This document shows, piece after piece, positions 1 to 64,000 of a stretch of DNA of 64,000 nucleotides. The stretch is taken from NCBI RefSeq assembly GCF_021172045.1, contig NZ_CP087164.1, positions 620,001 through 684,000 on the forward strand, in the 5' to 3' direction. The DNA is from Capillimicrobium parvum (GTDB lineage Bacteria; Actinomycetota; Thermoleophilia; Solirubrobacterales; Solirubrobacteraceae). The position numbers and the translations under genes were made by a program. Under the pieces are notes generated by a model that did not search any database, was not told the origin of the DNA, and saw only the letters and a program-made list of their open reading frames with translations. Each line of letters starts with the position of its first letter. The stretch's first letter is position 1.

Positions 1-1758
1 GCGGCCGGCGGGACGGTCGTCCTCGATTGCGATGCGACGATCCCGTTCGACGCGCCGATCGTGGTGCCGGCGGGCCGGTCGGTGCGCCTGGATGCGTCGG
101 GCTCCGCGGTGACATTCGACGGGCAGCGGCGGACGCGGCTGTTGGAGGTGTCGGGGTCGCTGACGCTGGTGAACCTGCGGCTGGTCAACGGGCGGGTGCA
201 GGGCGCCGCCGGGACGCTTGGCACCGGAGGCGTCGGCCACTCTGATGCGGAGACCGGCGAGCCCGGCGGAGCAGGCGGCGCGGGCACTGCCGGCGGCGAC
301 GCCGCGGGCGGCGCGGTGCTCGTGACGCAGAGCGGCCGGTTGGAGGTCATCGGGGGAGCGCTCCGCTCCAACACGGTGATCGGCGGGCAGGGCGGAACCG
401 GGGGCCGAGGCGGTCAGGGCGCCCGGGGCGCGGAGGGCCAATCCGGCTGGGGCGACTACTGCGACTACGACACCACCCCGGACTCCAACCCGGAGTGCTG
501 GAACTGCTGGTACCCCTATCCCGAGGAGCCGGAACAGTGTGACCAGTACATCGGCCCGATCGGTGAGTCCGGTGGCCCTGGAGGTGTCGGCGGCGAGGGG
601 GGCGCCGGCGGTCGCGGCGGCCCAGGCGGGACGGCGTCCGGTGGGGCGATCCGCAACCTCGGCAGCACGCTGATCGTCGGCGCGGTGCTTGCCGGCAACA
701 TCGCCCAGGGCGGACGTGGCGGCACCGGCGGACCGGGCGGCGTCGCGGGCGGTGGTGGTCCGGGCGGCAACGCGTATATGGATCACGATTGGGCGTGGGA
801 GGCCGGCGGCGATGGGGGCACCGGCGGGGCGGGCGGACGCGCCGGCGTCCCCGGAGCCGGGGGGGCCGGACGCGGTGGGGCGATCTCGGGTTCCGGGGAT
901 CTCACGGTCCTCGATTCGCGGTTCTCGGCCGACGAGGCGCGCGGCGGACGCGCGGGCACGGCGCCAGCGCCGCGGAGCGCTGGCCCCGGCGGCGACGCCG
1001 GTCTGACGTACGAAGTCCTCGGATACCACTATGAAAGCGGTTCGCCTGGCCTGCCCGGCGACGGCGCGCCGGGTGCGGCGGGCGGCGACGCGGGCAACGC
1101 CGTGGGCGGGGCCATCCACCTCAGCGGCGGCAACGCGCTCATGCAGGACGGATCGTTCGATCGCGACAGCGCGACCTCGCCGGTCGCCGGCGCGGGCGGT
1201 CCGGGTGGCCCGGGTGTGACCGGGTCGACGTCGAGCGGCCCTGGCGGAGCAGGCGGAACGGGTGGCGGCGGCGGCGATGCTCGCGGCGGTGCGGTGTCCA
1301 CGGGCGGGGCGCCGCTGCGGGTGACGGGGCTGGCGCTCGTCGACAATATGGCGGCGGTGGGCGCGCCGTCGGCCGGCGGGATGGGCGGGCCCGGCAACCC
1401 GCCCGGGGCCGCAGGCGCTCCGGGACAGCCCGGCACGGCGGCCGACCCCGACATCTCGGGGGCCACGACGCCCACCACGGCGCTTCAGATCAGCCCGGCG
1501 CCGGTCCGCGAGCGCGCGACGGTCGGCGTGCCCTACGAGTTGCGGCTGAGCGCCGCGGGCGGGACGGCGCCGTACGCGTTCGCGGTGTACGGGCTGCCGC
1601 CGGGCGTCAGCTTCAAGGCGCCGCGGCTCATCCGCGGGACGCCGACGCGGGCCGGCGCCTATCGGGTCCACGCGGTGGTCACGGACGCGACCGCACCGCT
1701 GGCGCTCTTCGGCGCGCACTCGTGGGAGATGCGCGTCGCCCCGGCCGCGGTGCGCTGA
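1..1758 (+). CDS. Glycine-rich surface protein with C-terminal Ig-like domain (5' partial)
   Basis: The reading frame is open from the first base of the window, so the true start lies upstream; the earliest in-window candidate is a GTG at 61. The first residues (VVLDCDATIPF and following) resemble the N-terminal part of parallel beta-helix surface proteins. The middle, roughly residues 70-480, is dominated by GGxGG repeats like PGRS or collagen-like proteins, interrupted by a Cys/Trp/Tyr-rich insert near nt 450-560. The last ~95 residues look like a putative Ig domain (LPPGVSFK followed by IRGTPTRAGAY). It is probably exported or wall-associated. No catalytic motif is visible and the function is unknown. 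Confidence 0.75.
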   Translation, partial: AAGGTVVLDCDATIPFDAPIVVPAGRSVRLDASGSAVTFDGQRRTRLLEVSGSLTLVNLRLVNGRVQGAAGTLGTGGVGHSDAETGEPGGAGGAGTAGGDAAGGAVLVTQSGRLEVIGGALRSNTVIGGQGGTGGRGGQGARGAEGQSGWGDYCDYDTTPDSNPECWNCWYPYPEEPEQCDQYIGPIGESGGPGGVGGEGGAGGRGGPGGTASGGAIRNLGSTLIVGAVLAGNIAQGGRGGTGGPGGVAGGGGPGGNAYMDHDWAWEAGGDGGTGGAGGRAGVPGAGGAGRGGAISGSGDLTVLDSRFSADEARGGRAGTAPAPRSAGPGGDAGLTYEVLGYHYESGSPGLPGDGAPGAAGGDAGNAVGGAIHLSGGNALMQDGSFDRDSATSPVAGAGGPGGPGVTGSTSSGPGGAGGTGGGGGDARGGAVSTGGAPLRVTGLALVDNMAAVGAPSAGGMGGPGNPPGAAGAPGQPGTAADPDISGATTPTTALQISPAPVRERATVGVPYELRLSAAGGTAPYAFAVYGLPPGVSFKAPRLIRGTPTRAGAYRVHAVVTDATAPLALFGAHSWEMRVAPAAVR

Positions 1759-1789
1759 GCGGCGCCCGCGGCGCGTATCCGGGCGGCGT

Positions 1790-2408
1790 GAGAGGGACGC
1801 GATCTCGGGCTCGTCGTCGGGCGTCGTCGCCGCCAGCCGCGCGGCGGCGATCCTCGGCATCGACCCCAGCCGACAGCGACCGGCGCATCGTCACGGTGGT
1901 CAAGGACAACGATCACGAGGTCAACGAGTGCCTGGCGTTCGAGTTCGACACGGTCGAACTCGACGTCGCCGAAGACGGCGGCGGGCGCAAGGTGCGCGAT
2001 TTCCCGTTCCTGGTGCTCAACGAGGACCTGACGGGCAGGGGTCCGGATCCGCTGTCGCTGCTGAAGGTCAACACCACGGCGACGACCCCCTCGCCGACGA
2101 AGCGCTCCAGGGCCGCCGCGTGGCTGGTCGAGTACCTGGCCACGGCCGGCCCGATGTTCGCCGTGGACATCTACGAGGCAGCCAAGCACTTCGGGGTCTC
2201 GTCGCGCACGCTGCGCCGCGCGGCGGGCAAGCTCGGCATCATCAAGACCCCGCCAGCCGGTGGCGCGGCCTGCGTCTGGTCGCTGTCGCCGGCCATGTGC
2301 GTCTCGCTCGATCCGCCGATCGACCCGCAGGTCGTCGACGACGATCTCGTCGAGGAGCTGAAGCGCGTGCGCGCGCTCGATCCGTCCGCGAGCGACGACG
2401 ATGGCTGA
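1790..2408 (+). pseudogene. Broken C-terminal part of a phage/plasmid-type AAA ATPase
   Basis: The 3' part reads as a coherent protein (nt 1870-2408) with a helix-turn-helix-like tail: FGVSSRTLRRAAGKLG followed by a KTPPAGG motif, which I associate with RepA/DnaB-like ATPases of actinobacterial mobile elements. Just upstream, nt 1790-1870 continues the homology in another frame (SRAAAILGIDPS), so a frameshift lies near 1870. The Walker A region is absent. The ATG of the next gene overlaps its stop by 8 bp, so the old operon order is kept. It is a remnant of a mobile element; the family call is from pattern recognition. Confidence 0.5.
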
Positions 2409-2928
2409 GGACATCCAGTCCCCTGACGGCCTGAGCGTCATCGGCTGGCGAGCCTGGCGCGTCGAGTTCGATTGCGGCGTGCCGATCCTGCACTCGATGG
2501 GCTTCGAGTTCGCCTGGCCTGCCCGCGAGCCCGCGGTGGCCGAGTGCCTGACCTGCGGCGACGAGACCCCTCGGCAGAAGTGCTCGTGTGGGCTCTACAG
2601 CGCCTCGTCCTACGGGCGCCTGCTGAGCATGGGCTACCCGCTGCACGACGTGGACCGCGAGCTGCTCGTCGTCGGCCAGGTCGAGAGCTGGGGGCGCGTG
2701 GTCCGCGGCTTCGGTCGCAGCCAGCACGGTCCCGGGCCGACGCTCGGCTGGCGGGCGCAGTTCGGCTATCCGAAGCGGATGTTCGTGCTGCACGAGAGCT
2801 GGGAGCTGGTCGTGCCGCTGCGCGAGGCGTACGGCCAGCCCGTCCTGATGCGCGACCTGTTCGCCGACGAGGGCAGGGAGGACACGACGAAGCCGACGCA
2901 GCTCGACGAGGAGTGGAACGACCGATGA
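2401..2928 (+). CDS. Phage-like hypothetical protein with Cys pairs
   Basis: A 175-residue protein. It begins with a GWRAWRV motif and contains CLTCG and KCSCGLYS (two CxxC-type pairs, possibly zinc-binding) followed by WGRVV. This arrangement recurs in uncharacterised proteins of actinobacteriophages and integrated elements. Its start overlaps the stop of the broken ATPase by 8 bp, supporting translational coupling. No function can be assigned. With its neighbours it marks nt 1790-3760 as a decayed phage or plasmid-like segment beside tRNA-Ser. Confidence 0.7.
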   Translation: MAEDIQSPDGLSVIGWRAWRVEFDCGVPILHSMGFEFAWPAREPAVAECLTCGDETPRQKCSCGLYSASSYGRLLSMGYPLHDVDRELLVVGQVESWGRVVRGFGRSQHGPGPTLGWRAQFGYPKRMFVLHESWELVVPLREAYGQPVLMRDLFADEGREDTTKPTQLDEEWNDR

Positions 2929-2949
2929 CGAGAGGGGAGCAGTGATCCG

Positions 2950-3093
2950 ATGGAGATCGGAGAGCCGGATCGCGTGAAGATCCTGGAGCCGCTGGAGAAT
3001 CCGGTGCCGCCGAAGCGCGCGCCGGCACCGCCGCCGGAGAAGGTCCCGCAGCGCGAGCGCCCCGAGCGCGAGCGCGAGCCCGAGAAGGTCTGA
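2950..3093 (+). CDS. Small Pro/Glu/Arg-rich protein
   Basis: A 47-residue ORF, ATG to TGA, with composition strongly biased to Pro, Glu, Arg and Val. It starts MEIGEPDRVKILEPLENPVP and then carries PPEKVPQRE and EREPEKV repeats. Similar short Pro/Glu-rich proteins occur in actinobacterial mobile regions. It probably is disordered. The position in a same-strand run of small genes and the sustained biased composition support it as real. Confidence 0.5.
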   Translation: MEIGEPDRVKILEPLENPVPPKRAPAPPPEKVPQRERPEREREPEKV

Positions 3094-3169
3094 CGCACTC
3101 GAACCGGGCCAGCAGCGAGGCCCTCGCCGTTGGCCGGGTTCCCACCGCCTGAGGAGGTAGGACGAACCG

Positions 3170-3412
3170 ATGATCCTCTACCCCGGAGAAGACGTCCACG
3201 GCATACTTGCCGGCAGCCAGCCCACGTGCAACTTCTGCTCCGAGCCGCTCGACCCCGAGCAGTCGCTGTTCTACTGGATCCTCGCGTCCGCAGAGGACGA
3301 CATCTTCATGCACCTGCGCTGCCTGACTCCGTTCGCGCTCAGGGTCGCGCGTGACTCGCACGAGGCGAGCATCGTCCTGGAGAACCCCACGTGGAGGCCA
3401 GCGGGGCGGTGA
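3170..3412 (+). CDS. Small hypothetical protein with CxxC motif
   Basis: An 80-residue protein with one CNFC pair near residue 20 and a later HLRC, which could form a small zinc site. A GAGGAGGT ribosome-binding site lies about a dozen bases upstream of the ATG. The 3' end overlaps the next ORF by 22 bp. No family is recognised. It belongs to the run of small phage-like genes. Confidence 0.55.
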   Translation: MILYPGEDVHGILAGSQPTCNFCSEPLDPEQSLFYWILASAEDDIFMHLRCLTPFALRVARDSHEASIVLENPTWRPAGR

Positions 3413-3591
3413 CCCGGACGTGTCGCACCTGCGGTGGCCTGCTGACGTCGATCGGCGGTCGCGTCCCCGTGTGCTTCCACTGCGCGCTGGAGCCGCCGCC
3501 GGCGGTGTCGGCGGCGATGAACCGCTTCCTCGTCGAGCGCTTCGGCGAGCCGTCGTGGACGTACTGGCCGCGGCGCATGCACGTCCGGTAG
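3391..3591 (+). CDS. Small zinc-ribbon-like protein
   Basis: A 66-residue ORF from a GTG start with CRTCGG near residue 11 and CFHC near residue 28, a typical four-Cys zinc ribbon spacing. It overlaps the preceding ORF. It ends in TAG, and the same frame stays open for a further 54 codons to 3753, so the following small ORF may once have been part of it. Confidence 0.5.
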   Translation: MEASGAVTRTCRTCGGLLTSIGGRVPVCFHCALEPPPAVSAAMNRFLVERFGEPSWTYWPRRMHVR

Positions 3592-3639
3592 CTGGCGATT
3601 CTGGGGGCGCCCCGGCACGAGGGCTGGCACGATCTGCAC

Positions 3640-3753
3640 GTGACCGAGCGAGGCGTCAAGTGGCGGGATCGTGACGACGTCCCGCGCTGGGGCGAGTGGC
3701 CGGCGCCGGTGCGCGAGTGGCTGGAGGTCCACCCCGAGGAGCTGCTGCCGTGA
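3640..3753 (+). CDS. Very small ORF downstream of the zinc-ribbon gene
   Basis: A 37-residue ORF from a GTG, rich in Trp (four Trp in 37 residues) and acidic residues. It is in the same frame as the preceding gene beyond its TAG stop. It could be an independent small gene, a readthrough extension, or noise. No family is recognised. Confidence 0.25.
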   Translation: MTERGVKWRDRDDVPRWGEWPAPVREWLEVHPEELLP

Positions 3754-3770
3754 CCCGTTCCCGGCCCGAG

Positions 3771-3831
3771 CAGGGTGACGTCACCCTGCTTGTTCCCGTG
3801 GGAACGGCTGTGGGAACGGACCCGTTCCCAC
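3771..3831. repeat. Cluster of palindromes next to tRNA-Ser
   Basis: A perfect 18-bp palindrome, CAGGGTGACGTCACCCTG, lies at 3771-3788. It is followed by GTTCCC/GGGAAC arms at 3792-3805 and by 9-bp inverted arms GTGGGAACG/CGTTCCCAC at 3810-3818 and 3823-3831. Three stacked dyads in 61 bp between a decayed phage-like gene cluster and a tRNA suggest operators or a recombination/attachment region. No binding protein can be named. Confidence 0.6.
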
Positions 3832-3898
3832 GGGGGCGTTCAGAGGCGTTTGCTGACGTTCGAACCACCGCCTCAGCCCACCCATCGGCGAGCCCCAG

Positions 3899-3922
3899 AA
3901 GCCCCGTGTTAGCGGGGCTTTT
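3899..3922 (+). terminator. Rho-independent terminator
   Basis: AAGCCCCG at 3899-3906 pairs with CGGGGCTT at 3913-3920 across a 6-nt loop and is followed by TT. It ends the plus-strand small-gene run and separates it from the minus-strand tRNA-Ser. Confidence 0.7.
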
Positions 3923-3934
3923 GGCTTTCCAGAG

Positions 3935-4023
3935 CGGAGGGGGAGGGATTCGAACCCTCGACGGACGTCACCGCCCGTGCCGGTTTTCAAGACCGGTGCA
4001 TTCAACCGCTCTGCCACCCCTCC
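3935..4023 (-). tRNA. tRNA-Ser (TGA)
   Basis: Read on the minus strand it has acceptor GGAGGGG/CCCCTCC, an anticodon loop CTTGAAA giving anticodon TGA, a long variable arm as expected for serine tRNA, and a GAGGG TTCGAAT CCCTC T-arm. It is 89 nt including the discriminator G, and CCA is not encoded. Its 3' end faces the decayed phage-like cluster, a usual orientation for integration sites. Confidence 0.95.
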
Positions 4024-4132
4024 GGACGGCTCTCAGCGTAGCCCGGCCCGCGGGCCGGCTGCGCGCGGGCGTGAGGCGGGCCTTGCAAGCGTCCATCCAT
4101 CACTTGCCACGCCTGCCGGCCCCGGCGAGCCT

Positions 4133-5155
4133 GTGCGCGTGCATCGCGTTCTGGCAGGGGCGCTGGTGGGCGTCGCGGCGGCATGCTCGGTGTCGGCCGC
4201 CACGCCCGTGGCTGCGCGCGCGGCGAGCGCGAACGTCGCCGCGCTCCAGATCGCGCTCGCGGGCGCGGGGCTTTCCCCCGGGCCGGTCGACGGCATCTCG
4301 GGCCCGCAGACGCAGACGGCGCTGCAGCGCTTCCAGGCCCGGCGGCACCTGCTGGTCGACGGGATCGCGGGCGCGCAGACCCGGCGGGCGCTCGGGCGGC
4401 GCGGGCGGCCCGCGCTCGGGCACCGGCCGATGCGCCTCGGGACGCGAGGTTGGGACGTCGCGGCGCTCCAGTTCCTCCTGCGCGTGCGCGGCTACGGGTC
4501 GGGGGGTCTGGACGGCGGGTTCGGGCCGGGCACGCTGGCCGCGGTGCAGCGGTTCCAGCAGGCGGCCGGGCTGACGGTCGACGGCATCGCCGGGCCGAGC
4601 ACGCTGGCCGCCCTGCGCCGGCTCCAGGTCACGCCCACGCCGACCGCGACGGCGAGCGGGCCGGTGCGCTTCCTGCGCCCCGTGAGCGTGGCGTTCACGG
4701 ACGGGTTCGGCTACCCCGGCGGCCGCCGGCACACCGGGCTCGACTACCCCCTGCCGTACGGCGCGCCGGTCGCCGCCACGGGCGTCGGCGTCGTGGCGTT
4801 CGCCGGGTGGAACAGCGGCGGCTACGGCAACCTCGTCGTCGTCCGCCATCGGCTCGGGTTCGAGACGTGGTACGCGCATCTGTCGAGCATCACCACGTCG
4901 GTGGGCGCGTCCGTGAGCGGCGGCACGGTCATCGGGCACGTCGGCTCGACCGGCCACTCGACCGGCCCGCACCTGCACTTCGAGGTGCGCCAGTTCGGCA
5001 CGCCGATCGACCCGGTCCCGTACCTGCTGACGGCGAGCGCGGCGCGGAACGTTCCGGTCGCCGGCGGCGCCGCGGCGCCATGCCGGCCGAACGCCGACGC
5101 GCGTCAGACGCAGGACACCGATCCGCTCGTCGCGCGGATCGACCGCTGCCCGTGA
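4133..5155 (+). CDS. Secreted M23 metallopeptidase with two peptidoglycan-binding domains
   Basis: A protein of ~340 residues starting at GTG 4133 (or 4139), followed by a hydrophobic signal sequence ending near AARAASA. Two PG_binding_1 repeats follow (about residues 30-85 and 100-160; each with a DGI.GP.T..AL..FQ pattern). After a Thr/Pro linker comes an M23 peptidase domain with the zinc ligands HTGLD near residue 200 and the catalytic GPHLHFE near 280. It should cleave peptide cross-links in the cell wall outside the membrane. The LytM core motifs are intact, so it is probably active. It stands alone between two tRNA-Ser genes. Confidence 0.9.
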   Translation: MRVHRVLAGALVGVAAACSVSAATPVAARAASANVAALQIALAGAGLSPGPVDGISGPQTQTALQRFQARRHLLVDGIAGAQTRRALGRRGRPALGHRPMRLGTRGWDVAALQFLLRVRGYGSGGLDGGFGPGTLAAVQRFQQAAGLTVDGIAGPSTLAALRRLQVTPTPTATASGPVRFLRPVSVAFTDGFGYPGGRRHTGLDYPLPYGAPVAATGVGVVAFAGWNSGGYGNLVVVRHRLGFETWYAHLSSITTSVGASVSGGTVIGHVGSTGHSTGPHLHFEVRQFGTPIDPVPYLLTASAARNVPVAGGAAAPCRPNADARQTQDTDPLVARIDRCP

Positions 5156-5191
5156 CCACCGGCCGGCGTTCTCTAGACTCCGGGCAGACCC

Positions 5192-5280
5192 GGAGAGGTG
5201 GCCGAGTGGCTGAAGGCACTCGCCTGCTAAGCGAGTATGGGGTTAACACTCCATCGCGGGTTCGAATCCCGCCCTCTCCG
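5192..5280 (+). tRNA. tRNA-Ser (GCT)
   Basis: Acceptor GGAGAGG pairs with CCTCTCC. The anticodon stem CTCGC/GCGAG holds loop CTGCTAA with anticodon GCT, and a long variable arm and a CGGG TTCGAAT CCCG T-arm follow. It is 89 nt with discriminator G. It is the second serine tRNA within 1.3 kb, on the opposite strand from the first. Confidence 0.95.
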
Positions 5281-5366
5281 CTTTCGTCGCCCCGGTCGCA
5301 GGAGTCCGCAATTCCGAGCATTCCGGACGCTTCCGTCCGCTACGACGGGTTCTCTTCCGTGTTCTC

Positions 5367-6623
5367 ATGGGTATGACCCCCGCTCGTATGCGCAGAGTGC
5401 ACGGAAGTCTTCTCCTCGTCGTGGTCGCATTCGCCGTCGTGGCGGCGCCCGCGATCGCCCAGACCCCGGCCCCGAGTGCCGCCACCGGCGGCGTGTCCGG
5501 GGTGGCACCCACGGTGGCCACGCTCACCGGCACGGTGAACCCGCACGGGGTGGCCACGCGCTACTTCTTCCAGTACGGCCCGCGCGGGCTGAGCAAGCGG
5601 ACCGCCTCCGTGGCCGTCGGCTCGGGAACCGACCCGGTCCAGATCAGCCAGCAGGTCAGCGACCTGCAGCCGAACAAGCTGTACGCGTACCGGCTCGTCG
5701 CCACGAGCGACGGCGGCACCGTCATGGGCGCCCGCCGCGACTTCCGCACGCCGCGCGAGTCCGCGGTCACGCCCGTCGTGTCGACCGGCAGCGCGACGAA
5801 CGTCGCCGACACCGGCGCGACCCTCAACGGGGCGATCAACACCCGCGGCGCGACCGGCACCTACCAGTTCCAGTACGGCCCGTCGCGCCAGTACGGTGCC
5901 TCCACGCCCGCGGCGCCGTTCGGCCCGACGACCAACGGGACCGCGATCAGCAGCCCGGTCGGCTCGCTCGCCCCGGCGACGACGTACCACTACCGGCTCG
6001 TCTTCCAGCCGAGCAGCGGGCGCGCGGTCCTCGGCCGCGACCGCACGTTCACGACGACGCGCATCCCCAACGGCCTGCTCATCGAGGCCAAGCCGAACCC
6101 GGTCCGTTACGGCGCGGGCATCCAGGTCGCCGGCGTGCTCGCCGGGTCCGACAACAGCGGCGTCGGCATCACCGTCCAGGCCGACACCTTCCCGTTCGAC
6201 GGCAACTGGCAGAACGTGGCCAGCGGCCGGACGGACCCGACGGGCGCCTACGTCATCGCCGTGTCGCCGATGATCTCGAGCTCGCAGCTGCGCACCGTCG
6301 CGGCGACGCGCCCGCAGGTCATCAGCCAGCTGACGACGGTCGGCGTGCGGCTCGGCGTCTCGCTGCGCGTCAACCGCCACCCGCGCCGGGGCGCCCGCGT
6401 CCGCTTCCGCGGTCACGTGACCCCCAGCCAGGACGGCGCCGCGGTCTCCATCCAGCGCCGCGTGCGCGGGACCTACCGCACGATCGCCCGCACGCGCGTG
6501 AACGGCTCGAGCTACAGCCGCCGCGTGAGGATCCGCAGCAGCGGCCGCTACCGCGCGCTCGTACGCCCGACGGACGGCTCGCACGTCTCGGGCAATCGCT
6601 CGCGCCTGATCCGCGTCCGCTGA
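5367..6623 (+). CDS. Secreted fibronectin-type repeat protein
   Basis: A 418-residue protein with an N-terminal signal peptide (a run of Leu/Val/Ala up to VVAAPAIAQT). Two fibronectin III-like modules follow, each with a TVNPHG or INTRGATG start, a Y.FQYG strand and a TTYHYRLV-type strand. The C-terminal ~130 residues are Arg-rich beta structure with RVRFRGHVTP. Such proteins are common, uncharacterised exported proteins in this group of actinobacteria. It is probably a cell-surface or matrix component. The start could be the ATG at 5367 or the one two codons later. Confidence 0.75.
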   Translation: MGMTPARMRRVHGSLLLVVVAFAVVAAPAIAQTPAPSAATGGVSGVAPTVATLTGTVNPHGVATRYFFQYGPRGLSKRTASVAVGSGTDPVQISQQVSDLQPNKLYAYRLVATSDGGTVMGARRDFRTPRESAVTPVVSTGSATNVADTGATLNGAINTRGATGTYQFQYGPSRQYGASTPAAPFGPTTNGTAISSPVGSLAPATTYHYRLVFQPSSGRAVLGRDRTFTTTRIPNGLLIEAKPNPVRYGAGIQVAGVLAGSDNSGVGITVQADTFPFDGNWQNVASGRTDPTGAYVIAVSPMISSSQLRTVAATRPQVISQLTTVGVRLGVSLRVNRHPRRGARVRFRGHVTPSQDGAAVSIQRRVRGTYRTIARTRVNGSSYSRRVRIRSSGRYRALVRPTDGSHVSGNRSRLIRVR

Positions 6624-6678
6624 CGACGACCGGGCTGCGGTCGGCCTCCGGCACCGGGTGGCTAGACTGCGGCCCACT

Positions 6679-6754
<76 letters not shown>

Positions 6755-6758
6755 CCCG

Positions 6759-6786
6759 CGAAACCCCCGCTGCGACGGGGGTTTCG
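6759..6786 (+). terminator. Hairpin downstream of tRNA-Arg
   Basis: CGAAACCCCC at 6759-6768 pairs with GGGGGTTTCG at 6777-6786 across an 8-nt loop. It lies 6 nt past the tRNA and can terminate tRNA transcription. It is self-complementary enough to work for the oncoming minus-strand integrase operon too. Confidence 0.6.
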
Positions 6787-6818
6787 CCGTTCCGGGCCGC
6801 GCTCAGGGCGCCGACGCG

Positions 6819-6842
6819 TGGCCCGATAGTGGCCCAAACGTC
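6819..6842. repeat. Left copy of a 24-bp repeat inside the element end
   Basis: A 24-bp sequence containing ATAGTGGCCCAAACGTC. It recurs with one mismatch, in the same orientation, at 16238-16261, close to the other end. It lies 65 bp inside the left core. A matched pair just inside both ends is what arm-type integrase sites look like. Confidence 0.6.
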
Positions 6843-6844
6843 GC

Positions 6845-7102
6845 TCAGGCGTCGCCCCTGCGCGCCGAGTCCTCGACCGCCTCGTACACCTCCGGGCCAA
6901 GGTCATCGCGCCGGATGACCTGCCATTCGCTGTTGGGGTTGTCGGCCCAGCTAGCGAGAGTCCGCATGGCGTAGTGCTCACCGACGCCCGCCTTCCGCGC
7001 CACCCACCACGCCGACTGAGCCATACCGTCTTCGAGCAGCGCGAGGTACAGCTTCGCGTCGTCAGTCTTCGGGTCGGCCAACCGGTCGTCATCGTCGGTC
7101 AT
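6845..7102 (-). CDS. Small acidic protein coupled to the integrase
   Basis: An 85-residue protein, ATG at 7102, whose start overlaps the integrase stop in an ATGA. The N-terminus is very acidic (MTDDDDRLADPKTDD). The middle, AWWVARKAGVGEHYAMRTLA, could fold as a short helix-turn-helix. It is the last gene before the attachment core. A role with the integrase (directionality or regulation) is possible, but no family is recognised. Confidence 0.65.
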   Translation of the reverse strand: MTDDDDRLADPKTDDAKLYLALLEDGMAQSAWWVARKAGVGEHYAMRTLASWADNPNSEWQVIRRDDLGPEVYEAVEDSARRGDA

Positions 7103-8181
7103 CGTGCCTCGTCTCGCGCGTCGCGCTCGGCGTCGAGCGCGTTCAGCCGCCCGGCGATTCCGGCCGTCGCGCCATCCAGCAGCGTGCCGTAGTGGCGCTC
7201 GACCATTTCGATGCTTGTACCCATGACGCGGGCCAACTCGAACGCGCTGACCCCGGCCGCGAGCGCGTCGGACGCGAACGTCGAGCGCAGGTCGTAGATG
7301 CGCGCCGGGCGCGGAACGCCCGCCGCGTCGATGGCCGGTGCCCACACGCGGCGGCGCCAGTTGTCGATGTTCAGCACGCCGCCCTGCGCGGCCGGGAACA
7401 CGAGCGGCGTGTCGAGGCGCGGCGGCACCGCGTCGAGCGCGGCGAGCGCCCGGTCCGACAGCGGCACCTGGCGGCGGCTGCGCTCCGTCTTGGCGAGGTC
7501 GACGACCTCGCCGCTGGGCACGGTGCGCCGCACCGTCAGGATGCCCGCCCGGCGGTCGATGTCGCGGCGTTCGAGCGCCTGCCACTCCTCGGGGCGCAGG
7601 CCGGTCGCGGCGGCGAACATGGGCAGCGGCGCGTAGGCGGGCGGCAGTTCGGCGGCGATGGCGTCGAGTTCGACGCGGGTGAACGCGCGCACCGTGCGCG
7701 GCGGCGGCTTCGGGTTGCGCCCGGCGAGCTTGGCCGGGTTGCGGGTCATGCGCTCCCAGCGGACGGCGGTGTCGAGCACCTGGCGCAACGCCTGCGCGAT
7801 GCCGTGCCCGGCCCGCGGCGGCAGGCTGTCCTGCCATCCGGCGACCTCGTGCGTCATGCGTTCGAGGTCGCGCAGCGGCACGTCACCGAACGCGCGCTCG
7901 GCGTGGTGCAGGCGGTCGCGCAGGGTGGCGACGGTCCGGGGGCGCACGGCGGCGGCGTGCCGGGTCAGGTAGACGTCGATGAACTCCGACAGGGTGACGT
8001 CGGCCACCGGGGCGGGCGCGCCGCGAAGCTGCGGCTCGATGACGTCGCGGAAGTAGGCGAGCGCCGCGCTCTTGGTCGGGAATGGCGACTTGCGGCGGCG
8101 GGCGCCGTCGGCGGCGTAGCACCGCAGGCCCCAGCGGTTCGGGCCGAGTCGGTACGCCTGGCCGCGTTGGGTGGCGGGCAT
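7099..8181 (-). CDS. int: Tyrosine-type site-specific integrase of the element
   Basis: A 360-residue phage-integrase-family recombinase starting at ATG 8181. An N-terminal arm-binding segment and a SAM-like core-binding domain (about residues 55-150) precede the catalytic domain. Visible active-site residues are the first Arg in TGLRPEEW, a Lys in KTERSRRQVPL, the YDLRSTFAS box (the usual His of HxxR is Tyr here, as in many actinobacterial integrases) and the nucleophile Tyr in ERHYGTLL. The stop lies about 345 bp from the att core in tRNA-Arg, so this enzyme very probably recombined the element there. It is co-translated with its neighbours through 1-bp and 4-bp overlaps. Confidence 0.92.
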   Translation of the reverse strand: MPATQRGQAYRLGPNRWGLRCYAADGARRRKSPFPTKSAALAYFRDVIEPQLRGAPAPVADVTLSEFIDVYLTRHAAAVRPRTVATLRDRLHHAERAFGDVPLRDLERMTHEVAGWQDSLPPRAGHGIAQALRQVLDTAVRWERMTRNPAKLAGRNPKPPPRTVRAFTRVELDAIAAELPPAYAPLPMFAAATGLRPEEWQALERRDIDRRAGILTVRRTVPSGEVVDLAKTERSRRQVPLSDRALAALDAVPPRLDTPLVFPAAQGGVLNIDNWRRRVWAPAIDAAGVPRPARIYDLRSTFASDALAAGVSAFELARVMGTSIEMVERHYGTLLDGATAGIAGRLNALDAERDARDEAR

Positions 8182-8411
8182 CAGGCAGCGTCCTTCCGGT
8201 TGCGGCGGCGGTGCAGCGCGACGCGGCAGCGCGTCGAGCACGTCCGCCGGTTGGCGTAGCCCGCGAGCGCCACGCCGCAGACCACGCACGCGCGGGCCGC
8301 GCCGGTCGGGGTCCGCTCGCCACGGCAGGCGGGGCAGAGCCCGGTCGCGTCATCGAGGTCACCGACGTGATGCTCGGTCCGGCACTGGGGGCATGGATAG
8401 GCGGTCCTCAT
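8181..8411 (-). CDS. Small double zinc-finger protein
   Basis: A 76-residue protein with CPQC, CPAC, CVVC and CSTRC pairs, enough for two zinc ribbons, and a basic C-terminus (ALHRRRNRKDAA). The start is taken at ATG 8411 because the upstream extension lacks a ribosome-binding site and runs through the TGTAACAC repeat region. Its stop overlaps the integrase start by one base (TGATG). The C-terminal finger resembles those often preceding integrases in actinobacterial elements. Nucleic-acid binding is likely but unproven. Confidence 0.7.
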   Translation of the reverse strand: MRTAYPCPQCRTEHHVGDLDDATGLCPACRGERTPTGAARACVVCGVALAGYANRRTCSTRCRVALHRRRNRKDAA

Positions 8412-8466
8412 GTAACACTTTCGGGCAGTGAGGAGGAACGGTTGCGGAGCCCTCTTCTGTAACACC
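8411..8466 (-). promoter_or_regulatory. Two TGTAACAC repeats at the start of the integrase operon
   Basis: TGTAACAC occurs on the plus strand at 8411-8418 and 8459-8466, 48 bp apart. Read on the minus strand, the inner copy runs into the ATG of the zinc-finger gene. The spacing, near a whole number of helical turns, and the overlap with the start codon suggest operator sites controlling the zinc-finger/integrase operon. Confidence 0.4.
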
Positions 8467-8485
8467 TTTGCCGCATAAGAAAGCC

Positions 8486-9572
8486 TAGGATTCGGCTCGT
8501 TTCAGGGGGTCCGCCCATCCGGGCGAACTGCGGCCGTCGCCCGAGCGGCTAGCTGTCGAGCCCGGTGACCTGCCGAACGCGGTCGAGTGGGGGTCGGTTG
8601 CCGAGGGCGCTGTGGGTGCGCCGCTCGTTGTAGTGGCGCACCCAGTGTGGCAGCGAAGCTCGACGGGCCTCGCTTGAGGCGTATTCGAGCGCGTAGGCCC
8701 ACTCACGCTGCAGCGTCTGCTGGTAGCGCTCCACTTTGCCGTTGGTGCGCGGCGTGTAGGGCCGCGTGCGGAGGTGATTCATCGCCCTGGCGTGCAGCAG
8801 TGCCTTGAGCGTCTTGTTGTGGACGTAGGCGAACGCGTTGTCGGTCATCAGTCGCTCGGCGACGATGCCGTGCTCGAGGAAGAAGTCCAGCGCGCGACGG
8901 GTAAACGCGGTGACCGTGGCGGCCTTCTCGTCGTCGTGGATCTCGCTGTAGGCCAGGCGGCTGCAATCGTCGACGATCGAGTGGCAGTACTCCCAACCGA
9001 CCCGCCGTGAGCGCCTGGTGCGGTCGCCGGTGACGGCGTGGCCGGGCTCGGTGAACTTGCCGAAGCGCTTGACGTCCATGTGCAGCAGGTTGCCGGGGCA
9101 CGGCCACTCATAGCGGACGACCGCCGGCCGCTCAGGGGCGGGGCGCCGGGACACGCCGGCGCGTTGCAGGACTCGGTGGACGGTCGAGTGCGACCGCGCG
9201 ATCTCGGGCTCGTCGGCGAGCCTCCGTGGGCTCCATCCGGTCCGCTTGCGCAGCTCGCAGATCCGCTGGGCCTCCTCGGCTGGCACCTGTCGCGGTGAGC
9301 GGTGCGGGCGGCTGGAGCGCTCGGTCAGACACGCCAGCGATGTTTGCTCGTCCGGCGTGGCTTGGCGCCAGCGATGCACCCACTCCCACACGGTCGACTT
9401 CGAGACGTTCGCCCAGGCGGCCGCCTGGGCGAACGTCTCGCCGTCGTCAACAACACGACGAACGACAACCTCGCGTCCACGCGCGGTGAACCGGGCTCTA
9501 TGGTGCGCCATCCGGGCCTCCTTGAGACGTGTGAGCTTCGACACCCACACCCTCTCGGCAGGCCCGGACCTA
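8486..9572 (-). mobile_element. IS481-family insertion sequence
   Basis: It contains a single intact DDE transposase gene. The proposed ends begin TAGG on the left (8486) and, read inward from the right, TAGGTCCGGGCC (9572). The two ends share only a scattered match (TAGG, GGC, GGG), so the inverted repeats and exact borders are tentative. The right end coincides with the stop codon of the excisionase-like gene. No clear target duplication is seen. Confidence 0.55.
8549..9511 (-). CDS. IS481-family transposase
   Basis: A 320-residue transposase from ATG 9511. An N-terminal helix-turn-helix (TFAQAAAWANVSKSTVWEWV) precedes an integrase core of the RNase H fold. The catalytic DDE triad is visible as Asp in LHMDVKRFG, Asp in LMTDNAFAY and Glu in NGKVERYQQ, with the downstream HYNERRTHSALGNRPP motif typical of the family. 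It appears intact and so possibly active. It sits inside the satellite-like element, between the excisionase-like and zinc-finger genes. Confidence 0.9.
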   Translation of the reverse strand: MAHHRARFTARGREVVVRRVVDDGETFAQAAAWANVSKSTVWEWVHRWRQATPDEQTSLACLTERSSRPHRSPRQVPAEEAQRICELRKRTGWSPRRLADEPEIARSHSTVHRVLQRAGVSRRPAPERPAVVRYEWPCPGNLLHMDVKRFGKFTEPGHAVTGDRTRRSRRVGWEYCHSIVDDCSRLAYSEIHDDEKAATVTAFTRRALDFFLEHGIVAERLMTDNAFAYVHNKTLKALLHARAMNHLRTRPYTPRTNGKVERYQQTLQREWAYALEYASSEARRASLPHWVRHYNERRTHSALGNRPPLDRVRQVTGLDS

Positions 9573-9764
9573 CTTCACGGCGTTCGGAACGTCCCTGGGC
9601 ACGTCAGCTAGCCACTCGTCGACCGCGTCCTCGCGGAAGCGCAGCGCGCCGCCCGGCAGCCGGAAGGCCGGAAGCTCGCCCCGCCGCGTCCAGCGCAGCA
9701 CCGTCTCGGCGCTGACGCCGAGCAGACCGGCGAGTTCGCGGGCGGTGAGCAGCGCGTCCATCAC
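9570..9764 (-). CDS. xis: MerR/HTH_17-type excisionase-like protein
   Basis: A 64-residue protein consisting of one winged helix: LTARELAGLLGVSAETVLRW, then RRGELPAFRLPGGALRF. This is the standard DNA-binding module of excisionases and small MerR-like regulators in actinobacterial elements. It starts in an ATGA overlap with the upstream ORF. Its TAG stop coincides with the IS481 border, so the insertion probably fell at or just after its end and separated it from the integrase operon. It is expected to bend att DNA and favour excision, or to regulate the integrase. Confidence 0.8.
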   Translation of the reverse strand: MMDALLTARELAGLLGVSAETVLRWTRRGELPAFRLPGGALRFREDAVDEWLADVPRDVPNAVK

Positions 9765-10096
9765 ACGCCCCGCTTCGCCCGTGCGGCGGCGGACTCCACG
9801 ATGTTCCCGACCAGGACGTTGGGCAGCGGTGGACGCAGGCGCTCGTAGTTCAGGTCGGCGGCCGCGGACGCAACGTCACCGGGCGCCATCCCCCAGCCGA
9901 GGAGCGTTGTCGCGTACCCCGTGAGCCGGTCGATGCAGTCGCGGGTCGTCGTGCTCGCGGCCACGAGCGCGTCGGGCGCGGGTGTGCACGTCACCGTCTC
10001 GGCGCGCTGCTCCGCGCACGGCAGGTCGGGTGCCCGACCGGCGTCCGGCGCCGACCACACGACGCGAAGATGCCGCGCCCCGGGCTGGCGGCTCAT
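9761..10096 (-). CDS. Hypothetical protein upstream of the excisionase
   Basis: A 111-residue protein starting at ATG 10096 with a 4-bp overlap into the excisionase-like gene. The N-terminal half is Ala/Pro/Thr-rich and the C-terminal half looks helical (RDCIDRLTGYATTLLGWGM...). No family is recognised. Its promoter must lie in the iteron/palindrome region 10097-10202. Confidence 0.55.
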   Translation of the reverse strand: MSRQPGARHLRVVWSAPDAGRAPDLPCAEQRAETVTCTPAPDALVAASTTTRDCIDRLTGYATTLLGWGMAPGDVASAAADLNYERLRPPLPNVLVGNIVESAAARAKRGV

Positions 10097-10112
10097 GCCA
10101 TCCGGCCGCTTC

Positions 10113-10200
10113 GCAGGTAACGGCAGGTAACGGACCTAAACGTGTGCGCGCGTGCGCGTACGCGCGTTGGAGGGACGTACCGGCCGTTACCCGTTACCTG
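10113..10200. promoter_or_regulatory. Iteron and palindrome region, candidate replication origin or operator
   Basis: The octamer GGTAACGG occurs twice head-to-tail at 10116-10123 and 10126-10133 (as a tandem 10-bp repeat). It occurs twice in the opposite orientation at 10184-10191 and 10191-10198. Between them lies a perfect 12-bp palindrome GCGCGTACGCGC at 10154-10165. A fifth GGTAACGG occurs at 15865-15872. The region separates the primase-polymerase gene from the excisionase-side genes. Iterons beside a primase suggest an origin; operator sites for the downstream promoter are the alternative. Confidence 0.5.
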
Positions 10201-10202
10201 GC

Positions 10203-11680
10203 TCACCGGTCCTCCCAGGCGACCGGGATGACGAAAAACGCCCACTGCAGCGTCTGGCGCCCACCCGGCTGGGTGGCCTTGACCCGGCCCTCGCGCCCCG
10301 GCTTCGTCCAGCCGAGCGGCGGCATCGCGCGCACGACCGCGTCGGCGATCCCCGGCCCGGTCTTCTCCGCGACGAACTCGCCGAACCACTCCGCGCGGAC
10401 GTAGCGCAGACCCGTGGCCGGGTCTTCGAGCGCATGGCGCGGCGGTCCGCCCGGGGCGTCGACGCGGGCCAGCTGCGCGAACGCCCGCCACCGCGACGCC
10501 TGGTCCTTCATGTCGACCGCTTCGACGGGCGTGCCGCGCAGGTAGCCGACCCCGTGGTCGTGGGGTCCTCGACCTCGACCCCGGCGACATGCTCGCCGAG
10601 CAGGTACAGCAGCGCATTGACCCGGGTCACGTCGACCGGCTTGAACTCGGGTTCGGCGCCCGCCTGCAGCGCGACCTCCTGCGCGAGCTTCGCCGGGGTC
10701 CCGACCCGGCCGAGCGGGTCGAGCACGATGCGGTCCCCGTCGTCCAAGTGGATGTGCGCGACGGCGTTCGTGCCGCGGCCGCAGATCTTCACGCGGTCGA
10801 CGCGTTTGCCGACCCCGTCGAGCGCGAGCTTCGCGGTCAGTTCCTCGACCGCTGCGCCGATGTTCTCGGCGGGCTGGTAGCGCGCGACGCTGTGCGCGAT
10901 CTTGCGGACCCCGGCCTCGTCGAGCGGCGCCTGGCAGCGGTCGCGGTTCATCACGAGCAGGGCCGCCAAGATGGCTGCTTCGTGGAAGCCGCGGCGGCGC
11001 ATCGTCCCCGCGAGGCTGGTCAGCGCCGAGTTCCGGCTACGGAGCGGGATGGCGGCCTCGACCGGCGCGGCGGTGCCGCTACCGGTCCGCTTCGGGCGCA
11101 GCGCCTCAGGGACCGGCTGCAGCGCGGCCGTCCACGGGCGCGCGCCGTTCGCCCACTCGTAGATCACGCCGCTGGCGTGGCGGCTGCCAGGCAGCATCAC
11201 GTACGTGCCAGCACCCCTGACCTCGACCCCGGTCACGGGGGTGGTGTCCTAGGTGACGGTTCGCGCGCCGGGCGAGCAGTAGACGTGTGCGCCGCGCGTC
11301 CCCGCGAGCGGCCCGTCGGTCGCCTCGCCCGTCCACACCACCGGGCCGGTCAGCCCCAGGGCGCCGATGACCTCGCCCGAGTCGCGTCCGTGCTTGGCGT
11401 CGATGTCGACGACCGACACGATGTTGCCGACGGCGGCCGCCCAGTTGGCGCCCGGAAAGCTGGCGTCCCAGTGCAGGAGCGCCCGCTCGTCGGTCGTCGC
11501 GTTCGTCAGACCGTTGGGGGTGCGCGGATGCTTGCCGGGGGAGTTGCAGTCCGCCTTGCCGCAGGTGCAGCGCCCGTCGGCGGCGACCGTGTGGCAGGGG
11601 AGAACCTTGAGCCCGTGTTCGGCGAAGTCCCGCGCGGCCTCGAATGCCGCCGTGTGGCTATTGTCTGTAGCGCGAGACAT
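10203..11680 (-). pseudogene. Bifunctional DNA primase/polymerase, interrupted twice
   Basis: From ATG 11680 the protein matches the prim-pol N-terminal domain: HGLKVLPCHTVAADGRCTC, then GKHPRTPNGLTNATTD, and the metal-binding VVDIDAKHG. An in-frame TAG at 11249-11251 stops it; the same frame continues past the stop with VTGVEVRGAGTYVMLPGS, which is the rest of the domain. A frameshift then occurs near nt 10560, where the homologous continuation (GYLRGTPVEAVDMKDQ) moves to another frame, ending at 10203. Repaired, it would be ~490 residues. It would prime or initiate replication of the element. It is either decayed or affected by sequence errors. Confidence 0.75.
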
Positions 11681-11741
11681 GACCTCGCTCCTTTTCCGGG
11701 GGACCGTCTTGCGGCGGTCCTTCGGTCGTCGAGGGGCAGGG

Positions 11742-11936
11742 TCACGCCGTCGTGGCGAGCCGGGGCTCGTCGCCGCTGGCGTCGTGGGCGTGCAGGTAGA
11801 AGCGGAACGCGCGGCACGCCTCCCTGCTGATGCTGCGGTCGTGGGCCGCTGCCAGGGCGTGGAAAGCTTCGGCCTCGGCGACCGGAAGCCACGCCGAGAC
11901 ACACTTCGTCGGTTCCTGCTGCTTCTCGTTCTTCAC
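11742..11936 (-). CDS. Small ribbon-helix-helix-like protein
   Basis: A 64-residue protein from GTG 11936, chosen because a GGAGGTGG ribosome-binding site lies just upstream. The pattern KCVSAWLPVAEAEAF, then LAAAHDRSISREACRAFRFY, fits a beta strand followed by two helices, as in CopG/Arc-type repressors. It lies directly upstream of the primase-polymerase gene and may be its regulator. The assignment is by fold pattern only. Confidence 0.5.
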   Translation of the reverse strand: MKNEKQQEPTKCVSAWLPVAEAEAFHALAAAHDRSISREACRAFRFYLHAHDASGDEPRLATTA

Positions 11937-12155
11937 CTTCGACCACCTCCGGGTCTGCCGCGTTTGTCTCCGCGGTGAATCGTTGCGGCGGGACGGGCGG
12001 ATAGTGGGTACTTTGACGCCCGACCGCGGCCCGTTCACCGGGTGGAAGAACGCTACGTTTCGCCGTGCGGGGGCCGTGTGGCCTAGTGCTTCACGAGTTC
12101 GTCAGGCACTACGTCCGCTTTGCTTGACATTTTCGTGCAAGTAGCCGTTCGTCGC

Positions 12156-12201
12156 TGCCAACGTTGGCACGCGCGCGGCAATGCTTCTATTAGAAGCTTC
12201 T
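12156..12201. repeat. Palindrome cluster between the capsid and replication modules
   Basis: TGCCAACGTTGGCA, a perfect 14-bp palindrome, lies at 12156-12169. GCTTCTA/TAGAAGC arms with a 1-nt centre follow at 12183-12197, and AGAAGCTTCT at 12192-12201. A partial copy, TGCCAACATTGG, lies at 15887-15898 near the right end of the element. The region is just past the stop of the minus-strand gene at 12210 and upstream of the regulator at 11936, so terminator and operator roles are both possible. Confidence 0.5.
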
Positions 12202-12209
12202 CCGCGGGA

Positions 12210-12515
12210 CTACGCCCGGTACGTCCACGGCCGTCCGTCCGTCGCCAGCCACGCCTCGACCGCCCGCCGACCGAGCCGCTCCGCCCACGCGCCGAGCCCG
12301 TAGCGGTCGGCGAGCACGATGGCGTCTTCGAGCGCGTGCGGGTCGCGCAGGTCGATGCGTTCGGGCGCCTCGCGCAACTCGGCGTACGCGCGGATGAGGT
12401 CGGGCCCGTCCGTCGCCCGCTGCCCCGCCCGCCGCAAGCACCGGATGGCGTGCCGCTGTGCCGCCGGCAGCCGCTCATCGACCACCTCGACCTCGCCGCT
12501 ACTCCGTGCCCGCAT
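12210..12515 (-). CDS. Small helical protein downstream of the capsid gene
   Basis: A 101-residue, mostly helical, charged protein: GPDLIRAYAELREAPERIDL, then LEDAIVLADRYGLGAWAERL. ATG 12515 is chosen because the upstream extension of the frame is low-quality. It lies about 140 bp past the stop of the capsid gene on the same strand, so it may be transcribed with it. No family is recognised. Confidence 0.5.
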   Translation of the reverse strand: MRARSSGEVEVVDERLPAAQRHAIRCLRRAGQRATDGPDLIRAYAELREAPERIDLRDPHALEDAIVLADRYGLGAWAERLGRRAVEAWLATDGRPWTYRA

Positions 12516-12655
12516 ACGCCCTCCGGCGCGCCCGCAGGTCGTCGCGCTGCGCCCACCGGGTGACCGCCGCATGCCGTGCCCTCTGGCTCGCGACGACACG
12601 CCCAGCCCGTTGTTCGTCGCGACGAGTGACACGGCGCCGCTTCGAACAAGATGGT

Positions 12656-14032
12656 TCACTTCACTTCCAAGTATCTCAGACCGGCGGGGTTGACCACCGA
12701 GCAGCCCGACCGCCAATACATGTAAAACCCGCGCTGTCCGGTCGGTCGTCCCGAGGCGCCGAACAGGTGGGCAATTACCTCCAAAGTTGCCCCAATCCGG
12801 TCGCCGATAACGACACTCTGTCGGAAATCTCCGGCGATGGCGACCTTCTTGCCGGAGGTCAACACGTCGTCCATCTCGGACCACAAGGCGAGCGGCCGTC
12901 CGACGTAGGTCTGGCGGTCGGCGGAGATGACGGGCGGCTCGGCGCTGCCGGGCCCGAGCATCCGGTAGCTGGCGTCGGCGACGGCTGGGCTAATCATCAC
13001 CGCCGAGTTTGCCTGAAAGCGCGGCGGGATGTCACTCATGAGGCTGTAGCAATCGGCAACCCCATATGCGGCTGTTCCTGCGCTCAACACCTTCTGACCG
13101 TTGCCGAGGCCGACGAGGACGCCTTCCGGTTCCGCCGAGGCGTGCCCGCGCCCGGTGAGGAACATCGAGCTTTCCAGCCGGTCCTTGGCGTCTTGCAGCA
13201 TCAGTGCCATCTCGGTGGCAAGCGTCGACCAATCCTGTGACACTTCGATGGAGGGGGGCACGAACGCCTGTGCCTTTTCAGCGTAAAGGGTGGGCTGGAC
13301 GAGCGTCGGTGTGTCATCGCAAACCTCGGCCGCTTCGCCGTCATACGACGCGCTCACTCCTGACGAGGTGACTCCTTTCCACTCGTTGCCGACCATCGTG
13401 ACGAGCCTCGCGGCGCGGCGTAGTGGGTTCAACGTGCCGTCCGATGACAACATCACCGACGGGTCAAGCGCCGCGGGAATCGCGAACCCGCCCTGGTTGC
13501 CGGAGCCACCGAAGACCGACAGTGCGCGGGTGTACTGGATGCGGTTCACCCGCTCGAGCGCGGCGTGTTCCTCGCGCGACATCCGCAGGTGCGCGGACCC
13601 GGGGTCACACAGGATTCGCCCGAACGCCCGGTGGTAGTGCTCGTCAGCCGTCGCGACCAGATACTCGCTGTCGAGGTCGGTCGGGTCGGAGCGCAGGTGC
13701 GCGTCGAGCCGGTCTGCGGCCTCCGGGATCAGGTGTCCGCTGTTGCTGTATCGCTCAACGGTACGCAGCGCGGCGCTCCGTGTCGGGTTGCCGCGCGCGG
13801 GGGCGGGGCCGCCACGCGTAGGGAACTCGGCGCCCGCTTCGAGGTTCGCCGGGTTCCGCGCGGCGCGCTTGGCGACCTGGCGGCGGTGCTCCTGCTCGGA
13901 CATGAACCGGTCGGCGTACCGGCACACCGCCTCATGCTCGCCATCGATGATTTCACCTTGGCGGATGTGGATGGTTTCACTGCCGGAGAGTTGGGAGGTG
14001 AAGCTTCGGGCTGCGATTCGGACAGCGGCCAT
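12656..14032 (-). CDS. HK97-fold phage major capsid protein
   Basis: A 458-residue protein from ATG 14032. The first ~200 residues are helical and charged (scaffold-like delta region). The mature shell domain follows, recognisable by FGGSGNQGGFAIPAALDP, an ELFVPPS-like AFVPPSIEVSQDW strand, DAKDRLESSMFLTGRGH and the C-terminal GQRGFYMYWRSGC and LRYLEVK strands. It would assemble an icosahedral capsid. No portal, protease, terminase or tail gene accompanies it in the element, so particles would need a helper phage. It ends cleanly at a TGA/TAA-type stop with no lesions, unlike the primase. Confidence 0.88.
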   Translation of the reverse strand: MAAVRIAARSFTSQLSGSETIHIRQGEIIDGEHEAVCRYADRFMSEQEHRRQVAKRAARNPANLEAGAEFPTRGGPAPARGNPTRSAALRTVERYSNSGHLIPEAADRLDAHLRSDPTDLDSEYLVATADEHYHRAFGRILCDPGSAHLRMSREEHAALERVNRIQYTRALSVFGGSGNQGGFAIPAALDPSVMLSSDGTLNPLRRAARLVTMVGNEWKGVTSSGVSASYDGEAAEVCDDTPTLVQPTLYAEKAQAFVPPSIEVSQDWSTLATEMALMLQDAKDRLESSMFLTGRGHASAEPEGVLVGLGNGQKVLSAGTAAYGVADCYSLMSDIPPRFQANSAVMISPAVADASYRMLGPGSAEPPVISADRQTYVGRPLALWSEMDDVLTSGKKVAIAGDFRQSVVIGDRIGATLEVIAHLFGASGRPTGQRGFYMYWRSGCSVVNPAGLRYLEVK

Positions 14033-14398
14033 GAGGGCACCTCGCGGGGCTCGCGGTGGGCACGTCCGCCTGCGCGGCGGCGGGCAGCGTGCGATATGTC
14101 GGTGCCTTGCGTCTGGCTGGGGCGCGGCCACCCCGTGGCTATTACTCGCTACAGCCCTACCGCGGCGGCGGCGTCCCCACAGCCATCCGGCCCGAAGGAA
14201 CACGACCTCGCTGCGCCGCCTCCCGGGTGAGCGTGCGCTCGGCGCGGAAACCGGTGGCGGCCCGGGTGGGAAGCCCGGCGCGGACCGCCACCAAAGAGTC
14301 TACGGGTTGCGGCGGACGCCGCGCGTGTGGTGCAGTGGCCCGGTCGTGGCTCGGCAGGGCGGCAGGGCGCGGCCGGGCAAGGCTCGGCGCAGACGGCG
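14033..14398. other. Intergenic region upstream of the capsid gene
   Basis: About 365 bp without a convincing gene; ORFs here overlap in several frames and none has a family pattern. It should contain the capsid promoter on the minus strand; no clear -35/-10 pair is seen. A GAGG element lies shortly upstream of the capsid ATG. Confidence 0.4.
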
Positions 14399-14423
14399 AA
14401 GGCCCAGCGAATCGCTGGGCCTT
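14399..14423. terminator. Strong bidirectional hairpin terminator
   Basis: AAGGCCCAGCG at 14399-14409 pairs perfectly with CGCTGGGCCTT at 14413-14423 across a 3-nt loop. The 11-bp stem with A and T ends can work in both directions. It lies 43 bp past the stop of the DUF892 gene and so ends that minus-strand transcript before the capsid module. Confidence 0.75.
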
Positions 14424-14466
14424 CGGCTGCGGCGTTCCGGACGGACCGTCGGGGTGATGGTGCCGG

Positions 14467-15486
14467 TCAGGCGTTGACGCGTTCACGCTCGGCGGCGTTG
14501 AGGACCCCAGCGCGGTTCTTGTGCGCGCGCTCGTAGGAGCGGACCTCGTTGGCGCGGTCGTCGTCGCCCTCGGACAGCACGGCCTGCACCTCGGCGGCGG
14601 TGAGCTCGTCATAGCCCGCCCACGGCTCGTCGCCGCGCAGCGAGGTGATGCGGCCCAGGACGGTGGTGCGGTTCTGGTTCTTGCGCTCGTAGGCGTCGAC
14701 CTTGGCCAGGTCGATCTGCGAGAGGTCGGCCAGCTTGCTGATGATCTCGTCCGCGGTCAACGCGTCGTAGTGCGCGATCGCTAGATCGTCCGCGGAAGCC
14801 ATGGCGCCCTTGACCTGCCCTTCGGCCTGGGCGACGCCGGGGACCTTGCGGGCCTGACGCGCGGTGCGCTTCGTGTTGGCCGTCGTCTTGCGCGCCGTGG
14901 TCTTGGTCGCCTTGGCCGCGTCACGAACGGTGTCGGCGGCGCCCGTCTTCGTGACGTCGTAGGAAGACTCGCCGTCGACGTCGGCGTGGACGACGGCGTC
15001 GGTCAGCTTCGGGATCTCCCGCAGGACCCGCGCCAGCATCTTCTCCTCGTCGGCGAGAATCGACGCGGCCAGCCGGGCGGTCTCGCCGTCACCGACCGAG
15101 CGGGCCAGCCGCTCGATCGCGGTGTACGTCGCGATCTCCAGGGCTTCGTTCGCGCAGGCGTCCTTGGCGTTCTTCAGGACCTTCTCCTCGCCGCCGGTGC
15201 CGCGCAGAAGATCAAACGGCATCTTGCCCAGTGCCAGGAACTGTCCGACGACGCTCTCGGCCGCGCCGAACATCGCCATCAGCGGGTTGGAGCCCCCGAG
15301 CTGCTGAGCCCGGCGACCGACGCGCTCGGCATGGTCACGCGTCTCGTCGAGGTGCGTCTCGAGGGCGGTGCGGTAGGACCCGCGGGGGGTCATGGCGATC
15401 TGCGACTGCAGCACCCGGATCAGGGCCTGCTCGCTGGCGTGCGCCTCGTCGAGGTATTGCACGACCTTCTGCTGGTCTGCGTTCAT
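14467..15486 (-). CDS. DUF892 ferritin-like protein with two C-terminal repeats (element cargo)
   Basis: A 339-residue protein from ATG 15486. Residues ~1-165 are a DUF892/YciE-type four-helix ferritin-like domain (QKVVQYLDEAHASEQALIRV, then ANEALEIATYTAIERLA, then ADEEKMLARVLREIPKL). A basic Lys/Thr/Ala linker (TKTTARKTTANTKRTARQ) follows. Two copies of a ~45-residue module then occur, HYDALTADEIISKL...YERKNQNRTTVLGRI and GYDELTAAEVQAVL...YERAHKNRAGVLNAA. It is probably a stress or metal/oxygen-related cytoplasmic protein. It lies between the att cores, so it counts as cargo of the element. Confidence 0.8.
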   Translation of the reverse strand: MNADQQKVVQYLDEAHASEQALIRVLQSQIAMTPRGSYRTALETHLDETRDHAERVGRRAQQLGGSNPLMAMFGAAESVVGQFLALGKMPFDLLRGTGGEEKVLKNAKDACANEALEIATYTAIERLARSVGDGETARLAASILADEEKMLARVLREIPKLTDAVVHADVDGESSYDVTKTGAADTVRDAAKATKTTARKTTANTKRTARQARKVPGVAQAEGQVKGAMASADDLAIAHYDALTADEIISKLADLSQIDLAKVDAYERKNQNRTTVLGRITSLRGDEPWAGYDELTAAEVQAVLSEGDDDRANEVRSYERAHKNRAGVLNAAERERVNA

Positions 15487-15693
15487 TACGGCATCCGATC
15501 GGTGTAGGAGCCTGGACGAGTTGGAGGTCCAGACACGAGGTGGAGGGCGTCGGCGGAGGACAACAGCCGAACGCCTATACCCCCCGTTCCCCCGTTGCCG
15601 CGAGGGCCACACACGACCCGGGCTATCTGTGCCCAACCTCACACCCCCGGGCACCCGACGCACCACGCGGGGCCCGGTGTGCTCTGGCATTGG

Positions 15694-15798
15694 TCAGTGC
15701 GCGGCGACCATGACGAGCGTGGCGTCGTCGCGCAGCGGCTTGGGCGACGCGTCGATGACGGCGTTCTGGATCTCACGCACCGCACGGGCGACGGTCAT
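15694..15798 (-). pseudogene. C-terminal fragment of a PP2C/SpoIIE-type phosphatase
   Basis: Thirty-four codons in one frame end in SPKPLRDDATLVMVAAH. The PLRDDATLVMV ending is the conserved last strand of PP2C-type (RsbU/SpoIIE) phosphatases, with the metal-binding Asp pair. The remainder of the ~200-residue domain is missing. It suggests chromosomal DNA captured or deleted within the element. Confidence 0.45.
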
Positions 15799-16006
15799 CG
15801 CAGCAGTACAAGACGCCCGTCATCGTCATCGGCCAAGTGGACTGACCCCGCCCGCGGAACGACTGGTAACGGACGGCGGCGGTCGGTGCCAACATTGGAA
15901 GCGCCTCAGAAACCGCTGTGTGCGGGCTGCGGGCGGTCCGGCAGCGGGATTGGCCGGATTCAGCGGCGGCGGGCGGCCCGCACGCCGCGGGCGGGTCCGT
16001 GGGCGG

Positions 16007-16201
16007 TCATGACGGTCCCCGCCAGTCAGTAGGCGTCGTGCCGCCTCGCGCTGCTCGGCCCTCGCGTTCATGAACGCGGGCCAGCGGCCCCGGTAGCAAC
16101 GCGGCGGCGTGGTGAGCGAGCAGCCGCTCGTGGACGGCTTGGCGTAGCTCGGCGGCCTTCGAGCCGGGCCTCCCGTACAGGTTCGCGTTCACCGTCACCA
16201 C
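16007..16201 (-). CDS. Possible small helical protein near the right end of the element
   Basis: A 64-residue ORF from GTG 16201 (VTVNANLYGRPGSKAAELRQ..., then a basic, Gly-rich tail). The N-terminal half is plausible protein; the tail is not. It lies between the PP2C remnant and the right end of the element. No ribosome-binding site is obvious and no family is recognised. Confidence 0.25.
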   Translation of the reverse strand: MVTVNANLYGRPGSKAAELRQAVHERLLAHHAAALLPGPLARVHEREGRAARGGTTPTDWRGPS

Positions 16202-16237
16202 GTCGATGTCCGGGCCGCCCCGCGCGGCCGTCGGCTC

Positions 16238-16261
16238 TGGCCCAATAGTGGCCCAAACGTC
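16238..16261. repeat. Right copy of the 24-bp repeat inside the element end
   Basis: It matches 6819-6842 with one mismatch (A for G at the seventh base), same orientation. It lies 118 bp inside the right core. With the left copy it is a candidate arm-type binding site for the integrase. Confidence 0.6.
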
Positions 16262-16378
16262 CCCGCGACCGTCCCCGTAGTCATCGGGGGCCACCGGCGA
16301 GAGAGGCCCGAAACGTGCGGCGTTGCAGGCGATTGTCGTCGGTCGTCGCCGACGGTCGTTTTCGTCGGCGCGGCCATT

Positions 16379-16418
<40 letters not shown>

Positions 16419-16423
16419 ACGAA

Positions 16424-16450
16424 AGCCCCGCTCCGGTCCGGCGGGGTCTT
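16424..16450 (+). terminator. Weak hairpin after attR
   Basis: CCCCGC at 16426-16431 pairs with GCGGGG at 16441-16446, followed by TCTTCT. It is probably the original tRNA-Arg terminator, displaced by the integration. Confidence 0.4.
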
Positions 16451-16689
16451 CTCGTTCTCGGGACAGAAGCCGCGACCGCCGGGACCCCGTATGGACCCCG
16501 CCGGGTGCTCGATCGCGATCTGACGGCGGATCGCAATACGGACGATCTCCTGGGCCGCAGCGCCCGGCGCGCACGTAACCCTGGACCGACGTTGCAGCGC
16601 ACCGCAGACGGCGAGAGCGTGCTGACGCACCGGCGGTCAGGGACGATCGCGTTCGCCTTTCGGCACTCTCTGGCGTTACGGTGTAGTCA

Positions 16690-18858
16690 ATGGCCGATAG
16701 CGCTCCGCTCCGCCCGAGCAAAGAACACATCGAGGCGTTCCGCGAGGCAGCACAGTCGCTGAAGCTTTATCGGCGGGCGGACATCCCCGACGCCAAGGGT
16801 GAGTCGCTGATCGAGGAGCTCTACGTCGACCCGCTCCCGAATGACCACGTCCTGAACACGATGGTCAAGCCCAACACGACCTTCATCATCGGGCGCAAGG
16901 GCACGGGCAAGTCGACGGTCTTTCTTCGCGCCCAACACGAGCTTCGCCAAAGCTCCGATGTGGTCTCGGCCTACATCGACATCAAGACGGTGTACGAGTC
17001 ATCCCAGGTCGACCCTCAGCTGCTCGCGAAGGCAGCGGCCATCGAGGGCAGTCTCTCGCCCTCGGAGATCGGGCAGCTGCTCCTGTACCGTCACTTTCTC
17101 TCGACGCTCGTCCGTGACATCCGGAAGGAGATCGAGAAGCGCATCAAGACGTCCATCTGGACCAAGGTCAAGCGCAAGGTCGGCGGTTCTTTGTCGGATC
17201 TCTTCGCCGAGATGGATCACCTGCTCGCGCGGGCACACGACGACCACTTCATGAGCGTCCTCGGAACATTTCAGAAGCAGGCCAGGGATCGCAATCATGA
17301 AGAGGAAGCGGGTCGTGACGGCGCGGCAGGCGAAGTGAAACTGGGCACGGATCCGAGCGTCAAGCTCTCCCTCGAATCCAGCGTGACGTTCACGACGACA
17401 TCCGAGCGAGAGCGCGAGTACGCCGAAGTCCTGATGCGGATCTTCGACATTCGTCAATACATCACCGAGCTACGAGCGCTGCTTGAAAAGGTCGAGATCA
17501 AGCATCTGTATGTCTTCGTAGACGATTTCTCCGAACTGCCGCCGGAGGCGATGCAGATCGTCGTGGACTCGATCCTGAGTCCGCTGAACAACTGGTCTGA
17601 CGAGTTGGTCAAGTTCAAGGTCGCGGCGTATCCAGGACGCGTGTACTACGGCCAGATCGACAAGACGAAGATCGATGAAGTCAACCTTGACCTCTACAGC
17701 CTCTACGGCACCGCGGATCTCGCGAGCATGGAGGACAAGGCCATCGACTTCACCCGGCGACTCATCGAGCGCCGCTTGAGGTACTTCGGCGACACGCGAG
17801 CGCGGCGCTTCTTCAGCCAGGAGTACTCCAAGTCTCAGGAGGAGATCTGGCGCCAACTGTTCTACGCGACAATGGCCAACCCACGCAACTTGGGCTACGT
17901 CCTCTACTTCATCTACGAGGCCGAGTTGCTGTACGGCGGTCGCATCACCCTCCGCAGCATCGGGGATGCAGCCCGTCGCTACTACGAAGAGAAGATTGAG
18001 GCGTACTTCAACATGAAGCGCTTTCTGCATGAGACGTTCGAGGAACGCTCGTCAATCTTCAGCCTAAAGGACCTGCTCGATGAGTGCGTTGAGCGCGCTC
18101 GGGCGCTTCGTTCTCACCAAAGGTCATCCGTCATACGGGACCTCGAAGGTCGACCGCCTACGAGTCACTTCCATGTTGTGACCGCGCTAGACAGCCTGCT
18201 TGCAACGTTGGAACTGAACTTCTTCCTCACCAAGTACTTCGTCATGAAGGACCGCGACGGTCGCCAGGTCACCGTCTTCGCTCTCAACTACGGGCTGTGC
18301 CAGAAGGAGACGATCATCTTCGGGCGCCCCGGCGGCAAGAGGGAGCACAGGCTGTACTTCGTTGAGCGCATCTTCGACTACACGCCCATCCTTCAGGCCT
18401 ACTTACGCACGAATCAAGAGATCGCGTGCGACAACTGCAACGCAACTTTCGAGCCAGAGCAACTGCCTGCCCTGCAGCTGTTCGGAATGCAGTGCCCGAA
18501 CTGCAAGGCGGGCGCATGCTCGGTCACGAACCTCTCGCGCAAGTACGAAGCCACGCTCCGTGAGGTCAGCGACACGGCGCTGCTGCCCCAGGTCGAGTTG
18601 GGGATCCTGCACACGCTCGGAACGGAGGCGGATCCGCAGTTCGCCGTCGAGATTGCTGGAGAGTTGGACTGCTCCTATCAGTTGATCGGGAAGCGTGCTC
18701 GGGCGCTTGCCGAGCGGGATTTGGTGCATCGAGACACGAACGAGGGCGGCCGTCGCGTCTTTACGATCACCGATCGCGCTCGCTCGATCTACATGGACGA
18801 GATGGTTGTCGAAGAACCGTCCACCCCGTCGCCGGACCGAGGCCGGGACGTTGAGTAG
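16690..18858 (+). CDS. Large P-loop ATPase with zinc ribbon and C-terminal winged helix
   Basis: A 722-residue protein. Walker A is GRKGTGKST (about residues 68-76), preceded by a beta strand TTFII. A Walker B-like LYVFVDDFSEL lies near 272-282. A long helical region is followed by a four-Cys zinc ribbon (CDNC near 580 and CPNC near 602). A winged-helix-like tail comes last (about 630-710; CSYQLIGKRARALAERDLV, then RRVFTITDRARSIY). The gene is visibly less GC-rich than its neighbours and uses a rare TTA leucine codon at 18403, signs of transfer. It is alone, just outside the right attachment site. The architecture (regulatory ATPase plus DNA-binding tail) resembles orphan defence or DNA-transaction ATPases; the family is not recognised. 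Confidence 0.8.
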   Translation: MADSAPLRPSKEHIEAFREAAQSLKLYRRADIPDAKGESLIEELYVDPLPNDHVLNTMVKPNTTFIIGRKGTGKSTVFLRAQHELRQSSDVVSAYIDIKTVYESSQVDPQLLAKAAAIEGSLSPSEIGQLLLYRHFLSTLVRDIRKEIEKRIKTSIWTKVKRKVGGSLSDLFAEMDHLLARAHDDHFMSVLGTFQKQARDRNHEEEAGRDGAAGEVKLGTDPSVKLSLESSVTFTTTSEREREYAEVLMRIFDIRQYITELRALLEKVEIKHLYVFVDDFSELPPEAMQIVVDSILSPLNNWSDELVKFKVAAYPGRVYYGQIDKTKIDEVNLDLYSLYGTADLASMEDKAIDFTRRLIERRLRYFGDTRARRFFSQEYSKSQEEIWRQLFYATMANPRNLGYVLYFIYEAELLYGGRITLRSIGDAARRYYEEKIEAYFNMKRFLHETFEERSSIFSLKDLLDECVERARALRSHQRSSVIRDLEGRPPTSHFHVVTALDSLLATLELNFFLTKYFVMKDRDGRQVTVFALNYGLCQKETIIFGRPGGKREHRLYFVERIFDYTPILQAYLRTNQEIACDNCNATFEPEQLPALQLFGMQCPNCKAGACSVTNLSRKYEATLREVSDTALLPQVELGILHTLGTEADPQFAVEIAGELDCSYQLIGKRARALAERDLVHRDTNEGGRRVFTITDRARSIYMDEMVVEEPSTPSPDRGRDVE

Positions 18859-18892
18859 CAGTCGAGAGCCCGGCCGCGTTGGCCTGATCGTT

Positions 18893-19060
18893 CTATCCCG
18901 TGCTCGTAGGACGAAGCTCGGTGACGTTCGTCCGTGCCGTCTCCTCGAGCATCGCGGCGAGGCCGTCCGCCAACGCGGCGTCGAACGAGGGGAGCAGGGT
19001 GGCCGTAGATGTTCACGGTCGTCCTCATGTCCTCGTGCCGCAGGCGGAGCTTGACCTGCA
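18893..19060 (-). pseudogene. C-terminal remnant of a tyrosine integrase
   Basis: On the minus strand KLRLRHEDMRTTVNIYGH matches the last conserved box of phage integrases, including the catalytic Tyr before GH. A one-base frameshift right after it moves the continuation (LLPSFDAALADGLAAMLEE, typical of the family's tail) to the next frame, which ends at a TAG at 18893-18895. The rest of the gene is missing. Confidence 0.6.
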
Positions 19061-19182
19061 CGGATCAGCTCGCGCGGCGATTACCACGCCGCGCAGGGCG
19101 GGGCCTCCGCGAGTCGAATACCTCGCTGCGGATGCTGCACGTCAAGCTTCGAGATCGCTGCGCAGCTGAACCAGATGACCCG

Positions 19183-19482
19183 ATGCGGCGCGACTGGTAC
19201 GGATACGACCCGACATGCAGCCCGGAAGGACTCTTCGCTCGGAACCGGGGACGCTGGCGGCTCGGTGCCCGGGGGGGCGAGCAAACGCATGCCGTCTTCT
19301 CGTACATCGGAGATCACACGATCAAGCTCGTGGCCGAGATCACCGGTATTGGGCAGGTGGGCAATCAGCGAGCGCTTGTCGGCCGCGTTTTCCCGCTAGG
19401 TCACCCGCTGTCGCGGCGATTCGTCGGGGCGCCGTCACCAGACCACCATCGGAATCCTGTCACCTACTTCGCCGCTGGCTAA
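19183..19482 (+). CDS. Hypothetical protein, possibly a remnant
   Basis: A 99-residue ORF from ATG 19183. The segment HAVFSYIGDHTIKLVAEITG, then GRVFPLGHPLSRRFVG and HHRNPVTYF, has a clearly protein-like pattern. The N-terminal part is less convincing and may be truncated. It overlaps the 3' end of the opposite-strand integrase by 4 bp. No family is assigned. Confidence 0.4.
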   Translation: MRRDWYGYDPTCSPEGLFARNRGRWRLGARGGEQTHAVFSYIGDHTIKLVAEITGIGQVGNQRALVGRVFPLGHPLSRRFVGAPSPDHHRNPVTYFAAG

Positions 19483-20813
19483 CGACGAGCCGCGTCACGC
19501 GTGATCGCGACGACGTTCTCGGGCTCATCGAAGATCGAGGCGCCCACGGCGTCGGCGATCGCCTCGTCCACCGAGCGGATCCGCTTCCCGTATAGGTCTA
19601 CGGTCGTGGCGATGTTCTCGAGGCCGAGGCGCTCCTTCACCATCTGCATCGAGCCTCTGGGCGTGGCCATGGCCAGCGTGGCCGCGGTGTGCCGGAGGTC
19701 GTGGAACCGCAGCCCGTGGAGCCGAATAGGCAGCGCCGCGCGTACGGCGGGCTTGAAGGCGCGGCGATAGAACGGGTTGTGCCGCACTGGGTAGCCGCGC
19801 GGCGTCACGAACAGCAGGCGGCCGGGATCGTTCGCGTCGGCGGTCCAGCCGAGGTCGGCGCGGTCGGCGTTCGCCGGGTCCTCGCGGGCAACGGCGTACC
19901 CCCGGGCGACCGGACGCCGGGACTCTCGATCGCCTGCTCGATGAGCGGTGGGAGCCCCCGCCGGCAGCGACAGACGCCGCCGAGACGCGGCGGACTTGGG
20001 GTGCCCCACGAGCAGCCCCTTGGCCGAGCCGTCCAAGTGGCTGGACTCGATCGGCTTCAACGCGAACTGGACCGTCAACTCGCGGTGTATGAAGTCGATG
20101 TCGCGGCGGCGGAGCGCCCAGATTTCCCCGGCGCGGAGCCCGCATGACCCGTCGAGCAGGACCGGTAGGCGCCAGTGCTCGGGCAGGGCGTCGGCGAGGG
20201 CGCGTAGCCCGGGACCTTCGAGGTACAGCTTCGAGCGCCGGACCCCGGCGCGCTTCTTGGACGGCATCTCCACGGCGTCGCACGGATTGACGGCGACGTA
20301 GCCGCGCTGCGCGGCGAGCCTCATGACGGCGTTGACGACGCCGAAGATCCGTCGCACCGTGTTCGGCTCTCGCACAGAGGCGACCTCGCGTACAAACTCC
20401 TATACCGCGGCGGTCGTCACGCCGGCCACCCTCGCGGACCGAAACCGGCACGGCCGGTCGGGGTGGACGGGGTCGGCCTCGCCGACGAGCCACCGGCTAA
20501 GAATCGCCTTATACCCCGCCCGCGTCTTCGGCTCCAACTCCTTCGCGTCCCACACGCCGCGAAGTTCGTCGGCGACGGTGGCGAACAGCTGCTCGCCCTT
20601 TCGGGCCGGGGCATAGGCACCGCGGAGAACGTCCGAGTCGCGGCGTGCGATCCAGCGCTCAGCCTCGCGCTTGGTCTTGAAGTTCTGCTCCTCGCGAGCG
20701 CGGCCGCTCGGATCGTCGGCCGGGCGCCAGCGCGCCTGCCAGATGGTCGAGCCGTCCGCGCGCTTCTTGACGCGCCCATCCTTGTCCTTCCGAGCCCTCA
20801 CATGCCATCGCAT
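19479..20813 (-). pseudogene. Second tyrosine integrase, interrupted by an amber codon and frameshifts
   Basis: From ATG 20813, with an AAGGAGG site upstream, it opens as a phage integrase with an AP2-like arm-binding start (DGSTIWQARWRP). A TAG at 20400-20402 stops the frame, yet the same frame continues as a normal core-binding and catalytic domain. Within the catalytic part, nt 19890-19980 shows two compensating frameshifts at G-runs (the expected LPPLIEQAIESPGV lies in another frame). Active-site boxes remain: SCGLRAGEIWAL, FHDLRHTAATLAM and TTVDLYGKRI. Its own attachment site is not visible. Confidence 0.75.
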
Positions 20814-21197
20814 CGAAGCCCTCCTTGAAATGAACGCTTACGTACAACTAACGCTACCACTGCGGGTCTCTCGCGGGGTTCCGCCTTCATCGCGACGGCG
20901 CATCGCCCCGGCGGCACCGCCAATCCGCGCATCGCGCCCTTCGGTTCGGCTATCCGCTACGACCTACCGCGCGTGCCGCGTGGCGGGGGTAGGACCGGCT
21001 GCTCGGGCTTGGCGAGCCCCTCGGCCCTTCGGCCCCGCCCGTCTACCACCCCGCGGCGAGCAGGGGTGTCCTCGGGGGCGGGATCGGCGCGCGGCGGGGT
21101 GCGCACGGCTATCCCATGATCTTGCGCGGGGCAGCACCGATCCTGTCGGCAATTGGGCGGAGAAGTTTCACCATGGATGGTGCGTTGGTGGGGAGGT
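20814..21197. other. Intergenic region between the second integrase and the beta-helix gene
   Basis: About 380 bp with no convincing gene. It must hold the minus-strand integrase promoter (AT-richer stretch at 20830-20860) and a plus-strand promoter for the next gene. No tRNA or direct repeat matching an attachment site was seen. Confidence 0.4.
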
Positions 21198-23486
21198 ATG
21201 CGCAGAGGCTTCCTCGCCGTGGTCGGCTTGTTCGGTTTGTTCGCGGCTGGCGCGACGTCGTCCTCGGCCGCAGTGTTCACGGTGACGACCACGGCGGATG
21301 TGGGGCCGGGGTCGCTGCGGCAGGCGATGACGTCGGCGAACATGACTGCGGGGCACGATGAGGTGCATTTCGCGATCCGTGGGCGGGGGGTGCACACGAT
21401 CGGCGTGTGGTTGCGAAACAACCGGCGTTTCGTCGGCCTGCCGACGGTCACTGGCCCGCTGACGATCGACGGTTCCACACAGCCAGGGTTCGCCGGGACC
21501 CCGCTGATCCACATCGCCAACGACGGCGATGCTGCGCTGACCGGTCTGTCGATCACCGCAGGCGACAGTCAGGTGCGGTCGTTGTGGATGAGCGGCTTTC
21601 GGACGTCGATCTCCGTTCGGACCGGCGACGCGAACGTGATCGCTGGCAACCGTCTGGAGGGCAACGAGTACGGCTTGGAGATCGCCAGCGAGTCGAACAT
21701 GATCGGCGGGACGACGCGCACTGACCGCAACGTCATCTCGGGCAACACCACAGCCGGCGTGCTGATCAGCGGCGCAGGGAACGTCGTCGCCGGCAACCGG
21801 ATCGGCACCGACCGGGCGGGGACGGAATCGCTGCCGAACGGGGTCGGCGTCGACATCACCAACATCGACATCACCAACGGTGGCGCCAACACGGTCGGCG
21901 GCACGACGGACGCTGCCCGCAACGTCATCTCCGGCAACACTACGGCCGGCGTGCGGGCCGGCGGCGGCACCACGGTCGTGGCGGGAAACTTCATTGGCAC
22001 CTCGGCGAGCGGCAGTGAGCCGCTGCCGAACGGGGCCGGCGTGATCGTCAGCGGACACGCCACCATCGGCGGGACGACTCGTGGCGCTCGCAACGTCATC
22101 TCCGGCAACACGACGGAAGGCGTGCGGGTGGAGTCTGATGGCCGCAGCTCCGTGGTCGGGAACTTCATCGGCACAACCGCGAGCGGCAACGCACCGCTGC
22201 CCAACGCCCGCGGTGTGCTGCTTCTGGACTACGGCAGCCGAGTTGGTAACGGTGACCTGATGGACGGGGGTCGTGACCGGTCGACCTCGGGCAACCTGAT
22301 CAGCGGCAACACCGGCGCGGGCGTGGAGATAGTCGGAGTCCAGAACGAGGTCCGGGGCAACGATATCGGCGTCAACGCGGCCGGTACCGCGGCGTTGCCG
22401 AACGCGGTCGGCGTCGTGGTCAGCGGAGGCTGGTGGAACGAGATCGGGCTGCCGTGGGTCGACGGTGGCGGGGATCCGGGCGGTGCGCCGGGATGGGCGC
22501 GCAACGTGATCTCCGGCAACACCCGCGGCGGCGTCGAGATCATCCGGGGATCGGTCATGTACGTCAAAGGCAACCTCATCGGCACCACACCGCGCGGCGG
22601 CGCCCTACCCAACGGCGGCTTCGGGATCCGCCTCGCCGGCTCCACCGTGACCAACGTGATCGGCGGGCGCCACAGCAGCGAGGCCAACGTCATCTCCGCC
22701 AACAGCGGAGACGGCGTGCTCATCGAAGACACTCCCGACAACCGTGTGCAAGGCAACTTCATCGGCACAACGGTCGCCGGCAACGGTGCACTCGGCAATG
22801 GCGGGTTCGGTGTACGGATCACCGGCACACTCGCCCGGCAAAGCAGCGCGTACGGCAACGTCATCTCCGCGAACGCAAGCGGCGGCGTCGCGATCGAGAA
22901 CATGGCCACGGCCAATTCCCTGGGGGCCAACTTCATCGGCACCAGCGCCGCCGGTCTGTCACCGCTACCGAATGCGGGCGACGGCGTGACGGTCGCCTCC
23001 GGCGCAGGCAACAACACGATCGGCGGAGTGGCCCAAGGCAACACGATTGCCTTCAATGCCGGGAACGGTGTCTCCGTCAACGGACCAGCAACGCTCGGCA
23101 ATGCCATCCTGGGCAACGCGATCCTCGACAACGCGCTACTCGGCATCTCCGTACGAACGGGTGGCAACAACGAGTCGCCCGCACCGGTCATCGGATCGGT
23201 CATCACGACGACCGAACGAACCGAGATCAAGGGCCGCCTGGCTCGAGCAGTGGCCTCGACCTCTTACCGAATCGAGTTCTTTCTCAGCGCCGCGTGCGAC
23301 GCCTCCGGCGCCGGTGAGGGCACACGCCTGATCGGCACGCAGACACTCACCACCGACGCGACCGGCGCTGCGCCCTATACGTTGCGCATCCCCGCAGTCG
23401 CCCCAGGACAGACGCTCACCGCTACCGCGACGCCCACCACACAGCCGCAGAGCACCTCGCAGTTCTCGCACTGCGCCACAACCTGA
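21198..23486 (+). CDS. Secreted right-handed beta-helix repeat protein
   Basis: A 762-residue protein. The start is set at ATG 21198 with GGGGAGG directly upstream and a signal peptide ending near SSAAV. Residues just after it (TVTTTADVGPGSLRQAM) form the CSLREAI-like opening of beta-helix surface proteins. About ten repeats follow, each built on NVISGNT...G.GNFIGT...G..PLPNG.GV, typical of Pel9A/NosD-like parallel beta helices. A C-terminal beta domain (RIEFFLSAACD) closes it. It is probably anchored or released at the cell surface; substrate unknown. Confidence 0.85.
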   Translation: MRRGFLAVVGLFGLFAAGATSSSAAVFTVTTTADVGPGSLRQAMTSANMTAGHDEVHFAIRGRGVHTIGVWLRNNRRFVGLPTVTGPLTIDGSTQPGFAGTPLIHIANDGDAALTGLSITAGDSQVRSLWMSGFRTSISVRTGDANVIAGNRLEGNEYGLEIASESNMIGGTTRTDRNVISGNTTAGVLISGAGNVVAGNRIGTDRAGTESLPNGVGVDITNIDITNGGANTVGGTTDAARNVISGNTTAGVRAGGGTTVVAGNFIGTSASGSEPLPNGAGVIVSGHATIGGTTRGARNVISGNTTEGVRVESDGRSSVVGNFIGTTASGNAPLPNARGVLLLDYGSRVGNGDLMDGGRDRSTSGNLISGNTGAGVEIVGVQNEVRGNDIGVNAAGTAALPNAVGVVVSGGWWNEIGLPWVDGGGDPGGAPGWARNVISGNTRGGVEIIRGSVMYVKGNLIGTTPRGGALPNGGFGIRLAGSTVTNVIGGRHSSEANVISANSGDGVLIEDTPDNRVQGNFIGTTVAGNGALGNGGFGVRITGTLARQSSAYGNVISANASGGVAIENMATANSLGANFIGTSAAGLSPLPNAGDGVTVASGAGNNTIGGVAQGNTIAFNAGNGVSVNGPATLGNAILGNAILDNALLGISVRTGGNNESPAPVIGSVITTTERTEIKGRLARAVASTSYRIEFFLSAACDASGAGEGTRLIGTQTLTTDATGAAPYTLRIPAVAPGQTLTATATPTTQPQSTSQFSHCATT

Positions 23487-23701
23487 CCCACGTCCCGCCG
23501 ACCCTGGCCTTCGACGCAAGTCCGGACGGTCGACGACATGATGAGCAATGACCTTCGCGACGTCCCGTGAGCCGTGGTTCGTACGCGCAACATGAACCTG
23601 CATCGCCGCGGTCGTCGCTTCAAGCCGTCCGCGGCAAGTCGTGCTGGAGACCGGATCCCGGCTGCAGGCCAACGAGCCCGTGCCTTCATCCCCGCTACTG
23701 G

Positions 23702-24031
23702 CCTGTCGGGCGTGGTCAGCGCCGCCGACGGATGCGGGCGCTGGACGGGGCTTGGGGTTGCCGAACGCCCCGGGACGAAGGCGCCGTCGAAGTCGAACGG
23801 CTCGGCCTCGGTCCACAGCCGCCGGATGACCGTGCACGCCTCGGCGAGGCTGCCGACCGCGTGCGCCTGGTCGTGGAAGGGGAGGCCACGGGCCGCGTAC
23901 TCGCGCGGGCGAGCGGGTGGCCGGGGCTCGCCGCCGGCCGGCCGCTCCTCGCCGCCGCGCAACGCGCTCACGACGTCCGCGGCGACGTCACGCTCGAGCA
24001 GATCCTCGAGATGACCAATCGCGATCGCCAA
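23702..24031 (-). pseudogene. Fragment of an F420-dependent LLM-class oxidoreductase
   Basis: About 110 codons on the minus strand contain REYAARGLPF, AEACTVIRRLWTEAEPFDFD and PVQRPHP in the order found in luciferase-like monooxygenases. Both ends of the ~300-residue family are missing and the reading decays beyond 23702. Confidence 0.55.
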
Positions 24032-24126
24032 GATCCAGGGCGAGCCCGGCTACGTGGAGCCGATCCTGTGGACCGCGCTCGACGGCCTGCGCCCGCCGTC
24101 CGGGATGCGGCGCACCCAGAAGCGTC

Positions 24127-24276
24127 CTACCCGCGAGGGGCGGCCAGCGGCTCGAGGACCGGTCGCCGGAGGTGCTCGTAGACCACCGACGTGTTGACGT
24201 CGGCGACCTCGGGGCGCTCCGTGAGCCGGTCGATGACGAAGGTGTACAGGGCGTCGGTGTCCGGGACGCCCACGCT
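24127..24276 (-). pseudogene. Fragment of an Lrp/AsnC-type ligand-binding domain
   Basis: About 49 codons read DTDALYTFVIDRLTERPEVA, then TSVVYEHLRRPVLEPL, matching the C-terminal strand-helix-strand of Lrp/AsnC regulators. The DNA-binding half is missing. It abuts, head to head, the AbiEii fragment. Confidence 0.5.
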
Positions 24277-24604
24277 CGTCCTCGCCGAGCGCTGGCAGAT
24301 CGCGGAGAAGCTCCACGCCGTGGCCGAGCGGTTCTCTGATGGACGGGAGAAACCGCGCTTCCGCGACCTCATCGACCTTCAACCGCTCGACACGTTCAAC
24401 CCTGACCTCTCAGCTGTCCGCGAAGCATGTGACCGCGTCTTCGCAGCCCGCGGCCAGCACGCGTGGCCGCCCGCTCTCGTCGTTCAGCCGAGTTGGCCGG
24501 CGGCGTATCGAGTGCTCGCCGACGGGCTCGTGTTCTCGGTCAACGACGTCGTCGAGGCGGTTCGCGGGGTGCAGGACTTCGTTGCTCGCATCGCAGCCGC
24601 TTGA
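24254..24604 (+). pseudogene. C-terminal fragment of an AbiEii-type nucleotidyltransferase toxin
   Basis: About 116 codons: AERWQIAEKLHAVAERFS, then KPRFRDLIDLQPLD, then VFAARGQHAWPPALVV and VRGVQDFVARIAAA. This is the conserved C-terminal half of AbiEii/AbiGii toxins. The N-terminal nucleotidyltransferase active site is gone and no AbiEi antitoxin is adjacent, so it cannot act as a toxin-antitoxin pair. Confidence 0.6.
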
Positions 24605-24655
24605 CGCTCGGGGTCAAGGTTCGTTGCGCCCGGTCCGCCCGCGAGCATTTCGCCC

Positions 24656-24852
24656 ATGGCCTCGGATGACCTGCGGATCCCCGGTGCGCTGCGCGAGCGG
24701 GCGCAGCAGGTCATCGATGTCACCGACACCGCGTGCCGGGAGCATTCTCGATGAGGAGTACGGCCTGCTCGCCAGAGCTGTGGCGCGACTGCCGCGCGAG
24801 CGGCCCTCGCCGCTGACGCGTGCGGACGTGCGGATCTGCGCGGCGGGAGTCC
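24656..24852 (+). pseudogene. Frameshifted DUF6398-like fragment
   Basis: From ATG 24656 the frame gives MASDDLRIPGALRERAQQVI and TDTACREH, then hits a stop. The next frame continues with LDEEYGLLARAVARLPRERP and ADVRICAAGV. Together they match the N-terminal half of DUF6398-type proteins. A frameshift near 24745 and loss of the 3' half make it a remnant. Confidence 0.45.
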
Positions 24853-25176
24853 GTAGCGCTACGAGGACGTGGCGCGTGGGGGCGTCAATGATCTGGCGGC
24901 GGCTACGCGAACGACGCAGTCGATCCGCGGTTGGGACGTCAGGGCGACGGCTCGAACCGCCGCCGGCGAACCGCTGCACTCGTTGCTCTCGCGCTCGCGC
25001 TTCCCGTAACAGCCGGATCACGATGTGATCGCTCCGCCGGCGGATGGCGGCCAGGATGCGGTCGAGTTGGTTGTCCGACACCATGGGTGCTGAGCGTCAG
25101 AGATGAAGATCGTCTCGCCGGGCAGCGAGCCCGTCGGCCACGGGCTCGCTGCACGGGATGGAACGTGGACCACGGC

Positions 25177-25665
25177 TCAGGAAGCGCTGGCCTCGTCCTC
25201 GATCGTGGTGGGCGCCTCGCCGCCGACGCCGATCTGGACGCGACGCGGACGGCGCTGCTCGGGCTTGGGGATGCGGACCTCGAGCACGCCCTTCTCGAAC
25301 TTGGCGGCGATCTGCTCCGCGTCGATGCCCTCGGGCAGAGTCATCGAGCGCTGGAAGCCGCCGAAGCTGCGCTCGACGCGGTAGTAGCCCTCCTGCTTGT
25401 CCTCATGCTCGGTCTTGCGTTCACCGGAGATGGTCAGCGCCCGATCCTCGACCTCGATGTCGACGTCATTGGCGTCGAGACCGGGCAGATCGGCACGCAA
25501 CACGAACTCGTCCTCGGTCTCGACGAGGTCCATCGCCGGCACCCAGCGCTGCGAGCCGGCGGTGCCACCCGTCCGGTCGGAGTCGAAGAACGTGCCGAAC
25601 AGCCGGTTCATTTCGTTCTGGAGCGTCGCGAGCTCCTGGGCGGGTTCCCAACGAACGAGTGCCAC
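25177..25665 (-). CDS. Hsp20/alpha-crystallin small heat-shock protein
   Basis: A 162-residue protein from GTG 25665, chosen for the GGAGG site just upstream. The alpha-crystallin domain spans about residues 40-140: WVPAMDLVETEDEFVLRADL, DLPGLDANDVDIEV, LTISGERK and the C-terminal GVLEVRIPK, with an IPKPE motif for oligomer contacts. It is an ATP-independent chaperone of the cytoplasm that holds unfolding proteins. It stands alone, next to the gene-fragment region. Confidence 0.93.
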   Translation of the reverse strand: MALVRWEPAQELATLQNEMNRLFGTFFDSDRTGGTAGSQRWVPAMDLVETEDEFVLRADLPGLDANDVDIEVEDRALTISGERKTEHEDKQEGYYRVERSFGGFQRSMTLPEGIDAEQIAAKFEKGVLEVRIPKPEQRRPRRVQIGVGGEAPTTIEDEASAS

Positions 25666-25709
25666 GGGGGTCCTCCTTCCTCGATGAGGATGATCTCGGC
25701 TGCCCCGAA

Positions 25710-25738
25710 GCGTACAAATCTCAGTGGCGGCTTGTCAA
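25710..25738 (-). promoter_or_regulatory. Possible promoter of the Hsp20 gene
   Basis: On the minus strand TTGACA lies at 25738-25733 and a weak TGTACG -10-like box lies 16 nt further at 25716-25711. The distance to the GTG start is about 45 bp. The AT-richer stretch stands out from its surroundings; the -10 is poor. Confidence 0.3.
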
Positions 25739-25817
25739 GAAACCGCTGCGTCACGGAGCAGATGCGCACGGTGACTGGTTTGGGGGCGCGCGGCGATGCC
25801 GGGGGCCGGGGACGGGC

Positions 25818-26402
25818 TCAGGCATGCAGGGTGGGTCGGTAGGTGAGCTCTTGGATGCTGCCGTCGAGTGTCCGGCTCTCGATCAGCTCGAGGTCGAAGT
25901 CGGCCGCACCCTCAAAGATCGGGTCGCATCCGGTCTGACCGGTGATCACGGGGAAGAGCGTCACCTGGACGTGGTCGACCAGACCGGCGGCCATCAGCGC
26001 CCGGTTCATCGACAGGCTGCCGTGCGAGCGCAACGGCACCTCGGACTCCTCCTTGAGCCGAGCGACGACATCGACGGCGTCGCCGCTCACGACGGTCGCA
26101 TCCGGCCAGTCGAGGGGTCCTTCCAGGGTGGTCGACACCACCGTGGCCGGCAGGCTCCTCATCCGGGTGACCCATGGGTCCCGCACGTCGGACTCCTCGG
26201 TGCTCGAGGCGAGCATCCGTGCGAACGCCCGGTACGTGTTGGCGCCGAAGACCATCCGCTGCTCCTTGCCGTACTGGGCGAGGCGGTGGGCGAGCAGCTC
26301 GGGGCCCTGCTTGCCCCAGTAGCCGGTCCAGTCGGCGCTGCTGTCGGCGGCGCCGAAGCCGTCGAGGCTGGAGAAGACGTCGAACGTGTAGGTAGCGGCC
26401 AT
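25818..26402 (-). CDS. RibD C-terminal/dihydrofolate-reductase-like protein
   Basis: A 194-residue protein from ATG 26402. The N-terminal TYTFDVFSSLDGFGAADSS, QRMVFGANTYRAFA, then LPATVVSTTLEGPLDW and the C-terminal TLFPVITGQTGCDPIFEG match the RibD_C/DHFR-like fold of stand-alone NADPH reductases. The physiological substrate is unknown. It is convergent with nothing and lies just downstream of the histidine kinase gene on the same strand (83-bp gap). Confidence 0.85.
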   Translation of the reverse strand: MAATYTFDVFSSLDGFGAADSSADWTGYWGKQGPELLAHRLAQYGKEQRMVFGANTYRAFARMLASSTEESDVRDPWVTRMRSLPATVVSTTLEGPLDWPDATVVSGDAVDVVARLKEESEVPLRSHGSLSMNRALMAAGLVDHVQVTLFPVITGQTGCDPIFEGAADFDLELIESRTLDGSIQELTYRPTLHA

Positions 26403-26485
26403 GATGCTCTCCGTCGAGTGCAGTTGATCTGGTGCTGATACGGACCGCAGACCACGGCAGAGCTCATCGCCGTGCGGGATTCCCC

Positions 26486-27601
26486 TCATGGACAAGTGCG
26501 AGCGTCCGGTGGCGCGGCGGGAAGTTGCACCGTGACGCAGAGCCCGCCGGCGGCCCGCGGCGTGAGGGTGAGGGCTCCGTCGTGTGCTTGGGTGATGCTC
26601 CTGACGATCGCCAGGCCGAGGCCGACGCCTGCGTGGTCGGTGCGGATGCGTTGGGTGCCGCGGTGAAATGGCTCGACCAGCGTGGCGACCAACTGCGGGG
26701 TGAGCTTGTCGCCGGTGTTCTCGACGGTGAGCACCACGCTCTCGGGGTGAGCGCTGGTCGTGACCCACACGGTGCCCTGCTCGGGAAGGTTGTGGAGGAT
26801 CGCGTTGTGCACGAGGTTCGTCGTCATCTGCAGCAGGAGGGCGGCCGAGCCGATGGTGGGCGTCCGGTCGCCCGAGGTCTCGATGGTCACGTCGCGCTCC
26901 TCTGCGAGGGGGAGGAGCGTCTCGGTGGCTTCCTCGGCGATGAGGGACAGGTCGACGGGTTCTCCGGCGAAGGACCGCTGGTCGGCGCGGCTGAGCAGGA
27001 GCAACGCCTCGGTCAGGTCGATCGCCCGCGTGTTGACGGCGTGGAGGCGGTCGACGAGTTCGTCGTTGCCGCGGTCTTGATCGTTGCGGGCGACGTCGAG
27101 GAGCGTCTGTGTGATAGCCAGCGGGGTGCGCAGTTCGTGGGACGCGTTGGCGGCGAATCTCTGCTGCTCGGCGACGTGTGCTTCGAGTCGCGCCAGCATG
27201 GTGTCGAAGGCGTCGGCGAGCTCGCGGAACTCGTCCTTGCGGCCCGGCAGCCGGATTCGGTGGGCGAGCGATCCGGTCGTGGCGATCCGTGTGGCATCGC
27301 TGATGCGGGCCAGAGGGGCGAGCATCCGGCCGGCGAGGATCCACCCTCCCACCAGACCGAACACGAGCAGGAACGCCAGCACCGCGGCTGCCCTCGGCGC
27401 GAAGACGTGCAGCAGGTTGGAGCGGACGGGAAAGACACCGGGAGTGACGCTGTCGGCGTTGACGAGCATCGCGCGATCAGGGACGTAGCGCAGGAGGAAC
27501 ACCCACACGGCGGCGAGCAGCAAGGCGCCGGCGAGCATGAGGAACCCGGCGTAGCTGAGGGTCAGCTTGAGGCGAACGCTCAACCCCGGGGATCTATCCA
27601 C
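26486..27601 (-). CDS. Sensor histidine kinase
   Basis: A 371-residue membrane kinase from GTG 27601, whose start overlaps the response-regulator stop by 8 bp. It has two transmembrane segments (LSYAGFLMLAGALLLAAVWV and VLAFLLVFGLVGGWILAG) around a short ~45-residue extracytoplasmic loop, then a HAMP domain. The HisKA box with the phospho-accepting His is NASHELRTPLAI. The HATPase domain shows the N box NLVHNAILHN and the G box AGVGLGLAIV. It should phosphorylate the adjacent OmpR-type regulator. The pair lies divergent from an efflux operon, its likely target. Confidence 0.92.
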   Translation of the reverse strand: MDRSPGLSVRLKLTLSYAGFLMLAGALLLAAVWVFLLRYVPDRAMLVNADSVTPGVFPVRSNLLHVFAPRAAAVLAFLLVFGLVGGWILAGRMLAPLARISDATRIATTGSLAHRIRLPGRKDEFRELADAFDTMLARLEAHVAEQQRFAANASHELRTPLAITQTLLDVARNDQDRGNDELVDRLHAVNTRAIDLTEALLLLSRADQRSFAGEPVDLSLIAEEATETLLPLAEERDVTIETSGDRTPTIGSAALLLQMTTNLVHNAILHNLPEQGTVWVTTSAHPESVVLTVENTGDKLTPQLVATLVEPFHRGTQRIRTDHAGVGLGLAIVRSITQAHDGALTLTPRAAGGLCVTVQLPAAPPDARTCP

Positions 27602-28289
27602 GGTCGCCTCCCTCGCGCCCGGTGTCCGGCTGGGTGCTGATGCGGTAGCCGACGCCCGCGACGGTGGCGATGATCCAGGGTTCGCCGAGCCGCTTGCGCA
27701 GTCCCGAGACCGTGATGCGCACGGCGTTGGTGAACGGGTCCGCGTTCTCATCCCACGCCCGCCCCAGCAGCTCTTCCGCGCTGACGACGCCGCCCTCCGC
27801 CGCGACGAGCACTTCGAGCACGGCGAACTGCTTGCGGGTCAGCGCGACGTAGCGGCCGTCGCGATGGACCTCGCGGCGGAAAGGATCCAGCCGCACGCCC
27901 GCGATCTCCCGCACCGGCGGCCGGTTGTGGGCGCGCCTGCGGTCGAGCGCTCTGAGACGGAGCACGAGCTCGCGCAGCTCGAACGGCTTCGTGAGGTAGT
28001 CGTCGGCCCCGAGCTCGAACCCGGTGGCCTTGTCGTCGAGGCGGTCGGCGGCGGTGAGCATGAGGATCGGCATGCCGCTGCCGGAGGCGACGATGCGCCT
28101 GGCGATCTCGTCACCGGTGGGGGCGGGAACGTCTCGGTCGAGGACGGCGATGTCGTAGGCGTTGAGGCCCAGGAGCTCCAAGGCGGCCGCGCCGTCGCCG
28201 GCGATGTCTGCCGCGATCGCTTCCAGGCGTAGGCCGTCGCGGATCGCCTCCGCCATATAGGGCTCGTCCTCGACGAGCAGCACACGCAC
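27594..28289 (-). CDS. OmpR-family response regulator
   Basis: A 231-residue regulator from GTG 28289. The receiver domain shows the acidic pair in VEDEP, the phospho-accepting Asp in AVLDRDVP, and Lys in LTKPF. The winged-helix DNA-binding domain follows from about residue 130 (LTRKQFAVLEVLVAAEGGVV, then TVAGVGYRI). It should be phosphorylated by the kinase encoded just downstream. The 88-bp gap to the divergent carboxypeptidase/efflux operon contains GC-rich dyads around GCGCATATCGCCGGCGTATC (28308-28327), a candidate binding site. Confidence 0.93.
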   Translation of the reverse strand: MRVLLVEDEPYMAEAIRDGLRLEAIAADIAGDGAAALELLGLNAYDIAVLDRDVPAPTGDEIARRIVASGSGMPILMLTAADRLDDKATGFELGADDYLTKPFELRELVLRLRALDRRRAHNRPPVREIAGVRLDPFRREVHRDGRYVALTRKQFAVLEVLVAAEGGVVSAEELLGRAWDENADPFTNAVRITVSGLRKRLGEPWIIATVAGVGYRISTQPDTGREGGDRG

Positions 28290-28377
28290 GCTTCGAGGCT
28301 AACGAGGGCGCATATCGCCGGCGTATCGAAAACCACATACGTGCCGGCAACGTCACGCTGCCTTGACTGGAGGCGTG

Positions 28378-29031
28378 ATGTACAGCGCACCAGCACGAAC
28401 GGCGACGCGCCGGATGCGGATCCGCAGGGCCCGTGTCGCTGCCCTGCTCGTCGTCCTCGCGGCGATCGCCGCGGTCCTCGGCCACCAGTGGCCCGCGTCC
28501 CCGTTCTCGACGGCCGCATCGCCCGTCGACGTCCCTCGCAGCGCGCACCACAGTCTTCGCAGCGAGCACCGTGGCGCGCTCGACGAAGCTGACGGTGCCG
28601 TCCCCGGCGGTACGACCATCTTCGATGACCAGGTTCCGGGTGTCGCCAACCTCGATCCAGCGCTCCTCGGTGCTCTGCGCCGAGCGGCAACGGACGCCGC
28701 GCACGACGGGGTCCGGTTCCTCGTCGACAGCGGCTGGCGTTCCCCGGCGTACCAGGCGCGGCTCCTCAATGAGGCGGTCTCCAGGTACGGCTCACAGGAG
28801 GAGGCGGCCCGATGGGTGGCCACCCCCACCAGGTCCGCGCACGTGTCGGGGGACGCGGTCGACCTCGTGCTCCCTGCCGCGGCGTGGCTGTCCCGGCACG
28901 GCGCCCGGTACGGGCTGTGCCAGATCTACGGCAACGAGCCCTGGCACTACGAACTGCGCCCCGAAGCCACCGATCACGGCTGCCCGCCCACGTACGCCGA
29001 CCCGACGCACGATCCAAGGATGTCCCAGTGA
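28378..29031 (+). CDS. VanY-type D,D-carboxypeptidase
   Basis: A 217-residue exported enzyme from ATG 28378, with GGAGG upstream and an N-terminal membrane anchor (VAALLVVLAAIAAVLG). The peptidase M15 motifs are visible: SGWRSPAYQ, SAHVSGDAVDLV (zinc His and Asp) and EPWHYELRP (catalytic/zinc His). It would trim D-Ala from peptidoglycan stem peptides outside the membrane. First gene of the operon divergent from the two-component system, with a 4-bp overlap into the lipoprotein gene, so it may be under that system's control. Confidence 0.88.
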   Translation: MYSAPARTATRRMRIRRARVAALLVVLAAIAAVLGHQWPASPFSTAASPVDVPRSAHHSLRSEHRGALDEADGAVPGGTTIFDDQVPGVANLDPALLGALRRAATDAAHDGVRFLVDSGWRSPAYQARLLNEAVSRYGSQEEAARWVATPTRSAHVSGDAVDLVLPAAAWLSRHGARYGLCQIYGNEPWHYELRPEATDHGCPPTYADPTHDPRMSQ

Positions 29032-29537
29032 CGAGAAGACCATGGCCGCCGGCCGCGCTTGCCCTGATCGCCCTGATCGGCGCGGGCTGTTCGAGCGGCT
29101 CCACCGCCGGCACCACCGAGAACGCCTCCCATCAGGACAAGGCGGTGAGGTTCGCCCAGTGCATGCGCGACAACGGCGTCGGCGAGTTCCCGGACCCGGT
29201 CGCGTCGGGCGGCCTGACGATCGATGGGGTCCTGAACGGCTCGTCGCTGGATCCGAGCACCCCGGCGTGGAAGAAGGCCATCGGCGCGTGCAAGGACCTG
29301 CAGCCCGCGGGGTTCACGGGCCACGAGCGCAGCGCCGCGGAGCAGGACAATGCCCTCAAGTTCGCCCGGTGCATACGCGAGAACGGCGTGAAGGACTTTC
29401 CGGACCCCACCAAGGGTGAGCCTCTCGTCGACACGAATCGAATCCCATCCTCCGCAACGAGCGGTGGCATGAGCATTCTCAATGCCGCGATGCGGCGATG
29501 CGGCGATCTTGTGGCAGCGGCACTGAGGGACCAGTGA
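29028..29537 (+). CDS. Lipoprotein with duplicated CxxxNG motif
   Basis: A 169-residue protein from GTG 29028 (GTGA overlap with the preceding gene). The lipobox is LIGAGC at about residue 20. The mature part repeats FAQCMRDNGVGEFPDPV and FARCIRENGVKDFPDPT, a duplicated module seen in actinobacterial lipoproteins beside MacAB-type efflux genes. The function is unknown; by context it works with the exporter encoded next. Confidence 0.8.
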   Translation: MTRRPWPPAALALIALIGAGCSSGSTAGTTENASHQDKAVRFAQCMRDNGVGEFPDPVASGGLTIDGVLNGSSLDPSTPAWKKAIGACKDLQPAGFTGHERSAAEQDNALKFARCIRENGVKDFPDPTKGEPLVDTNRIPSSATSGGMSILNAAMRRCGDLVAAALRDQ

Positions 29538-30616
29538 AGCGCAAGACGTGGGTGCTGGCCGCCGCGGCCGTCCTGGTCGCCGCCGCCGCCATCGGCGGCG
29601 TGGTCGTCGTGTCCGGTTCGCCGGACGCGACCCCGGCCGCCCAGGAGCCGCCGACGAGCACCGTGAAGGTGGAGAGGGGAGCGCTTGCGGCCATGGTCTC
29701 CCTGGATGGGACCCTGACTTATCGGGCGCGATCGGACGGCTCGCCGTACTCGGTGATCAACCGGGCCCACGGGACGTACACCGAGCTGCCCGAGGCCGGT
29801 GACAAGGTGAGCTGCGGCGCCGTGCTCTACCGAGTGGACGACCGCCCGGTGCTGTTGCTGTGCGGCACGCTTCCGGTGTATCGCCGCCTGCGCGGGGGCG
29901 ACGTGGGCCGCGACGTCCGTCAGCTCAACCGGAACCTGCACCAGCTGGGCTACGACGCCCATCCCCGCGACGATGCGTTCACGTCGCGGACGGCGGCGGC
30001 GCTCAGGAAGCTCCAGCACGACAAGGGGTTGTCGGTGACCGGAGCGCTCCGTGTCGACGATGCGGTCGTCCTGCCCAGGCCGGTGCGGGTCTCCAGGGTG
30101 ACCGGCGCGCTCGGTGGATCCGCCCGGTCGGGTGCACAGGTCGCGCAGGGCACGTCCGACACGCTCGACGTGCAGGTGCAGCTCGACGCGTCCCAGCAGG
30201 GGGAGGTGAAGGTGGGCGACCATGCGCAGATCATGCTGCCCGGCCTCGAGTCGGTGACAGGAAGGGTCGCCCGCCTCGGGAGAGTCGCCCAGGCCCCCGC
30301 CGGGCAGAACGCCAATGCCGGGGCCGCGACGATCACGGCCTACATCAGTCTCGACACCCCGGAGAAGGCGCGCGGGCTCGACCGGGCCCCGGTCCAGGTG
30401 GAGATCGCGACCCGGGGAGTGGAGGGCGTCCTGAGCGTCCCCGTCCTCGCGCTCGTCGGGAAGTCCGGCGGCGGGTTCGCGGTCGAGGTCGTGCGCGACG
30501 GCGGCCGGCGCGAGCTGGTCGCGGTGAAGCTGGGTCTGTTCGACACCGCACGCGGGCGGGTCCAGGTCGAGGGCGATCTTCGCGAAGGCGATCCAGTGGT
30601 GGTGCCGTCGCTGTGA
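29534..30616 (+). CDS. HlyD/MacA-like efflux adaptor with peptidoglycan-binding domain
   Basis: A 360-residue protein from GTG 29534 (GTGA overlap). One N-terminal membrane anchor (VLAAAAVLVAAAAIGGVVVV) is followed by a barrel-sandwich start. A PG_binding_1 insert comes next (GGDVGRDVRQLNRNLHQLGY, LRKLQHDKGLSVTG). The C-terminal part has adaptor barrels (VKVGDHAQIMLPGLESVTGR, then VPVLALVGKSGGGFAV). It would link the ABC exporter encoded downstream to the cell wall. Confidence 0.82.
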   Translation: MKRKTWVLAAAAVLVAAAAIGGVVVVSGSPDATPAAQEPPTSTVKVERGALAAMVSLDGTLTYRARSDGSPYSVINRAHGTYTELPEAGDKVSCGAVLYRVDDRPVLLLCGTLPVYRRLRGGDVGRDVRQLNRNLHQLGYDAHPRDDAFTSRTAAALRKLQHDKGLSVTGALRVDDAVVLPRPVRVSRVTGALGGSARSGAQVAQGTSDTLDVQVQLDASQQGEVKVGDHAQIMLPGLESVTGRVARLGRVAQAPAGQNANAGAATITAYISLDTPEKARGLDRAPVQVEIATRGVEGVLSVPVLALVGKSGGGFAVEVVRDGGRRELVAVKLGLFDTARGRVQVEGDLREGDPVVVPSL

Positions 30617-31296
30617 GCGGCGACTCTGTGCTGGAGCTCGACGGGGTGACCAAGGTCTACGACGAGCAGCCGCCGGTACCGGCCCTCCGGGGGGTGTCCT
30701 TCTGCGTCCGGCCGGGCGCGCTGGTGGCGATCGTCGGGCCCTCCGGGTCGGGCAAGTCCACGCTCCTGCACGTCATGGGGACGCTCGAGCGGCCCAGCAG
30801 CGGCGTGGTGCGGATCGCTGGGGTCGACGCGGCGCGTCTGAGCGACCGCGAGCTGTCGCTGCTGCGGGCTCGGGAGATCGGGTTCGTCTTCCAGCAGTTC
30901 TTCCTGGCCGAGCACGCGACGGTGCGGGAGAACGTCGCCGACGGGTTGCTCTACGCCGGCGTCCCCGCCGCCGAGCGGTACCGGCGCGCGGATGAGGCGC
31001 TCGAACGGGTCGGCCTCGCCGAACGCGCGAGCTTCAAGCCCACCAGGATCTCCGGAGGGGAGCGCCAGCGCGTGGCGATCGCCCGAGCCGTGGTCGGGCG
31101 CCCGGCGATCGTGCTCGCCGACGAACCGACCGGGAACCTCGACAGCACCACCGGCGCATCGATCATGGAGCTCATCCGCGAGCTCAACGCCGCCGGCGCC
31201 ACCATCGTCATGATCACGCACGATGCGGGGCTCGCCGATCGGCTGCCGCGCCAGGTCCGGATGCTGGACGGCCGGGTGATCTCCGATTGCGGCTGA
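30613..31296 (+). CDS. MacB-type ABC transporter ATPase
   Basis: A 227-residue ATPase from GTG 30613 (GTGA overlap). Walker A is GPSGSGKST, the Q-loop is FVFQQF, the signature is ISGGERQRVAIARA, Walker B is IVLADEPTGNLD and the switch His is ITHDA. These are hallmarks of the LolD/MacB exporter group. It energises the adjacent permease. The next gene starts 10 bp before its stop. Confidence 0.93.
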   Translation: MSGDSVLELDGVTKVYDEQPPVPALRGVSFCVRPGALVAIVGPSGSGKSTLLHVMGTLERPSSGVVRIAGVDAARLSDRELSLLRAREIGFVFQQFFLAEHATVRENVADGLLYAGVPAAERYRRADEALERVGLAERASFKPTRISGGERQRVAIARAVVGRPAIVLADEPTGNLDSTTGASIMELIRELNAAGATIVMITHDAGLADRLPRQVRMLDGRVISDCG

Positions 31297-32490
31297 CGGA
31301 CGGGCTGCGCGTGGCGAGCGTCGGGCTGCGCGCCCGGCCGCTGCGCGCCGCGCTGTCGGCGCTCGGGATCGCGATCGGAACGGCGGCGATCGTGGCGGTC
31401 CTCGGGTTGTCCTCCTCCTCGCAGTCCGGGCTGCTCGCTGAGATCGACCGGCTCGGCACGAACATGCTGACGGTCGAGGCGGGGCAGAGCCTCACGGGGG
31501 AGGAGGCGACGCTGCCGCTCGAAGCGCCGGCGCGGATCACGCACCTCGACGACGTCGAGCTGGTGGCACACACCGGCCTGACGAAGGACGCGAAGGTCTA
31601 TCGGAACCCGCTGATCCCGGTGGGCAACACCGGTGGCCTCCAGGTGCAGGCCACCAGCCTGAACCTGCCGTCCGTGCTCAACACCGGCGTCGCACGCGGC
31701 ACCTGGCTCAACGAGGGCACCGCCCGCGAGCCGGTCGCGGTGCTCGGTTCCGCCGCCGCGCAACGACTCGGCATCGACCGGGTCCTCCCTGATCAGCGCA
31801 TCTGGCTGGGCGAGCAGTGGTTCAACGTCGCGGGCATCCTGAAGCCCTCGCCGCTGGCGCCCGACATCGACAGCAGCGCCTTGATCGGCTATCCGGCCGC
31901 CCGGAGGTACCTCGGCTACGTCAGCCTGGTCCGCGGCGAGGAGAAGGCCGGCCCGCCGAGCTCGATCTACGTGCGCGCCGCCTCCGGGCATGAGGCGGCC
32001 GTGCAGTCGCTGCTCGCGCAGACCGCCAACCCCGAAGCACCGAACGAGGCGAACGTCAGTCAGCCGTCCGACGTGCTCACCGCCCGGGCCGCCGCCGCGG
32101 GCGCGTTCGACAGCCTCTTTCTCGGGCTCGGCGTGGTGGCACTGATCGTGGGCGCCGTCGGTGTCGCCAACATCATGATCATCTCGGTGCTGGAACGCCG
32201 CTCGGAGATCGGCCTGCGTCGCGCGCTTGGGGCGACGAAGGGTCAGATCCGGACGCAGTTCCTCGCCGAGGCGATCCTGCTCAGCCCTCATCGGCGGCGT
32301 CGTCGGCGTGCTGGCCGGGGCCGCGGCAACGGCCGCGTACGCCGGCTCGAAGAGCTGGGCGGTCGTGATCCCCGCCGAGGCGTGGTCGGGCGGCATCGCC
32401 TCGGCGCTCCTGATCGGCGCGCTCGCCGGCCTGATCCCGGCCGTTCGAGCGTCCCGGATGCCGCCGACCGTGGCATTGCGGACGGCATGA
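31287..32490 (+). pseudogene. MacB/FtsX-like ABC permease, frameshifted near its C-terminus
   Basis: From its start at 31287 the frame encodes a first transmembrane segment (LSALGIAIGTAAIVAVLGLS), a MacB periplasmic domain and a second membrane segment with VGAVGVANIMIISVLERRSE and RRALGATKGQIRTQFL. At about nt 32280 the frame shifts. The expected last segments (SALIGGVVGVLAGAAATAAY, then GALAGLIPAVRASRMPP) continue in the next frame to a stop at 32490. As written, the product would lose its last membrane helices. This is either a recent mutation or a sequence error, since the rest is intact. Confidence 0.75.
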
Positions 32491-32574
32491 GCGGCAAGCG
32501 GATCCGACGATGCGACTGTCACAGACGGCGCCGCCATCTCGTCCAGGAGGGGACATGAGACGAAAGGAGCGGTC

Positions 32575-33537
32575 ATGAAGGTGTTCGTAGCGGGAGCGAC
32601 GGGCGTTCTCGGCAGGCAGCTCGTCCCGCAGCTGGTGGCGCGCGGTCACGAAGTGGTGGGGATGACCAGGACCGCATCGAAGCAGGACGAGGTGCGCAGC
32701 CTGGGAGCGCGCCCGGTCGTGGCCGACGCGCTCGACCCCGACGCCGTCGCCGAGGCGGTGGCGTCCGCCGAGCCCGAGGTCATCGTGCATGAGCTCACGG
32801 CGCTGTCCGGTCCGTTGAGCGTCCGTGACGCGCGACGCCCCGAGCGCTCCGTCGCGGCGACCATGACCAATCGACTGCGGACCGAGGCAACGGACCATCT
32901 CCTGGCGGCCGGCCGCGCCGTCGGGGCTCGGCGCGTCGTGGCGCAGAGCTTCGGGGCGTTTCGATTCGCCCGCACCGGTGGACCGGCGCTGAGCGAGGCC
33001 GATCCCCTCGATCCCGATCCGCCGGCGGCGCTGCGGACGGTGCAGGCGGGGTACCTCTACCTGGAGACGGCGGTGACGACGATCGAGTGGGGCGAAGGTC
33101 TCGCGTTGCGCTACGGCGGCTTCTACGGTCCGGGAACCGCGATCAGCCGGGCTCCGGACGCGGTGATGGCGGCGCCGATCCGCAAGCGGCGGTTTCCGAT
33201 CGTCGGCGGGGGTGGCGGCGTCTTCTCGCACGTGCACGTCGAGGATGCCGCGGCGGCGACCGCGATCGCGGTCGAGCGCGGCCGGCCCGGTGTCTACAAC
33301 ATCGTCGACGACGACCCCGCGCCCCTGCGGGAGTGGCTGCCGGTGCTGGCGACCGCGCTGGATGCCAAGCCACCAAGGCGTGTCCCCCGCTGGCTCGGGC
33401 GGCTGGCGGCCGGTGAGGCGGCCACCATCATGATGACCGAGGCGAGGGGCGCCTCGAACGAGAAGGCCAAGCGCGAGCTCGGCTGGGAGCTGCGGTATCC
33501 GAGCTGGCGGCAGGGCTTCGCGCAGGGACTCGGGTGA
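32575..33537 (+). CDS. NAD-dependent epimerase/dehydratase (atypical SDR)
   Basis: A 320-residue protein from ATG 32575 with GAAAGGAG upstream. The Rossmann motif is VAGATGVLGRQ at the N-terminus. The region YGGFYGPGTAISRA and the VHVEDAAAATAIAVE motif are typical of extended/atypical SDRs. The usual YxxxK is not obvious (YLYLE lies where it would be), so its chemistry is uncertain. It lies just upstream of a SigJ-type sigma factor gene, a common pairing in which they are co-transcribed. Confidence 0.85.
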   Translation: MKVFVAGATGVLGRQLVPQLVARGHEVVGMTRTASKQDEVRSLGARPVVADALDPDAVAEAVASAEPEVIVHELTALSGPLSVRDARRPERSVAATMTNRLRTEATDHLLAAGRAVGARRVVAQSFGAFRFARTGGPALSEADPLDPDPPAALRTVQAGYLYLETAVTTIEWGEGLALRYGGFYGPGTAISRAPDAVMAAPIRKRRFPIVGGGGGVFSHVHVEDAAAATAIAVERGRPGVYNIVDDDPAPLREWLPVLATALDAKPPRRVPRWLGRLAAGEAATIMMTEARGASNEKAKRELGWELRYPSWRQGFAQGLG

Positions 33538-33541
33538 CGCG

Positions 33542-34465
33542 ATGACCGGGGAAGAGCTCGACGAGCTGCGCCCGTCGGCGTTCGCGATCGCCTACCGGAT
33601 GCTCGGCAGCGTGAGCGAGGCGGAGGACGCGGTGCAGGAGGGGCTCCTTCGCCTGCACCGGGCGCGCGAGGGCGGCGAGCGGATCGAGTCGCCGCGGGCC
33701 TACCTGTCGACGGTGGTCTCGCGGCTCGCGCTCGACCACCTCCGCTCGGCGGCGGTCCGGCGCGAGACCTACGTGGGCGAGTGGCTGCCGGAGCCGTTCG
33801 TGACCAGCGCCGACGATGATCCCGCCCGCAGGGCCGAGATGGCGGACTCGCTGTCGCTCGCCTTCCTCGTCCTGCTGGAGAGCCTGTCGCCCGAGCAGCG
33901 CGCCGCGTTCCTGCTGCGCGAGGTGTTCGGCGAGCCCTACGACAGGATCGCGGAGATCGTCGGCACGAGCGAGCAGAACGCCCGCCAGCTCGTGACCCGG
34001 GCGCGTCGCCACGTGGAGGAGCGGCGCCCCCGGTTCGAGGTCTCGCGCGAGCAGCAGGAGGAGCTCGCGGCCCGCTTCTTCGCTGCCGCCGAGGAGGGGG
34101 ACCTCCAAGGGCTGGAGGAGCTGCTGGCCCACGACGTCGCCTTCTGCGGCGACGGCGGCGGCAAGGCGCCCGCCGCCGCACGAGCGGTCCACGGCCGCCG
34201 CAAGGTGGCGCGCCTGCTGATCGCGGGTCTGCGCACACTCGCCCGCCTGGGCGGCTTCACCATGCGCCGCGACGAGGTCAACGGCCAACCAGGTGCACTG
34301 TTCTTCGACCGCGAGGGCCGGCTGATCAGCGTGCTGGTCCTCGACATCGCGGAGGGCCAGATCCAAGGCGTGAACGCGATCGTCAACCCCGACAAGTTGC
34401 GCCACCTGGGGCCGGTGGGTGATCTGCGCGGGCTCCTGCGCGACCGAGGCCAGGGCGGTCCGTGA
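33542..34465 (+). CDS. SigJ-type ECF sigma factor with SnoaL-like C-terminal domain
   Basis: A 307-residue protein starting 4 bp after the epimerase stop. Sigma region 2 is LRPSAFAIAYRMLGSVSEAE plus AVQEGLLRLHRA; region 4 is LSPEQRAAFLLREVFGEPYD plus TSEQNARQLVTRARRHV. A SnoaL-like domain from about residue 180 (EEGDLQGLEELLAHDVAF, and VNAIVNPDKLRHL at the end) replaces an anti-sigma partner, as in the SigJ/ECF41 group. That domain usually controls activity in cis. It probably regulates its own epimerase operon. Confidence 0.92.
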   Translation: MTGEELDELRPSAFAIAYRMLGSVSEAEDAVQEGLLRLHRAREGGERIESPRAYLSTVVSRLALDHLRSAAVRRETYVGEWLPEPFVTSADDDPARRAEMADSLSLAFLVLLESLSPEQRAAFLLREVFGEPYDRIAEIVGTSEQNARQLVTRARRHVEERRPRFEVSREQQEELAARFFAAAEEGDLQGLEELLAHDVAFCGDGGGKAPAAARAVHGRRKVARLLIAGLRTLARLGGFTMRRDEVNGQPGALFFDREGRLISVLVLDIAEGQIQGVNAIVNPDKLRHLGPVGDLRGLLRDRGQGGP

Positions 34466-34580
34466 TCAGCTCGTCGGCCACCCGCCGGCGGAGGTAGGGG
34501 TGCCATGGGCATCCCGCCGCCGTGCTCGCCGCCGAGCTCCGAATCGACCTGCGGCCGCCGCGGCGGGCCGGCATGCAGGC

Positions 34581-34973
34581 TTAGATCGGCTCGCCGCGGA
34601 GCTTGTCCGGCGGTCGGCGGCGGGGGGCGCAAACGCTGGTCTCGAGCTCGCCGTCCTCGTTGACCAACGTGATACCGCCGTACTCGATGCGCTCCATCCA
34701 GTCCTCGAAGGTGAGCGCGTCTTCTCCGTGTTCCTCGGTGTACTCGTCCTCCCAGGCCCCGGCGCAGTTGCACACGACGGCGAATGCGTCGCGTGCGAGG
34801 TCGCGATCGCGGAGGGCAAGGTCACGCAGCGCGATGTGGAGGTCCGCTGGATCGACCCCGCTCTCGTGAACCTGGCCGCGCACCAGCAGACGCCAGCCGG
34901 TTTCGTCGGATTCTGTGACGACAGGGCCGTCGCCGCCGATACGCACTCGCAGTCCGGCCATCAGGCTCGGCAT
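34581..34973 (-). CDS. Hypothetical acidic protein
   Basis: A 130-residue acidic protein from ATG 34973: GETGWRLLVRGQ-like N-terminal strands, then LARDAFAVVCNCAGAWEDEY and DALTFEDWMERIEYGGITLV. No signal peptide or membrane segment. No family is recognised. It is convergent with the sigma factor gene. Confidence 0.6.
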   Translation of the reverse strand: MPSLMAGLRVRIGGDGPVVTESDETGWRLLVRGQVHESGVDPADLHIALRDLALRDRDLARDAFAVVCNCAGAWEDEYTEEHGEDALTFEDWMERIEYGGITLVNEDGELETSVCAPRRRPPDKLRGEPI

Positions 34974-35025
34974 TGTCTCAGTTCGCAGCGTTTGGTGTCC
35001 GAATGCGACACCCGCCGGGCCCGGC

Positions 35026-35505
35026 TCAGTCCTTGTTGTAGTCCCAGGTCAGCCAGTGCGACGGCGTCAGCGTCACGATCGTGCGCCCCTCGGCCATGAT
35101 GGGGTCTACGTAGGCCGAGGCCTCGGGCCCGAGGTAGCGCACGAGGATCTTCTCGGTGACCTCGCGGATGAGCCCTTCGTCCTCGGAGAGCTCGGCGGTC
35201 GCGAAGCAGACGACGGACCGCGCCCCGGCTTCGAGTCCCTCGGTGAGCCGCGGGTCCTCGTCGACGCAGAGGGTGGCGTGGGCGTCCTCGCGCAGGTTGC
35301 GGACGTGGCGACGGCCGGCGCCGAGCGTGTGGAAGAAGCGGCCGCCTTCCCAGAGGTACCAGATGGGCGTTACGTGCCACCAGCCGTCGCCGCGGTTGCT
35401 TCCAAGGCGCCCGTCCTGCTTGATCGCGAGGAACGCGTCGATCTCCTGCGAGTCGAGTGCGTTCTCCTTCGTCGCGGTCGACTTGCTCCGTGGGTTCGGG
35501 CTCAT
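35026..35505 (-). CDS. PNPOx-like flavin/F420-binding split-barrel protein
   Basis: A 159-residue protein from ATG 35505. The split-barrel pattern is clear: LAIKQDGRLGSNRGDGWWHV, then TPIWYLWEGGRFF, GRRHVRNLREDAHATLCVDE and a GARSVVCFATAEL strand. Members of the pyridoxamine 5'-phosphate oxidase/F420 reductase-like superfamily in actinobacteria bind FMN, F420 or haem. The substrate is unknown. It is divergent from the amidase gene that follows. Confidence 0.85.
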   Translation of the reverse strand: MSPNPRSKSTATKENALDSQEIDAFLAIKQDGRLGSNRGDGWWHVTPIWYLWEGGRFFHTLGAGRRHVRNLREDAHATLCVDEDPRLTEGLEAGARSVVCFATAELSEDEGLIREVTEKILVRYLGPEASAYVDPIMAEGRTIVTLTPSHWLTWDYNKD

Positions 35506-35621
35506 GTCGGTGTCGCTCCTTCTGGCAGCCGGGTCGCGCGCACGCTACACGGGGACGCGTCCCCCGCCGAACCGTCGCTTTGACGACGCCGCGCTCGGGG
35601 CCTAGCCTCCAGCGCCTGACC

Positions 35622-36344
35622 ATGTCTGCGGGCGACGAGACGCTCGCCGGCGCGTGGCGGGACGTCGTGCCGGCCGAGGAGTGGGACCTGTACGAGCGGG
35701 CGGGCTTCGGCCGCCCGGTCGGGCTCGGTCGCGCGCCCGCGGTGCTCGTGATCGACGTCCAGTACCGCACCGTCGGTGACGAGCCGCTGCCGATCCTCGA
35801 GTCGATGCAGCGCCACTACCGCACGAGCTGCGGGCAGACGGGCTGGGACGCGATCGGGCGCATGGTGCCCGTGATCGCCGCCGCGCGGGCCGCCGGCGCA
35901 CCCGTCGTGTACCCGCACGTCGCGCCGAAGGGGTCGCTCGACGCCGGCCGCACGGGGACGAAGATCCCGTCGCTCATGGAGGTCGGCGGTCGCGGCTACG
36001 CGTTCGTCGACGAGGTGGCGCCGCACGACGGGGACCTGCTGATCCCCAAGCGCCACCCGAGCGCGTTCTTCGGGACCGCACTCGTCAGCCACCTGATCGA
36101 TCTGAAGATCGACTCCGTGATCCTCCTCGGCTGCACCACGAGCGGGTGCGTCCGCTGCACCGCGGTCGACGCCTTCGCCTACAACTTCCACTGCGCGGTC
36201 GCCGAGGACGCGGTGTACGACCGCTCGCCCACCAGCCACGCGGTCAACCTGTTCGACCTGCAGGCCAAGTACGCGGACGTCATGCCGAGCTCCGACGTGG
36301 TGGCGTACCTCGACGGCCTGACATCGCGGAGGGAGGCGTCGTGA
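35622..36344 (+). CDS. Isochorismatase-family amidase (N-carbamoylsarcosine amidase-like)
   Basis: A 240-residue cysteine hydrolase from ATG 35622. The catalytic triad is visible as Asp in VLVIDVQ, Lys in IPKRHPSAFFGT and Cys in LLGCTTSGCVRCTAVDAF with its cis-peptide loop. The overall pattern (RTSCGQTGWDAI, SPTSHAVNLFDLQAKYADV) is closest to N-carbamoylsarcosine amidohydrolases and related carbamoyl/maleamate amidases. It probably releases ammonia from an open-chain carbamoyl or amide intermediate of the cyclic amidase encoded next, with which it shares a GTGA overlap. Confidence 0.85.
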   Translation: MSAGDETLAGAWRDVVPAEEWDLYERAGFGRPVGLGRAPAVLVIDVQYRTVGDEPLPILESMQRHYRTSCGQTGWDAIGRMVPVIAAARAAGAPVVYPHVAPKGSLDAGRTGTKIPSLMEVGGRGYAFVDEVAPHDGDLLIPKRHPSAFFGTALVSHLIDLKIDSVILLGCTTSGCVRCTAVDAFAYNFHCAVAEDAVYDRSPTSHAVNLFDLQAKYADVMPSSDVVAYLDGLTSRREAS

Positions 36345-37732
36345 CCCACGACCTCGTCGTGCGCAACGGGCGCGCCGTGCTGCCCGGAGCCGGGCTGTGC
36401 GCCGCCGACATCGCCGTCGCCGACGGCCGGATCGCCGCGGTCACGGCGCCCGGCGCCGCCGGGTCGGCGCAGGACGAGCTCGACGCGGACGGCCTCGTCG
36501 TCCTGCCGGGCCTCGTCGACCCGCACGTCCACTTCGGCCTCGGCCATCCCGACGACTGGGCGACCGAGAGCCGCGCCGCGGCGCAGGGCGGCGTCACCAC
36601 GGTCCTCAACTACGTCCAGAGCTCGAGCCCGTACACCGAGGCCGAGCCGGCCGAGCGCGCGCTCGCCGCATCGACGTCCGTCATCGACTGGGCGACGCAC
36701 CCGATCGTCATGAGCGAGGAGCATCTGCGCGAGCTGCCCGACCTCGTCCGCGAGCACGACGTCCACTCGTTCAAGTACTTCGCGAACTTCAAGGGCGATG
36801 AAGGCGCGTACATGGGCGTCGAGGGCACCGACACGGGCTTCTTCTTCGCGCTGTGCCGCGCCGTCGCCGCCTTCCCCGACGTCGTCCTCGCCGTCCACCC
36901 GGAGAACATCGAGACGATCTGGCGCATCCTGCCCGAGGTCAAGGCGACGGGCGCCGAGGGCCTGCCCGCCTGGAACGCCGCGCGGCCGGACTTCGTCGAG
37001 GCGCACGACATCTTCACGGCCCTGCTCTTCGCCCACCGCACGGGCTGTCGCATCTACATCCCGCACCTCACGAACCGCGAGGGCCTCGAGGTCATCCGCC
37101 GCCACACCGCCGACGGCTGGCGCGCCCACGTCGAGACGTGCCCGCACTACCTCACCCACACCGCCGAGTCGGACGTCGGGTCGCTCGGCAAGGTCAACCC
37201 GCCGCTGCGCACGCAGGACGACGTCGACGCGCTGTGGGAGGGGCTCGCGGACGGCAGCATCCAGACGGTCGGCTCAGACCACAACTCCCGCCCGCGCGCG
37301 AAGAAGGAGGGGTCGATCTGGACCGCCTCCGCCGGCTTCCCCGGCGTCAACACGCTGCTGCCCGTCATGCTCGGCGAGGGCCACCATCGCCGCGGACTGC
37401 CGCTCGAGCGCATCGCCGAGCTCACCGCGACGAACCCCGCCCGCATCTTCGGCCTGCACCCGACGAAGGGCAGCATCGTCCCCGGCGCGGACGCCGACCT
37501 GGTGCTCGTCGACCTCGACCGCGAGGAGACCGTCGACGCGTCGCGCAGCGAGTCGCGCTCGGACTTCTCGATCTACGAGGGCCGCCGGCTGCGGGGCTGG
37601 CCGGTGGCGACGCTCCGACGCGGTGCGGTCATCGCCCGCGACGGCGAGGTCCTCGCCGAGCCGGGCACGGGCCGCCACGTCCGCCGCGTGCCCGCGGGCG
37701 CCGCGGCTCCCGCGCTGGAGCCGAGCCGGTGA
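36341..37732 (+). CDS. Cyclic amidase (dihydropyrimidinase/hydantoinase/allantoinase type)
   Basis: A 463-residue amidohydrolase from GTG 36341. Binuclear metal ligands: HVH in VDPHVHFGLG, the candidate carbamylated Lys in HSFKYFANFKG, His in LAVHPE and IPHLTN, and Asp in TVGSDHNSRP. The C-terminal composite beta domain includes KGSIVPGADADLVLVDLD. It should open a cyclic amide ring (hydantoin, dihydropyrimidine or allantoin type). The exact substrate cannot be read from the sequence. It is translationally coupled to the amidase before it and the lyase after it. Confidence 0.87.
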   Translation: MTHDLVVRNGRAVLPGAGLCAADIAVADGRIAAVTAPGAAGSAQDELDADGLVVLPGLVDPHVHFGLGHPDDWATESRAAAQGGVTTVLNYVQSSSPYTEAEPAERALAASTSVIDWATHPIVMSEEHLRELPDLVREHDVHSFKYFANFKGDEGAYMGVEGTDTGFFFALCRAVAAFPDVVLAVHPENIETIWRILPEVKATGAEGLPAWNAARPDFVEAHDIFTALLFAHRTGCRIYIPHLTNREGLEVIRRHTADGWRAHVETCPHYLTHTAESDVGSLGKVNPPLRTQDDVDALWEGLADGSIQTVGSDHNSRPRAKKEGSIWTASAGFPGVNTLLPVMLGEGHHRRGLPLERIAELTATNPARIFGLHPTKGSIVPGADADLVLVDLDREETVDASRSESRSDFSIYEGRRLRGWPVATLRRGAVIARDGEVLAEPGTGRHVRRVPAGAAAPALEPSR

Positions 37733-38685
37733 GCGCCAACCCCGCCGCCCGCCGCCTGCGCGAGCGCCTCGACCGGCCGGAGCTCCTCGTCGTCCCCGGC
37801 GTGACCGGCGCCCTGCACGGCCGCCTCGCCGAGCACGCCGGCATGGAGGCGATCTTCGTGACCGGCGCCGGCATCGCGAACACGGAGTTCGGCTGGCCGG
37901 ACCTCGGGCTCGTGACGATGTCGGAGACCGTCGAGATGGCCGGCCGGATCGTGCGCGCCGTCGACCTGCCGGCGATCGTCGACGCCGACACCGGCTACGG
38001 CAACCACCTCAACGTCATGCGCACGGTCGAGGAGCTCGAGCGCCTCGGCGCCGCCGCGATCATGCTCGAGGACCAGCGGGCGCCGAAGCGCTGCGGGCAC
38101 TTCGCGGGCAAGGAGGTCGTCGAGACCCGAGAGATGGTCGAGAAGCTCGTCGCCGCGGGCCGCGCCCGCCAGGACCCGGCGACGATCATCGTGGCGCGCA
38201 CCGACGCGATCGCCACCGAGGGCCTCGAGCGCGCGCTCGAGCGCGCCGCCGCCTACGTGCGCGCGGGCGCCGACGTCATCTTCGTCGAGGCACCGCGCGA
38301 CGAGGCCGAGCTCGCCGCCATCCCCGCCGCGGTCGACGTCCCCACCGTCGTGAACATCGTCGAGGGCGGCGCGACCCCGCTGTTGCCGGGCGCCCAGCTC
38401 GAGGTGCTCGGGTTCCGGATCGCCTTCTTCGCGAACGTCGCGCTGCGCGTCGCCGCGGCGAGCGTGCTCGACGCGTTCCGCGAGCTGCGCGCCGAGCGGA
38501 CGACGAACGGCCTGCTCGACCGCATGCTGAGCTGGCAGGACCGCCAGGCGCTCGTCGGGCTCGATGAGTGGACCGCGCTCGAGGCGGCGATCGCCGAGGA
38601 CGCCCGGGCCATCGCGGACGGGCGGGCTGACCGCGCCGCTCAGGTGAAGGCGGCGATCGCCGAGGACGCCCGCGGGCGCGGCTGA
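37729..38685 (+). CDS. Isocitrate lyase/PEP mutase family enzyme
   Basis: A 318-residue TIM-barrel protein from GTG 37729 (GTGA overlap). The family signature is complete: VTGAGIANTEFGWPDLG, DADTGYGN for metal binding, ML-EDQ, the KRCGH catalytic loop (nt 38086-38100) and ARTDAIATEG. Such enzymes (2-methylisocitrate lyase, oxaloacetase, carboxyvinyl-carboxyphosphonate mutase group) cleave or rearrange C-C or C-P bonds of small 2-hydroxy/oxo acids. By context it would process the carbon skeleton left after ring opening and deamidation. Its last codons form one copy of a 36-bp repeat. Confidence 0.88.
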   Translation: MSANPAARRLRERLDRPELLVVPGVTGALHGRLAEHAGMEAIFVTGAGIANTEFGWPDLGLVTMSETVEMAGRIVRAVDLPAIVDADTGYGNHLNVMRTVEELERLGAAAIMLEDQRAPKRCGHFAGKEVVETREMVEKLVAAGRARQDPATIIVARTDAIATEGLERALERAAAYVRAGADVIFVEAPRDEAELAAIPAAVDVPTVVNIVEGGATPLLPGAQLEVLGFRIAFFANVALRVAAASVLDAFRELRAERTTNGLLDRMLSWQDRQALVGLDEWTALEAAIAEDARAIADGRADRAAQVKAAIAEDARGRG

Positions 38686-38715
38686 CCGCGCCGCTCAGGT
38701 GAAGGCGGCGATCGC
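38625..38715. repeat. 36-bp direct repeat across two convergent gene ends
   Basis: A 36-bp sequence at 38625-38660 is repeated exactly at 38680-38715, offset 55 bp. The first copy encodes the C-terminus of the lyase (RAAQVKAAIA). The second, read on the other strand, encodes the last residues of the convergent large protein (AIAAFT and stop). A tandem duplication seems to have created or rewritten the end of one of the two genes. Confidence 0.85.
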
Positions 38716-41691
38716 GCCCGCCACCGAGAACGCGAGGACGTCGTCCGCGGACGACACGGCGCGCACGCCGCCGTCAGCAATCAGCGGCAGCCAGGTGGCC
38801 GGCGCCCCCGCTCCCGGCCACCACGCCCACCACGCGGCGCCGTCCGGCTCGAACACCGCCACGATGCCGCCGCCCTCGCCCGGGCCCGCGACGACCCGGG
38901 ACGCCGCAAGCGGGGTACGGACCGCATCCGGCCGCGACACTCCGGCCGCGAGCGGGACCGGGACCAGCGCGTGGCCCTGGCGCAGCGCGACGACGAGGCA
39001 CGCCGGCCCCGCCGGGTCCAGCGCCGTCACCGGAAGCGCGACCGGCTGGCGATGGTGGTCGATGGTGTCGAAGCCGGCGAGCCGGGTGGGCATCGCGAGG
39101 GCGCCGTCCGGCCCCAGCGCCGCCGTCTCCACGGTCCCGGCGTAGAGGAACCCGACCGCGACCCGGTCCGTCCCGGTCGCGTCGCGGAAGCAGGCGAAGG
39201 TCGTGCAACGGTCACCCGCCACGAGCGAGCGCACCGGCGTGACCGCCGCGGCGGGGGTCCCGGGCGGCTCGTGCAGCAGCGCGCCGAGTCCCGCATGGAC
39301 CTCGACGGCGCGCTCGCGAAGCAGCAGCACGCGCGACCAGCCGGACGCGTCCGGCGGCCCCACCCGCACGCCGCCGACCGGCGCATCCGCCGGGCGCGGC
39401 AGGCGGCGTCCGACGAAGCCGCCGACGCCGCCGTTGACGGCCAGTTCGACCTCCCCGTCGCCCGCGCACACCAGCATGCCGCGCCCGATGTCGTCCTGTG
39501 CGCCGGCGGCCAGCGACCGGGGCGCGAACGACGGCGGGCAGGAGAACGGCCGGGCCGGCGCGTACGGCGCGGCCGGGTCTCCGGTCGCGGGCAGGATCTG
39601 CACGCCGTCCGCCGTCGCGCACACGATGTCGAGGCCCGACGCGCCGAGGTTCGCGACGAACGTCTGCGACGAGCCGTCGGCCACCCCGCCGCTCGACCAC
39701 ACGAGCCCCTCGTCGAGCCGCGGCCAGCCCTCGGGGTTGCGCGGCGTGATGCGCACCGTCGCCGACACCGAGGCGGCGGCGGCCGACGCCGCGTCGATCG
39801 GGTCGCCCGCGTCGAGGACCGTCACCCAGCGCTCGACGCTGACCCGGACCCGGTGCGGCCCGGCGGTCAGCATCAGCCGGTCGCCGCCCTCCTCGATCGC
39901 CTCCCGCAACGGGGCGGTCCAGCGCAGCGTCCAGTCGGCGAGCGCGTCCAGCGCGCTGCGGATCGAGGCCCACGGATCGAACTGCGGACCCGATCCCAGG
40001 CCGCCGGGCCCGGCGAAGTACCGGGGCGCCGGCTGCGGCGCGTCGCCGCGGCGCTTCGGGCCGACGCGGTGCAGGCCCGCCGGGGGCGCGCCCGCCGCGA
40101 GGCGCGCGGTGAGGTGCTCGGTCGCGCGGTGCAGCAGCTTGGCGCGCTGCGTGCCCTTGCCCAGCAGCGCGTCGACGCGCTTGAAGTGGGCCGAGCGGCG
40201 CAGCGCCCGGCGGTGGACGGCGACCCGGGTCGGATGCATGCGGCGCCCGCGGCCCGGCAGCCTGTCCCAGAGCCGCGGGTGATGAGCCTTGACGAGCACG
40301 TCGTCGATCCAGACCTGGACGATCGCGTCGGCCGAGACGGTGTCGCGCAGCCAGTCGCTGACGGTGCGGTACTCGTCGAGGAGGGCCGTGAGCAGGTCGT
40401 TGCGCTCGTCGCCCGGGCGCCGTCCGCCGGGCGGCCGGTCGTCGCCCGGGACGGGGTCGACGTCGCCGCCGCCCGGCCGCGGCGGGTCGACGGGCTGCGG
40501 GTCCCGGCCCGGCCGCGGGTCCGGTCCGCCGGGGAGGCCGTCGCCCGGCCGGCCGGGGAGCTCCGGCTCGCCCATGACCGTGACGATGTCGGTCATGAGG
40601 TCCTCGAGCACCCCTTCGAGGATCTCTCGCGTCGGTCCGTCGATGCCCGGCGTGTACGCGGAGACGCCGATCGTCACGTCGAACCGGGCGACGTGGAGGT
40701 CGCGCCCGACGACGAGCGCCCCCGGGTCGTCCACCGCGATGCGATGCTCGGCGGCGGGGAGCACGACGAGGTCGAGCCACCGTGTGGCCGAGCGGCCGGT
40801 CCCCCCGGTCTCGGCCGCCGTGACCGTCACCCGGTGCGCGCCGCACGCCGCCCGGTCCGCGGTCACCGTGCCGGCGATCCGGTCCTGCTGGACGTGGAGG
40901 CCGGGCGGCAGGCCCTCCGCCGTCCACGTGCGGCCGCCCGCGCCGCCGGTCGCGGAGAGCGCCGCCGAGTAGGCGCGTCCCAGCACGGCGCGGGGAAGGT
41001 CCGCCGACGTGATCGCCGGCGCCTCGGGCAGGACGGTCAGCGAGAACGACGCCTGGCCGCCCGCGGTGCCGTCGGCGTCGGTGAGCGAGACGGTGAACGG
41101 GAACGCCCCGGTCTGGGTGGGCACGCCCTCGATCACGCCGCCGTCGCGCAGCAGCAGGCCGCCGGGCAGCGCCGAGCCGTCCGCGAGCCGCCACGCGTAG
41201 GGCGGCGTGCCGCCCTGGGCCAGGAGCGGAGCGCCGTAGGCGGAGCCCCGCTCCGCCGGCGCGACGTCCGCGGGCAGGATCGCGGGCGCGCCGGGCGCGA
41301 CGGTGAGCGCCAGCGCCGCCGGGGCCAGCTCCGCGGGGACGCCGTGGTCGTCGAGCGCCTCGTCGGCGCGCACCCGCAGCCGGTACTGAAGCCCGCGCAG
41401 GCCCACGACGGTCGCCGGCACGCGGAACAGCTCGCGCGGCGCAGTGATCGGCGCGGCCGGCGAGAGCACGACGTCGAGCGCGCCGGCGGCGGCCGACGGG
41501 CCGGCGGCGGCGAACGCGTCGTCGGGCGCGCCGGCCGCCGGCACTCCGGTGGCCAGCGCGTCGGGCGGCAGGATCGCGCGCACGCGCAGCCCCGCCAGGC
41601 TCGCGTCGCCCGGGTCGACCCCGACGCGGACCTCGACGCTGTCGCCCTGCGCCGGGCTCGCGGCGCCCACCTCGATCGTCAGCGCGCCCAT
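38695..41691 (-). CDS. Large uncharacterised protein with Ig-like domains (operon gene 3)
   Basis: A 998-residue protein from ATG 41691. No signal peptide is seen. The N-terminal part (about 1-350) is beta-rich with two putative Ig domains (GSAYGAPLLAQGGTPPYAWR..LPGGLLL and GRAYSAALSATGGAGGRTW..LPPGLHV). A Pro/Gly/Asp-rich linker lies near 415-470. A helical, basic segment follows (HHPRLWDRLPGRGRRMHPTR, AHFKRVDALLGKGTQRAKLL). The C-terminal ~350 residues are beta-strand repeats that could form a propeller (GRGMLVCAGDGEVELAVNGG). It follows the 998-residue gene upstream by 2 bp. No function is known. Confidence 0.75.
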   Translation of the reverse strand: MGALTIEVGAASPAQGDSVEVRVGVDPGDASLAGLRVRAILPPDALATGVPAAGAPDDAFAAAGPSAAAGALDVVLSPAAPITAPRELFRVPATVVGLRGLQYRLRVRADEALDDHGVPAELAPAALALTVAPGAPAILPADVAPAERGSAYGAPLLAQGGTPPYAWRLADGSALPGGLLLRDGGVIEGVPTQTGAFPFTVSLTDADGTAGGQASFSLTVLPEAPAITSADLPRAVLGRAYSAALSATGGAGGRTWTAEGLPPGLHVQQDRIAGTVTADRAACGAHRVTVTAAETGGTGRSATRWLDLVVLPAAEHRIAVDDPGALVVGRDLHVARFDVTIGVSAYTPGIDGPTREILEGVLEDLMTDIVTVMGEPELPGRPGDGLPGGPDPRPGRDPQPVDPPRPGGGDVDPVPGDDRPPGGRRPGDERNDLLTALLDEYRTVSDWLRDTVSADAIVQVWIDDVLVKAHHPRLWDRLPGRGRRMHPTRVAVHRRALRRSAHFKRVDALLGKGTQRAKLLHRATEHLTARLAAGAPPAGLHRVGPKRRGDAPQPAPRYFAGPGGLGSGPQFDPWASIRSALDALADWTLRWTAPLREAIEEGGDRLMLTAGPHRVRVSVERWVTVLDAGDPIDAASAAAASVSATVRITPRNPEGWPRLDEGLVWSSGGVADGSSQTFVANLGASGLDIVCATADGVQILPATGDPAAPYAPARPFSCPPSFAPRSLAAGAQDDIGRGMLVCAGDGEVELAVNGGVGGFVGRRLPRPADAPVGGVRVGPPDASGWSRVLLLRERAVEVHAGLGALLHEPPGTPAAAVTPVRSLVAGDRCTTFACFRDATGTDRVAVGFLYAGTVETAALGPDGALAMPTRLAGFDTIDHHRQPVALPVTALDPAGPACLVVALRQGHALVPVPLAAGVSRPDAVRTPLAASRVVAGPGEGGGIVAVFEPDGAAWWAWWPGAGAPATWLPLIADGGVRAVSSADDVLAFSVAGAIAAFT

Positions 41692-41693
41692 GG

Positions 41694-44690
41694 TCAGACC
41701 TCGACCGCCTCGACCGGGATGTCGCCGTGCGAGGAGTCGCGCAGGGCGACGCGCAGCCAGCGGGTGTCGCCGTCGAACGGGATGTTGTCCTCGTGGTCGA
41801 GCACCCGCGACGGCGACACGACGATCACGACGAGGAGATCCTCGTAGTCGGGGCCCACGAGCCCCGCCGTGCTGATCCCGACCAGCAGCGGCGAGGAGGA
41901 GGAGACGAGGTCGCCGTCGGAATCCTGGCGCAGGACCTCGAAGCTGACCAGGTCGAACCCCAGCGGGCTGGGGGACTCGGCCACCGGGCCGACGCTCCAG
42001 AACACGCGGAAGGACTGCTCGACGTGGTCGATCTGCTGGCCGTCGAGGATGACGTCGGCGCGCAGGAAGCGGTTGTCGTCGAGGCACTCGAGCGAGACCT
42101 CGACGAGGTCGAAGTCGTAGACCTGGTCGCGGCGGCGGACGACCTCCGTGCGGTCCCCCGAGCCGAACTCGTTGCGCCCGGTGAAGCGGAACGCGTTGTC
42201 GCCGACGGCCAGCTCGTCCGGGCCGGGCGGGAGGTCGAAGGCGAAGCTGCGCTGCTGGAACGGCTGATCCGGGCTGTCGTCCTCGTCGACCCCCGGACCC
42301 GACGCTTCGAGGGTCAGCGCGAAGCGCACGGTCACGTCGGCGCTGACCCGCGCCACGGATGCGCCGACCTGGTTCGGGCTGCGGTACCGGCCCGCGAAGC
42401 CGGCGGGGACGCTCAGCGCCACGTCGACCTCCGGTCGCGGCGCGACAACCGTCAGCGTGTCGCTCGCCGTCGCGGCGAAGTCGTTGTAGGCGACGGCCTC
42501 CACCCGGTGCGTGCCGGTCTCGGCGGGCAGTGAGGGGCGCGTGCCGCGGACGTCCTCGGCGTCGTAGGCCACGGTGGCGTCCGCCCGCAGCGTCGTCGTG
42601 CCGCCGCTCGGCGGGCGCGCGCGCAGCTCGCTGTGGGTCGCCCGCCCGGCCGTCCACGTCATGTCGGGCAGCTCGCGGCGCACGACGCGCGGCGGCGAGG
42701 CGCCATCGCCCGGCGCGGCGGCGAAGGCGAGGTCGCGCGCGACGGGCGCGACCGCCTCGAGCGTCTCGGCGGCGACCGACTCCCCCGTGCCGACGACCTC
42801 GTTGATCGGCTTCCACGCCCGCAGGACCAGGCGGTTGTCCCCGCCGGCGGAGCTCATCCGCAGGTCGGCGACGGCCTGGGCGATGGCGCCCTCCGCGTCG
42901 ACCGCGAGCGTCCCCTCGCGCAGGTCGTAGAGCAGGTCGGCGCCCGCCGGCCGCTGGACCTCGAGCGTGATCCGCTCCGACTGCGAGGCGGGCCGGTGGT
43001 GCGCCACCGCGCCGCGCACGGTCCCGGCCTTGTAGATGACCTCCCGCTCCGGGCGGGTGAAGTCGAGCTCGTTGGCGCCGCTGAACCAGCTGTCCTCCCA
43101 CGACGCGAGGCTGGCGACGAGCGGCTCGGGCACCACGATCTCGAGCTCGCGCGCGGGCGGCATGTCGTAGGCGACGCACTCCTCGGGGAGCGGGTCGCCG
43201 ATCGCCAGCAGCTCGACGGTGAGCCGCGTGGAGCCCGGACCGGTGGCGCGCACGATCTGCCCGAAGTCGCCCACGTAGTCGGCCTGCGCGCCCGACGGCG
43301 CCGCGTCCGCGGGCAGCCAGAACTGCGCCACCGACGTGTCCTCGATCCGCGCGCGGATCCGGAAGGAGCGGCGCACGTTGTCGCCGGCCGGGCCGAAGAG
43401 GTCCGGCGGGTCCGAGAGGGCGGTGCGCTGCTGCACGACGATCGTCTCGATCGTCAGCTCGCCCGGGTCGACCGTCGCCGACACGTACGCCGGCATCGTC
43501 CGCGAGTCGTAGACCAGGGCCGCGTCGCCCGGCGGCACCGCGATCGCGGGCAGGCTCACCCTAACGTCGAAGCCGCCGACGAGCACGCCCTCGTCGTCGA
43601 GCCACTCGTCCTCCATGAGGATCTGGTCGCTCGCGACTCCGCGGCTGGTCAGCCCGAGGATCAGCTCGATCGGCTCGATCTCCAGGGGGATGTCCGCCGT
43701 GGCGAAGTCGAGGCCCGCCCCGAACAGCCCGGGCTCGCTGATCCGCAGCATGGCGCTGCCGGCCCGGCGCGCGAAGAGGTAGTCGCCGAGCCCCTCCGGG
43801 AAGCGGTAGCCCTCGGACTCGCCCCGGTACTGGCCGCGCCGCGCGAGGCGGTCCGGGTCGATCAGCCGCAGGGCCGGCGACGTGTCGTCCAGGTAGACCG
43901 CCTGGAGCGTCACGCTGAACGGCAGAGGCGTGAGCTCGGCATGGCCCCAGCGGTCGACGAACGGGCGCCGCGGCTGCTGCAGCAGAAGCGCGACGGACGG
44001 CGTCGTGGGATCGCCGAGGAACGTCGTGAAGTCGGCGCTCGAGACCAGCTCCGGGTGGCGCGCCCAGGCCGCTCCCACGCCGCCTGCCCCCTCCTGTGGC
44101 GGCACCGCGATGGTGAACGGCAGGCCGAACCGGCGCCCGACGTGCACTGGGCCCGGGGCGGCGGCCGTGATCTGCAGCCGGTTGGTGGCGACGCGCAGGG
44201 GCATCGAGCCGTCGGCCTCGCCGTCGCCGAGCTCCAGGACTCGAGTGACCATGTCCTGCGCCGCGGCCCAATTCCCGGCGGCGGTCAGGGCGGGCACGAG
44301 GAAGACCAGCATCGACCCCTGCCCGGCGACGACGTCGACGTACACGGGCCGGACGTACACGTCGACCGGCTGGGCGTGGCCGACGGCGCTGCCGGTCCTC
44401 GGGTCCAGCGGCTCGGCGCGGACCGCGGGGTCCAGGCCGGCATCGGGGCGCAGCGCCACGGCGTACGGGAACGCCGTGCCGTCGGCCAGGGCGATGCGGT
44501 GCAGCAGCACCGTCTGGCCGATGCGGTGCACCGACGCGGTCGAGACGGCGACGCCCACCTCGCCCTCGTTGAAGGTCGAGAACGGCGCGAACGTGATGGC
44601 CCGGCCGTCGTCGCCGATCGACATCTTGAAGGGCATGACCTGCTCGGCCACCTGGGGCGAGGTGCTGAACAACCGGTTGATCTGCGTCAC
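41694..44690 (-). CDS. Large uncharacterised beta-rich protein (operon gene 2)
   Basis: A 998-residue protein from GTG 44690, overlapping the upstream gene by 4 bp (GTGA). It begins VTQINRLFSTSPQVAEQVMP without signal peptide or membrane segment. Almost all of it is predicted beta by eye, with repeated strand pairs and acidic loops (ILMEDEWLDDEGVLVGGFDV, LDGQQIDHVEQSFRVFWSVG, ending HGDIPVEAVEV). No catalytic motif or known family is recognised. It has exactly the same length as the next gene although the sequences are not obviously related. A structural or display role is possible. Confidence 0.7.
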   Translation of the reverse strand: MTQINRLFSTSPQVAEQVMPFKMSIGDDGRAITFAPFSTFNEGEVGVAVSTASVHRIGQTVLLHRIALADGTAFPYAVALRPDAGLDPAVRAEPLDPRTGSAVGHAQPVDVYVRPVYVDVVAGQGSMLVFLVPALTAAGNWAAAQDMVTRVLELGDGEADGSMPLRVATNRLQITAAAPGPVHVGRRFGLPFTIAVPPQEGAGGVGAAWARHPELVSSADFTTFLGDPTTPSVALLLQQPRRPFVDRWGHAELTPLPFSVTLQAVYLDDTSPALRLIDPDRLARRGQYRGESEGYRFPEGLGDYLFARRAGSAMLRISEPGLFGAGLDFATADIPLEIEPIELILGLTSRGVASDQILMEDEWLDDEGVLVGGFDVRVSLPAIAVPPGDAALVYDSRTMPAYVSATVDPGELTIETIVVQQRTALSDPPDLFGPAGDNVRRSFRIRARIEDTSVAQFWLPADAAPSGAQADYVGDFGQIVRATGPGSTRLTVELLAIGDPLPEECVAYDMPPARELEIVVPEPLVASLASWEDSWFSGANELDFTRPEREVIYKAGTVRGAVAHHRPASQSERITLEVQRPAGADLLYDLREGTLAVDAEGAIAQAVADLRMSSAGGDNRLVLRAWKPINEVVGTGESVAAETLEAVAPVARDLAFAAAPGDGASPPRVVRRELPDMTWTAGRATHSELRARPPSGGTTTLRADATVAYDAEDVRGTRPSLPAETGTHRVEAVAYNDFAATASDTLTVVAPRPEVDVALSVPAGFAGRYRSPNQVGASVARVSADVTVRFALTLEASGPGVDEDDSPDQPFQQRSFAFDLPPGPDELAVGDNAFRFTGRNEFGSGDRTEVVRRRDQVYDFDLVEVSLECLDDNRFLRADVILDGQQIDHVEQSFRVFWSVGPVAESPSPLGFDLVSFEVLRQDSDGDLVSSSSPLLVGISTAGLVGPDYEDLLVVIVVSPSRVLDHEDNIPFDGDTRWLRVALRDSSHGDIPVEAVEV

Positions 44691-45139
44691 GCCTGTGCCC
44701 CGGGCATGTGCGTGTCGAGCAGAGCCGCGGTCAGCTCCACCACCGCGGGACCCGCGGCGCGGCCGTTGCGGCTCAGCCACACCTCGACGACCTCCTCGCC
44801 GATCTCCTCGGGCAGCGCGACGTCGATCTCGCCGTCAGCGAACGGCCGCGGCTCGACCTGCCAGCGCGCGCGCCGCGTGACCAGCACGGCGACCGCATCG
44901 CCGGGCAGCGGGCCGTCGATCGTCAGGCGCAGGTCGCGGCCGAGCCGGGCGCGCCGGGCCGGTGTCCGGGGCAGCGGCGGCGGCGCGTCGTCCGCCGTGC
45001 TGTCCTGGCGCCGGCGCGCCGCGACCAGGTCGGCGAGGGTCGGCGTGCCGGCCCGTGCGCTCCCGCCGGCGCGTGGTCGATCCTCGACGATGCGCCGCGC
45101 GATCTCCCGCAGATCGAGGCCGGAGGCCTCGGACGCCAT
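44687..45139 (-). CDS. Small uncharacterised protein (operon gene 1)
   Basis: A 150-residue protein from ATG 45139. The N-terminal part is helical (LDLREIARRIVEDRP, LADLVAARRRQD). The C-terminal half is beta-rich (DLRLTIDGPLPGDAVAVLVT, EEIGEEVVEVWLSRNG). It is the first gene of a three-gene operon with two 998-residue proteins, linked by a GTGA overlap. No family is recognised. Confidence 0.65.
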   Translation of the reverse strand: MASEASGLDLREIARRIVEDRPRAGGSARAGTPTLADLVAARRRQDSTADDAPPPLPRTPARRARLGRDLRLTIDGPLPGDAVAVLVTRRARWQVEPRPFADGEIDVALPEEIGEEVVEVWLSRNGRAAGPAVVELTAALLDTHMPGAQA

Positions 45140-45185
45140 GCGACGAGCGTAACCGGCGGCGGCCCCGCATCGCAACGCCTGCGCG

Positions 45186-46409
45186 TCAGCGCGCGCCGTC
45201 GACCGCGACGATCCAGTCCAGCAGCGCCCGAGCGCCGCGCACGCAGTCGCGGGGTTCGGTGAACTCGGCGGCGTTGTGGCTGATGCCCGCCCGGCTGGGG
45301 ACGAAGAGCATCGCCGCGTCGGTGATGGCGGTGAGGACGCCCGCGTCGTGGCCGGCCCCGCTCCACATCCGCCGGTGCTCGAGCCCGGACGCGCGACAGA
45401 CGTCCTCGAGCATGGCGAGCAGCGGCGGCGCGAACGGCGCGGGCGCCTTCGCCGAGAGGCGGACCGCCTCGCCGCCCATCCCGGCCGCGCGCCGCGCGAG
45501 CTGCTCCTCGGCGGCGTCGAGGCGCGTCTCGTCGGTGCTGCGCAGCTCGACGTCCATGACCACCCGCCCCGGCACGACGCTCGGCGCCCCCGGGTGGACC
45601 CGCAGCGTGCCCACCGTCCCGACCAGGCCCTGCTCGATCGCGATGTCGCGCACGGCGACGACGAAGGGCGCGGCGGCGACGAGCGCGTCGTCGCGGTCCT
45701 GCATCGGGGTCGTGCCCGCGTGGGCGGCGCTGCCGGTGAACGCCACCTCGAACCGCCGGATCCCGACGATGCCCTGCACGACGGCGATCGGCACGCCGTC
45801 GGCCTCGAGCGTGGCGCCCTGCTCGATGTGCAGCTCGAGGAACGCCGCGAACGCGCCTCGCCGCAGCGCCGCGGCGGCGACCTTCGCGGGGTCCAGTCCC
45901 GCCCGCCGCAGATGCTCCGCGGCCGGCGCGCCGTCGTAGGCGGGGCGCGCGAGCGCGGCTTCGTCCAGCGCGCCGGTCATGGCGCGGCTGGCGAGCGTCG
46001 CACCGCCCATCGTCGCCTCCTCGGCCTCGAAGTCGACGACCGCGAGCGGGTGGCGCAGCGACGGCCCGCCGGCCGCGATCGCGCGGGCGCACGCCAGCGC
46101 CGCGACCACCCCGAGCGCGCCGTCGTACCGGCCGCCCTCGGGCACGGTGTCGGTGTGCGACCCGACCGCGATCGGCGCGAGGCCGGGCTCGGTGCCGGCC
46201 AGGACGGCGATCGTCGTACCGACGGGGTCGCGGCGGACCTCCAGGCCGAGTCCGGTGAGCTGCGCGTCCAGCCAGTCGCGCGCCTCGAGGTCCGCCGGCG
46301 AGTAGGCGACGCGCGCCACGCCGCCGCGCTCGGTCGCGCCGAAACGCGCGAGCGTCTCCAGGTCGGCGACGAGCCGGGCCGCGTCGATCCGCGGCCGCGT
46401 CCCGCTCAC
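45186..46409 (-). CDS. M20-family amidase/carbamoylase (Zn-dependent)
   Basis: A 407-residue enzyme. GTG 46409 is preferred because it makes the GTGA overlap used throughout this operon; ATG 46427 is the alternative. Metal ligands of the hydantoinase/carbamoylase group are visible: GSHTDTVPEGGRYDGALGV (His, Asp), DFEAEE (Glu), FLELHIEQG (His) and SHNAAEF (His). The dimerisation domain includes GSAAHAGTTPMQDRDDAL. It should hydrolyse N-carbamoyl amino acids, ureidoglycolate-type or allantoate-type products of the cyclic amidase encoded upstream. Confidence 0.9.
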   Translation of the reverse strand: MSGTRPRIDAARLVADLETLARFGATERGGVARVAYSPADLEARDWLDAQLTGLGLEVRRDPVGTTIAVLAGTEPGLAPIAVGSHTDTVPEGGRYDGALGVVAALACARAIAAGGPSLRHPLAVVDFEAEEATMGGATLASRAMTGALDEAALARPAYDGAPAAEHLRRAGLDPAKVAAAALRRGAFAAFLELHIEQGATLEADGVPIAVVQGIVGIRRFEVAFTGSAAHAGTTPMQDRDDALVAAAPFVVAVRDIAIEQGLVGTVGTLRVHPGAPSVVPGRVVMDVELRSTDETRLDAAEEQLARRAAGMGGEAVRLSAKAPAPFAPPLLAMLEDVCRASGLEHRRMWSGAGHDAGVLTAITDAAMLFVPSRAGISHNAAEFTEPRDCVRGARALLDWIVAVDGAR

Positions 46410-47755
46410 GCGCCTCTCCGCAGCCATCGCCCGCCGCCCGGTGCGCCGACCACCTGCCGGTCCGCCAGGACCCGCTGCCCGCGCACGTACGTCGCCTCGA
46501 CGCGCCCGGCGAACGACCAGCCGTCGAAGGCGCTCCAGTCGGCGGCCGACGGCGCGTCGGCCGCGTGGAACGTCCACGGCGAGCGGGCGTCGAACACCGC
46601 GACGTCGGCGTCCAGGCCGACGGCCAGCCGGCCCTTGCGGTCGGCCAGGCCGAACACCTCGGCCGGCCGCCACGTCAGGAACCCGAGCAGCTCCGGCAGC
46701 GGGAAGCCGCGCCGCAGTCCCGCGGTGACCATGCCGGCCAGGAAGGTCTCGAGGCCCGGCATCCCGGCGGACGCGCGGAGGATCGGGCGCTGCTTGGTCT
46801 CGATCGGCCACGGCGCATGGTCGGTGGAGACCGTCGCGATCCGGCCCTCGCGCAGCAGCGTCCAGAGCTGCTCGTGCGCCGCCTCGTCGCGGATCGGCGG
46901 GTTGACCTTGGCGATCGCGCCGAGCCGGGCCACGTCGCCCTCGCTCAGCAGCAGGTAGTGCACGCACGTCTCGCCCGACACGGCGGCGCCGAGCTGCCGG
47001 TAGAACTCGATGAGCCGGAACGTGTGCGGGTGCGTGCAGTGCGCCAGGTGCAGACGGGCGCCCGTCCAGTAGGCGAAGTCGAGCGCCTTGGCCGACGCGG
47101 CCGTCTCGGACACCGGCGGGTGCGACTCGCCATGGGCCAGCGCATCGTCGTCGCGGCCGTCGAGCAGGCCGGCGAGGCGGTGCTCGACGACCTCCTGCAG
47201 CTCGTTGTGCAGGACGATCGGCACGCCCGTCCCGGCGAGCGTCTCGAACGCGGCGAGCAGGTCGCCGTCGGCGATGCGCGGGAACCGGTGCGCGTCGTAC
47301 TCGTACAGCGAGAACTTGAACGCGCACACGCCGCCGTCGACGAGCTCGCGCAGCACCGGCACGCCGTCGACCTTCGGCATCGTCCCGTACAGGCCGACGT
47401 CGACGATGGCCTGGGCGCGGACCTGCTCGATCTTCTCCGCCAGCCGCTCGGCGCCCATCACCGGCCGGGTGCGGTCGTAGGGCATGTCGACGATCGTCGT
47501 GACCCCGCCGAAGGCCGCGCTGGCGGTCGTGCTCGCGAGGTCCTCGGTCTCGAAGCTCCCGGCGTGCACGTGGGTGTCCACGACGCCCGGCATCAGGTAG
47601 CGGCCGCGCAGGTCGTGCACGGCGGCGGCCTCCGGGAGCTCGTCGCCCGCTTCGAGGATCGCGGCGATCCGCCCGTCCGCGACAGCCACCCCGCCGCCGG
47701 CGACGATCCGGTCCTCGAGGACGACGTCGCCGCGTAGGAGCAGGTCGGCGCTCAT
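46406..47755 (-). CDS. Second cyclic amidase (allantoinase/dihydropyrimidinase type)
   Basis: A 449-residue amidohydrolase from ATG 47755. Metal-site residues: VDTHVHAG, the candidate carbamylated Lys in CAFKFSLYEYD, His in IVLHNELQEVVEH and HLAHCTHPHT, and Asp in TVSTDHAPWP. The DHAPW motif and ETCVHYLLLS favour the allantoinase/dihydropyrimidinase group. It is coupled to the carbamoylase downstream (GTGA) and to the TatD-type gene upstream (ATGA). Substrate specificity cannot be read directly. Confidence 0.9.
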   Translation of the reverse strand: MSADLLLRGDVVLEDRIVAGGGVAVADGRIAAILEAGDELPEAAAVHDLRGRYLMPGVVDTHVHAGSFETEDLASTTASAAFGGVTTIVDMPYDRTRPVMGAERLAEKIEQVRAQAIVDVGLYGTMPKVDGVPVLRELVDGGVCAFKFSLYEYDAHRFPRIADGDLLAAFETLAGTGVPIVLHNELQEVVEHRLAGLLDGRDDDALAHGESHPPVSETAASAKALDFAYWTGARLHLAHCTHPHTFRLIEFYRQLGAAVSGETCVHYLLLSEGDVARLGAIAKVNPPIRDEAAHEQLWTLLREGRIATVSTDHAPWPIETKQRPILRASAGMPGLETFLAGMVTAGLRRGFPLPELLGFLTWRPAEVFGLADRKGRLAVGLDADVAVFDARSPWTFHAADAPSAADWSAFDGWSFAGRVEATYVRGQRVLADRQVVGAPGGGRWLRRGA

Positions 47756-48636
47756 CCGATGCGGGGCAGCGCCCGGCGCAGGTTCGCGGCGGCCGTGGCG
47801 AAGACCGAGTCGGCGTCGGTGCCCCTGATCCGCGCGACCGTATCGGCGACCACCGTCAGGTCCGCGGGCACGCTGCGCGATCGTCCCGAGCCGTCGTACG
47901 GCAGCCACGGCGCATCGGTCTCCAGCAGGAGCGCGTGGTCGGGCACCGCCCGCACGGCGTCGTGCCAGCCGCCGGGATCCGGATACGTGACGCTCGAGCC
48001 GATCGAGAACGTGAAGTTCAGCTCCGTGTAGCGCTCGACGTCGGCCGCGCTGCCGTCCTGGAACTGCACGCAGCCGCCGAGGCGCCCCATCTCCTCCTCG
48101 GCGAGGATCCGCGTCGTCGGCTCGTGCGCGCCGCGGCTGTGCAGGATCACCGGCAGCTCGAGCTCCTGGGCGAGCTGCAGCTGGCGGCGGAACGCGGCCT
48201 CCTGGATGCGGCGCAGCTCCGGGTCCTCGTAGGAGAGGTTGCGCCAGGAGTTGCCCACGAAGTCGAGGCCGATCTCGCCGATCGCCACGACGCGGCCGCT
48301 GCGCGCGAGGTCGCGCAGCGCGTCCACCGGAGGGCCGTCCGGGTGGTCCTGCGCCAGCCAAGGGTGCAGCCCGACGCCCGCGTACACGCCGTCCTCGGCC
48401 TCGGCGATCTGCACCGCGCGCGTCGACGTCTCGACGTCCATGGCGACCGTGACGAGCAGCCCGATCCCCGCGGCCCGCGCCCCTTCGAGCCCCGACGCGA
48501 GCTCCTCGGGCGAGAGGGCGTCGAGATGGCAGTGGGCGTCCGCGCGGTCACGGGTGCCGATGCCGGCCCGTGCGCTCCAGGGTGGGCTGGTTCTCGCTGC
48601 CGGCGTGGGGCGGGCCCCCGTCCGATCTTCACTCAT
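47752..48636 (-). CDS. TatD-family metal-dependent hydrolase
   Basis: A 294-residue TIM-barrel hydrolase from ATG 48636. Metal-binding motifs are in order: DAHCHLDA, GVGLHPW, AIGEIGLDF, PVILHSRG and LLETDAPWLPY. TatD enzymes are nucleases, but in this operon of amide hydrolases it may act on a small-molecule amide or lactone. It overlaps both neighbours by 4 and 8 bp, so it is part of the catabolic operon. Confidence 0.87.
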   Translation of the reverse strand: MSEDRTGARPTPAARTSPPWSARAGIGTRDRADAHCHLDALSPEELASGLEGARAAGIGLLVTVAMDVETSTRAVQIAEAEDGVYAGVGLHPWLAQDHPDGPPVDALRDLARSGRVVAIGEIGLDFVGNSWRNLSYEDPELRRIQEAAFRRQLQLAQELELPVILHSRGAHEPTTRILAEEEMGRLGGCVQFQDGSAADVERYTELNFTFSIGSSVTYPDPGGWHDAVRAVPDHALLLETDAPWLPYDGSGRSRSVPADLTVVADTVARIRGTDADSVFATAAANLRRALPRIG

Positions 48637-49636
48637 AGGTGAGGATCACCGCCAGGGTCTGGTCGAGGTGCTCGTCGAGGAGCGTGAACGCGTCCGGGGC
48701 CTGCGCGAACGGGATCCGGTGGCTGATCATCTCCTCGGGATGCATGCTCGGCAGCAGGTCGAGCGCCGCCTGGAGCTTGCGCCCGAGGTCCCACCGCGGC
48801 TGCAGCCCCGAGCCGGCATACAGGACGCTCGAGCTGACCAGCTTCAGGCGCTGCGAGTAGAACTGCGGCGCCAGGACGAGCGGGATCTGCTTGGCGCCGT
48901 ACCAGCCGACGACGCACACGTCCGCCTCCAGCCCGCTGACGTCGATCGCCAGCTGCAGACCCGATGCGGCGCCGCTGGCCTCGATGCTGACGTCGCTGCC
49001 CCGGCCCTCGCTGGCCTCCGCGACCGCCGCCGCGGCGTCGTCGGGGTGCACCGCCACGTCCGCGCCGAGGCGCAGCGCGATGTCGCGCCGGTACTCGAAC
49101 GGGTCGACGACGACGAGCGTGCCCGCGGTGCGGCGTGCGAGCAGCGCGCAGAACATGCCGACGATGCCGAGGCCGACGACGACGACCACGTCGCCGAGGC
49201 GCACCGGGACGTCGAGCAGCGCGGTGAGCGCGACGTCGGCGTTGTTGCCGAGCACGCCGATCTCGGGCGGGTCGAACTCGGGGATCCGGTAGACGAGCTC
49301 GGGGTCCGTGGCGTCGATCGTGTAGACGTCCTGGTGGGGGTAGCGGCAGAAGACGAGCTCGCCCTCGCGGTAGCCCGAGTCGCGGCCCGCGTCGATCACG
49401 CGCCCGACGCTCTGGTAGCCGTACTTGACCGGCAGGTCCCAGCGTCCCTCGCACGTCGACGGCGTCATCGCCTGGCCCGCGGGGCCGAGCCCGTGGTACA
49501 GGACCAGCTCCGTGCCGGTGCTGATCCCCGAGGCGATCGCCCTGACGCGGATCTCGTGGGGCGCCGGATCCGCAGCGGTGTCGGGTCGTAGCTCGGCGTG
49601 CCCTTGCCGCGGGATCCAGAGGGCGGTGGCATCCAT
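48629..49636 (-). CDS. Medium-chain zinc-type dehydrogenase (threonine/alcohol dehydrogenase-like)
   Basis: A 335-residue MDR protein from ATG 49636. GroES-like N-terminal barrel (SGISTGTELVLYHG, KYGYQSVGRVIDAG) and a Rossmann domain with VGLGIVGMF and a DPFEYRR-type adenosine-binding Asp. The usual catalytic-zinc Cys and structural-zinc four-Cys lobe are not evident, so it may work without zinc. First gene of the minus-strand operon, probably oxidising or reducing an intermediate. Confidence 0.83.
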   Translation of the reverse strand: MDATALWIPRQGHAELRPDTAADPAPHEIRVRAIASGISTGTELVLYHGLGPAGQAMTPSTCEGRWDLPVKYGYQSVGRVIDAGRDSGYREGELVFCRYPHQDVYTIDATDPELVYRIPEFDPPEIGVLGNNADVALTALLDVPVRLGDVVVVVGLGIVGMFCALLARRTAGTLVVVDPFEYRRDIALRLGADVAVHPDDAAAAVAEASEGRGSDVSIEASGAASGLQLAIDVSGLEADVCVVGWYGAKQIPLVLAPQFYSQRLKLVSSSVLYAGSGLQPRWDLGRKLQAALDLLPSMHPEEMISHRIPFAQAPDAFTLLDEHLDQTLAVILTYE

Positions 49637-49751
49637 GGGCGGCAGCCTCTCAAATCGGCCGACCGGATATCCAACTCATCACCAGGAGGTCGTAGGTCCG
49701 ACGTTCGCCGCCGCACCGCAGGACGGGGGCGGCCGGACGTGGTGAGGTAGC

Positions 49752-50159
49752 GTGCCGGGCGTGAACGACCCCCTCTACCGGCTCGTGTGCGTGCCGGCGG
49801 TGCTCGACGACGCCCCGCCCGGCTGGACCACGGCGATGCTGCGGGAGGGCGAGATGGCGCTGCAGGTCGACGACGGCGGCCTGGAGGCGATCGATGCGGT
49901 CGCCCACGCGCTCGACCTCGTGGCCGTGTCCGTCCTGCGCGCCGAGCGCACGCCCGCCGAGCAGGAGCGCACCGTGATCGCCTACGCCGGGTCGCTGCCG
50001 CTCGTGTGGGTCGCGGGGACGTTCAGCGACCAGGCGCGCGACTGGGCGCGCGAGCGCGGGCCGATGACCCTGCTCGTCGAGGCCGCGCGGCCGCTGAGCG
50101 AGGACGACCGCCATCGCGTCGACCGCTTCGTAGCGCTGCTGGGCCGCCAGGCCGAGTAG
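49752..50159 (+). CDS. Hypothetical protein
   Basis: A 135-residue protein with start at GTG 49752 or, equally likely, GTG 49761. It shows strands (YRLVCVPAVLDD, ALDLVAVSVLRAERTP) and a helical, acidic C-terminus. No motif is recognised. Its TAG stop overlaps the next gene's GTG by one base (TAGTG), indicating coupling with the peptidase. Confidence 0.6.
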   Translation: MPGVNDPLYRLVCVPAVLDDAPPGWTTAMLREGEMALQVDDGGLEAIDAVAHALDLVAVSVLRAERTPAEQERTVIAYAGSLPLVWVAGTFSDQARDWARERGPMTLLVEAARPLSEDDRHRVDRFVALLGRQAE

Positions 50160-50851
50160 TGCTGGCCGCGGCGCTGATCGCCGCGGCACTGGGGGTGGGG
50201 GCGCCTGCCGCCATCCATGACGAGGTCGTCGGGCGCTCCGTGCGCGGCGTCCCGATCCGCGCTGCGATCGTCGGCGAGCGCACCGCGCCGCGGACCGTCC
50301 TCGTGCTCGCCTGCGTGCACGGCGACGAGCCGGCCGGCATCGCGGTGACGCGGCGCCTGCGGCGCGCCGACCCGCCCACCGGCACCGCGCTGTGGCTCGT
50401 CGACCGCGCGAATCCCGACGGCTGCCGGGCCGGCACGCGCCGCAACGCCCGCGGGGTGGATCTCAACCGCAACGCGCCCTGGCGCTGGCGGCCGATCGGC
50501 CCGCCCAGCAGTCCCTTCCACGCCGGCCCGCACCCGCGCTCGGAGCCCGAGACGCGGGCGCTGCTGCGCCTCGTGCGGCGCGTCCGTCCGGCGATCACCA
50601 TCTGGTACCACCAGCACGCCGCGCTCGTTGACGACTCCGGCGGCGACCGGCGCATCGAGCGCCGCTACGCGCAGCTCGCCGGCCTCCCGTTCCGTCGCTA
50701 CGGGGACCTGCCCGGCGTCTTCACCGGCTGGCAGAACCACGCGTTCCCGCGTTCCACGGCGTTCGTCGTCGAGCTGCCGGGCGGATCCTTGAGCCCGCGC
50801 GCGGCCCGGCGTCACGCGAACGCGGTCCTCACCCTCGCGCGCGAGGGCTGA
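50159..50851 (+). CDS. M14-like zinc carboxypeptidase, exported
   Basis: A 230-residue protein from GTG 50159 with an N-terminal hydrophobic segment (VLAAALIAAALGVGAPAAI), probably a signal peptide. The zinc and catalytic residues of the M14/succinylglutamate desuccinylase fold are present: CVHGDEPAG (His, Glu), GVDLNRNAPW, WYHQHAALVD (zinc His) and FVVELPGG (general-base Glu). It probably cleaves cell-wall or small peptides outside the membrane. Divergent start from the dehydrogenase, convergent with the MOSC gene. Confidence 0.87.
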   Translation: MLAAALIAAALGVGAPAAIHDEVVGRSVRGVPIRAAIVGERTAPRTVLVLACVHGDEPAGIAVTRRLRRADPPTGTALWLVDRANPDGCRAGTRRNARGVDLNRNAPWRWRPIGPPSSPFHAGPHPRSEPETRALLRLVRRVRPAITIWYHQHAALVDDSGGDRRIERRYAQLAGLPFRRYGDLPGVFTGWQNHAFPRSTAFVVELPGGSLSPRAARRHANAVLTLAREG

Positions 50852-50860
50852 CCACGGCGC

Positions 50861-51562
50861 TCAGCCGTCGAGCACGATCGGGTCGCCGAGCGCGATCCGC
50901 CCGGGCTCGACGATCGTGCCGTAGACGCCGAGGCACGTGTCGCGCTCCTGGGCGATCGTGCGCAGCACGCGCGGATCGCGCTCGGTCGTGTCCGGGTCGA
51001 CGTTGACCATCACGCAGCGCTGGTCGCGCTGGTCGACGCGCACCCGCATCGAGCCGATCCGCAGCGTCGACCCGACCCATTCGTCCTCGGCGAACGCGTC
51101 CGCGTCGACGAGCACGTTCGGCCGGAAGCGCCGCGCCTCGAGCGTCATGCCGACCCGTTCGCCGAGCGTCGCGATCGACCGGGCGCCGATCAGCGAGAGC
51201 GGCATCGTGTCGAACGTCCCGCGGTTCTGCTTGATGACGCGCACGCCTCCGCCGAGCCGGTCGCCGAGCGCCGGGTCGGCGACGTCGATCTCCTCGCCCG
51301 ACGGCGTGCGCACCAGCGTGCGCGACGCCTCCGGCCGCTCCGGGTCCTCGAACAGAGGCCGGAAGTGAGCCATCTCGGCCCGCTCGCGGATCGTCAGCCA
51401 CGGGAAGTTGCTGCGCACGAGATCGTCTTGGACGAACGCCCAGCGCCGGTCGCCGGCCAACCCGTGCCAGTCGACCTCCGCGGTCTCGAGCGGCTCCCCC
51501 GCCATCGACTTGACCGGGTAGCGCCAGAGCCCGGCGACCCGTCCCAGCACCTGTTCGGTCAC
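50861..51562 (-). CDS. MOSC-domain protein
   Basis: A 233-residue protein from GTG 51562. MOSC N-terminal beta barrel (VAGLWRYPVKSMAGEPLETA, GDRRWAFVQDD) and MOSC domain with RFRPNVLVD, DQRCVMVNVDPDT (candidate cofactor-ligating Cys) and TCLGVYGTIVEPG. Such proteins bind a molybdenum cofactor or sulfur carrier and reduce N-hydroxylated compounds. Single gene, 10 bp past the peptidase stop on the opposite strand. Confidence 0.9.
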   Translation of the reverse strand: MTEQVLGRVAGLWRYPVKSMAGEPLETAEVDWHGLAGDRRWAFVQDDLVRSNFPWLTIRERAEMAHFRPLFEDPERPEASRTLVRTPSGEEIDVADPALGDRLGGGVRVIKQNRGTFDTMPLSLIGARSIATLGERVGMTLEARRFRPNVLVDADAFAEDEWVGSTLRIGSMRVRVDQRDQRCVMVNVDPDTTERDPRVLRTIAQERDTCLGVYGTIVEPGRIALGDPIVLDG

Positions 51563-51660
51563 GCCGCGATCCTATGCGCCACGGCGAGGCCGCGAGGCGC
51601 CGCACGACCGCGCTCACGACGGCCCGCGCCGCCTCCGGGTCGTCGGCGCGCGGCTGAACG

Positions 51661-52194
51661 TCAGCCGTCGACGTAGATCGACGAGACCCGCTTGCCGTTG
51701 CGCAGGACGAAGTTGATGCCGCCCTCGCCGCCGTTGTCCGTGCAGATGACCGTCCTGCCGCCGGGCGTGCTCGACGCGCACCTGCCCTGGGGGTAGGCCT
51801 TCTTCACCGTCGCGAGCGCGGCCCCGACCCGCAGGCCGGTGTCGACCATGCGGTACCGGCGCGAGGCGACGCTCACCTCGTCGACCCCGAGCGCCGCCGC
51901 GGACGGGCCGCCGAACACGACCTTGAGGCCGTAGCGCGGGTAGCGGTAGATCTGGATGACGGTGCCGTTGACGGTGCGCCCGACGATGCGTGCCGGCTTG
52001 CCCAGGAGCGCGCTCACCTGCGCGGGCTTCACGCCGAGCCGCAGCGCGCCGAGACCCTGGACGGTCAGGGTCGTGCCGACCTTGCTCGGCGGGGCCGTGG
52101 CGGCGACCGCGGCGGGTGTGGCCCCGGCGGCGGCCGCGCCTGCAGCGGCGAGCGCGACGGCCCCACGACCTGAGATCTTGGTGAACCGGTTCAT
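51661..52194 (-). CDS. Small secreted protein
   Basis: A 177-residue protein from ATG 52194. The signal peptide is Ala-rich (AVALAAAGAAAAGATPAAV). The mature part looks like SmpA/PepSY-type beta-alpha repeats: LGALRLGVKPAQVSALLGKP and VGAALATVKKAYPQGRC, with strand pairs between them. Two Cys (ASSTPGG..ICTD region) could form a disulfide. The function is unknown. Confidence 0.7.
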   Translation of the reverse strand: MNRFTKISGRGAVALAAAGAAAAGATPAAVAATAPPSKVGTTLTVQGLGALRLGVKPAQVSALLGKPARIVGRTVNGTVIQIYRYPRYGLKVVFGGPSAAALGVDEVSVASRRYRMVDTGLRVGAALATVKKAYPQGRCASSTPGGRTVICTDNGGEGGINFVLRNGKRVSSIYVDG

Positions 52195-52263
52195 GGCCGG
52201 CCAACCTACCGAGGACGAGACGGACCGATCAAACGATCGTGATCGAACAAACGGCCAGGGCCG

Positions 52264-53028
52264 TCACGAGGATCGGCCCGGCTGGGCGGCCTCGCCGCTG
52301 AGAAGGTAGGAGGTCTGGAGGAGCTCGGGGTTGTTCTTGAGCTCGTCGGCGGTGCCGGTGTAGCGGATGCGGCCGCGGTCCATGATGTAGGCGTGGTTGG
52401 CGAGCTCGAGGGCCACCGTCGCGAACTGCTCGATGAGCAGGACGCCGACGCCGGTTTCGGCGATGGTGCGGATGGTGGGGATCAGGCGCTTGACGACGAC
52501 GGGGGCGAGGCCCAGGGAGAGCTCGTCGATGAGCATGAACGTCGGCGCGGAGACGAGGGCCTGGGCGAGGACGAGCATCTGCTGCTCGCCGCCCGACAGC
52601 GATCGTGCGGGGAGGTTCATGCGTTTCTCGAGTTCGGGGAAGAGCTCGAGGGCGTGGGCGACGCCGGCTTTGGCGTCGGTGGATGACAGGGCGTAGCAGG
52701 CGACCTGGAGGTTGTCGGCGACGGTGAGCTCGGGCAGGAGGCGTCGGCCTTCGGGGACGATCGCGATGCCGGCCTGGCGGATGCGTTCGGGGCGTTTGTT
52801 GAGCAGTTCGCGGTTGGCGAGCTTGACGGAGCCGTGGGCTTTGAGGACGCCGCCGATGGCGAGCACGAGGCTGGATTTGCCGGCACCGTTGGGGCCCATC
52901 AGGGCGGTGACCTCGCCGGGGGGGATGGTGATGTCGACGCCGCGGACGACCGGGCCGGTGCCGCGGTCGACGGTGATGTCGTGCAGGGCCAGCTGGGTGT
53001 CGGTGGCGGTCGGGGTCGTGGTGCTCAC
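52264..53028 (-). CDS. livF: Branched-chain amino acid-type ABC transporter ATPase
   Basis: A 254-residue ATPase from GTG 53028. Walker A is GPNGAGKSS, the signature is SLSGGEQQMLVLAQAL and Walker B is FMLIDELSLGLAP. The RLLPELTVADNLQVA motif is characteristic of LivF. It lies at the end of a minus-strand operon and overlaps livG by 4 bp. With LivG it drives import of an amino acid or amide substrate through LivH/LivM; the actual substrate is unknown. Confidence 0.93.
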   Translation of the reverse strand: MSTTTPTATDTQLALHDITVDRGTGPVVRGVDITIPPGEVTALMGPNGAGKSSLVLAIGGVLKAHGSVKLANRELLNKRPERIRQAGIAIVPEGRRLLPELTVADNLQVACYALSSTDAKAGVAHALELFPELEKRMNLPARSLSGGEQQMLVLAQALVSAPTFMLIDELSLGLAPVVVKRLIPTIRTIAETGVGVLLIEQFATVALELANHAYIMDRGRIRYTGTADELKNNPELLQTSYLLSGEAAQPGRSS

Positions 53029-53789
53029 CGGACCACCTCGCCGTGCTCGGTCGATGTGCCGGCGTCGGCGGTGTCCACGTCCTCGGTGCCGAGGTAGGCG
53101 CGCATGACGTGCGGGTCGCGCAGCACCTTGGCGGTCGGCCCCGACGCGATCATCTTGCCGAAGTCGAGCACCGAGGTGTTCTCGCAGCAGGCCGAGACGA
53201 GGCTCATGTCGTGGTCGACGAGGATGACCAGCGCGCCCGTGTTCTCGGGAATGCTCTGGATGACGCGGCCGAGGTGCTCGGTCTCCTCGTCGGGCAGGCC
53301 GGCGGCGGGCTCGTCGAGCAGCACGATGCGTGGTTTGCCGACGATGGCGCGGGCGACCTCGACGAGGCGGCGCTGGCGGGCGCCGAGCGTGCCGACCTTC
53401 ACGTCGGGCGCGACGTCGAGGCCGACGAAGTCCATCGCGCGGACGATCTCCTCGCTGCGCGAGCCGTGACCGCCGTCGTGGGCGTGGTCCAGGACCATGC
53501 CGACGTTGTTGGCCACGGTCAGCTCCTCGATGGCCTGCTCGGTCTGAAAGGTGCGCCGCAGGCCCCAGCGCGCGCGGCGGAAGTGCGTCATCGACAGCAG
53601 GTCCTCGCCGAACGCCTCGATCCTCCCGGATGCCGGGGTGACGAAGCCCGACAGGACGTTGAAGAACGTCGTCTTGCCGGCACCGTTGGGGCCGATGAGC
53701 CCGCAGGTGCCGGGGGCGAACGTGACGTTGACCCCGTCGAGCGGGGTCACGCCGCCGAAGCGCACGACGAGGTCGGTGATCGTGATCAT
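53025..53789 (-). CDS. livG: Branched-chain amino acid-type ABC transporter ATPase
   Basis: A 254-residue ATPase from ATG 53789. Walker A is GPNGAGKTT. The LivG signature region is degenerate (TLGARQRRLVEVARAIV instead of the usual LSYGQQR), but Walker B (RIVLLDEPAAGLPDEE) and the H-loop DHDMSL are intact. It is coupled by 4-bp overlaps to livM upstream and livF downstream. It forms the second ATPase subunit of the importer. Confidence 0.92.
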   Translation of the reverse strand: MITITDLVVRFGGVTPLDGVNVTFAPGTCGLIGPNGAGKTTFFNVLSGFVTPASGRIEAFGEDLLSMTHFRRARWGLRRTFQTEQAIEELTVANNVGMVLDHAHDGGHGSRSEEIVRAMDFVGLDVAPDVKVGTLGARQRRLVEVARAIVGKPRIVLLDEPAAGLPDEETEHLGRVIQSIPENTGALVILVDHDMSLVSACCENTSVLDFGKMIASGPTAKVLRDPHVMRAYLGTEDVDTADAGTSTEHGEVVR

Positions 53790-54880
53790 GTCGGCTTCCT
53801 GCCCGCGGGGGCGCCGCGTCTGAACAGCGCGGCGATCAATCCGGCCAGCCGCCTCATGTCGCGCGGGAACTGCTGGGCCAGGCCGCCGGGGGCGGTGAGC
53901 AGGACCTGGATGACGCCGACCCCGAAGAGGATGGTCAGCAGGTCGGCGGGCAGTCCCCAGTTGTTGAGCAGGGCGGGCAGCAGCGAGTAGAAGATGCCGG
54001 CCACGATCGCGCCCCAGAGGCTGTAGATGCCGCCCATGAGCACGACGGCGAGCAGCACGATCGAGTTGCTCGTGGGGAACGAGATCGCGTACAGGCGGCT
54101 GACGTCGGCGGCCAGCAGGCCGCCGGCGATGCCGGTCATGAACGAGGCCAGCGCGAACGCCCACATCTTGTAGAGCGTGATGTTCACGCCGGCGGCCAGC
54201 GCGGCGGGTTCGCTCTGGCGGATCGCGGCCCAGGCGTGGCCGGCCTTGCCGCGCACGTGCCAGAGCGCGAGCGCGAACATGATCACGCAGACGACCACGG
54301 TGTAACGGAAGAACGCGGGGTCGCTGGTCGCGATCGCCGGGCGCCGCACCGCGTTGCTGGAGCTCGGGTCGTTGCCGAGAAATCCGGGGCCGCCGTTGGG
54401 GAACTGCATCGTGCGCAGCGCGACGGTGATCGCGCCGGCCAGCATCAGCGTGATCAGCGCGAGATACAGGCCGCTGAGGCGCAGCGCGGGCAGCCCGACG
54501 AGGGTGCCGAGCACCATCGTCAGCAGGCCGGTGCACAACAGCACCAGAGGGAACGGCAAGCCGGTCGAGAACGACAGCTTGCAGGCGATCCAGGCGCCCA
54601 TGGCCAGCACCGCGATCTGGCCCAGCGAGACGAGCCCGACGCGGCCCATCAACAGGTTCAGCCCCAGTGAGACCACCGAGATGTAGGCCACCGCGGTGCA
54701 CACCGTGATCCAGTAGACGCTGAGGATCTGCGGCAGCGCCACCAGCACGAACAGGATCAGCACGCCGGTGACCATCAGCTGGATCTGCTCGCGGCGCTGC
54801 AGCCCCCGCCGGATCTGGCGCTGCCCCGCCACCGGCCCCGCCCCCGGTCCTGGAGCGCTCTGGGTTCGGACCGCGCTCAT
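53786..54880 (-). CDS. livM: Branched-chain amino acid-type ABC permease
   Basis: A 364-residue membrane protein from ATG 54880 with about nine hydrophobic segments (LMVTGVLILFVLVALPQILS first). Conserved LivM features are LGLNLLMGRVGLVSLGQIA, RLSGLYLALITLM and AWAAIRQSEPAALAAGVN (the ATPase-contact loop). It is one base from livH and overlaps livG. It is one half of the transport channel. Confidence 0.93.
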   Translation of the reverse strand: MSAVRTQSAPGPGAGPVAGQRQIRRGLQRREQIQLMVTGVLILFVLVALPQILSVYWITVCTAVAYISVVSLGLNLLMGRVGLVSLGQIAVLAMGAWIACKLSFSTGLPFPLVLLCTGLLTMVLGTLVGLPALRLSGLYLALITLMLAGAITVALRTMQFPNGGPGFLGNDPSSSNAVRRPAIATSDPAFFRYTVVVCVIMFALALWHVRGKAGHAWAAIRQSEPAALAAGVNITLYKMWAFALASFMTGIAGGLLAADVSRLYAISFPTSNSIVLLAVVLMGGIYSLWGAIVAGIFYSLLPALLNNWGLPADLLTILFGVGVIQVLLTAPGGLAQQFPRDMRRLAGLIAALFRRGAPAGRKPT

Positions 54881-55768
54881 CTACCGCGCTCCCTTGGCCG
54901 TCGACAGCGTCCCGTGACGCGACAGGAACAGCAGCGCGATCGTGGCGATCACGAACGGCGCCATGTCGCGGTACTGCGAGATCGACAGGATCGGCGTGGC
55001 CAGCGCGTTGACCAGCCCGATGAACATCCCGGCGGCCAACGTCATGAACAACGACCGCAGCCGCGCGATCAACGCCGCCGCCACCGACGAGATGACCAGG
55101 AACGTCAACGTCGCCGCGTCGAGCCCGACGAGATTGGAGAACAACAGCCCGGCCGCTCCGGACAACAGTCCGGAGCCCAGCCAGGCCGCCGCCTCGACGC
55201 GCCGCACGGGCACGCCGAGCGCGGCGGTGATCTCCCGGTCATCGGCCAACGCCCGCATCGCGGTCCCCAGCTTCGAGAACCGCAGGAACGCGGCCGTCAC
55301 CACCGTCACCGCGACCCCGAGCGCCAACCCGATGACCTGCGTGTAGTTGACCAGCACGTCTCCGACGCTGAAGCCGTGCTTGGTCGTCGGCAGAACCATG
55401 GAACGCGCCTTGTCGCTCCAGATCCAGGACATGGCCCCCAACAGGATCAGCGCCAGGCCCAGCGTCGCGACCGCCTTGACCAGCGGATCGCGACCCGCCA
55501 ACGGCGGACCGAACGCCATCCCATACGCCAACGTCACCACGCCGCCGAAGAGCACGCACACCAGGTACGAGACCCCCTCCGGCCACCCATGATCGTTGAT
55601 CAGCGACCACGCCAGGAACGCGCCGAACGCCCCGACCGCGCCGAACGCCAGGTTCAACACACCGGTGGCCCGATACAGCACCACCATCCCGACACCAGAC
55701 AAGGAATACACCCCGCCCAGCGCCAAGCCGGTAACGATGAAGGGCTGGAAGTCCTGCCAACTCGGCAT
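54881..55768 (-). CDS. livH: Branched-chain amino acid-type ABC permease
   Basis: A 295-residue membrane protein from ATG 55768 with about eight membrane segments. LivH features: LGGVYSLSGVGMVVLYRATG and VLNLAFGAVGAFGAFLAW near the N-terminus and the MRALADDREITAALGVPVRR ATPase-contact loop. It directly abuts the stop of the substrate-binding gene and the start of livM. Confidence 0.93.
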   Translation of the reverse strand: MPSWQDFQPFIVTGLALGGVYSLSGVGMVVLYRATGVLNLAFGAVGAFGAFLAWSLINDHGWPEGVSYLVCVLFGGVVTLAYGMAFGPPLAGRDPLVKAVATLGLALILLGAMSWIWSDKARSMVLPTTKHGFSVGDVLVNYTQVIGLALGVAVTVVTAAFLRFSKLGTAMRALADDREITAALGVPVRRVEAAAWLGSGLLSGAAGLLFSNLVGLDAATLTFLVISSVAAALIARLRSLFMTLAAGMFIGLVNALATPILSISQYRDMAPFVIATIALLFLSRHGTLSTAKGAR

Positions 55769-57163
55769 CTACCCGATCCCCTGCTCCTTCTCGATCTGCC
55801 TCGCCCGAGCGATATCCGGGTCAGCGTCCGAGATCTCCGTGCAACCTTCCTGGATCACCATCTTGCCATCCTTCGGCGTGGTGGTGTAGTCCGTGTTGTT
55901 CGGGATGTGCATCGGCGCCTTGCCGTAGTACCACGGCTTGCAGATGATGTCCGTCTTGTAGTCCTTCGTCGCGAGGATCGCCTTGTTGACGCTCTCCTGC
56001 GTGATCGGACCCTTGATCTTCAGCATCTGGTCCGTCGCGATCTTGGCCAGCAGGAAGCCCATCTGGCTGAACGAGCCCAGCGGGATCTTCGAGCCGTACT
56101 GCTCGCGGACCTTGTTGTAGAGCGCCGTGTCGGGGCCCTGGGCGTCGGTGACGTTGAGCTCCGCGTTGACGAACAGCTTGTTCTCCCAGTCCGACCCCAG
56201 CGCCTCGGCCAGGAAGTCGGTGTTGCACGGGGTCGAGCAGCCCCACTTCACGCGGTCCTGCAGGCCCTGCTGCTGTGCGGCCTGGAGGATCTTCAGCGCC
56301 TCGGGAGGCGTGAAGTTCAGCACGACGCCGCCGCCGTCACCGGCCTGCTGCACGACCTTGAGGGCCACCGAGTTGGCGTCCTGGATCGGCACGTTCTCCT
56401 TGAGGCTGACGATCGGGACGTTCGCCGCCTTGGCGACCGCCTTGGGGCCGGCCTCGATGTAGCCGGTGCCCGGGACGTTGGACTGGATGAAGACGAGCTT
56501 CTTGACGCCCTGCTTGATGAGCGCCTGCGTGGCGCCGTCCGAGCTGTAGCGCGGGCCCATGTTGATCGCCGCGCTGTTCGGCGTGCTCCAGCACTCCGGC
56601 GCGATGCCGGCGTTCGTCACGTAGTAGCCGTTGGCCTCGTAGAACTTGTGGTTCACGGCGCAGTCGATCAGCGAGAAGCCGCCGAAGATGCCGAGGACCT
56701 TGTCGCTCTCCACGAGCTTCTTGGCCAGCGAGGCGACCTGACCGGGGTCGGTCTGCTCCGGCTCGATGATGTACTGGATCGGGCGGCCGTTGATGCCGCC
56801 GTTGTCGTTGACGCAGTCGTAGAACGCCTTCGACATGTTCGGCCCGTCCGTGAAGTCCGTGCCCGGCTGCTTGGTCACGATCGCGCCGAGCTTGATCGGC
56901 TCGCCCGTGGCCTTCTGACCGTTGCCCAGACCGCACTTCGACTCCCCGCCCGTGGCGGCGGTCGTCGATGCCGTCGTGTCCGCCGGCGGTGTCTGCGTCG
57001 ACGCGGCGGTGGTGCTCGCGGACGTCGCCGCGGCGGTACCGGTCGAGCTGTCGCCTCCGCCGCCGCAGGCCGCGAGCACGAGGCCCGAGACCAGCAGCAG
57101 CGCGACGATGGCAACGACCGAGCGGGTCCTCGCGGAGGGCGAGGACGTCTTCCCCTCAGACAT
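55769..57163 (-). CDS. livK: ABC substrate-binding lipoprotein (first of two paralogues)
   Basis: A 464-residue lipoprotein from ATG 57163 with lipobox VLAAC. A Ser/Thr/Ala-rich spacer is followed by a Leu/Ile/Val-binding-type two-lobed domain (LGAIVTKQPGTDFTDGPN, FGGFSLIDCAVNHKFYEANG, VVLNFTPPEALKILQAAQQQ). It is about 4 bp downstream of a close paralogue in the same orientation. It delivers substrate to LivH/LivM outside the membrane. Confidence 0.92.
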   Translation of the reverse strand: MSEGKTSSPSARTRSVVAIVALLLVSGLVLAACGGGGDSSTGTAAATSASTTAASTQTPPADTTASTTAATGGESKCGLGNGQKATGEPIKLGAIVTKQPGTDFTDGPNMSKAFYDCVNDNGGINGRPIQYIIEPEQTDPGQVASLAKKLVESDKVLGIFGGFSLIDCAVNHKFYEANGYYVTNAGIAPECWSTPNSAAINMGPRYSSDGATQALIKQGVKKLVFIQSNVPGTGYIEAGPKAVAKAANVPIVSLKENVPIQDANSVALKVVQQAGDGGGVVLNFTPPEALKILQAAQQQGLQDRVKWGCSTPCNTDFLAEALGSDWENKLFVNAELNVTDAQGPDTALYNKVREQYGSKIPLGSFSQMGFLLAKIATDQMLKIKGPITQESVNKAILATKDYKTDIICKPWYYGKAPMHIPNNTDYTTTPKDGKMVIQEGCTEISDADPDIARARQIEKEQGIG

Positions 57164-57166
57164 GGA

Positions 57167-58555
57167 TCACAACCCCTGTTCCTGTTCGATCTGGCGCACC
57201 TTGGCGATGTCCGGGTCCGCGTCGGAGATGGGGAAGCAGTTCTCCTGCTCGACCATCCTGCCGCTGCGGGGGGTCACCGTCCGGTCGGTGTTGTTCGGGA
57301 TGTGCAGCGGGGCCTTGCCGTAGTACCAGGGCTTGCAGACGATGTCCGTCTTGAAGTCCTTGACGCCCCGGAAGGCGTCGTTGGCGGTCTTCGGCGTGAT
57401 GTCCCCCTGGATGCCCCTCAGTGCTTCCGTGGCGATGCGCGCCTCGAGGAACCCCATCTGGCTGAACGAGCCCAGCGGGACCTTCGGGGCGTACTTCTCA
57501 CGGACCTGGCGGTACAGCGCGCTGTCCGGTGCCTGCGCGTCGATCAGGTTGAGCTCCGCGTTGACGAACAGCTTGTTCTCCCACTCCGACCCCAGCGCCT
57601 CGGCGAGGAAGTCGGTGTTGCACGGCGTGGAGCAGGCCCACTTGACGCGGTCCTGCAGCCCCTGCTGCTGCGCGGCCTGGAGGATCTTCAGCGCCTCGGG
57701 AGGCGTGAAGTTCAGGACGACGCCGCCCCCGTCGCCGGCGGCCTGCACCAGCTTGAGGGCGATCGAGTTGGCGTCCTGGATCGGAACGTTGTCCTTGACG
57801 CTCTCGTACGGGAGTCCGGCAGCGCCGACGACGGCCTTCACTCCGGCGTCGACGTACTCCGTGCCAGGCACGTTGGCCTGGTCGAAGACGATCTTCTTGA
57901 CCTTCTGCTTGATCAGCGCCTGGGCGGCGCCGTCCGAGCTGTAGCGCGGGCCCATGTTGACGGGGGCGCTGTTGGACGTCGTGTAGCACTCGGGCGCGAT
58001 GCCGGAGTCGATGACGTAGAAGCCCTGAGCCTCGTAGAACTTGTGGTTCACCGCGCAGTCGATCAGCGACGTGTTCCCGACGAGCGCGACGACCTTGTCG
58101 CTGTTGATGAGCTTCTTGGCGAGCGACGCGACCTGGCCCGGGTCCGTCTGCTCGGTCTCGACGACGTACTCGACCGGCCGGCCGTTGATGCCGCCGTTGT
58201 CGTTGACGCAGTCGAAGTACGCCTTCGCCATCGTCGAGATGTCGGTGAAGTCCGTGCCGGGCTGCTTCGTGTTGATCGAGCCGATCTTGACGGGTGCACC
58301 CGAGGCCTTCTGGCCGTTGCCGGCGCCGCACTTGGACCCGCCGCCGGTGCCGGCGGTCGTCGACGCACCCGTGCTCGCCGTCGTCGACGCGCCCGTGCCG
58401 GCACCCGTCGACGTCGCGGTGCCCGCGGCCGTGCCGGTGCTCGTGCTGGAGCCGTTGCCGCCGCCGCAGGCCGCCAGTGCCAGGCTCGTCGTGAGCAGCA
58501 GCACCATGGCCGCGAGCGCGGATCGGAGCCGGGTGAACCCGGGACCCTTCCTCAT
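57167..58555 (-). CDS. livK: ABC substrate-binding lipoprotein (second paralogue)
   Basis: A 462-residue lipoprotein from ATG 58555. The start is supported by GAGGAGGAGG six bases upstream and a lipoprotein signal ending LALAAC. It closely resembles the adjacent paralogue, with long shared stretches such as NFTPPEALKILQAAQQQGLQ; differences cluster in the ligand cleft region. Its frame is open upstream into the E1 beta gene without an intervening stop. It probably arose by tandem duplication and may broaden the range of substrates imported. Confidence 0.92.
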   Translation of the reverse strand: MRKGPGFTRLRSALAAMVLLLTTSLALAACGGGNGSSTSTGTAAGTATSTGAGTGASTTASTGASTTAGTGGGSKCGAGNGQKASGAPVKIGSINTKQPGTDFTDISTMAKAYFDCVNDNGGINGRPVEYVVETEQTDPGQVASLAKKLINSDKVVALVGNTSLIDCAVNHKFYEAQGFYVIDSGIAPECYTTSNSAPVNMGPRYSSDGAAQALIKQKVKKIVFDQANVPGTEYVDAGVKAVVGAAGLPYESVKDNVPIQDANSIALKLVQAAGDGGGVVLNFTPPEALKILQAAQQQGLQDRVKWACSTPCNTDFLAEALGSEWENKLFVNAELNLIDAQAPDSALYRQVREKYAPKVPLGSFSQMGFLEARIATEALRGIQGDITPKTANDAFRGVKDFKTDIVCKPWYYGKAPLHIPNNTDRTVTPRSGRMVEQENCFPISDADPDIAKVRQIEQEQGL

Positions 58556-59575
58556 CGCGCCTCCTCCTCGTGCCTTGCGCGCCGCGGCGCGGCGCCCGTG
58601 GTCCCTGCCCAGCGCGGCCTCGACGGCCGCGTGGACGTCGTCGCTTCCGGGGACGCAGGCGTCCTCGAGCGGCGGGCTGAGCGGGATCGGCGCGAACGGC
58701 GCGCCCACCCGCTCGATCGGGGCGTCCAGCTCGTCGAACGCCTCCTCGCAGACCAGCGCGGCGATCTCCGCGCCGAAGCCCCCGTGCACGACCGCCTCGT
58801 GGGCGATCACGAGGTGGTTGGTCCGTCGTACGGACTCCACGATCGTGTCGAGATCGAGCGGGACCAGCGTCCGCGGGTCGATCACCTCGGCCTCGATGCC
58901 GTCGCGCGCAAGCCGGTCCGCCGCCTCCAGCGCCTCCGGGACCATGCGCGACAGCGCGACGATCGAGACGTCGCGACCGGGGCGCACGATGCGCGCGCGG
59001 CCGATCGGCACCGGCTCGGGCGTCTCGGGGACGTCCTCGCGCCGGAAGTACAGCGCCTTGTTCTCGATGAAGACGACCGGGTCCGGGTCGGCGATCGCGC
59101 TGGCGAGCAGGCCGGCCGCGTCGGCGGCGCTGCTCGGCATGACCACCTTCAGCCCGGGCACGTGCGTGAGCCAGCTCTCCAGGCTCTGCGAGTGCTGCGC
59201 GGCGCCGCGCTGGCCCGCTCCGCCCTGGGTGCGCAGGACCATCGGCACCGACAGCTGCCCGCCCGACATCGCGTGCGCCTTGGCCGCGGCGTTGGCGAGC
59301 TGGTCGAGCGCCAGCGTGATGAAGTCGATGAACATGATCTCCAGCACGGGCCGCAGACCCGACTGGGCGGCGCCGATGGCCACGCCGGTGATGGCCGCCT
59401 CGCTGATCGGCGTGTCGCGCACGCGATGGCGTCCGAACTCCTCCGCCAGGCCGGCGGTGGTCGTGTAGGGACCGCCCTCGGCGACGTCCTCCCCCAGGAC
59501 GAACACGTGCGGATCGTCACGCATCGCGCGTGCGAGCGCGCCGGTTATCGCCTTGACGTAGGTCGTCTCAGGCAT
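58556..59575 (-). CDS. TPP-dependent dehydrogenase E1 beta subunit, lacking its own stop codon
   Basis: From ATG 59575, overlapping the E1 alpha stop by 8 bp. Transketolase-like pyrimidine-binding domain (HVFVLGEDVAEGGPYTTTAG, DTPISEAAITGVAIGAAQSG) and C-terminal domain (AEVIDPRTLVPLDLDTIVES, HEAVVHGGFGAEIAALV). The family normally ends soon after GSDDVHAAVEAALGR. Here the frame continues without a stop through HGRRAAARKARGGGA straight into the lipoprotein gene, giving one 802-codon frame to 57167. It pairs with the E1 alpha encoded upstream; whether a fusion protein is made is unclear. Confidence 0.87.
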
Positions 59576-60536
59576 CGACGGCCCCCGCGTAGACCATCTC
59601 GGCGATCAGCGCCTCGTCGGGCCACGGGCTCTCGCGCGCGAAGGCGACCGCGGCCTCCACCTGCGCGACGGCGCCGGCCTCGATGGCCGCCGCCTCATCG
59701 GAGCCGAACCAGCCGGCGCCGATGCCGTGACGCTGCAGGCGCAGGATCGGGTCGACCTGCTGCCACTCGTCCTGGGCGATCGCCTCGCGGTACTTCGCCG
59801 GGTCGCCCTCGTAGTGGCCGCTCAGCCGGTGGGTGAGGCACTCGAGCAGGAGTGGGCCGGCGCCGCGGCGCGCCGCCTCGAGGAAGCGGCCGAACGCGTC
59901 CCACACCGCGAGGACGTCGTTGCCGTCGATGGTCTCGCGCGTCAGCCCGTACGGCGCGACGACGTCGCTGACCCGCTCGACGACGGTGTGGGCCGAGCGC
60001 AGCGTGAACTCGGCGAAGCCGTTGTTCTCGCAGACGAGGATGAGCGGCGAGCCCCAGAGCGTCGCCAGGTTGATCGTCTCGTTGAAGTGGCCGGCCTGCA
60101 CGGCGCCGTCGCCGAAGAACACGACGGCCACCGCATCGTCGCCGCGCAGCTGGGCCGCCAGCGCGCTGCCCAGGGCGATCGGGACGTTGCCGCCCACGAC
60201 GCCGGTCGCGCCCATCAGGCCGTGCTCGACGTCGACCAGGTGCATCGAGCCGCCCAGCCCATGGCAGAGGCCGTCGTCGCGGCCCATGAGCTCGGCCATG
60301 ACGCGGTCCATCGGCGCGCCCTTGGCGATCGCGTGCCCGTGCGCGCGGTGGCCGCTGTAGACGGCGTCGTCGTCGCGCAGCTGACGGCACACGCCGGCGG
60401 CGACGCCCTCCTGGCCCAGGCTCGAGTGGATCAGGCCATGGACCTCGTCCGCTCGCTTCAGGCGGCCGACGCGCTCCTCGAAGTGGCGGATCCGCCACAT
60501 CGTGTCGAGCACGTCACGTCCCTGGACCTCGTTCAC
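59568..60536 (-). CDS. TPP-dependent dehydrogenase E1 alpha subunit (pair 1)
   Basis: A 322-residue protein from GTG 60536. The TPP/Mg motif is FFGDGAVQAGHFNETINLAT followed by VCENNGF. The pattern RAHGHAIAKGAP and CHGLGGSMHLVD matches pyruvate/acetoin/2-oxoacid dehydrogenase E1 alpha. It decarboxylates a 2-oxoacid or cleaves acetoin together with the beta subunit. No E2 or E3 gene is in the window. It starts 12 bp after the stop of E1 beta of pair 2. Confidence 0.92.
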   Translation of the reverse strand: MNEVQGRDVLDTMWRIRHFEERVGRLKRADEVHGLIHSSLGQEGVAAGVCRQLRDDDAVYSGHRAHGHAIAKGAPMDRVMAELMGRDDGLCHGLGGSMHLVDVEHGLMGATGVVGGNVPIALGSALAAQLRGDDAVAVVFFGDGAVQAGHFNETINLATLWGSPLILVCENNGFAEFTLRSAHTVVERVSDVVAPYGLTRETIDGNDVLAVWDAFGRFLEAARRGAGPLLLECLTHRLSGHYEGDPAKYREAIAQDEWQQVDPILRLQRHGIGAGWFGSDEAAAIEAGAVAQVEAAVAFARESPWPDEALIAEMVYAGAVDA

Positions 60537-60548
60537 GCGCGCCCGTTC

Positions 60549-61529
60549 CTACGCCGCCACCGGCGACGTCCCGAGGACCCGGCGCACGGCGCCGGCGATG
60601 CGCTCCTCGTCCGGGATGACGTACGCCTCGAGCGGCTCGCTGTAGGGGACGGTCGCGTCGCGGCCGGTGACCTGGACGATCGGCGCCTTCAGGGACGAGA
60701 AGCCGTGCTCGGCGACCTCGCCGGCGATCACCGTCGCGGCGGCGGCGTGGCGCGGCGCCTGGTCGACGAGCACGAGGCGGCCGGTGCGCTCGACGGACTC
60801 GAGGATCGTCTTCGTGTCCAGCGGGGCGACCGTGCGGGGGTCGATGATCTCGGCTTTGATGCCCTCCCCGGCGAGCGTGTCCGCGGCGGCAAGGCTCCGG
60901 TCGACCATCCAGCCGGTGGCGACGATCGTGACGTCGCCGCCGGAGCGGCGGATCGCGGCCTCGCCGAACGGCACGAGATGCTCGCCCTCGGGCACGTCGC
61001 CGTGCTCGAGCGTGAGCAGGTAGTGGTGCAGGTAGACGACCGGGTTGTCGTCACGGATCGCGGTGGCCATCAGGCCCTTCGCGTCCGCGGCGGTGGAGGG
61101 CACCGCGACCTTCAGGCCGGGCACGCCCATGAACAGGTTCGTCAGCACGCCCGTGTGCTGGCCGGCCCAGCCCGCGGCGAACCCGTAGCCCGCCTTGAGC
61201 ACGAGCGGCACGGTGACCTGGCCGCCGCTCATCGCGCGGAAGCGGTTGCCCTCGTTCGTCACCTGGTCCATGGCGACGAGCATGAACTCGGCCATGTAGA
61301 GCTCGACGACGGGGCGCTTGCCGGCGAGGGCGGCGCCGACCGCGAGGCCGATCTCGGCGGTCTCGGAGATCGGCGTGACGCGGACGCGGTCCTTGCCGAA
61401 GGCCTTGACGAAGTCCTCGTTCTCCGTCGTCGCCATGTTCTGGCCGAAGTACAGGACGTCCTCGTCGCGCGCCATCTCCAGGTGGATGGCCTCGTTGATG
61501 GCGACGATGTAGGGAAGCTCACGCGGCAT
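60549..61529 (-). CDS. TPP-dependent dehydrogenase E1 beta subunit (pair 2)
   Basis: A 326-residue protein from ATG 61529. Motifs: YIVAINEAIHLEMARDEDVL, VTPISETAEIGLAVGAALAG, and the C-terminal KAEIIDPRTVAPLDTKTILE and VDQAPRHAAAATVIAGEVAE. Unlike the other E1 beta it ends with a normal stop. Together with the alpha subunit encoded 14 bp upstream it forms a heterotetrameric 2-oxoacid or acetoin dehydrogenase E1. Confidence 0.92.
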   Translation of the reverse strand: MPRELPYIVAINEAIHLEMARDEDVLYFGQNMATTENEDFVKAFGKDRVRVTPISETAEIGLAVGAALAGKRPVVELYMAEFMLVAMDQVTNEGNRFRAMSGGQVTVPLVLKAGYGFAAGWAGQHTGVLTNLFMGVPGLKVAVPSTAADAKGLMATAIRDDNPVVYLHHYLLTLEHGDVPEGEHLVPFGEAAIRRSGGDVTIVATGWMVDRSLAAADTLAGEGIKAEIIDPRTVAPLDTKTILESVERTGRLVLVDQAPRHAAAATVIAGEVAEHGFSSLKAPIVQVTGRDATVPYSEPLEAYVIPDEERIAGAVRRVLGTSPVAA

Positions 61530-61543
61530 GGTCGGGCACTCCT

Positions 61544-62566
61544 CTAGGCCCAGACGTAGGCGAGCGCCTCGTCGTCGGCCGGCATCGGGCTCTCGAGACC
61601 GAACGTCACGGCCTCCTGCATCTCGTCGCGCGCCTCCTGGGCGATGCGCTCGGCGTCGTCGGGGCCGAGGACGCCGTCGTTGACCAGGCGGCCGCGGAAG
61701 CGCGGCACCGGGTCGCCGCGCTTGGCCGCCTCGTACTGCTCCGGGTCGCCGAAGACCTCGATGGCCTCGTGCTCGGGGAAGTGCAGCGGCACGCCGGGCG
61801 GGGCGATGATGTTCCCGTGTGCGGAGAGGCGGTAGATCTTGGACTCCACCAAGGTGGGGCCCTCGCCCGCCCGAGCGCGCTGCACGGCGGCCGAGACGGT
61901 CTCGTGGACCGTCACGGGGTCGCCGCCGTCGATGGTCACACCGGGCATCGCGTACGCCGCCGCCTTGACCGACAGGTCCTGGCCTGCGGCGGCGTTGGCG
62001 TCCTCCTGATGCGACTGGGTGACGACGTTGTATCCGTTGTTCTCCATCACGAAGACGACGGGCAGCTTCCACAGCGACGCGATGTTGAGCGTCTCGTGGA
62101 AGGAGCCCTGCTTGGAGGCGCCGTCTCCGAAGAAGCTGAGGACGACGTCGCCGTCGCCGCGGATCTGCGCGGCGTAGGCGGCGCCGGCCGCGTGGGGGAT
62201 GCCCTGTCCCACGATGCCCGACGTGCCGAGGAAGCCGCGGCTGACGTCGGTGAGGTGCATGGAGCCGCCGATGCCCTTGCAGATGCCGTCGGCGCGGCCG
62301 TAGATCTCGGCCATGAGCGCCTTCGTGGGCGTGCCGAGCGTGATCGGGTAGCCGTGGCAGCGGTACGTCGTGAGGACCTGGTCTGATTCGCGCAGCGCTG
62401 ACAGGGACCCCACGATCGACGCCTCGACGCCGTCGGCCAGGTGCGTGTGGCCGCGGATGACGCCGGGGTGCTCCTCGAAGGTGCGCTTCACGCGCTCCTC
62501 GAACTCGCGGATGCGCACCATCTGCGTGAACATCCAGATCAGCCGGTCTCGGTCAAGCTGCGCCAT
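61544..62566 (-). CDS. TPP-dependent dehydrogenase E1 alpha subunit (pair 2)
   Basis: A 340-residue protein from ATG 62566. The TPP/Mg motif is SFFGDGASKQGSFHETLNIA followed by VMENNGYN, with YRCHGYPITLGTP and CKGIGGSMHLTD as family markers. It resembles the alpha subunit of pair 1 in layout but is clearly divergent. It starts two bases upstream of the stop region of the isomerase-like gene's downstream neighbour, in one continuous minus-strand run. Confidence 0.92.
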   Translation of the reverse strand: MAQLDRDRLIWMFTQMVRIREFEERVKRTFEEHPGVIRGHTHLADGVEASIVGSLSALRESDQVLTTYRCHGYPITLGTPTKALMAEIYGRADGICKGIGGSMHLTDVSRGFLGTSGIVGQGIPHAAGAAYAAQIRGDGDVVLSFFGDGASKQGSFHETLNIASLWKLPVVFVMENNGYNVVTQSHQEDANAAAGQDLSVKAAAYAMPGVTIDGGDPVTVHETVSAAVQRARAGEGPTLVESKIYRLSAHGNIIAPPGVPLHFPEHEAIEVFGDPEQYEAAKRGDPVPRFRGRLVNDGVLGPDDAERIAQEARDEMQEAVTFGLESPMPADDEALAYVWA

Positions 62567-62568
62567 GG

Positions 62569-63450
62569 TCAGGCCACCTCTGCGCTGGATCCGCTGAATT
62601 GGGCGGCGGTCGTCTCGTACGCCCGCCGGAAGATCTCGGGCATCGGGCGGTTGCGCAGGTCCTCGGAGAGCACCTCGACGCCCCAAGGGCCCGGGTAGCC
62701 GATGTCGCGGCATACCTCGACGTAGCCGCGGATGTCGAACTCGCCCTCGCCTGGCAGCCGGCGGTGGTTGACGACCTCGTCGATCGGATCGTCCATGTCG
62801 GCGAACCGGCCGTCGGACAGCTCGACCCAGCCGATCTGCTGCGCGGAGAAGCGGCGCAGGTCGCCGGGGGCGATGCCGAGCTTGCTCATGTGCCAGGTGT
62901 CGACGGCCACCGCGCCGTTGCCGGCGCCCGCCGTCCCGAGGAGCGCGAGCGCGCTGTCGACGTCGTGCACGTTGACGTCGAAGGGCATGAACTCGTAGAC
63001 GATGCGCGCGTCCGTGCGGGTCGCGGCGTCGGCGCACAGCTCGGCGAAGCGCTCGGCCAGCTTGGCGGGCTCGCACGGCGTGCCGGGGATGTTGCCGACC
63101 TTGATGTGGTGCGGCCCGAGGACCTCCGCCGCGTCGAAGAGCAGGCGGCGGGTCGCGTCGGACGCGATGCGCCGCTCGTCGCCGGGATCCACGAACCAGT
63201 CCTGCAGGAACTCGAGCTCGAGCTGCGTGAGGCCGTGGTCGTCGAGCAGGGCCTTGAGGTCGCTCAGCGTGCGGGTCTCGAGGATGTGCTCGAGGTCGGC
63301 ATGCCAGAGGCCGATGCCGGCGAAACCGGCACGCTCCGCCTCCGCGCAGCGATCCGCGATGTCGAACAGGCTCCATTCACGGCCGGTGTGAACCTCGACC
63401 GGACCCGACAACGTCCAATACAAGCCGAGCAGCTCGGTGCGCTCGCCCAT
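62569..63450 (-). CDS. TIM-barrel sugar phosphate isomerase/epimerase-like protein
   Basis: A 293-residue protein from ATG 63450 with GGAGAGGAGG upstream. AP-endonuclease-2/xylose-isomerase-like pattern: FDIADRCAEAERAGFAGIGL, ELEFLQDWFVDPGDERR, YEFMPFDVNVHDV (metal Glu), AVDTWHMSK (metal Asp and His) and GEGEFDIRGYVEVCRDIGYP. These enzymes isomerise keto sugars, hydroxypyruvate or inosose. It heads the long run of E1 and transporter genes. Confidence 0.87.
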   Translation of the reverse strand: MGERTELLGLYWTLSGPVEVHTGREWSLFDIADRCAEAERAGFAGIGLWHADLEHILETRTLSDLKALLDDHGLTQLELEFLQDWFVDPGDERRIASDATRRLLFDAAEVLGPHHIKVGNIPGTPCEPAKLAERFAELCADAATRTDARIVYEFMPFDVNVHDVDSALALLGTAGAGNGAVAVDTWHMSKLGIAPGDLRRFSAQQIGWVELSDGRFADMDDPIDEVVNHRRLPGEGEFDIRGYVEVCRDIGYPGPWGVEVLSEDLRNRPMPEIFRRAYETTAAQFSGSSAEVA

Positions 63451-63549
63451 GCGACCTCCTCTCCGTCGATGCTGACGGTACGGGGGGCGCGCCGTCGGGG
63501 CAGGTCTACGAGCGCTGGCTTTCTTGTCTTTTCGTGCGCGACGCCGGCG

Positions 63550-64000
63550 CTACCAGCCGGCCACGGATGCGGCGTCCACCGGCATCGCCACGCCGGTCAC
63601 GAACGACGCCTGATCCGAGCACAGCCAGACGACGGCGGCCGCCACCTCGGCGGGGTCGCCGGGGCGCGACATCGCCTGCGGCGAGAGGATCTCGGCCTGG
63701 CGGTCAGGGGGCAGCTCGGACATGAGCGGGGTCATGATCGCCCCCGGGCAGACGGCGTTGACGCGGATGCCGTCGTCGGCGTACTCGATGGCCGCGTTCT
63801 TCGTCAGGCCGAGGATGCCGTGCTTCGTCGCCGCGTAGGCGCCGAGCATGTGCACGCCGCGCAGGCCCGCGTTCGACGACGTGTTGACGATCGCGCCGCG
63901 CGCCGGCGGGTCGTTGGCCAGCATCGCCCGGATCTGGTGCTTCATGCCGAGGAACGTGCCGCGCAGGTTGACGGCGACGACGCGGTCGAAGTCCTCGTCG
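63550..64000 (-). CDS. Short-chain dehydrogenase/reductase (5' partial, runs off the window)
   Basis: The C-terminal ~150 residues are present; the N-terminus with the nucleotide-binding GxxxGxG lies beyond base 64000. Visible SDR motifs: VNLRGTFLGMKHQI, IVNTSSNAGLRG, the catalytic YAATKHGILGLTKNAA (YxxxK), and RVNAVCPGAIMTPL. The substrate is unknown. It is on the same strand as the isomerase-like gene, 99 bp upstream, and may share its operon. Confidence 0.9.
   Translation of the reverse strand, partial: DEDFDRVVAVNLRGTFLGMKHQIRAMLANDPPARGAIVNTSSNAGLRGVHMLGAYAATKHGILGLTKNAAIEYADDGIRVNAVCPGAIMTPLMSELPPDRQAEILSPQAMSRPGDPAEVAAAVVWLCSDQASFVTGVAMPVDAASVAGW

What the first reader, a model, noticed from the sequence alone, without database searches (positions are those of the whole stretch)
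12656..14032. Lone intact HK97 capsid gene while the replication gene is broken
The capsid frame is clean over 458 codons, but the element's prim-pol has two lesions. Retaining an intact capsid without any other virion gene suggests selection for capsid remodelling or interference with an infecting phage, or a very recent decay.
Basis: partly seen in the sequence, partly recalled or inferred. Interest (0 to 1): 0.7.

Follow-up and report, generated by a model that had tools for sequence, protein, structure and literature searches.

The report
Satellite-like island with lone capsid gene
This is a 9.7-kb integrated island in a soil actinobacterium that carries one intact phage capsid gene and no other recognisable virion gene; relatives show this is a long-kept design of phage-satellite-like islands (the kind known as phiRv1/phiRv2 in mycobacteria), not a decayed phage, although this copy's replication gene has recently broken.

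Summary
The capsid gene is real: minus strand, 14032 to 12656, 458 codons, no stop, HK97 family. It lies in a 9,664-bp island in tRNA-Arg, bounded by a perfect 40-bp repeat. The island holds a tyrosine integrase, an HTH/Xis-like gene, a Prim-Pol gene, a recent IS481 copy and a DUF892 cargo gene, and no portal, protease or terminase. The Prim-Pol damage is confirmed: one in-frame TAG by homology, one probable frameshift by coding signal.
The lone capsid is not the leftover of a dying prophage. Its four-member clade (Solirubrobacteraceae, 100/100 support) comes only from genomes with no detectable portal or related terminase. A second such clade exists in other Actinomycetota. Portal-bearing homologues lie elsewhere in the tree. 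Four complete lone-capsid islands measure 8.6 to 9.7 kb; one, in the same genome, carries the defence gene PD-T7-4. So the lone capsid is an old, retained trait, while the Prim-Pol lesions and IS look recent and local.
The best reading is a phage satellite, architecturally like phiRv1/phiRv2-type candidate PICIs, whose capsid protein builds or redirects helper capsids (precedent: Ccm of SaPIbov5). That role is inferred. dN/dS is saturated and no helper is known. New member of a known kind.

The parts
6715..6754 (+). attL: 40-bp perfect direct repeat at the 3' end of tRNA-Arg(ACG) 6679-6753
   Evidence: identical copy at 16379-16418; 0 expected by chance
6819..6842 (+). 24-nt repeat TGGCCCRATAGTGGCCCAAACGTC just inside the left end, a likely integrase arm site
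   Evidence: two copies only, one at each end; 0 expected by chance. Function inferred
7099..8289 (-). tyrosine integrase, intact
   Evidence: PF00589 3.1e-7; phrog_1 3.3e-49
8181..8465 (-). small cysteine-rich (treble-clef-like) ORF
   Evidence: PF09889 2.2e-4, below the family cut-off
8549..9611 (-). IS481-family insertion (transposase 8549-9550), CTAG at both ends; changes the last ~13 codons of the HTH gene
   Evidence: three further copies with 0-1 differences over 901 bp elsewhere in the genome
9570..9764 (-). HTH_17 / excisionase-like gene, HTH domain intact, 3' end altered by the IS
   Evidence: PF12728 3.5e-16; phrog_66 excisionase 3.6e-13
10203..10511 (-). ORF in the shifted frame, probable C-terminal part of the replication gene
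   Evidence: coding-frame signal switches upstream of its ATG; no family match
10508..11680 (-). Prim-Pol / PriCT_1 replication gene, broken: in-frame TAG at 11249-11251 and probable frameshift at ~10560-10570
   Evidence: PF09250 3.3e-13 and PF08708 6e-15 on the two pieces
12656..14032 (-). HK97-fold major capsid protein, 458 aa, intact; the finding itself
14388..14434 (.). 23-nt-arm inverted repeat between the DUF892 gene and the capsid gene, possible transcriptional boundary
   Evidence: pair I4, 83% complementary; not called a terminator
14467..15486 (-). DUF892 / ferritin-like gene, probable cargo
   Evidence: PF05974 1.1e-12; about 70-80% identical DNA in many chromosomes of the order
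16238..16261 (+). second copy of the 24-nt terminal repeat
16379..16418 (+). attR: second copy of the 40-bp repeat; island length 9,664 bp

Best explanation
The feature is the single virion gene of a phage satellite-like integrated island, not the remnant of a full prophage. Intact relatives would excise with their own integrase and Xis, replicate with their own primase, and use a helper phage for portal, terminase, tail and (here) prohead protease. The island's capsid protein would either build small shells around the helper portal or co-assemble with the helper's capsid protein and shrink the head, so that a roughly 9-kb genome is favoured and helper yield drops. Shown: island boundaries, gene content, absence of portal, protease and related terminase in the genome, the clade of lone capsids, conservation and fold of the capsid, and confinement of the Prim-Pol lesion to this copy. 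Inferred: helper dependence, packaging, capsid role. This particular copy is probably impaired or grounded, because Prim-Pol is broken.
For: Boundaries: perfect 40-bp att repeat in tRNA-Arg, 24-nt repeats at both ends, intact tyrosine integrase and HTH/Xis gene. Same plan in relatives: att-bounded lone-capsid islands of 9,529 bp (this genome, tRNA-Cys, L010), 9,639 bp (Solirubrobacteraceae MAG, tRNA-Gly, L012/L047) and 8,608 bp (L156, tRNA-Lys), each with integrase, replication gene and one capsid. Their replication genes are open (336, 600 and 238 aa). No portal in the genomes of the window, S. soli, S. taibaiensis and the MAG, and no related terminase; the four portal-bearing genomes in the same test all give a terminase hit. 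Tree: the four lone capsids are one clade at 100/100, and a second lone clade is 100/100; two changes of label against a shuffled mean of 7.5, 0 of 500 shuffles as low. The window capsid keeps 42 of 45 near-invariant residues; neutral drift of 10% nt would leave the frame open with P=0.017. The fold model resembles the capsid of cf-PICI EcCI2 (Z 23.1) and phage Mycofy1 (Z 24.1, 34% identity). L010 carries PD-T7-4 (E=2.2e-75), as satellites can carry defence genes (PMC9122126). Precedent for a lone capsid homologue acting on a helper: Ccm of SaPIbov5 (PMC8569155).
Against: No helper phage, excision, particle or expression evidence exists. The window capsid has the longest branch of its clade (1.21 against 0.83-0.98) and an odd amino-acid make-up, which fits some relaxation. 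dN/dS is saturated: 0.44-0.68 for window pairs, 0.62-0.70 for the three phage-phage pairs tested, so it does not discriminate. There is no protease to remove the N-terminal domain, whereas L012 has one. Portal absence is a profile search; very divergent portals would be missed.
Confidence: 0.62

Rival explanations
1. Defective prophage: a complete phage lost all virion genes but the capsid, which is intact only because the loss is very recent.
For: Prim-Pol has two lesions and a near-identical IS has inserted. Up to about 5% neutral nt change would leave the capsid frame open with P=0.13.
Against: The lone state is shared by the whole clade across Solirubrobacteraceae at 36-43% identity. The 9.6-kb size and the gene plan recur in independent islands. 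No portal or terminase remnant was found in island or genome.
Confidence: 0.1
2. The capsid has been taken over by the host or island for a task other than packaging, such as an encapsulin-like compartment or a decoy that poisons infecting phages.
For: No portal or terminase anywhere in the host genome. The HK97 fold is shared with encapsulins at Z 17.5-18.8. The neighbour DUF892 gene is ferritin-like. One relative, S. soli, has a TIR/CAP12 effector gene beside its capsid.
Against: Sequence and structure are nearer to phage capsids than to encapsulins (34% identity, Z 24.1 to Mycofy1). A long helical N-terminal domain is kept. The DUF892 gene is a common chromosomal gene of the order and was not recognised beside the other lone capsids examined.
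Confidence: 0.13
3. An actinomycete integrative-conjugative element (AICE) that picked up a capsid gene.
For: Int, Xis and Prim-Pol are also AICE modules (PMC3218068). The S. soli and S. taibaiensis loci have an FtsK/SpoIIIE gene within a few kb of the capsid.
Against: No FtsK/SpoIIIE (Tra) match among the window-island ORFs tested, nor among the ORFs tested in L010, L012 and L156.
Confidence: 0.07
4. The Prim-Pol lesions are assembly errors and the island is fully functional (compatible with the satellite reading; concerns only this copy).
For: The second lesion sits beside a C4 run. Prim-Pol motifs around the TAG are intact.
Against: Two separate lesions of different type; IS copies differ by at most 1 in 901 bp, so the consensus is not grossly noisy.
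Confidence: 0.2

Closest known systems
phiRv1 / phiRv2 and related candidate PICIs of Mycobacterium (PMC10654092, PMC3986857)
   Same: Integrated islands of 9.3 and 10.8 kb, integrase plus major capsid gene, tRNA targets for tyrosine-integrase members. phiBN42_1 of M. canettii lists integrase, excisionase, primase, prohead protease and capsid, the plan of L012.
   Different: Different host class, no prohead protease in the window island, IS481 insertion and broken Prim-Pol. Sequence kinship of the islands was not tested.
SaPIbov5 and its Ccm protein (PMC8569155)
   Same: A satellite with an HK97-fold capsid homologue and no protease of its own; the best mechanistic precedent for a lone capsid that redirects helper heads.
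   Different: Ccm is 355 aa with 24% identity to its helper's capsid protein. Ccm was not compared directly here; no helper or size change is known for the window island.
capsid-forming PICIs, e.g. EcCI2 (PDB 9gyi)
   Same: HK97-fold capsid encoded by a satellite; structural match Z 23.1.
   Different: cf-PICIs encode connectors and both terminase subunits as well (described in PMC10690885); the window island has only the capsid.
AICEs (PMC3218068)
   Same: Int, Xis and Prim-Pol modules in Actinobacteria.
   Different: No FtsK/SpoIIIE transfer gene found in the island; that paper's AICE definition includes no capsid gene.
Full prophages of the same family, L015/L016 (G072, G070)
   Same: Homologous capsid, 40% over residues 167-457.
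   Different: They have terminase, portal, a capsid fused to its protease, and tail-like genes.

Membership tests
Mycobacterial candidate PICI (phiRv1/phiRv2 type) | integration machinery and major capsid gene in one bounded region (definition of PMC10654092) | tested here: met
Mycobacterial candidate PICI (phiRv1/phiRv2 type) | sequence kinship of the island with phiRv1/phiRv2 | not tested
   no phiRv sequence was fetched
Phage satellite (functional sense) | lacks its own portal, terminase and tail genes | tested here: met
Phage satellite (functional sense) | induced and packaged by a helper phage | not testable with these tools
   needs phage and host
Phage satellite (functional sense) | working replication module | tested here: not met
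   Prim-Pol broken in this copy; replication genes open in L010, L012 and L156. So this copy is filed as a satellite-type island, not as a working satellite
cf-PICI | own connectors, small and large terminase besides the capsid | tested here: not met
   only a capsid found
SaPI Ccm (capsid-size redirector) | HK97-fold capsid homologue in a satellite-type island, without own protease | tested here: met
SaPI Ccm (capsid-size redirector) | incorporated into helper capsids and shrinks them | not testable with these tools
   needs experiment
AICE | FtsK/SpoIIIE-type Tra protein | tested here: not met
   none among the island ORFs scanned
Defective prophage | closest relatives are full prophages | tested here: not met
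   lone clade 100/100
Encapsulin | closest relatives are encapsulin shells | tested here: not met
   nearest sequence and structure matches are phage capsids

The most novel reading that the evidence does not exclude
Actinomycetota carry at least two old, separate lineages of satellites of about 9 kb whose only virion gene (with or without its protease) is a major capsid protein, kept intact across families while portal and terminase are absent. They would be a widespread Ccm-like or self-capsid strategy that arose more than once, with the unrelated capsid of L010 as a possible third case.
Probability: 0.45. Interest if true: 0.6.

Novelty: new member of a known kind. Interest (0 to 1): 0.4.

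Why it matters
What the lone capsid does in phiRv-type islands is open. The tree and the recurring island size give a testable case that the capsid is kept because it works on a helper, and they name a cultured host with a relative (Solirubrobacter soli DSM 22325). They also extend this island type, known to me mainly from mycobacteria, to Solirubrobacteraceae, where one genome holds two such islands, a third capsid fragment and no portal.

Tried and rejected
dN/dS by NG86 on codon alignments: saturated at 36-43% identity, not informative. Close homologues for a proper dN/dS: none at over 43% identity in 232 genomes of the order, 396 drawn from the phylum, the genome-contig scans or the viral-contig scan, apart from short or local segments at 48%. 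PF03354 and PF20441 as terminase markers: they also miss terminases in portal-bearing genomes, so their absence alone says little; replaced by a terminase of this phage group. Promoter and terminator scan: no promoter-like site, terminators at chance level. A prohead protease between capsid and Prim-Pol, where L012 has one: no family match for the ORFs there. ORFs 12083-12884, 9761-10096 and 11742-12038 gave no clear family. My first Prim-Pol alignment used the wrong frame and was discarded (redone); the frame-wise G+C table is not affected.

Full report
WHAT IS THERE. The capsid gene is on the minus strand, ATG at 14032, stop at 12656, 458 codons, with GAGGTG before the start. It belongs to PF05065 (7.4e-22) and PHROG 10 (2.4e-18). 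It sits in a 9,664-bp island whose ends are a perfect 40-bp repeat, 6715-6754 at the end of tRNA-Arg and 16379-16418. A 24-nt repeat lies just inside each end. From left to right: tyrosine integrase, a small cysteine-rich ORF, IS481, an HTH/Xis-like gene, unknown ORFs, Prim-Pol, unknown ORFs, capsid, and a DUF892 ferritin-like gene. All the genes listed are on the minus strand.

THE BROKEN GENE. Prim-Pol reads from 11680. A TAG at 11249-11251 interrupts it; homologues L166-L169 align through the stop in the same frame, and the DID and SRH motifs on either side are kept. Near 10,565 the codon-position signal moves to another frame beside a C4 run. Homology does not reach that point, so this second lesion is probable, not proven. 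IS481 (8549-9611) has three other copies with 0-1 differences over 901 bp in the genome, so it arrived recently; it replaces only the last ~13 codons of the HTH gene.

NO OTHER VIRION GENE. The genome (5.95 Mb, one contig) has three capsid loci, no portal, no prohead protease, no PF03354 or PF20441 terminase and no hit to the terminase of the related prophage in L015. The last test is the meaningful one: it finds terminases in all four portal-bearing genomes tested and in none of the eight others.

RELATIVES. In 232 genomes of the order, five others have a homologue. Three, identified through, are S. soli DSM 22325, S. taibaiensis and a Solirubrobacteraceae MAG; their whole genomes have no portal. 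The other two are full prophages with portal and terminase. Of 36 viral contigs with homologues, 32 have a portal (31 over the family cut-off); the rest may be fragments. A tree of 92 capsids puts window, MAG, S. soli and S. taibaiensis in one clade at 100/100, and L135, L136, L138, L139 (other Actinomycetota genomes without detected portal) in another at 100/100. The lone label needs two changes; shuffled labels need 7.5 on average, and 0 of 500 were as low. L135 and L138 lie near contig ends, so their status rests on genome-wide absence.

RECURRING SIZE AND PLAN. Complete att-bounded lone-capsid islands: window 9,664 bp (about 8.6 kb without the IS); L010 in the same genome 9,529 bp at tRNA-Cys; L012 9,639 bp at tRNA-Gly; L156 8,608 bp at tRNA-Lys. 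L012 has capsid, prohead protease, Toprim/AAA primase, HTH and integrase. L010 has integrase, HTH, a replication-initiator-like gene, a different capsid lineage (not found by tblastn with the window capsid) and PD-T7-4 (2.2e-75). L156 has an integrase-like gene, HTH_36 replication-like gene, HNH and capsid.

IS THE CAPSID UNDER SELECTION? The window capsid keeps 42 of 45 near-invariant residues, within the range of phage capsids. Its frame would survive 5% neutral change with P=0.13 and 10% with P=0.017, so it cannot have drifted for long. dN/dS is saturated and does not help. The branch is the longest of its clade and the composition is odd, so recent relaxation in this copy is possible.

STRUCTURE. 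The model has a helical N-terminal part (17-59, 83-174) and an HK97 fold from about residue 186. Best solved matches: the GTA capsid (Z 24.7), phage Mycofy1 (Z 24.1, 34% identity), cf-PICI EcCI2 (Z 23.1), HK97 (Z 19.4) and encapsulins (Z up to 18.8). By sequence, Mycofy1 is the only PDB hit of the single protein (5.3e-52).

MECHANISM. The parts fit a satellite that supplies its own capsid protein and borrows the rest. Two versions cannot be separated here: the capsid makes the whole small shell on the helper's portal, or it co-assembles with the helper's protein as Ccm does (PMC8569155: pentamers of Ccm, smaller heads, helper titres 10^6-10^7 times higher with a ccm mutant). The missing protease favours reliance on a helper or host protease; the same open point is noted for Ccm in that paper.

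KNOWN OR NEW. PMC10654092 defined candidate PICIs as integrase plus capsid and counts phiRv1 and phiRv2 among them; PMC3986857 gives 9.3 and 10.8 kb for these and lists the integrase, excisionase, primase, protease, capsid plan for phiBN42_1. The window island is a new member of that architectural kind in another class. Kinship by sequence with phiRv islands was not tested.

Noticed in passing
L010:2137-11709 (own genome, contig positions about 2,540,137-2,549,709): A second lone-capsid island in the same genome, 9,529 bp at tRNA-Cys with a 44-bp repeat, carrying the defence gene PD-T7-4 (2.2e-75) and an unrelated capsid lineage.
   Followed up: partly
L011 near 9811-10332 (own genome, capsid match 4,952,000-4,952,596): Third capsid locus, a 276-aa open frame matching only profile positions 72-278; probably a remnant.
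   Followed up: no
L013:9674-12779 (Solirubrobacter soli): Lone capsid beside a TIR/CAP12-like effector gene, with an FtsK/SpoIIIE gene and a serine recombinase nearby.
   Followed up: partly
window 9395-9446: 26-nt arms with no spacer form a near-perfect palindrome inside the IS481 transposase gene; the same stretch matches itself in reverse in all four copies.
   Followed up: no
window 14467-15486: DUF892/ferritin-like gene inside the att-bounded island, about 70-80% identical to genes spread over the order; captured host gene or useful cargo.
   Followed up: partly
window 16690-20813: Just outside attR: a 722-aa ORC-CDC6-like ATPase and a second tyrosine-integrase-like ORF, perhaps another island next door.
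   Followed up: no
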